In this document: positions 1-21,616 of the stretch, in pieces
How positions within the stretch are numbered: position 1 is the first letter of the stretch
How the letters are laid out: each line of letters starts with the position of its first letter
Virus record (IMG/VR): IMGVR_UViG_3300006754_006134
Span: 1-21,616 of that record
Length of the DNA stretch: 21,616 nt
Direction: 5' to 3' (one strand)
Source: a virus
The notes under the pieces: generated by a model
Databases searched by the model: none
What the model was told of the DNA's origin: nothing
What the model saw: the letters and a program-made list of their open reading frames with translations, nothing else
Made by a program: the position numbers and the translations under genes

Positions 1-1369
1 CATCGTCTGCGTTTGATCTGTTGTAATCAGCTATTGCTTCCTGGTTAAGGGTTTTCGATGCTGACTGAATATTTCCCTCAATCAGTTTAGATTCCTTATC
101 CATGGACTCCATCTGATTCTTGTTTAGCTCGAGATTTATCGCATCCTGAATATCGCTAATGTTCTTTTGCCCGTTAAGGCTAAGGCGTTTTTTCTCCCTT
201 TCGAGCATTTTGTCCCAATAGAGAAGGCCTGCATTCTTCATATGCTTTATGGACTCAGCCTCGCTTTTGGAGTTCTTCCTGACCTCTGCCGCATAATTCA
301 ATGCAACACCGGCTTTATCGATAAATGATTTCTTCTCTTGCCGCATGGAGAAAACATCTGCATCGATAGCTTTCATGATTAGTGGCATGAGAACGTTTGG
401 CATCTTTGCGCCCTTCTTCGCAAAAACTCCCTGACCGACCACAGTCCCGGCAGCAGCAAGAACAGCACCAATACCAAGAGCTGATTTCTTGAAGATGTCC
501 CAACCAGATATTTGCCGCTCAGTCGTTGCCTGCGTCACAAGACGATCTGTTAGCTCATTTGCCTTGGTCTGTCTCTCCCTCCAGGCCTCAAAGGCTTTAT
601 CTCTTTCGCCTTTTGCCCACATGGCTTCATTGTCTTTCATGAAGAGGTGGTAGTCTTCTTCCCCTTGAACCTCTGCCCTTAGAAGGGCATGCTTTTCGAC
701 ATTCTTCTTTTGCCTCGCCCTTATCTCAGAATTTTCCTTCGCAAGAGCCAGCATATCTTCATTGTTTCTGGCTCTGAAGCTATCCATGGCGAGCGATCTT
801 CCGAGAGATCCAGGAGGCCTTTCACCCTGGCTTCTTTCGGTCGCCTTCCGAGCTTTTATTATTGATTTCTTAGGAAGGCCTGTTGCCCTGGCGAGACGCG
901 TCAGTACCTCTGGGTCCTCAAGGGACATCTGGTCGGAGTCATCAACGGACATCTGCTTTGAGTAAAACTGCCTCTGCGCTTCTTCCAACTCTCCTGGAGC
1001 CAGAAGGATTTCGGCCTCCTCGGGAGACATTGCTTCGCCCTCTTTTGGCATGGATGCAATTCCACTTTGTGCGACTCTTTCGGGATCTATCCCTCTGGCC
1101 TCTTCCTCACTAGAGGCACCAGCATAGGCCTTCCTCAAATGCTCCGGCAGAGTTCCCGCAAAATGAAGAGAACTCAGTCTTTCTCCTTTTTCTGCGCCCT
1201 TAACCCTGCCTACAGTACTTGGGTCAACTGGCGGTGGAGTTCGCGCTTGCTCGCCTGAAGACAGCTCACCATACTTTTCGGCCTCAGCAGCCGCTAGCCT
1301 CTTCCTTTCCTGTTCCTCGGGAGAGTCCTCAAGCAACCACGCAAGCCTTCTTTTCTGCGCATCAGCCAT
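1..1369 (-). CDS. Large virion-associated protein, C-terminus beyond left edge
   Basis: This minus-strand frame is open from an ATG at 1369 to the window edge, giving about 456 visible residues and no stop. It begins MADAQKRRLAWLLEDSPEEQ and is rich in Glu, Lys, Arg and Ala, with long stretches that look helical or coiled-coil. A hydrophobic, glycine- and alanine-rich segment lies near residues 295-316 (ALGIGAVLAAAGTVVGQGVF) and could insert into or cross a membrane. The start is 4 bases after the stop of the 980-aa gene, so the two are co-transcribed at the end of the visible late operon. In podoviruses this place, after the nozzle, is typical of internal virion (ejection) proteins that leave the capsid with the DNA. 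That role is inferred from position and composition; I recognise no catalytic motif. A tail or fibre component is the main alternative. Confidence 0.75.
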   Translation of the reverse strand, partial: MADAQKRRLAWLLEDSPEEQERKRLAAAEAEKYGELSSGEQARTPPPVDPSTVGRVKGAEKGERLSSLHFAGTLPEHLRKAYAGASSEEEARGIDPERVAQSGIASMPKEGEAMSPEEAEILLAPGELEEAQRQFYSKQMSVDDSDQMSLEDPEVLTRLARATGLPKKSIIKARKATERSQGERPPGSLGRSLAMDSFRARNNEDMLALAKENSEIRARQKKNVEKHALLRAEVQGEEDYHLFMKDNEAMWAKGERDKAFEAWRERQTKANELTDRLVTQATTERQISGWDIFKKSALGIGAVLAAAGTVVGQGVFAKKGAKMPNVLMPLIMKAIDADVFSMRQEKKSFIDKAGVALNYAAEVRKNSKSEAESIKHMKNAGLLYWDKMLEREKKRLSLNGQKNISDIQDAINLELNKNQMESMDKESKLIEGNIQSASKTLNQEAIADYNRSNADD

Positions 1370-1373
1370 TTTA

Positions 1374-4316
1374 CTACGCCTTTCCTTCGATTCGGTCTAA
1401 TCGCTTAAGCAGACCCGCAATCATCATAGACTGAGAATCGATCAATCTTTGCTGATTTGCGTCTGCTGCTAATCCAACCATCGTTGCCTTGCCCGAGTCT
1501 ATCCTTCTCACACCATTCTCGTCCTTGCTGACGAATGATTTACCCGGAGCAGTCTTCTCTGCGTCTTGAGCTATGATGCCGTATTGATCTGTCTCCCCGC
1601 CAAACTCGGGCTTGTAGTCGTACTTTACCGGGTTAAGCTCTCTTAGGAAATTAGATAGCTCATCCTGAGATGGACCAACTCCAGACTTTGCCTCCTCATC
1701 GCTTATGGTCCCAGGAGAGTCCCACCTCAGTTGCTGCCCAAGGTTGCCTAAGGTGGGCTGCGGGCTAGAGTAGGAGAGGGCATCCGGCACATGCAGACCT
1801 TCAACAGATGTCTTTGTCTCAAACCCAGAATTAACAAAGCGGGCTGGACTGTATCCGGAGTAGGCGAGGTCTCCAGGGGGAGTCAACGAGCTACCTATGT
1901 CTAGGTTAGGTGCTGCATCAGGGTCGTAGTTAGATAGATTCGTACCGCCGAACATGCCGGATAAGGCCTTGCCTCCGAGATCTCCAAGAAAACTTCCAGC
2001 CGCAGTCCCAAGAGGGCCAAGAGCAGAACCAGCTGCACCCCCGATAAGGCTACCGGTGGCCCTTGCGGCAGTCTCTCCTGGATCTTTCCCACCCAGAAGA
2101 CCAGAGGCTAGCTTCATGCTGGGACCCACAACAGGGATCGAAGCCCCTCCCGCATCTGCGGCTGCCCCTGCTGCATCCGCGGCAACATCTGTAGCACCAT
2201 CTCCAGCTGCTGCTGCTATATCGGAGACGATAGATCCCCCTTGGCCTAGCACCTCCTTGGCAGCCTCCTTACCTACGCCTTCGGCGGCATTAAGTAGCGC
2301 CTCATTGCCCTCAGCTGATGCCTCTATGAGGCTCTTAGTGTGATCTGCGACTCTTCTGCTTAAGTCCTCAGGGCCATCATCAAGGAGATAGGCGCCTCCC
2401 TCGAGAGCCTTACCGAGTCCGTATGTTCCAAACCTCTGGAGCGCAGCTTCTTTTTGTTTTTTACCCTTGGCACCCAAGAGGGGGAGGGCAGCCCCTATCC
2501 CACCAAGAACTTCCTTGGTTGCTTTTAGTCCGGTAGTAGCTGTGTCTCTCCAGTCATAAGGCAGAACGCCTGCCTCCTCGCCTGCTGGGCTAGACGGGAG
2601 TAAGCCCTTTGATTTCTGGGACAAGTCAGGACTGAGCCCGCCAAGAAGCCTATCCTTCCTATCCCCCTCAAATGATGGGCCTGGATCATCAGAGGTGTAG
2701 CCTCCAATCCCCGTGGGCTCAATATTTTGTTTTGCCACTTCATCGCTTATAGTCCCTCCGAATTCCTCGGCATATGCGGCCATCGCCGACTGAACAAAGG
2801 CCTCTTCCTCCTCTGGCGTCATAGGCAGCTCGCCATTAGCAGATCGCCGCTCATTCTCAGCAGTGACCGAATAAGTGCGCATCGTCTCCTCTATCCAGGC
2901 ATCGCTCTCTTCTTCTGTCATAGCGGGTTGGCCATTTTCCAATCGCCAACGATTCTCTCTCTCAAACCCCGTATTCGCTAGACTTATTACGTTATTGAAT
3001 TTATCGCTCTCTGCCTTTGCCGCCAGCCACGCCTCCGAGTCAGCATCCATTTCGAATACATATTCCCATGTGCCCCTATCTTCATCCCATATCTTCATCA
3101 TCTCAACGAGATTGCCCTGAGCATTTGTACGGGTTACGATCACAGGGTCCGGCTTGCTGTATCCCTCCTGAAGCTCCCATCTCCCTGTGGCCTCGTTTTT
3201 CACATAGCCCTTAGGGGGAGCCTCCCCTCCAGATCTCGTCGCAAGACCAATCTCGCCTTCTCTAGACCCAACAACAGTTTGCGTTGGGACCCCATAGGTA
3301 TCCCCACCAGGAACACCAAAGCCCATAAGTACGTTAATGATTGGAGCCATCTCTGCAACGGTGCTTACCTCATCAGAGAAGAAGCCAGTTGCCTCAATAG
3401 ACGATTTAACCACCTCTGTTGATGCCCCAAGCCTACCGGCCCAATACTTATAAGCCAAATCCCTGCGCTGCTGCTCTAATTGAGCATCGACTTGCATAAT
3501 GGCAACATCTCTTTGGACGCCCTGGCCAATCAGGGTCTGTATCATGTTGTCTCTTTGGCCCTCTAGCTGTGCATTGATCTGAGCATCGGCCTTCTTTGCG
3601 TCATCCACCATCTGCATGGCTTGCATCTGCTGCGTCGCAGCTGCTTCAGTTGCAGCCCTATCTGCCTCAGACAGCTGCTGTGTTTTCATCCGATGAACTG
3701 CCGAGGCGGGTATACCTCTTGCGCCCGCAGCAGCAGACAAGGCAGACTGCCTCGCTCTCTCCTGCTGATGCTTTATCGTATCGCTTACCTCACCGCCCGC
3801 TATTCCCGCAGCCGCAGAGTCAATGGCTATGCCCTGTCTAGATCTAGCATCCGCAATAAACTGATCTATGTAGTCCTGCTGATGGGTCCTGGGGGTATCT
3901 GGATAAGTTGTTGGCGACCCCTGCATCTGCTCATATGTGCTTGGGACTTCTGGGTCTGATGCCCTCCACCTTGAGGGATCTCCCCCAATAAAGCCAGCAG
4001 AGCCAGGAGCGCCAGAACTCTGACGGACAAGGCCAGGGCTTGCCTCTAGCCCGGACTTAATAGAACCTGGCGCAGTAAAGGTTGACACAGGAGCACGCGA
4101 TGCAATTAGTGGATCTCTAGGCGATGAGCCTGCCGCCTCTTTCACCCACCCAGAGGTATCTCCATAAGGGCGGCCATATCCGGAACTCTGCTTTAAGTCT
4201 GCCTCTGCCGGTCCATCGGGATTGGCCTGACCGAAGACGGACCCCGCCTCTTCTTTCATTTGCTCCCTTCGTCTTCTTCTTTCTTCTTCCTCTGGGGTTG
4301 AATACTCGGCCATCAC
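1374..4316 (-). CDS. 980-aa virion protein with C-terminal S74-like (intramolecular chaperone) segment; putative ejection/internal protein
   Basis: The N-terminus is highly charged, followed by an Ala/Gln-rich helical region (about residues 145-300). Residues 454-516 hold two diverged 33-residue repeats, and residues 685-790 are Ala/Gly-rich with a glycine-zipper pattern (SLIGGAAGSALGPLG at 756-770). The last 110 residues resemble the peptidase S74 / intramolecular chaperone domain of phage fibres and some ejection proteins: ISDEEAK at 871, LNPVKYDYKPE at 894, QYGIIAQDAEK at 911, then a terminal helix. A second ISDEVAKQNIEP motif sits at 523-534. The start ATG overlaps the nozzle stop as ATGA; a second Met follows directly. 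Glycine zippers suggest membrane interaction during DNA ejection, an inference. An S74 segment alone would also suit a tail fibre or spike, but there is no beta-rich fibre shaft here. Confidence 0.8.
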   Translation of the reverse strand: MMAEYSTPEEEERRRRREQMKEEAGSVFGQANPDGPAEADLKQSSGYGRPYGDTSGWVKEAAGSSPRDPLIASRAPVSTFTAPGSIKSGLEASPGLVRQSSGAPGSAGFIGGDPSRWRASDPEVPSTYEQMQGSPTTYPDTPRTHQQDYIDQFIADARSRQGIAIDSAAAGIAGGEVSDTIKHQQERARQSALSAAAGARGIPASAVHRMKTQQLSEADRAATEAAATQQMQAMQMVDDAKKADAQINAQLEGQRDNMIQTLIGQGVQRDVAIMQVDAQLEQQRRDLAYKYWAGRLGASTEVVKSSIEATGFFSDEVSTVAEMAPIINVLMGFGVPGGDTYGVPTQTVVGSREGEIGLATRSGGEAPPKGYVKNEATGRWELQEGYSKPDPVIVTRTNAQGNLVEMMKIWDEDRGTWEYVFEMDADSEAWLAAKAESDKFNNVISLANTGFERENRWRLENGQPAMTEEESDAWIEETMRTYSVTAENERRSANGELPMTPEEEEAFVQSAMAAYAEEFGGTISDEVAKQNIEPTGIGGYTSDDPGPSFEGDRKDRLLGGLSPDLSQKSKGLLPSSPAGEEAGVLPYDWRDTATTGLKATKEVLGGIGAALPLLGAKGKKQKEAALQRFGTYGLGKALEGGAYLLDDGPEDLSRRVADHTKSLIEASAEGNEALLNAAEGVGKEAAKEVLGQGGSIVSDIAAAAGDGATDVAADAAGAAADAGGASIPVVGPSMKLASGLLGGKDPGETAARATGSLIGGAAGSALGPLGTAAGSFLGDLGGKALSGMFGGTNLSNYDPDAAPNLDIGSSLTPPGDLAYSGYSPARFVNSGFETKTSVEGLHVPDALSYSSPQPTLGNLGQQLRWDSPGTISDEEAKSGVGPSQDELSNFLRELNPVKYDYKPEFGGETDQYGIIAQDAEKTAPGKSFVSKDENGVRRIDSGKATMVGLAADANQQRLIDSQSMMIAGLLKRLDRIEGKA

Positions 4317-7300
4317 GCACTCCCTATCGTATTGGTTTCTGACGTTCTAAAGATACCACGTTTCGATCCTACCTCTAGAGCAATGTTCTCGATGACAAAC
4401 CCATCACCAGTTGCGGATGAGTTATCAGCATCGTAAATCTCAAATTTTATAGCTTCACATTTTTGCTTGGATAGGTGCGCTCGAAACTGAAGAAGCGCAT
4501 CTGTAGCAGAGTCAGTCGTAAACGTATACGTATCTATAGCCGCACTGTCGTCATAGTCATAGTAGACCTTCACAGTCAGAACATGCTTATCTTTGCTTTT
4601 TCCTAAAAGAGAAAACCGATAAGCACGAGCAAATCCCTGAATCCCATTAAGAGAAATCCATCCCGTCTTTAGCTTCGTAACCAGATAGGTCGTATCTAAC
4701 TTATAACCTGACTCCTTCCAAAATTTATTGGAGTCAGTGACAAGCATTATCTCTCCGTCATTATTCCCCATCCCCACAAACCGATCAGAGCCAAGGGTAG
4801 AGAACGTGAAGTGACTCCATTGATCAAATTCATAATTATAAACAAGGACGCTTGTGTTTAGGAGGAATCTTATCGTTGAAGTGGCTTGATCTTGGATCAT
4901 ATCTAAGACTCTAGACGAGCCAAGAGTGCTCTCAACCGGAGCACCTATATACTTAATACCACTCCCGGTAATCGCGTGTATGCCCTTTGCGTTTTGAAAG
5001 AATAGCCCTATATCAGAATAAAGAGTTGGGCTCCCGCGAAGAGCACCCATGCTATTGCTCACTATCCTCGGAGTATAGTAGCTTCCAGATCCAGTCCTAG
5101 ATGGACCATCACCATCCAAAGCCCATATGGAATTCTCTCTAAAGATATAAAGAGTCTCCCCCGAGCTCCCAAGGGCGGTTGGCTTGTCATCAAGAATGCC
5201 ATCCAGGGGGACAAAGAACGTATCATTGAAGTTGGTGCCGTGCCCATTCCTATACTCTTTACTGAAAAATATTCGATAATCTTCACTGATGATAAAGAGC
5301 CTATTTCGATGAGCTGCCACATAGAAACATGCTGGGCACCTTGTATTGGCGACCTCGCCAGAGTCAGTATAGAGCGCAGCAGACGAGAGAACATCATCAT
5401 CCTCTGCCTGGTCCACAAGCGTCTGAGTAAACGTCGAGTGCTGCCCTCTTATATTTCCAGCCGCATAATATAGGTTCCCATCACCCTCGGTCCGATACAC
5501 TAGGATCCTATACTTTCCTCCTGCGATTTTCTGGGAGGCACTATTGACGACGATCGTTACAGTATCATCGGAGGAATCAGTCGCTACTGACTTGGAATCG
5601 GACGGCTCGGATTGATAGAGATTCCCCTGGCTATCCTCCTGCTCGAATACGACCTTATACTTATATGTTTTGCTGCTATCCAGTCCTCCAGCAATGCCCC
5701 CATCAGACGCCGTTAAGGTCTTTATGTATGGCTTTGGCTTGCCAACAATATCCTGGTAGAGGTCAAAGGAGTCCCGAAACAGAGCATTTCCAGCAGTCCA
5801 ATAGATGTTTTTACCGATCTCCGCCCTTCTGACCCCATACGTGGGGACAGCATCAAACGAATACTTCACAATGGTTGGAACGGTAGCAAACTGAAAACCG
5901 GCGGCATCGTTAATTGACTGAGGCGGACCAAGCGTAGACATGACACCATAGGCACTGCCACCGTCAGAGGCTCTAACTGCTCTTCCGGGATGGCCGTTAA
6001 ATGTGCTGCCTATGTTTGCGGTTAGCGATGTACCGACCAGGTTCCCATCTTGATCGAAGTAATTGAGGGTCTCAATCCCTCTGGGGTAGACCTCCCTGTT
6101 TTCTAGGTTTGGGAAGATTGTCGTCTTGTGGTTATTCTTGCCAAATGTGAACTGGAATGCTCCTGACCCGGCAAACCCCTTGTTTATCTCTTGAGGGTCA
6201 TCATGGAACGCAAGCGAGCTTGGTGTCTTTATGGGTATCCTGTAGGTCACTTCCCCATCTGAAGCCCCAGTACCATAGGAGTTATAAACGAGATCAACAG
6301 TTTCAATACTAGACGTTACTGTGGGGTCCTCCTTGTTATCAACAAAATAAAGAAGCTTAAATGATGCCTCTGTATCTGTGCTTGTTTTTGTTATCGCGCT
6401 AGACAGCGATCCGCCTTCGGTGAAGTTATGAACTCGGATAGTATGCGGGACACCCGGGGTGATGAATCCGATATAGATCTTATCAGCTTCAATCGAAGAC
6501 TTACCCATAGCAAGATGGGCATACGTAAGAAGAGTATCTGGAGGAGCAGTAGCGCCAAGGCCAGTGCTTGTGTCCAGGGTGCCCGTCAGGGACGGAGAGG
6601 CTACATTATCTGTTATTGATGTATCCTTAACGATCCGAACGCTATACGTTGAGTCGTGCCGGTAATACCCAACATAAGCGCAATTTGCCGTAAAGGACTC
6701 AACGACATCAAAAGAACATTGATCCTTATGCTCCAGATAGTTATCCGACACAAGGGCCACTAAGCTATCAGAGCTTGACGCAATTGCCCCATCGTTATCA
6801 GGGCCGAATATTGTTCTGTTTAGCTCATCTGCTGCACCACCATCTGCACCGGCATTATTGTACTCGTAGTACACAGCAAACTGTGTTGCACTAATCGCGA
6901 CTGGCTTAATGCGTCCGTAGAAAGTGGTCTTAGCGAATGTCGATCCTGATAACCCGAAAGTAGTTTTCAGTATAGACATATTAGATGCATCAATGAGGTT
7001 AACGGAATAGCCGATGCCGCCGGTGCTTGACGACCCCTCTCTGACCAACACCGCAGACGTAATGCATATAAGAGAGTCATCTGTGCTAATTGCTATCTCT
7101 GGACTAGAGAAATAAACAAAATTATACGTAGAAGAGCCAGAGAAATCATGAGGTGATAACGGAAATACCTCTGTAGATAAAGGGCTCCACTTTGACTGTA
7201 GGCGACTCTTCGTTGAGGGAGACGCTGGATTAATTCTCCATGTATGCCCGCTGGCCTCTAGTCCATAATAAGCACCCTTGTACTGGAACGATCCCTCAAA

Positions 7301-7495
7301 GAAGTGGGTGCCAGCCCCGGCCGGGTATTCGAACTGGGTTTCAGTGTAACCCTTTCGCTTTTCTATCTCGCCATGCTTATTGAATACAGCATTCTCTAAG
7401 ACCTCAAGCTCTCCCGGCTCCAATGTAACATCGGTCTTCTTCGTTTGGATGCCTTTGCTGAATGGTATATTCGCTATTTTTTTCTGAAGAGCCAT
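4313..7495 (-). CDS. Tail nozzle / tail tubular protein B-like structural protein
   Basis: This 1060-aa protein is almost wholly beta-rich. Its N-terminus (NIPFSKGIQTKK, then NAVFNKHGEIEKRKGY) carries the pattern of an early conserved Asn, then Gly and Lys-Arg-x-Gly, seen at the start of phage nozzle proteins of the T7 gp12 / P22 gp10 type. A fibronectin-III-like stretch lies around residues 601-676. Propeller-like blades follow from about 725 to 905 (for example RNRLFIISEDYRIFFSK and GETLYIFRENSIWALDGDG). Such proteins form the hexameric distal tail through which DNA exits. I chose the ATG at 7495: it shares one base with the preceding stop (TAATG) and has GGGTG five bases upstream. An in-frame TTG at 7507 lacks a ribosome-binding site. 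The protein is longer than T7 gp12 (about 794 aa). The nozzle role rests on pattern and gene order, not on a search. Confidence 0.72.
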   Translation of the reverse strand: MALQKKIANIPFSKGIQTKKTDVTLEPGELEVLENAVFNKHGEIEKRKGYTETQFEYPAGAGTHFFEGSFQYKGAYYGLEASGHTWRINPASPSTKSRLQSKWSPLSTEVFPLSPHDFSGSSTYNFVYFSSPEIAISTDDSLICITSAVLVREGSSSTGGIGYSVNLIDASNMSILKTTFGLSGSTFAKTTFYGRIKPVAISATQFAVYYEYNNAGADGGAADELNRTIFGPDNDGAIASSSDSLVALVSDNYLEHKDQCSFDVVESFTANCAYVGYYRHDSTYSVRIVKDTSITDNVASPSLTGTLDTSTGLGATAPPDTLLTYAHLAMGKSSIEADKIYIGFITPGVPHTIRVHNFTEGGSLSSAITKTSTDTEASFKLLYFVDNKEDPTVTSSIETVDLVYNSYGTGASDGEVTYRIPIKTPSSLAFHDDPQEINKGFAGSGAFQFTFGKNNHKTTIFPNLENREVYPRGIETLNYFDQDGNLVGTSLTANIGSTFNGHPGRAVRASDGGSAYGVMSTLGPPQSINDAAGFQFATVPTIVKYSFDAVPTYGVRRAEIGKNIYWTAGNALFRDSFDLYQDIVGKPKPYIKTLTASDGGIAGGLDSSKTYKYKVVFEQEDSQGNLYQSEPSDSKSVATDSSDDTVTIVVNSASQKIAGGKYRILVYRTEGDGNLYYAAGNIRGQHSTFTQTLVDQAEDDDVLSSAALYTDSGEVANTRCPACFYVAAHRNRLFIISEDYRIFFSKEYRNGHGTNFNDTFFVPLDGILDDKPTALGSSGETLYIFRENSIWALDGDGPSRTGSGSYYTPRIVSNSMGALRGSPTLYSDIGLFFQNAKGIHAITGSGIKYIGAPVESTLGSSRVLDMIQDQATSTIRFLLNTSVLVYNYEFDQWSHFTFSTLGSDRFVGMGNNDGEIMLVTDSNKFWKESGYKLDTTYLVTKLKTGWISLNGIQGFARAYRFSLLGKSKDKHVLTVKVYYDYDDSAAIDTYTFTTDSATDALLQFRAHLSKQKCEAIKFEIYDADNSSATGDGFVIENIALEVGSKRGIFRTSETNTIGSA

Positions 7496-7809
7496 TAAAA
7501 CACCCAAACATCTATGGTTACGCTTGCGGAAGCTATTAGTTTAATGAAGCTAGCCTTGCTCGTATTTGTTGATTCATTATCATATACGACGGCATTAGCA
7601 CTTCTCTTCACTACGATATAGCCCTTGGACTCTCTCCCGAGCTTATGGGCAATGACTGATGCTGAGGTTGTAAGATCGACATCTGTGATCAGGTTGCCGT
7701 CCAGGAGATCTACAGAGAAAATCGGACCAAGGGCTTCTTGGAGCTTATATTGAATCTTGGTCAGATTAGGGTCTGACACATTGTAAGCCTCATATTTAGG
7801 CAAAGCCAT
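7495..7809 (-). CDS. Small virion protein between adaptor and nozzle
   Basis: This 104-aa protein begins MALPKYEAYNVSDPNLTKIQ. Its C-terminal two thirds show beta-strands around VIAHKLGRESKGYIVVKR (residues 52-69) and a hydrophobic end. The combination of a short strand, H-x-LGR, and then G-Y/F-hydrophobic is one I associate with small proteins encoded beside tail adaptors in podovirus-like genomes, whose role is mostly undefined. The start is well supported by GGGAGG four bases before ATG. The stop shares a base with the nozzle start, so the pair is probably translationally coupled. A structural or tail-assembly role is inferred from position. Confidence 0.75.
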   Translation of the reverse strand: MALPKYEAYNVSDPNLTKIQYKLQEALGPIFSVDLLDGNLITDVDLTTSASVIAHKLGRESKGYIVVKRSANAVVYDNESTNTSKASFIKLIASASVTIDVWVF

Positions 7810-7818
7810 GAGTCCTCC

Positions 7819-8511
7819 CTACGCGTATCTCCAATGGCCAGGCAGCACACCAACGGAATCATCCACAATACCTATTGGTTCGCCCGCATCCCTATTGCTT
7901 GATGCTTCTTCGATTCTCTCTTTAAGTCGATCTAGCTCGCGCTCAAGTGAAGTTGTTGAGGTCTCTTCCTTGTGTCTCATTTTGATAGCTGCTGAGTAAA
8001 CTGCGTACTCTTCCCAGTTAAGGGCAATTCTATCATCCACTTCTGCTTCGTCAGTTCTTAGCTTTGTATATGATGGAACATACCACACCTTCACCGTATC
8101 TGTCGAAGTCGGCTCAGGCATAAATACAATGTCTTTTGCGTTGAGATTGTATTTATAAAGAGGGAATCCCCTGTTGTTGTATACTGACTCATCAGAGGCG
8201 AAGGCGTTTCTCTCACTGAACGAATACCTTGGAATCCGAACAGTGTCAGATCCCTGGGTGATATCGACGCCTAGCACCTTGTAGAGATCAGTAATCCCTA
8301 TGGTTGAAAACGAGTAGGTACTCGTCCCGCTTGCCAGAGAAAAGGAGGCAGAACTAACATAATAATCCTCGAACTTTAAGACCAGGATATCATGCAATTC
8401 ACCTAAGCCCGTATTGATGTAATCATTAATCTCTGCATCAGCGAAGAAGTTATTCCCCACCGCATCAGCGATCCTACGAGCCCTAGTCCTTAACTCTAAC
8501 AAGGTAGACAT
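7819..8511 (-). CDS. Head-to-tail adaptor protein (phage adaptor family)
   Basis: This 230-aa protein opens with LLELRTRARRIADAVGNNFF, then DAEINDYINTGLGELHDILV and FEDYYVSSASF. This N-terminal helical signature of L-R-x-x-A-R, aspartates and Y-I-N-x-G-L-x-E-L is typical of phage adaptors that dock under the portal and gate the tail (P22 gp4-like in role). The middle is beta-rich and contains FMPEPTSTDTVKVWYVPSY. The C-terminal third is helical and charged (LERELDRLKERIEEA). The length is ordinary for the family. Its ATG overlaps the stop of the 80-aa gene (TAATG). Position between capsid genes and nozzle agrees with the assignment. Confidence 0.83.
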   Translation of the reverse strand: MSTLLELRTRARRIADAVGNNFFADAEINDYINTGLGELHDILVLKFEDYYVSSASFSLASGTSTYSFSTIGITDLYKVLGVDITQGSDTVRIPRYSFSERNAFASDESVYNNRGFPLYKYNLNAKDIVFMPEPTSTDTVKVWYVPSYTKLRTDEAEVDDRIALNWEEYAVYSAAIKMRHKEETSTTSLERELDRLKERIEEASSNRDAGEPIGIVDDSVGVLPGHWRYA

Positions 8512-8753
8512 TAGTAGCCCTCACCGTCATCATCATCCTGCTTGCCAGGATTACCCTCACGAGCCTCAAGACATATCTCAATGCAATCCTTCAGGGAGTC
8601 TGCAAATCTTGCATCATCGCCATCCTTAACTGCACTAAGGCATTCCTGAGCGGCATCATCAAAGGCATCCTTGTAATCATCGTGCCCTTCTTCCTTTGAG
8701 TGCTTTATTGATTTAGCACCACCAAGAATCAAAGCGATAGATGGACCTTTCAT
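8511..8753 (-). CDS. Small acidic protein in head module, function unknown
   Basis: This 80-aa protein has a short hydrophobic N-terminus (MKGPSIALILGGAKSIKH) and is otherwise strongly acidic, ending DDDDGEGY. Its central part (DDYKDAFDDAAQECLSAVKD and FADSLKDCIEICLEA) looks like two amphipathic helices with three cysteines. The ribosome-binding site is strong, with GGAGG seven bases from ATG, and is placed just after the UUCG hairpin, so this gene begins the segment downstream of that element. Small acidic proteins at this place are common in podovirus-like genomes. I know no established function. Confidence 0.7.
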   Translation of the reverse strand: MKGPSIALILGGAKSIKHSKEEGHDDYKDAFDDAAQECLSAVKDGDDARFADSLKDCIEICLEAREGNPGKQDDDDGEGY

Positions 8754-8775
8754 TGAATCGCCTCCGCTAGAGGAA

Positions 8776-8791
8776 GGGGGCCGAAGCCCCC
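8776..8791 (-). terminator. Stable UUCG-loop hairpin after capsid/decoration genes
   Basis: On the transcribed (minus) strand a perfect 6-bp stem, GGGGGC / GCCCCC, encloses the tetraloop TTCG closed by C-G, the exceptionally stable cUUCGg form. It lies 14 bases beyond the decoration-gene stop and just before the ribosome-binding site of the next gene. The following bases are TTCCTCT rather than a clean U-run. It may therefore be a leaky terminator that lowers expression of downstream genes relative to capsid genes, or a 3' end that protects the capsid mRNA. The structure is read directly from the sequence; the function is inferred. Confidence 0.6.
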
Positions 8792-8805
8792 GACCTAGAA
8801 ATTAA

Positions 8806-9162
8806 TTAGATGTCCACATCAAGGATAGCAATGAAGTGAACCTCACAGCCCGCTGTGAGAGCACCTTCAATGTTGCCGGTATCGTCAACCGAGTTGATAA
8901 CAATAGTTCCCCCAGTAGAACCATCCGTAATACTGTGTGAGACTATGTTTGCAATCAATGACTCTCCTGTTGCGGCTGATGGATTCATTATACTTGCGGC
9001 GCAAGAAATGAGCCCGTTATAGGCACGATCAAGGGTAATTGTGAAAACACCGCTAGAAACGGCAACGGAAAATCCAGATCCGCGAACAGTACTAACGTCA
9101 GGGTTAAAGGAACCAGCAATTAGAACCTGCTCAGTTCCACCAAGTGATTGTACAAATGCCAT
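8806..9162 (-). CDS. Probable head decoration / small capsid-associated protein
   Basis: This 118-aa protein (start MAFVQSLGGTEQVLIAGSFN) is almost all short beta-strands rich in Gly, Ser, Thr, Val and Ile, with no cysteine-rich or catalytic pattern. It directly follows the major capsid gene after 11 bases, with AAGGAG upstream of its ATG, and is followed by the UUCG hairpin. Size, all-beta composition and position fit a capsid decoration or stabilising protein expressed at capsid-like levels. I recognise no family signature, so the role is inference. Confidence 0.68.
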   Translation of the reverse strand: MAFVQSLGGTEQVLIAGSFNPDVSTVRGSGFSVAVSSGVFTITLDRAYNGLISCAASIMNPSAATGESLIANIVSHSITDGSTGGTIVINSVDDTGNIEGALTAGCEVHFIAILDVDI

Positions 9163-9173
9163 AACTTATCTCC

Positions 9174-10427
9174 TTATGATGACAATGCAATGCGGCAGTT
9201 AAAGCCTGGCGCAGTACAAAGAAGGTTTCCATAATAGCCCCATCGGTACTCAACACCGTCTTCATTGCTTTGTCTGATCCCCTTAAGGCCATCAAAGTCA
9301 AGAAGGCGAGGCGCCTGCCCAAGAGACTTAAACTTCCAGGTGTTAAGCTGAAGCATGTAGCAAATATTTTCCGGGCAGTTGTGGTCAGCAACAATATCAA
9401 CCATGCCCGCAGGTGTGGCAAGCTGAAGAGTTGCAAATCCAAACTGAGCCATATCATCACCATTTTCAAAACGACGACGATTATAAGCCTGATTAGCAAG
9501 AGCACGACCCTCAAGATCAACCGCTAATTCAGCCCAATCAGATGGGTTTATAAATACCGCATCAGGACGCCCACCCTCACGTGCCACCAATACAGCGGCC
9601 TGGATGAGAGTGTCTTGAATGGAGGAGTCGGCAAAATCCTGACGTTGACCACCAAGACGGGATGAATCTATATAACGGTTAACACCGAAATGAGAATCGC
9701 CAGAAGAGGCAATCGATTCGGGAAGCCAAGAATCAAGGCCCGCCATCTTAATGTTGGAAATATTATTTTTAGCATCGCCTTCGACATACAAGAAGTCATT
9801 ATCTCCTAATGATGCCATTGCAGTTCCGGGTGCAACTGTTGTTGCGAAGGTATTGGCCTTACGGTCAACACTTTCAACAGTTAAAACACCATCATAAAGA
9901 GCAGAGCCATCAGTGGCGCTTCCCTTCAGACGCATCCCAACCTCAACCTGAATCGTTCCCCCAGCCAATGGAGTAACGACGCTTCCAGAGACAGCACCAC
10001 TGGCAGCAAGCTTCATGATTGAGCCTGTACCACTACGGTAAATGTCTCGACCCATCGTGCGAGAAAGCGCATGGAGGGCTGAGTCAGTCTTTGATTTAGC
10101 AACATCAAGCAATGAGCCCTCACTGCCATCAGCGGCAAGTAGGGTCTCGTTGTCAACGCTAACTACTGCGTAATCCTTTACGCGAGTAACAACAAAGTCT
10201 TCAATCCTTGTTCCGCCTCGGTTGTTTTGAGCTGTCTGAAAATCAGCACTACGCCCAGTGGTTAGCCCATACTCGACTGCATATGTTGCATTTCGACCAG
10301 GAAAACTAGTGTCCTTGGGGATCATAGCTAACAAGGGATTGCTCTTGTAAACCATGTTCTCGACCTTCTTAAACGGGTACATGTGCTTCATGGCCGCATC
10401 GAAGTTTGTTAGATTAAAAGAAGCCAT
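9174..10427 (-). CDS. Major capsid protein, HK97-fold
   Basis: This 417-aa protein begins MASFNLTNFDAAMKHMYPFK. Its N-terminal pattern (NPLLAMIPKDTSFPGRNATY, then TRVKDYAVVSVDNETL) is like that of podovirus-type major capsid proteins with the HK97 fold. Later come a segment like the A-domain (RPDAVFINPSDWAELAVDLE) and a C-terminal strand region ending YGNLLCTAPGFNCRIALSS. The ribosome-binding site is the best in the window: AGGAGG five bases before ATG, as expected for the most abundant virion protein. It lies between the scaffold-like gene and the decoration candidate, the standard head order. No N-terminal prodomain is evident, in line with a separate scaffold gene. Confidence 0.88.
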   Translation of the reverse strand: MASFNLTNFDAAMKHMYPFKKVENMVYKSNPLLAMIPKDTSFPGRNATYAVEYGLTTGRSADFQTAQNNRGGTRIEDFVVTRVKDYAVVSVDNETLLAADGSEGSLLDVAKSKTDSALHALSRTMGRDIYRSGTGSIMKLAASGAVSGSVVTPLAGGTIQVEVGMRLKGSATDGSALYDGVLTVESVDRKANTFATTVAPGTAMASLGDNDFLYVEGDAKNNISNIKMAGLDSWLPESIASSGDSHFGVNRYIDSSRLGGQRQDFADSSIQDTLIQAAVLVAREGGRPDAVFINPSDWAELAVDLEGRALANQAYNRRRFENGDDMAQFGFATLQLATPAGMVDIVADHNCPENICYMLQLNTWKFKSLGQAPRLLDFDGLKGIRQSNEDGVEYRWGYYGNLLCTAPGFNCRIALSS

Positions 10428-10445
10428 AGCTTCCTCCTTTTGTAA

Positions 10446-11336
10446 TTACGTGAAGAGTTTACCCTTCCAATGGTCCCTGATTTCTTCATAGGACATCTCA
10501 TCGGGGTCTTTTCTCGTTGGTTGTTCCTTCCATTTGGCCGATAGTGTTGCTTGCGGGCCTTTCGCTGTTCTAAATGCTTCAGGGTTATACTTTTGGAGCT
10601 TACTTAGAACCTTAGGATCTGAGTAAAAACTCTCTTCACGCTCCCGGAGTCCGGCTTCAATCTTTTCAAATGCTTCTTCGACTGTCATTTCTTCGCCTGT
10701 CTGTCGATAGTGCTGGATCATTCCATTCGCAACATCTTTAGCAGTGCATGTTTCTTTTATAGCACCATAACCCTCTACACTGGTAGCATATTTTTCTATA
10801 CTGCCACACAGGGAGTTATAAGCAGCAGACTGAGAAGCGTTTCTTCTTGACTCCGCTTCCGCATTTTCCTTCTCTGCTATCTTCTGCTTTAGCTCATTTA
10901 GCTCTTTTTGTGTATTCGAGATCTTTGATTCAACGGTTGGACCTGCATCCTCACTGATAATTTGCTCAGTCCATTTTCTGTAGTACTCAATCGGGTCGAT
11001 ACCCTGGGAGCGAAGGAACTCAGATGGATCTTCATTCATCTTCTCCTTCATCTGTACCATCGCCTGGACTTCTTTCTCCCTCGCATCAAGCGCGACCTGC
11101 CGCTCCTTCAGAGCAATCTTCTGCCTTCTGACCTCTTTGTCGTGCCTAAGGTTCTCAAGAAATTGCTTACTCTTCTTAGGCTCCTCAACAGGCCTAGGCT
11201 CTTCCGCAGTCACCACCTCGGAAGGCTTATCAGAGAAAATATTATAGGCCTGAGGTGCTGACTCTTGCTCAGGCGAACTCTCCGCCGGGGCCGGTTCTGC
11301 TGAAGGTACTGATTCTGCTTGTGCTTCTTCACTCAT
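10446..11336 (-). CDS. Capsid scaffolding-like protein
   Basis: This 296-aa protein has a disordered Glu/Pro/Ala N-terminus and a long charged helical and coiled-coil centre (KQFLENLRHDKEVRRQKIAL through about residue 160). Its C-terminal tail is basic and ends YEEIRDHWKGKLFT. Placement immediately before the major capsid gene (18-base gap) and after the portal, together with this composition, is characteristic of phage scaffolds that fill the procapsid and bind the capsid protein through a C-terminal helix. There is no protease motif. Sequence alone cannot show the function because scaffolds diverge quickly. Confidence 0.78.
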   Translation of the reverse strand: MSEEAQAESVPSAEPAPAESSPEQESAPQAYNIFSDKPSEVVTAEEPRPVEEPKKSKQFLENLRHDKEVRRQKIALKERQVALDAREKEVQAMVQMKEKMNEDPSEFLRSQGIDPIEYYRKWTEQIISEDAGPTVESKISNTQKELNELKQKIAEKENAEAESRRNASQSAAYNSLCGSIEKYATSVEGYGAIKETCTAKDVANGMIQHYRQTGEEMTVEEAFEKIEAGLREREESFYSDPKVLSKLQKYNPEAFRTAKGPQATLSAKWKEQPTRKDPDEMSYEEIRDHWKGKLFT

Positions 11337-11348
11337 TAAAATGCTCCA

Positions 11349-13331
11349 TTATGACAGTTGTGCTAATAATTCAGGTGGTATCGGAGGAGGCTCCCCTGCC
11401 TCCACGGGTGATCCGGGTGATGGCCCCATGGCTAAGTCAGGCGGTAGCCCCCCAGGAGGGGCAGGAGATCCTCCGGGAGGCATACCAGGAGCAATGCCTG
11501 GCGGCAGACCCATTGGTGCTGCAATAGGCATACCTGGAGGCATGCCCCCTGCTAGATCAGGGGGAAGTCCCATGGCCGCGCCAGGGGTAGGGGCCGGTTC
11601 TGGTGCCTTCCTCTGAACTAGCAATTCGTTCGCTTGAGACATCCATCGGCGCATAAGCTCAAGCTTCGGGTGGGGAACGTCATCAAGGACAGCTAGCGTA
11701 TAAGCCTGCTGTACTCTTGTGATTCCGAATTCGAGATTCATGTAGATTTCGGGAGCAGTATATCTCCCATTTTCAACGATCTCCTCTATCACCTTATCGA
11801 TTATTTCAATATATGCCGTCTTAAGGCTATTGGCCTTTTCAAGGTCCGGGAAGTCTAAAAGCCTATGCGCTTCTTCTTTTGAGAATAAGCCATTCAGCAT
11901 CATCTCATTAACAGATGCTAGCTTCGCTGATGGCGTCTGAGGCAGAGACCCAATAGGCTTAACCTGGATAACAAATTCATCATCCTCAAGGCTAATGTCG
12001 GCCCACTTAACTTTCTCTAGGCCGCTCTTCTTATCAAAGCTTGCTACAGTGTAGGGATCTCCATCGATATGAGCATCTCTAATAAGGTCAATTATCTGCT
12101 CAGTGGCATCCAGGAACATCTGCTCATATGCCTGACCAACGACCATAAATCGCTCTGACTCAATATCGGAAAACTCTCTCAGCGCTCTACCAGACTCTAG
12201 GCCCACTGGCTTCTTGCTCTGTGCAGCTAATTGAGAAATTCCTGTCATCTCATAAGCACGCTCGACCAGCCTGTCCAGGTGAGCGAACATTTCTCCGGAA
12301 ACAGCTCGAGGAACAAAGAACTGAGGGGGTGTGCCTCTGTACTTGATAGCCCCGAAGACTCTATTGTTAAGATGAGACGTAACTATCTTTGACGTATCTT
12401 CGATGAATACTTTTGGCGTTGCTAGGTGCATTTGCTCCTGGATACGTGCCAAGAGCTTGTTGATCTCAACTTGGATCCCCTTAATTTCTTTCGCAAGGCC
12501 GTTGCCCCAAAAGTTCATAGGGTCTTCAGTCCACCTTATGAACGTAAAAGGAAAATAGTCTTTTTCCCATGGCTCATCAACCAGAGTGGCGCTTGAGATG
12601 CAAATGATATGACGCCCATCTTTGGCGTCTGGGCCGCTGGGGAGGTGCCATGCCTCATGGCATTCAACCATGTCGCTATGTCTTTGATCCGCTGAGAAGT
12701 CTTTCTCTTTATGTTCCTCAGCTTCCATGATTTGATCTTTCTTTTCCGGATACATTTCAGCAAGCACATGTCTAGATACTCTCTTTGTCTGGAAAAGCTG
12801 GCGTGGAGTTGCGCCATACTCGGCTTCCGTTGGGTCTAGGGTGATCTCATTTGCTGAGACCCTCTCTGCTAGTATCTTACCAAATTCATTGTAATACTTT
12901 ATAACTCCTGTGCCGGTAATGCATGCATCAAGGAAGGCCTTCTGTGCTATGGGGTAAAGCCTCATAGAGTAGAACTGGCCCTGGATAAGCTTACCAAAAA
13001 GCTTGGATTTACGCTTTTGGGAGTATGTGCCACCTTCGGTGAGAAAGCTAACGGCAGGCTTATGTTTGGCTATCTTTGATGTAGCTGCTTGGCAGAGGGA
13101 GTGAATGATATTGAACGTGAGTCTTGGCTGTCGCATTAGTGCGTAATGCGAAGATCCGCTTGAGTATCTTGAGTCAATGGGTCGCCCATTGTAGAGCCCC
13201 ATATAGGTAGCCATATCTAGGTAGTAGCTATCCTGCTCGCCTCTTAACACCCTGATAAACTTATCAATGGCACCATGGGGATCTTGCTCCATCTGCCACC
13301 AAAAGCTATCGCCGTATATTCCGTAACTCAT
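11349..13331 (-). CDS. Portal protein
   Basis: This 660-aa protein forms the dodecameric ring through which DNA is packaged. Portal-like features are the N-terminal RQPRLTFNIIHSLCQAATSK followed by a helical wing, the strand and stem region with NEITLDPTEAEYG, and a long helical crown around NFWGNGLAKEIKGIQVEINK. The gene lies between terminase and scaffold. The C-terminal 85 residues (576-660) are a low-complexity Pro/Gly/Met tail with repeated GLPPDL and GMPPG units, unusual for a portal barrel. The start ATG overlaps the stop of the 98-aa gene (ATGA). A tail of this kind is probably disordered and may face the capsid interior; that is inference. Confidence 0.87.
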   Translation of the reverse strand: MSYGIYGDSFWWQMEQDPHGAIDKFIRVLRGEQDSYYLDMATYMGLYNGRPIDSRYSSGSSHYALMRQPRLTFNIIHSLCQAATSKIAKHKPAVSFLTEGGTYSQKRKSKLFGKLIQGQFYSMRLYPIAQKAFLDACITGTGVIKYYNEFGKILAERVSANEITLDPTEAEYGATPRQLFQTKRVSRHVLAEMYPEKKDQIMEAEEHKEKDFSADQRHSDMVECHEAWHLPSGPDAKDGRHIICISSATLVDEPWEKDYFPFTFIRWTEDPMNFWGNGLAKEIKGIQVEINKLLARIQEQMHLATPKVFIEDTSKIVTSHLNNRVFGAIKYRGTPPQFFVPRAVSGEMFAHLDRLVERAYEMTGISQLAAQSKKPVGLESGRALREFSDIESERFMVVGQAYEQMFLDATEQIIDLIRDAHIDGDPYTVASFDKKSGLEKVKWADISLEDDEFVIQVKPIGSLPQTPSAKLASVNEMMLNGLFSKEEAHRLLDFPDLEKANSLKTAYIEIIDKVIEEIVENGRYTAPEIYMNLEFGITRVQQAYTLAVLDDVPHPKLELMRRWMSQANELLVQRKAPEPAPTPGAAMGLPPDLAGGMPPGMPIAAPMGLPPGIAPGMPPGGSPAPPGGLPPDLAMGPSPGSPVEAGEPPPIPPELLAQLS

Positions 13332-13624
13332 GTCTCAGCACTCCGCCAGAGGTAGTCATCATCTGTATAGCCAAGGTCATCCCTGATGGCAGGGCTTGGT
13401 GAGCTATCGTCATTATCAAGAACACCTGCTTCTGGTTCATAGCGGTCGATGCTAAATCCTGAAGGCATGGCTCTCTGTCTCGCTTGTTCTTGAGGCGTCA
13501 TCTGTATTTCGACTTCATCGTCTTTATACTTAATGACTCCAAACTCGGTCATGAGCTTCAACATTGCTTTAAGGCGCTTGGTGCTTGGACCGGCACCCAT
13601 GTCTCTTTGCTTTAATTCATCCAT
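13328..13624 (-). CDS. Small protein between TerL and portal, unknown
   Basis: This 98-aa protein begins MDELKQRDMGAGPSTKRLKA. The first 50 residues predict as helices with a short strand (VIKYKDDEVEIQM). The second half is polar and acidic, likely disordered, and ends DDLGYTDDDYLWRSAET. It starts 8 bases after the TerL stop and ends in an ATGA overlap with the portal start, so it is made together with the packaging motor and portal. That position suggests a packaging or portal accessory role. I do not recognise the family. Confidence 0.72.
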   Translation of the reverse strand: MDELKQRDMGAGPSTKRLKAMLKLMTEFGVIKYKDDEVEIQMTPQEQARQRAMPSGFSIDRYEPEAGVLDNDDSSPSPAIRDDLGYTDDDYLWRSAET

Positions 13625-13632
13625 GAGTGCTC

Positions 13633-15114
13633 CTAGTTGAAGAGATCGGCATCAGAATACCCATCACCCCATACATCAGGATCATACAAGGTTTTATCTT
13701 GCTCCTCAAGCAGTTTTTGCTCCATGTCATCCTCAAGTTGCCTAAAGTAGGCTGGAGAGCCCGGTATAGGGACTGATTCCGCCTCTTCAAATAGATAGTG
13801 TCTAGACTCTTGCCATGCATATAGGGCAGCGTCAGATAAGTGGTTCTCGAACCGTCTGTCTTCGGCAGTGCCTGCCTTATTGTATTGTAGCTTATCCCAT
13901 TCCTCGAGCAGCTCGAGTCCTCTCTTCACCTTGATGTTGCAGAGTTTAAGGTCTGAGTTCATGATCTTAATCATCCCAACCTTATCTCCTGACTTCTTAG
14001 CAGCCTGGACAGGGATGTTAGATCTCTGCTTGAACGTTTCCAGTAGCATCTTTGATGATCCGCCGCCGGAGTCCATGACTATAGACGTGAATTTATAGTC
14101 CCCCATAAATCTTCTTATTTTGTCCTCGACATCGGACGTAAGCATCCGATTTTGTTTATACTCGTCAATGATATAAAGACATGGGTAGTCAGGAGTCCAC
14201 GCAGTAACAACGAAGGCGGTTGCATCATGATAACCAAGGTCAATTCCCAGGGTGAATTCCCATTTATCGCTGTAGGGTCGTTCCTCAAACAGATTGTTTT
14301 GAGTGTAATTATACACGATTTCCTGATCGTCTCTGACCCAAAGACCAAGATATTCGCGTTTGTAGGAGGGATCGCTGGGGTCCAAGATCCCATTCTTAAT
14401 GTCCTGCTCGATGGCAGCGACCGCATGTCTCATGTGGGGGTTGTTTTTGATTGTCCATTTGTGAACTGAGAAATTATAGGTCCCTTTCTCGGTAAGATCA
14501 TAGAAGAACCCATGGCATGCGCTATTTGGGGTGGAGATCATAACCAGTGCTCCGTCTCTATCCAGGAGTGCGGGCGTTATAACCTCATTAACTAGTTCCT
14601 TCAGCTTGATATTAAAGAAGGCAGCCTCATCAAGAACAGCCAGGGAGAAGGCAGCGCCACGGAGTTTATCTATATCACTGGCATCATTTGCCCCGGTAAA
14701 GATTATTTTAGAGCCATTTGGGAAGATAGCGATCAAATCCGCATTATTAAACTTAATCCCAAGCCTAAATCGGATGCTTGCTTCTTTCATGGATGACCAC
14801 AGGATTCTCTTGGCTGCTTCTCGTGTCCTTGCGACATAGACGCATGTGGTGCCGTCATCCTCCAGGGCCTCTTTCATGAGGTATCTGCCTGCTGCGTAGC
14901 TTTTCCCTGATCGTCGGCTACATATGGCAGCCTTCCTTTTTGAGTCGTCATTAATGAAGTCGAGCTGTTCTTTGAAGAGTGTCCTTGAGAGGTTTAGTGC
15001 TCTAGACTTCTTCTGTTGCTTCTGCGCCATACTGGGGGCGCTCTGTGCCTTTATCCTTACGGCCAGTGCCTCAAATATTTCTCTGTCTGTGAGTGTGAGA
15101 TCAGGCAGCGCCAT
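13633..15114 (-). CDS. terL: Terminase large subunit (ATPase and nuclease)
   Basis: This 493-aa motor packages phage DNA into the procapsid and cuts concatemers. The ATPase motifs are Walker A CSRRSGKS (residues 65-72), Walker B AVLDEAAF (159-166) and coupling motif MISTPNS (192-198). The RNase H-like nuclease aspartates sit in GIDLG (D292), VMDSGGG (D348) and HLSDAA (D428). I start at the ATG at 15114 because AGGAGG lies six bases upstream. A longer in-frame extension to 15189 would sit inside the GNAT-like gene and lacks such a site. The chosen start overlaps the upstream gene by 14 bases. All key residues are present, so the enzyme should be active. Confidence 0.95.
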   Translation of the reverse strand: MALPDLTLTDREIFEALAVRIKAQSAPSMAQKQQKKSRALNLSRTLFKEQLDFINDDSKRKAAICSRRSGKSYAAGRYLMKEALEDDGTTCVYVARTREAAKRILWSSMKEASIRFRLGIKFNNADLIAIFPNGSKIIFTGANDASDIDKLRGAAFSLAVLDEAAFFNIKLKELVNEVITPALLDRDGALVMISTPNSACHGFFYDLTEKGTYNFSVHKWTIKNNPHMRHAVAAIEQDIKNGILDPSDPSYKREYLGLWVRDDQEIVYNYTQNNLFEERPYSDKWEFTLGIDLGYHDATAFVVTAWTPDYPCLYIIDEYKQNRMLTSDVEDKIRRFMGDYKFTSIVMDSGGGSSKMLLETFKQRSNIPVQAAKKSGDKVGMIKIMNSDLKLCNIKVKRGLELLEEWDKLQYNKAGTAEDRRFENHLSDAALYAWQESRHYLFEEAESVPIPGSPAYFRQLEDDMEQKLLEEQDKTLYDPDVWGDGYSDADLFN

Positions 15115-15559
15115 CGTATACCTCCTGCCCTTTTTTATTTTTGTCGGCATGGAGTGAATGGATAACAGAGGCCAGAAGATTGGAAACAAACTTTACATTC
15201 CACTTGGCCCGGGCATTTAGTGCCTGCATATGATGAGACCAATAAGTACAGAAGAGCTGGACAGGAGGGTCAGAAGACAGAGCATTGATAAGCTCAGTGC
15301 CCACATGGCTGCGTCTAAAATTCTTCTTAACAAAGAGGTAGTGCAGTAGTTTGGTACCTTCATTACGGCCATAAGCCAGCCAGCCAACGATATGATTCTC
15401 GTCATCGTCAGGACACCAAACCAGAATGTCACCAGCTTCAACAACTGAATCAATTAGGAACCTCGTCATATTAGTCACGCCACGGTTAGGGCATTTAACC
15501 GAATGCAACCAGGAGTGATAGATAAAATCCTCATCTATCCTTTTCATCTCTCTAATCAT
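15101..15559 (-). CDS. GNAT-like N-acetyltransferase-fold protein next to terminase
   Basis: This 152-aa protein starts MIREMKRIDEDFIYHSWLHS. The acidic residue, F-I-x-x-S-W-L-x-S pattern and a following GNAT-like core occur in proteins often encoded beside phage terminases. Core elements are the strand GDILVWCPDD, IVGWLAYGR, the strand KLLHYLFVKKNFR, and a degenerate acetyl-CoA loop at RRSHVGTEL (residues 82-90). In that loop the usual first glycine of R-x-x-G-x-G/A is replaced by His. The gene overlaps its upstream neighbour by 8 bases and TerL by 14. Substrate is unknown; the protein may have a structural role if acetyl-CoA binding is lost. Confidence 0.68.
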   Translation of the reverse strand: MIREMKRIDEDFIYHSWLHSVKCPNRGVTNMTRFLIDSVVEAGDILVWCPDDDENHIVGWLAYGRNEGTKLLHYLFVKKNFRRSHVGTELINALSSDPPVQLFCTYWSHHMQALNARAKWNVKFVSNLLASVIHSLHADKNKKGQEVYDGAA

Positions 15560-15986
15560 TTTCTTTCGCTTCCCGGATAGCCTTCTTGGCTAAACGTTTC
15601 AGTTCATCAGTAGAAAGAGAGGAGATAGCATCAGACTTAAGCACCACCTCAATCTCTAGCAGTTTCTTCATTCCACCATAACAGCTATCAAGCTTACTCA
15701 TATCCTTGGTGTCTAGATCTTCCCCATCCTCCACCTTCGTCTTAAGGGCTTTGATCTGACTCTCCGTTATGGAAAAGAGATCATCCCATAAAGCATGCTT
15801 GTCCTTACTCTGAACAACCCGCACCTTCTTACCATCAATGCCATAAGAACCAGCAGAACGAGCCTTCTTAACCACACCATGCTTAGTCACAGTAGAACGA
15901 CCAAACTTAGACGCCCTACCTGCACGAGTCGTGGGTGTAGAGCTTGTTCCAGACGTTACTTTCTCTTTCTTCTTTGCTTCTTCCAT
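15552..15986 (-). CDS. Putative terminase small subunit / first late gene
   Basis: This 144-aa protein has a basic, Ser/Thr-rich, probably disordered N-terminus (GRASKFGRSTVTKHGVVKKA). A helical core follows (ALWDDLFSITESQIKALKTK), then a charged helical tail ending LKRLAKKAIREAKEND. It is the first gene of the late operon, two genes before TerL, where small terminases usually lie. A basic DNA-binding region plus helical oligomerisation segments would fit that role, but no family motif is clear. The start has no Shine-Dalgarno sequence; the bases before ATG are AAAATTAGATT. A candidate -10 box lies so close that the message could be almost leaderless. Confidence 0.62.
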   Translation of the reverse strand: MEEAKKKEKVTSGTSSTPTTRAGRASKFGRSTVTKHGVVKKARSAGSYGIDGKKVRVVQSKDKHALWDDLFSITESQIKALKTKVEDGEDLDTKDMSKLDSCYGGMKKLLEIEVVLKSDAISSLSTDELKRLAKKAIREAKEND

Positions 15987-15992
15987 AATCTA

Positions 15993-16021
15993 ATTTTAAA
16001 GAGCTATTGAATGATATGCAA
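15993..16021 (-). promoter_or_regulatory. Candidate late-operon promoter
   Basis: On the minus strand, TTGCAT (16021-16016) and TAAAAT (15998-15993) are separated by exactly 17 bases. The second matches the -10 consensus at five of six positions and the first matches -35 at only three. Transcription would begin at or within a few bases of the ATG at 15986, which would explain the missing ribosome-binding site. Phage late promoters often depend on phage factors, so a different site in the upstream kilobase is possible. Confidence 0.3.
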
Positions 16022-16064
16022 CTATGCCCTAAGTTAAAGGTAGACGGTTACGGAGTAGACGCTA

Positions 16065-16083
16065 GGGGTTAGCAATTAACCCC
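16065..16083. repeat. Perfect 7-bp hairpin upstream of late operon
   Basis: GGGGTTA and TAACCCC enclose the five-base loop GCAAT. The arms are perfect and sit about 80 bases upstream of the first late gene. There is no U-run on either side, so a simple terminator is unlikely; an operator or part of a packaging signal is possible. Confidence 0.5.
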
Positions 16084-16101
16084 CCTTTAAGCGGACACAG
16101 A

Positions 16102-16175
16102 ACCATTGCCTCCTTATGACCCAACGAAGCATAGCTAGTAACTGGGACACACCACATAAGCATTGTGGCAATGGT
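16102..16175. repeat. Inverted repeat, 9-bp arms 56 bases apart
   Basis: ACCATTGCC (16102-16110) and GGCAATGGT (16167-16175) are perfect inverted copies. Inside the right arm a compact hairpin CATTG-TGG-CAATG (16161-16173) can form in competition with the long stem, so two alternative structures are possible. Alternative pairing and spacing suggest a protein-binding or packaging-related site. Confidence 0.5.
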
Positions 16176-16230
16176 GATCTCCACTAACCAGATATACAAC
16201 ACAATACAGTACGGATGAAGCGAATATACC

Positions 16231-16246
16231 AGATTCCCTAATCTGC
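16231..16246. repeat. Perfect 6-bp hairpin CAGATT/AATCTG
   Basis: CAGATT and AATCTG flank the loop CCCT, twenty bases before the first G8 run. It is one of several short perfect hairpins crowded into the control region. No terminator-like U-run follows on either strand. Confidence 0.4.
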
Positions 16247-16287
16247 GGTTACTAACTATGTAGTCTGGGGGGGGTGTTTATATCTAT

Positions 16288-16440
16288 GTCTCTTACTAAT
16301 TAAGACCTAAGGATATATACTTTAATGCGCTGCGTTGATGTTGAAATCGTAAAAAAATTCATGGAGGGTGTTCCGCTAGCAGAAGATTAAATTGAAGAGG
16401 GGTAGGGGGGGGTACAAGGATAGCGTCTCTTAATTAGAGA
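16288..16440. repeat. Two related AT-rich palindromes (operator-like pair)
   Basis: Site 1 at 16288-16306 reads GTCTCTTACTAATTAAGAC and site 2 at 16425-16440 reads GTCTCTTAATTAGAGA. Both start GTCTCTT, have an AATTA centre and end in a GA-containing inverted arm. They lie 137 bases apart. Imperfect dyads repeated in a divergent control region are what repressor or activator binding sites look like. No regulator is identified. Confidence 0.4.
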
Positions 16441-16496
16441 ATACATAGAATGTTTAAGGAGTGTCCGCCGTAGAGAGAAGAGGAAGACAGAAGACC

Positions 16497-16581
16497 GCTC
16501 GCTAAGGCGGGGGGGGGCTCGCTAAGAGAAGAAAGAAGAGAGAAAAGAGGGAGAAATAAAGGCAGGGAGAGAAGAGAGAAA
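16497..16581. repeat. G9 run between 10-bp direct repeats, followed by polypurine tract
   Basis: GCTCGCTAAG occurs at 16497-16506 and again at 16517-16526, with the G9 run (16509-16517) between them. From 16524 to 16556 there are 33 purines in a row, then with two single pyrimidine interruptions the purine tract continues to 16581. The complementary strand is C/T-rich and unstructured. Such tracts can form triplex or other non-B DNA, and a pyrimidine-rich unstructured RNA could load Rho if transcribed leftward. Confidence 0.5.
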
Positions 16582-16899
16582 TCTCATAGTGAGAATAAGG
16601 GTAGAAATATACTCAATGATATAAGCTATTTAGCGTGCTTCGGAGCCCTCACATCCCCAGTAAAACACTCCCATAAAACAAGAGAAAAAGAGTGATACCT
16701 TGTAATCATTGAGCTTTCCTATCCTCTGTCCACACAAAACACAGTCGCCTTTAACTGCAAAAGAGATGATTTTCGTGTGCTTTTTAACAAAAAGAGAGCA
16801 AAAGCGTGAACACGAGATCAAAGAGAATGACCCTCGAAGCTCGGCCCATGAAGACAGCCACCGCTCCGCTATCGTGTCGGCCAAGGCTCCGCCACAAGA

Positions 16900-16914
16900 C
16901 GACCGAAGCGGTCG
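16900..16914. repeat. Perfect GC-rich hairpin CGACCG/CGGTCG
   Basis: A 6-bp perfect stem with the three-base loop AAG lies in a short GC-richer island (about 16800-16920) about 55 bases upstream of the rightward promoter candidate. It has no U-run, so an operator or structural role is likelier than termination. Confidence 0.4.
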
Positions 16915-16970
16915 AAGGCAGCTATTCAAGGGTAAGTGGTTAGAATAGTTAAGGTTTTTAAAGATAAAGC

Positions 16971-17000
16971 TTGCAATAGCTTAGAATATCGTGGTAAAGT
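16971..17000 (+). promoter_or_regulatory. Candidate promoter for the lone 238-aa gene
   Basis: TTGCAA (16971-16976) and TAAAGT (16995-17000) are 18 bases apart and each matches the sigma-70 consensus at four of six positions. A stronger -10-like hexamer, TAGAAT (16982-16987, five of six), overlaps the spacer but has a poor -35. Either would start transcription at about 16994-17008, which makes the in-frame ATG at 17003 nearly leaderless or untranscribed and favours the ATG at 17045. Confidence 0.35.
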
Positions 17001-17009
17001 AGATGAAAT

Positions 17010-17025
17010 GGAGTTCGCAGACTCC
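17010..17025 (+). promoter_or_regulatory. Leader hairpin before the 238-aa gene
   Basis: GGAGT and ACTCC form a perfect 5-bp stem with loop TCGCAG in the putative 5' leader, about ten bases upstream of the AAAGGA ribosome-binding site. The left arm resembles a Shine-Dalgarno sequence and is hidden in the stem. It could stabilise the message or modulate translation. Confidence 0.3.
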
Positions 17026-17044
17026 CAAAACCAAAGGAAAAAAG

Positions 17045-17761
17045 ATGAACATTGATTTTAATATTGAAGAGTTAATTAAGCAAGTTGATATTGACGCCTC
17101 ACAAATGGGCTACTCAAAGAAGACATACCAGAAAACGCAATTGCCTGTCACCGATAGGCTGTGTGTTGCCAAGGCTCAACTTCGAGCCAGGCAATACAAG
17201 CAAAAGCATATCGACCCAAGGCAGGCAAAGTTGAAGGCAATGGAAGCCCTAGACTGCAAAATCTATTTGTGGAGAGAGACCGGAGCGCCCAAAGCAGAAG
17301 CGGTCCATCAGAAGCATGAAGCAAACAAGTGGGCCATCAAGAAGGAGTTGAAAGTTCACTGGGGTGAATTCCACCTCCGGAAGGATTCGCCATTAGGTCA
17401 CGGAATCAACCGTGGTGAGATGAGCAGATGCTTCGGATGGATATGCAGTCAATTAGAAGACATGCCAGGCGTTACGCGTGACAAGGAAACCCGCAGATTA
17501 GACTTCGACTCGATAACGGTCGAGCACATGGAAGCAGTGGTTGACCTTCTGGAGAAAGAGCTCGAAGGTGAAAGGTCCGATGACGATTGCCTAGAATACA
17601 CGGCAAAAATCGACGGCATGGACGACCTATTGGTTGACCGGGTCATTGGCGATAATTCGGAGCCTGACTTCGATTCATTGCTTGCTGAAGAGTACGCAAA
17701 GATTGATGCCCTTGCTGCAAAGAGCAACAAGAACTCATCGATTCAATGGAAAAACCTATAA
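17045..17761 (+). CDS. Lone 238-aa protein of unknown function (moron-like)
   Basis: The protein begins MNIDFNIEELIKQVDIDASQ. The first 150 residues are basic, helical and aromatic-poor, with a central CFGWICSQLED motif. From about residue 165 the protein becomes acidic and ends in helices rich in Asp/Glu and a Ser/Asn-rich tail. It resembles no enzyme that I know; a DNA- or RNA-binding regulator is possible from the basic half. I prefer the ATG at 17045, which has AAAGGA six bases upstream, over the in-frame ATG at 17003, which lies at the expected transcription start. The gene stands alone, with a candidate promoter before it and a hairpin 17 bases after its stop, unlike the packed operons on both sides. 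Confidence 0.75.
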   Translation: MNIDFNIEELIKQVDIDASQMGYSKKTYQKTQLPVTDRLCVAKAQLRARQYKQKHIDPRQAKLKAMEALDCKIYLWRETGAPKAEAVHQKHEANKWAIKKELKVHWGEFHLRKDSPLGHGINRGEMSRCFGWICSQLEDMPGVTRDKETRRLDFDSITVEHMEAVVDLLEKELEGERSDDDCLEYTAKIDGMDDLLVDRVIGDNSEPDFDSLLAEEYAKIDALAAKSNKNSSIQWKNL

Positions 17762-17777
17762 GCCAATCAAACAGGTT

Positions 17778-17799
17778 TGCCGGTACCTTCAAACCGGCA
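17778..17799 (+). terminator. Hairpin downstream of the 238-aa gene, possible terminator
   Basis: TGCCGGT and ACCGGCA form a perfect 7-bp stem with an 8-base loop 17 bases after the stop codon. The next 30 bases are A-rich and then T-rich, with a T-run only at about 17818. The placement is right for a terminator but the U-tract is displaced, so termination may be weak or the hairpin may protect the 3' end. Confidence 0.4.
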
Positions 17800-17820
17800 T
17801 CTAAAATCCAAAAAAAAATT

Positions 17821-18138
17821 TTTCGCTCGCAAGCTCGCGGGCGCTCGAAGACTCGCTTGAAGTCGATGGAAACGCTTCGCGCTGCGTTACTTCTTCGGTG
17901 CTTGTCCTTGCTGTTTGTTTAGGGCTGCCCCTGTTGACGCGGGAAGCCCGCTCGGGGCCGCCAAAGTAGTCTGTGGTTCCGTTATCGTGGCACAAGCCTC
18001 CATTGTGTTTGTTGCCAGCGTGGGATTCAGTGGTTCCGAACCCAAGGCACAAGCCTCCATCGCGTGCATTGCCAACGTGAGATTCAGTGGGTCCGAGGTC
18101 GAGACATAAGCTTCGATGAGAAAGCGTTGCGAGCGAGA
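17821..18138. repeat. Inverted repeats framing the tandem-repeat segment
   Basis: TTTCGCTCGCAA (17821-17832) pairs in inverted orientation with TTGCGAGCGAGA (18127-18138), 11 of 12 positions complementary and nine in the core perfect. They bracket the tandem repeats almost exactly. This could be the trace of a mobile or transferred element, although no transposase is present and no target duplication was found by eye. Confidence 0.4.
17990..18117. repeat. 57-base tandem repeat, two full copies plus a partial third
   Basis: Copy one spans 17990-18046 and copy two 18047-18103; 45 of 57 positions agree, starting with a shared GCACAAGCCTCCAT. A third, diverged start of a copy (ACATAAGCTTCGAT) follows at 18104-18117. 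A degraded partial copy (CTGTGGTTCCG) can be seen just before copy one. The period is 19 codons, so any frame through it yields a 19-residue repeat. The copies are too diverged and too few for CRISPR. Confidence 0.65.
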
Positions 18139-18279
18139 GATTTGGGGCGCTCCTCTGCACTGACGCTTTTCCATACTTACTATTAAGAGTCCAAATACCC
18201 CAAGATCCATAAATTCAAAAACACCCCCCCTGTTAAGCTTCATGAAAGTGAGATGGGGAAAGGATTAGGAGAGATTAGG

Positions 18280-18585
18280 ATGGTAACTTTAAGAGAGGCA
18301 ATTGCAAGAGAGGAAGTAAATATGAAGATGCGGCAGAGTATAGAGACAAAAGAGAGGACTGTAGTTGAGGAAGACGACACAGTAGCCACCTATATCACAG
18401 CAAAAACAGCTGCCAGGACAGAGAGGGTCCTAGAAGACCTAGGTCTAAGCTATGAAGAGAACCATCTCTTGGCGGCAAAGAAGCTTTTAGACCTACTTGG
18501 GTGGCCCTACAAGCATATCGCAGGGGGATCAAACGCAGAGCAAGATGGGTTCAATTTCGTGCTCATCGAGGAGGAGAGAGTATGA
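18280..18585 (+). CDS. First gene of rightward operon, 101-aa protein of unknown function
   Basis: The protein begins MVTLREAIAREEVNMKMRQS. An N-terminal charged helix is followed by TYITAKTAARTERVLEDLGL, a helical region with KKLLDLLGWPYKHI, and a short C-terminal strand (GFNFVLIEEERV). I chose the ATG at 18280, which has AGGAG eight bases upstream, over the in-frame ATG at 18253, which has only a poor site. The stop overlaps the next start as ATGA. No family is recognised. As first gene of the rightward operon it may be among the earliest expressed. Confidence 0.68.
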   Translation: MVTLREAIAREEVNMKMRQSIETKERTVVEEDDTVATYITAKTAARTERVLEDLGLSYEENHLLAAKKLLDLLGWPYKHIAGGSNAEQDGFNFVLIEEERV

Positions 18586-18800
18586 AGGAGCAAGGAACAC
18601 CAGACTCCCGGGCATGGGATAACATGGAGAGATCAGAAAAAATAGAGATCCTAAGAAACAGGATGCTCGCATACAGGAGAGTCCTAGATGGGATAGAAGA
18701 TTTCTTCCATTGGGGGGGGAGACTCGGGATCATTGAAGGGGGCATTGAGTTTGCGCTGAAGGAAAACAAAAGGAGAAGGAATGACGACAGCAAGGAATAG
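18582..18800 (+). CDS. Tandem-paralog family member 1 (72 aa)
   Basis: This 72-aa protein begins MKEQGTPDSRAWDNMERSEK. Its middle (residues 34-61) carries the motif shared with the next three genes: a helix, the turn HWGGRLG, then IIEGGIEFAL. The C-terminus is basic (KENKRRRN). The coding sequence of the turn contains a G8 run (18712-18719), where slippage would shift the frame. The start is fixed by an ATGA overlap and an upstream GAGGAGAG sequence. No known family is recognised; a small helical protein is predicted. Confidence 0.68.
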   Translation: MKEQGTPDSRAWDNMERSEKIEILRNRMLAYRRVLDGIEDFFHWGGRLGIIEGGIEFALKENKRRRNDDSKE

Positions 18801-19014
18801 TAGAGAGAAAAGGGTAGACGCCATCCGTGAAAGGCTAATGGCAGAGGGGGAGATGATAAAGAAGGTGGAAGATCTCGTTAAGCTCGGGGGCAAGCCACAC
18901 ATGATCATGGAGACTGTTAAGCATACGATCGAGAGGATAGCGCCCCCAGCTGGCAGTGTTAGCGGGGGCATGAAAACATTACCAGGAAAGAGGAAAAAGA
19001 ACAATGACAGATGA
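18781..19014 (+). CDS. Tandem-paralog family member 2 (77 aa)
   Basis: This 77-aa protein begins MTTARNSREKRVDAIRERLM. Residues 25-52 carry the shared motif: VEDLVKLGG, four variable residues, then IMETVKHTIER. The C-terminal tail is Gly/Pro-containing and basic (PGKRKKNNDR). It starts inside the previous gene (20-base overlap) with AAGGAGAAGG just before the ATG, and overlaps the next gene by 11 bases. The function is unknown. Confidence 0.66.
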   Translation: MTTARNSREKRVDAIRERLMAEGEMIKKVEDLVKLGGKPHMIMETVKHTIERIAPPAGSVSGGMKTLPGKRKKNNDR

Positions 19015-19249
19015 AGAGAGCAGCAAAAGCTGGGAAGAAAGATGGAACATCCTCTTGGAGGAGAATCTAGCCATCAGCTTCCATGACCTAAGCGTCATCG
19101 TCGATAGGATCCTCAATGGGGGGGGACAGATTCACGACCTAATAGAGTCTGTGAGCAGCAGTATTAACGAGTGGGTGAGGGAGGGGGAGCGCGACAAGGC
19201 AATTCAAGGGGATTTAGAAAGGGCCAGAGAATTACTTCAAAAGAAATAA
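19004..19249 (+). CDS. Tandem-paralog family member 3 (81 aa)
   Basis: This 81-aa protein begins MTDEESSKSWEERWNILLEE. The shared motif lies at residues 29-57: LSVIVDRILNGGGQIHDLIE, then SVSSSINEW. As in member 1, the glycine turn is encoded by a G8 run (19118-19125). The C-terminal third is a charged helix (GDLERARELLQKK). The start overlaps the previous gene. The function is unknown. Confidence 0.66.
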   Translation: MTDEESSKSWEERWNILLEENLAISFHDLSVIVDRILNGGGQIHDLIESVSSSINEWVREGERDKAIQGDLERARELLQKK

Positions 19250-19260
19250 GGGGAGACAAG

Positions 19261-19578
19261 ATGATAAAGAAAAGAGGGCGGGTGTCATCACTATACCATG
19301 ACATGGCGGAAGCAGTGGAAGGATTGCTTGAGGAAGGCGAAAGCACCCAGACGATTCTGAAAGCTGCCACAGCCGACATAGGGGTGTGGATGGAGAAAAG
19401 GGATGCAGATGCAAGGCTTCTTGCGAAAAAGGGAGAGCTAAGGCTTTCCTGGCTTGCTGACGAGATTAATGCGCTCATCAGGGACTCTAAGGGAGAGCAG
19501 TATCTCGACAGTGAAAGGGCTGTCAATGTCTTGATCAAGGCGAAAAAACTGATCAGAGGACTGAGGAAGGAGGTCTGA
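19261..19578 (+). CDS. Tandem-paralog family member 4 (105 aa)
   Basis: This 105-aa protein begins MIKKRGRVSSLYHDMAEAVE. The motif at residues 14-43 is the most diverged: AVEGLLEEGESTQTILKAAT, then ADIGVW, with Gly-Glu in place of Gly-Gly. The C-terminal half is an additional helical region (LSWLADEINALIRDSKGEQ, then ERAVNVLIKAKKLIRGL). I start at the ATG at 19261, which has AAGGGGAG seven bases upstream; the same frame is open leftward but overlaps the previous gene. The function is unknown. Confidence 0.68.
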   Translation: MIKKRGRVSSLYHDMAEAVEGLLEEGESTQTILKAATADIGVWMEKRDADARLLAKKGELRLSWLADEINALIRDSKGEQYLDSERAVNVLIKAKKLIRGLRKEV

Positions 19579-19579
19579 A

Positions 19580-19879
19580 GTGAAGGGCTTAGGGGTAATG
19601 AGCATCATATGTGTAGCACTTGCGCTTTCTCTTGGGTGGATCCACATCATCGAATGGAGGAAGCAAGAGAGGATTGAGGCAGTAGCAAGCATGCCGGACA
19701 AGGACTATCTCAAAGTCCAAAAGAATGTCCTTCAAAAGGGAATGGAAAGGCTTAGGCTGGCTGAAGTCCTCGATCAGATGAGGGAGCAAGGGAAGAGAGA
19801 GAAAAAGGAGGAAGCCGGTGAAATCTCAGGGGATGACAGAGATTGGCTTAATTCATTACTAGCAACAGTGGGGGAGTAG
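19580..19879 (+). CDS. Small membrane protein with N-terminal TM segment and coiled coil (99 aa)
   Basis: The start is GTG at 19580, supported by AGGAGG six bases upstream and by the previous stop one base before. Residues 4-21 (LGVMSIICVALALSLGWI) form one membrane segment or uncleaved signal anchor. A charged helical domain follows (VQKNVLQKGMERLRLAEVLD), then a Lys/Glu-rich linker and a short C-terminal helix. The shape resembles an inner-membrane spanin but no lysin, holin or outer-membrane partner is recognised nearby, so I do not assign that role. It is the first of four consecutive small membrane proteins. Confidence 0.66.
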   Translation: MKGLGVMSIICVALALSLGWIHIIEWRKQERIEAVASMPDKDYLKVQKNVLQKGMERLRLAEVLDQMREQGKREKKEEAGEISGDDRDWLNSLLATVGE

Positions 19880-19883
19880 CAAC

Positions 19884-20261
19884 ATGAAAGAAGTAAGCGC
19901 AAGCGCAGAGATGTACTGGAAAGTTATCGATGAGGACCTAGTGACATTGCTGGCCAATGTTATTGAGGCCAAAGCCGAGACACAGGGGAAACTAGATGAG
20001 GCCACCAAGGCAATTATCGAGAAGTCCAAAGGCGCAGAGACGGATGATATAGATCCCCTCTTGAATCATCGCAAATGGGTGGAAGTAATGGAGGGGTTAA
20101 TAATCGACATTCGGGAGTCAAGACACACACTCGATGAGGCAAAGGCATTTGCAGAAGCCATCACCCCAAAGACGCCCAAGAGTGTCAAAGCGGGATTCGG
20201 GGTACTCGTCCTCTTGGCTGCTGGAATGGTCTACGCCATTGCGCAGAAAGTGGTGATCTGA
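19884..20261 (+). CDS. Tail-anchored membrane protein (125 aa)
   Basis: This 125-aa protein begins MKEVSASAEMYWKVIDEDLV. About 95 residues of mostly helical, charged sequence precede a C-terminal membrane segment (FGVLVLLAAGMVYAIAQKVV, residues 105-124), so the protein is probably anchored with its bulk in the cytoplasm. Residues 25-44 (NVIEAKAETQGKLDEATKAI) align loosely with the paralog motif of the preceding genes, with 7 of 20 identical to member 4. It could be a fifth, membrane-tethered member. The stop shares one base with the next ATG. Confidence 0.66.
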   Translation: MKEVSASAEMYWKVIDEDLVTLLANVIEAKAETQGKLDEATKAIIEKSKGAETDDIDPLLNHRKWVEVMEGLIIDIRESRHTLDEAKAFAEAITPKTPKSVKAGFGVLVLLAAGMVYAIAQKVVI

Positions 20262-20362
20262 TGGAGCTAGATGCCATACTTGCTTGCTTCAGCGCACTAT
20301 ATATCATCGTAATCTATGTATGGGACAAATGCTGCTTTCAAGGAGGTGATGACCCAGAATGA
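20261..20362 (+). CDS. 33-aa single-span membrane miniprotein
   Basis: The frame starts at the ATG sharing a base with the previous stop (TGATG) and encodes MELDAILACFSALYIIVIYV followed by WDKCCFQGGDDPE. Residues 5-20 make a membrane segment; the tail has a Cys-Cys pair and acidic end. The gene carries the strong AAGGAGGTGA site for the following gene within its own end and overlaps it as ATGA. Such exact coupling on both sides is unlikely by chance, so I believe it is translated. The function is unknown; small holin-like, anti-holin or superinfection roles are possible. Confidence 0.55.
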   Translation: MELDAILACFSALYIIVIYVWDKCCFQGGDDPE

Positions 20363-20487
20363 AAAGAAACAGGATGCTAAGGAGAAAGATACAAAAACGC
20401 TTCAAAAGAAGGGCATCTCCATTAGACGTGTTTTTCTTTATACTAGGAGCCCTTACCGGCACCGCAGCTGTGCTGTACTGGAGATAG
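20359..20487 (+). CDS. 42-aa membrane miniprotein with poly-basic N-terminus
   Basis: The frame encodes MKRNRMLRRKIQKRFKRRAS, then a membrane segment (PLDVFFFILGALTGTAAVLY) and ends WR. Eleven of the first 18 residues are Lys or Arg, so the N-terminus should stay in the cytoplasm and may contact nucleic acid or lipid head groups. The start overlaps the 33-aa gene (ATGA) and lies about 12 bases after GGAGG. The next gene starts 2 bases after the stop, with GGAGA upstream. A different frame over the same bases is open but would need an unsupported ATG at 20316. Confidence 0.55.
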   Translation: MKRNRMLRRKIQKRFKRRASPLDVFFFILGALTGTAAVLYWR

Positions 20488-20489
20488 CA

Positions 20490-20768
20490 ATGAAGACACT
20501 AGAGCTTTACATAAGCGGAGAAATGTTTGAATTCAACCAGGTCAAAATAGGATCTGGAAAGATAGAGAAAATCATAAAAGAGGTGTCAAAGTACGACAGC
20601 CATGGTGTTGAAGACTATTTGCTCGAAGAGATAGCAGACGGAGATGATGGCGGAGACATTCTTATTATGAACGAGGATGGAGATGCCGTAATAATTGACG
20701 ACAAGCCAGTCGTTGTAGCAACCTGGGAATTGGTCCTGGATGAAGAGGAAAATGAAGAATGGAAGTAG
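20490..20768 (+). CDS. Highly acidic 92-aa protein
   Basis: This 92-aa protein begins MKTLELYISGEMFEFNQVKI. It has 26 Asp/Glu against 8 Lys and no Arg, with the strongest acidity at DYLLEEIADGDDGGD and the C-terminal DEEENEEW. Strand-helix-strand alternation (ILIMNEDGDAVIIDD, then VVVATWELVLD) suggests a small alpha/beta fold. I start at 20490, where GGAGA lies five bases upstream, not at an in-frame ATG 174 bases earlier that would swallow the 42-aa gene. Acidic phage proteins of this size are often nucleic-acid mimics or binding inhibitors; that is a possibility only. Confidence 0.68.
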   Translation: MKTLELYISGEMFEFNQVKIGSGKIEKIIKEVSKYDSHGVEDYLLEEIADGDDGGDILIMNEDGDAVIIDDKPVVVATWELVLDEEENEEWK

Positions 20769-21133
20769 CACACGCAGTCCCACTGGACCTGGTTAGAATC
20801 TTTCGAATAGGTCAAATATATAAAACAATAGAAAAAAAACTAATAAAAGACTGGGAGATAGAGGATGCCCTTTACGGGGACAGGGTTGAGCTGACGGAAG
20901 AGGAGATCCCAATGATGCGTGCGGCAGGAAGACACTTCCAGTACCTAGCCGCAGACTTCTTAAGAGAAAGAGGGTTCTTGATAACGCAAATGTGCGCATC
21001 AGGAAAATACCTAATATGCCAGGAGGTACGGCATAACCGTACCCTAAGCGGACACAGGAGCAAAAGAGCAGTGGGTCCGGCTGAGTTAGCAGCGTTACTG
21101 GTGGAGGAAACATTACCAACAGAAGAGGAATAG
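20759..21133 (+). CDS. 124-aa protein of unknown function
   Basis: This 124-aa protein begins MEVAHAVPLDLVRIFRIGQI. The centre is helical (MMRAAGRHFQYLAADFLRER, then a strand GFLITQMCASGKYLICQEV). The C-terminal end is basic, then hydrophobic and acidic (VGPAELAALLVEETLPTEEE). It overlaps the 92-aa gene by 10 bases and its stop is 4 bases before the J-domain gene. No known family is recognised. The central part could be a small helix-plus-hairpin fold. Confidence 0.66.
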   Translation: MEVAHAVPLDLVRIFRIGQIYKTIEKKLIKDWEIEDALYGDRVELTEEEIPMMRAAGRHFQYLAADFLRERGFLITQMCASGKYLICQEVRHNRTLSGHRSKRAVGPAELAALLVEETLPTEEE

Positions 21134-21137
21134 ACAG

Positions 21138-21616
21138 ATGTCAAAAATGAGTAAGGAGAAGGCCGCAGAAGTCCTCGGCCTCTCCGGGAGCATAACGTCC
21201 GCGGAAATAAAGGCAAGGTATAGAGAGCTAAGCTTGAAATACCACCCCGATCTATGGCCAAACGGCCAGCACATGCAATCCATGATTAATAACGCCTACG
21301 AGGCCCTTAAGGGCTTCAGTGGGGAGTTGGGCCAAGGAACAGATGCCAACATCACAGCTCATATAGGAACAGCATTGTTCGCATTGAGCGACTTGCTTGG
21401 CTTAGAGTTTGAGATATGTGGGACCTGGCTATGGGTTACAGGCGAAACAAAGAAACACAAAGAAGCCCTCAAGGGAGCAGGTCTGAGATACCACCACAAG
21501 AAAGTTTCTTGGTATCTTGCTCCTCCTGGACGGCGAAAGTTCTCGGGGAAAGAAATCCCTATGGAGCAAATTCGTGGGAACTACGGGTCTTACAAGCCCA
21601 AAGAAAGTAAGCGCAA
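21138..21616 (+). CDS. J-domain (DnaJ-like) protein, C-terminus beyond right edge
   Basis: The frame is open from the ATG at 21138 to the window end (about 159 residues). Residues 5-58 form a J domain: AAEVLGL, IKARYRELSLKYHPD with the invariant HPD at 36-38, and NNAYEALKG. J domains stimulate the ATPase of Hsp70/DnaK. From residue 90 a second segment appears (FEICGTWLWVTGETKKHKEA, then YHHKKVSWYLAPPGRRKFSG and RGNYGS). This is a Trp/Tyr-rich pattern that I associate with J-domain proteins carried on phages and other mobile elements. An in-frame ATG at 21147 is an alternative start. The protein may redirect host DnaK to a phage process; that is inference. Confidence 0.85.
   Translation, partial: MSKMSKEKAAEVLGLSGSITSAEIKARYRELSLKYHPDLWPNGQHMQSMINNAYEALKGFSGELGQGTDANITAHIGTALFALSDLLGLEFEICGTWLWVTGETKKHKEALKGAGLRYHHKKVSWYLAPPGRRKFSGKEIPMEQIRGNYGSYKPKESKR

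Follow-up and report, generated by a model that had tools for sequence, protein, structure and literature searches.

What are four small neighbouring genes, whose products share a short helix-glycine-helix motif, doing at the head of a phage operon? The question is raised by IMGVR_UViG_3300006754_006134, whose entire viral record of 21,616 bases constitutes the stretch of DNA analysed here (the window). On its minus strand lie the genes for the terminase large subunit (TerL), a P22/SU10-like portal and an SU10-like capsid protein, and on its plus strand an operon of early type, “early” being a term read here from gene content. The four genes, here called A to D, head this divergent operon. TerL was used as the anchor for finding related phages, yielding 36 and later 80 related loci. 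These relatives are uncultivated viral contigs, together with one contig binned into an Acidiferrobacteraceae MAG from the Red Sea (L108, PBOB01000051.1), which gives a weak hint as to the host of the phage group. One of them, IMGVR_UViG_3300030332_001635 (the sister contig), is about 98% identical to the window phage, and in it the early operon extends through DnaJ-domain, PD-(D/E)XK, AAA_24 and IstB/DnaC-like genes. The DnaJ-domain gene (Pfam DnaJ, E 2.7e-10) occupies 6864-7364 of that contig (L043), corresponding to the window from about 21138 onward.

Upstream of the operon, two tandem 57-nt direct repeats, 75% identical and non-coding (17970-18083), separate it from a 252-aa gene (17045-17761). 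They are flanked by a 17-nt inverted repeat (17816-17832 / 18127-18143), and the repeat region is possibly an origin or a regulatory region. The 252-aa gene itself has 45 differing positions relative to its sister-contig ortholog amid flanking early genes that are almost identical, which suggests local recombination. A scan anchored on this gene beside the early operon found no further phage.

A sequence-only reading had proposed four consecutive genes of 72, 77, 81 and 105 residues, and their coordinates and lengths proved correct, all four being plus-strand open reading frames (Table 1). It had also described them as overlapping, which is so for A-B and B-C; C and D are separated by an 11-nt gap. 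The ATG of gene A shares bases with the stop codon of the gene before it (ATGA), and each of the four has a plausible purine-rich ribosome-binding site close upstream. All are intact in the sister contig, with 93-100% amino acid identity, and IMG/VR scans with each of them returned that contig as the sole match. Genes A, B and C belong to no family in Pfam, PHROGs or NCBIfam; searches of 50,697 phage records with A, B and D, run at permissive E, yielded no credible relative, and C has no match in phage records searched up to E 1.

Table 1. Positions of the genes and of the gene D segment discussed in the text, in window coordinates.
Feature	Position	Strand	Basis or remark
Terminase large subunit (TerL)	13633..15189	-	Pfam Terminase_6N 2e-13
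Conserved gene for a 144-aa protein, immediately upstream of GNAT-TerL; by position a candidate for the terminase small subunit (TerS)	15552..15986	-	homologues at the same position in nine other contigs
Upstream gene of the same operon, 110 aa, likelier start 18280	18253..18585	+	no sequence relation to A-D
Gene A, 72 aa, helix-GG-helix protein, probable paralogue of B	18582..18800	+	strong ribosome-binding site; A-B 0/10,000 shuffles
Gene B, 77 aa, predicted long helix, GG, helix and disordered tail; probable paralogue of A	18781..19014	+	AF2 model, shuffle test
Gene C, 81 aa, probable paralogue of D	19004..19249	+	best non-self match D; hhalign C-D score 19.1, above controls
Gene D, 105 aa, remotely homologous to Sf6-type TerS by profile comparison	19261..19578	+	phrog_1482, PF20901, hhalign, TerS HMM
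Part of gene D encoding LYHDMAEAVEGLLEEGESTQTILKAATADIGVWME, aligned with TerS helix 1, GES turn and helix 2/3 region; contains the shared motif	19291..19395	+	alignment to Sf6 gp1

Does the shared motif exceed what chance would give? An aligned core (V/I-E/D-x-h-h-x-x-G-G/E, followed by I/L-h-E/K) had been claimed for all four proteins. Its first half, through the I/L after Gly-Gly, is present in all four and in no other ORF among the 16,530 of about 90 related contigs, the regular expression being post hoc and fitted to A-D themselves; the full expression matches B, C and D only, the second half fitting A with a one-residue shift. The best ungapped four-way block of 30 columns falls in exactly the proposed register and scores 120, a value reached by 0 of 200 shuffles (mean 30, maximum 71; z = 6.1). 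Taken pairwise, A-B likeness is matched by none of 10,000 shuffles (z = 7.4, also without the C-terminal tail), that of C-D by 8 of 10,000 (1 of 10,000 for the core alone), and the weak, borderline likeness of B-C by 153 of 10,000; A-C, A-D and B-D give no pairwise signal in shuffle tests or profile comparison. The tails of A and B are also alike (KRRRNDD/KRKKNND), and these KR-rich ends (18770-18800 in A, 18985-19014 in B) are encoded where the following gene has its ribosome site and start. Since the same DNA thus has a second duty, this likeness is explicable without protein homology, and the tail was left out of the A-B test for that reason.

Because amphipathic helices inflate shuffle tests, small proteins from related phages were used as controls. 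Among 1,596 pairs of 57 such proteins, A-B ranks first and C-D sixth, and in single-sequence searches of the 16,530 ORFs the best non-self matches are reciprocal (A with B, C with D). Profile-profile comparison against 51 controls tells the same story, only the within-pair scores clearly exceeding them. At the DNA level, similarity among the four genes is absent.

The four genes had been taken to be diverged paralogs of one another. The HMM-HMM comparison proposed as a check is significant for A-B and for C-D, and profile {A,B} against profile {C,D} recovers the proposed register at p about 0.02. Paralogy is thus supported by sequence comparison within the adjacent pairs, and is not proven across all four; many comparisons were made, and the within-pair results, like the link between D and TerS described below, stand well clear of controls, which the A/B-C/D link does not. 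One small ancestral protein, TerS-like or not, may nevertheless have given rise to all four by serial duplication. This tentative reading would account for the tandem arrangement, the four-way block, the common register of the two pair profiles and the leave-one-out searches of about 16,500 ORFs, in which {A,C,D} places B at rank 3 and {A,B,C} places D at rank 18. It sits poorly, however, with the three pairs that lack any signal, with a left-out gene A that is never recovered by profiles from the remaining genes, and with the {A,B} HMM, which retrieves neither C (rank 492) nor D (rank 955) from the 16,530 ORFs; the {C,D} HMM has B at rank 13 and does not retrieve A at all. Helix-Gly-helix hairpins are, moreover, a common shape and easily convergent.

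It is quite plausible, if somewhat short of an even chance, that A/B and C/D are instead two unrelated pairs which converged on this shape, C/D alone being TerS-derived. The confinement of clear excess over controls to the pairs would then be expected, and gene B has a second likeness, of about the same weak degree, to a 64-aa protein encoded at the equivalent place in another relative (G002 15620-15814), so that the helix-Gly-helix shape recurs among small early genes of this group. Convergence would nonetheless have to produce a gap-free common register over 30 columns in all four proteins, as well as the borderline B-C likeness. A wider family including the G002 64-aa gene and a 60-aa gene of G004 was considered and dropped, the good score being against gene B only. 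Small early genes at G002 15620-15814, G004 23093-23275 and G008 58742-58912 share an N-terminal MGA(M/R)K(N/Q)xL and differ in their C-terminal halves.

No named family had been recognised for these proteins, and for D this is wrong. The main new result of this analysis is that gene D is, as judged from profile comparison, remotely homologous to the Sf6-type terminase small subunit (PF20901/phrog_1482); the analysis is limited by single-digit numbers of homologues, low-confidence models and a weak Pfam score. Gene D matches phrog_1482 at E 0.0058, its sole PHROG match below E 0.01, and its sister-contig ortholog does so at E 4.3e-4, again as the sole significant match. The match spans only positions 7-86 of 147, and the family is promiscuous at low scores, 7 of 14 control genomes matching it at permissive thresholds; in 18 related records, phrog_1482 and the TerS-like models match no other gene. 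PF20901 (Sf6_terminase) is the sole Pfam match, with E 0.061 for D and 0.0061 for the ortholog, the 13.8 bits of D lying below the curated gathering cut-off of 27 bits. Direct alignment of D to Sf6 gp1, the small subunit of Shigella phage Sf6, gives z 5.4-6. A home-made TerS HMM, built from nine TerS proteins (Sf6 gp1 and eight diverse relatives), gives the two D orthologs the top two places in the 16,530 ORFs (E 2.9e-4 and 1.8e-3, model positions 1-103), and hhalign aligns D to the Sf6-type TerS over 86 columns with P 77% and E 2e-5. The score of this alignment, 34.2, exceeds the highest values reached by 51 controls (16.9) and by 300 shuffles (20.4). Foldseek with the AF2 model of D gave no significant match to TerS or to anything else, and no credible match came from searching PDB sequences with D or with C+D. 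Gene C alone has no significant match to TerS, and its “SINEWVRE” stands in register with the Trp of the TerS recognition helix; genes A and B show no TerS link.

TerS proteins are described as a helix-turn-helix (HTH), a helical oligomerisation core, a stalk and a variable tail (PMC9611059). The first 89 residues of D align with the N-terminal HTH and the central oligomerisation region of the Sf6-type TerS, in register from the GR(P)S start through helix 1, the G-E-S turn, helix 2 and the conserved Trp to LADEI/DEI. On this alignment, the helix-Gly-helix motif in D corresponds to the TerS helix-turn-helix from helix 1 through the turn to helix 2. Unlike the Sf6-type protein, D is without the stalk and the C-terminal YGDK region, and four residues (the GMPD region of Sf6 gp1) are missing at the alpha2-alpha3 turn of the HTH. 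In the unrelated small terminase of Bacillus phage SF6, this turn and the start of alpha3 were the parts most affected by DNA, and contacts with DNA were observed at the turn (PMC4737164). As the turn is four residues shorter in D, its helices 2 and 3 probably form one continuous helix, and AF2 predicts, with low confidence, a single helix 29-46 where the residues are missing. The whole model of D (helices 7-24, 29-46, 56-75 and 84-104; pLDDT 65, low confidence) is compatible, at that same low confidence, with an HTH plus a hairpin, the first two parts of TerS. In gene B, AF2 predicts helices 3-34 and 39-53 at an equally low mean pLDDT of 65, and both models place a helix-turn-helix hairpin at the motif.

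Does D then initiate packaging? Unlike the Sf6-type TerS gene, gene D does not adjoin TerL but lies 4.1 kb from it, on the opposite strand and in the early operon, and the window phage has another TerS candidate besides D. This candidate, the 144-aa gene of Table 1, recurs in the TerS position across nearly all the related contigs in which the region is included (homologues in nine others); a GNAT-type acetyltransferase gene (15101-15559) lies between it and TerL, here and in the related contigs covering the region. The 144-aa protein matches no family, and against the Sf6-type TerS its hhalign score is within the control range, so it is not of Sf6 type. The idea that D has moved into the early operon and serves there as the functional packaging TerS, while the 144-aa gene does something else, draws on this absence of any family match and on the TerS models recognising no protein of the genome other than D. 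We consider it quite unlikely: the 144-aa gene is conserved at the TerS position, while D is confined, among related contigs, to the window phage and the sister contig, has lost the HTH turn and the conserved C-terminal region, and lies with the early operon on the opposite strand. Since another candidate adjoins TerL in nearly all relatives that include the region, we take D to be probably an additional TerS-like protein, repurposed for an early role, and most likely not the packaging initiator.

The iterative search for relatives in other phages that had been suggested found one. A C/D profile run against the 16,530 ORFs ranks first a 55-aa gene of contig G008 (IMGVR_UViG_3300030099_006113, 58361-58528; E 0.007) that was absent from the set used to build it, and hhalign aligns it to C+D with P 72% and E 3.6e-5. 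This gene belongs to a more distant phage, where it occupies the equivalent position, on the strand opposite TerL and about 4 kb away from it. Like C and D it has the LYHDL...IERLM..HG core; unlike them it is single-copy, lacks the second hairpin and has other neighbours. With this relative as the query, an IMG/VR scan returned only itself. G008 is 68,173 bases long and contains two diverged TerL/portal/capsid sets about 37 kb apart, making it a chimera, two adjacent prophages or a dimer of different phages.

Duplication and divergence had also been ascribed to competition with variable host targets. The analysis gives this claim no support: the two near-identical genomes hold too few changes for a selection test, and structurally the nearest precedent is one of DNA binding and oligomerisation. 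Between window and sister contig, A to D have 3, 4, 0 and 11 nucleotide differences. The 9 changed codons of D comprise 7 non-synonymous and 2 synonymous changes, those of A are 3 and 0, and C and the neighbouring genes are nearly unchanged. Host-takeover decoys diversified against variable targets might look like this: small genes that lead an early operon and diverge fast, with such an excess in D and A. The changes in D are clustered, however, as a single recombination event would also make them, and the counts are far too small for a test of selection; we regard the decoy reading as very unlikely.

The explanation that we favour, and judge evenly balanced between right and wrong, is that A-D are early helical-hairpin proteins forming two diverged tandem pairs, D being a repurposed TerS relative that acts early rather than as packaging initiator. 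Two tandem duplications followed by strong divergence would have produced the pairs A-B and C-D. Gene D would be a TerS-like module stripped of its stalk and YGDK region, oligomerising through its helical core, and the shortened HTH turn may change or abolish DNA recognition. As an early regulator it may bind nucleic acid or else some other protein, of the phage or of the host, with A-C as shorter hairpin relatives or partners, so that the set would act early as regulators or adaptors. A more far-reaching version, which we think unlikely, is that the early operon co-opted a TerS-like module, trimmed its HTH turn and multiplied it into a group of small interacting hairpin proteins; these would regulate early expression or packaging, a different TerS doing the packaging.

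A TerS profile match alone is, on this account, no proof of a packaging TerS. If the favoured explanation is true, a packaging module, duplicated and deprived of some of its parts, would be one route to the small early phage proteins that escape classification, and A-D would gain a testable biochemical starting point in oligomerisation and nucleic-acid binding.
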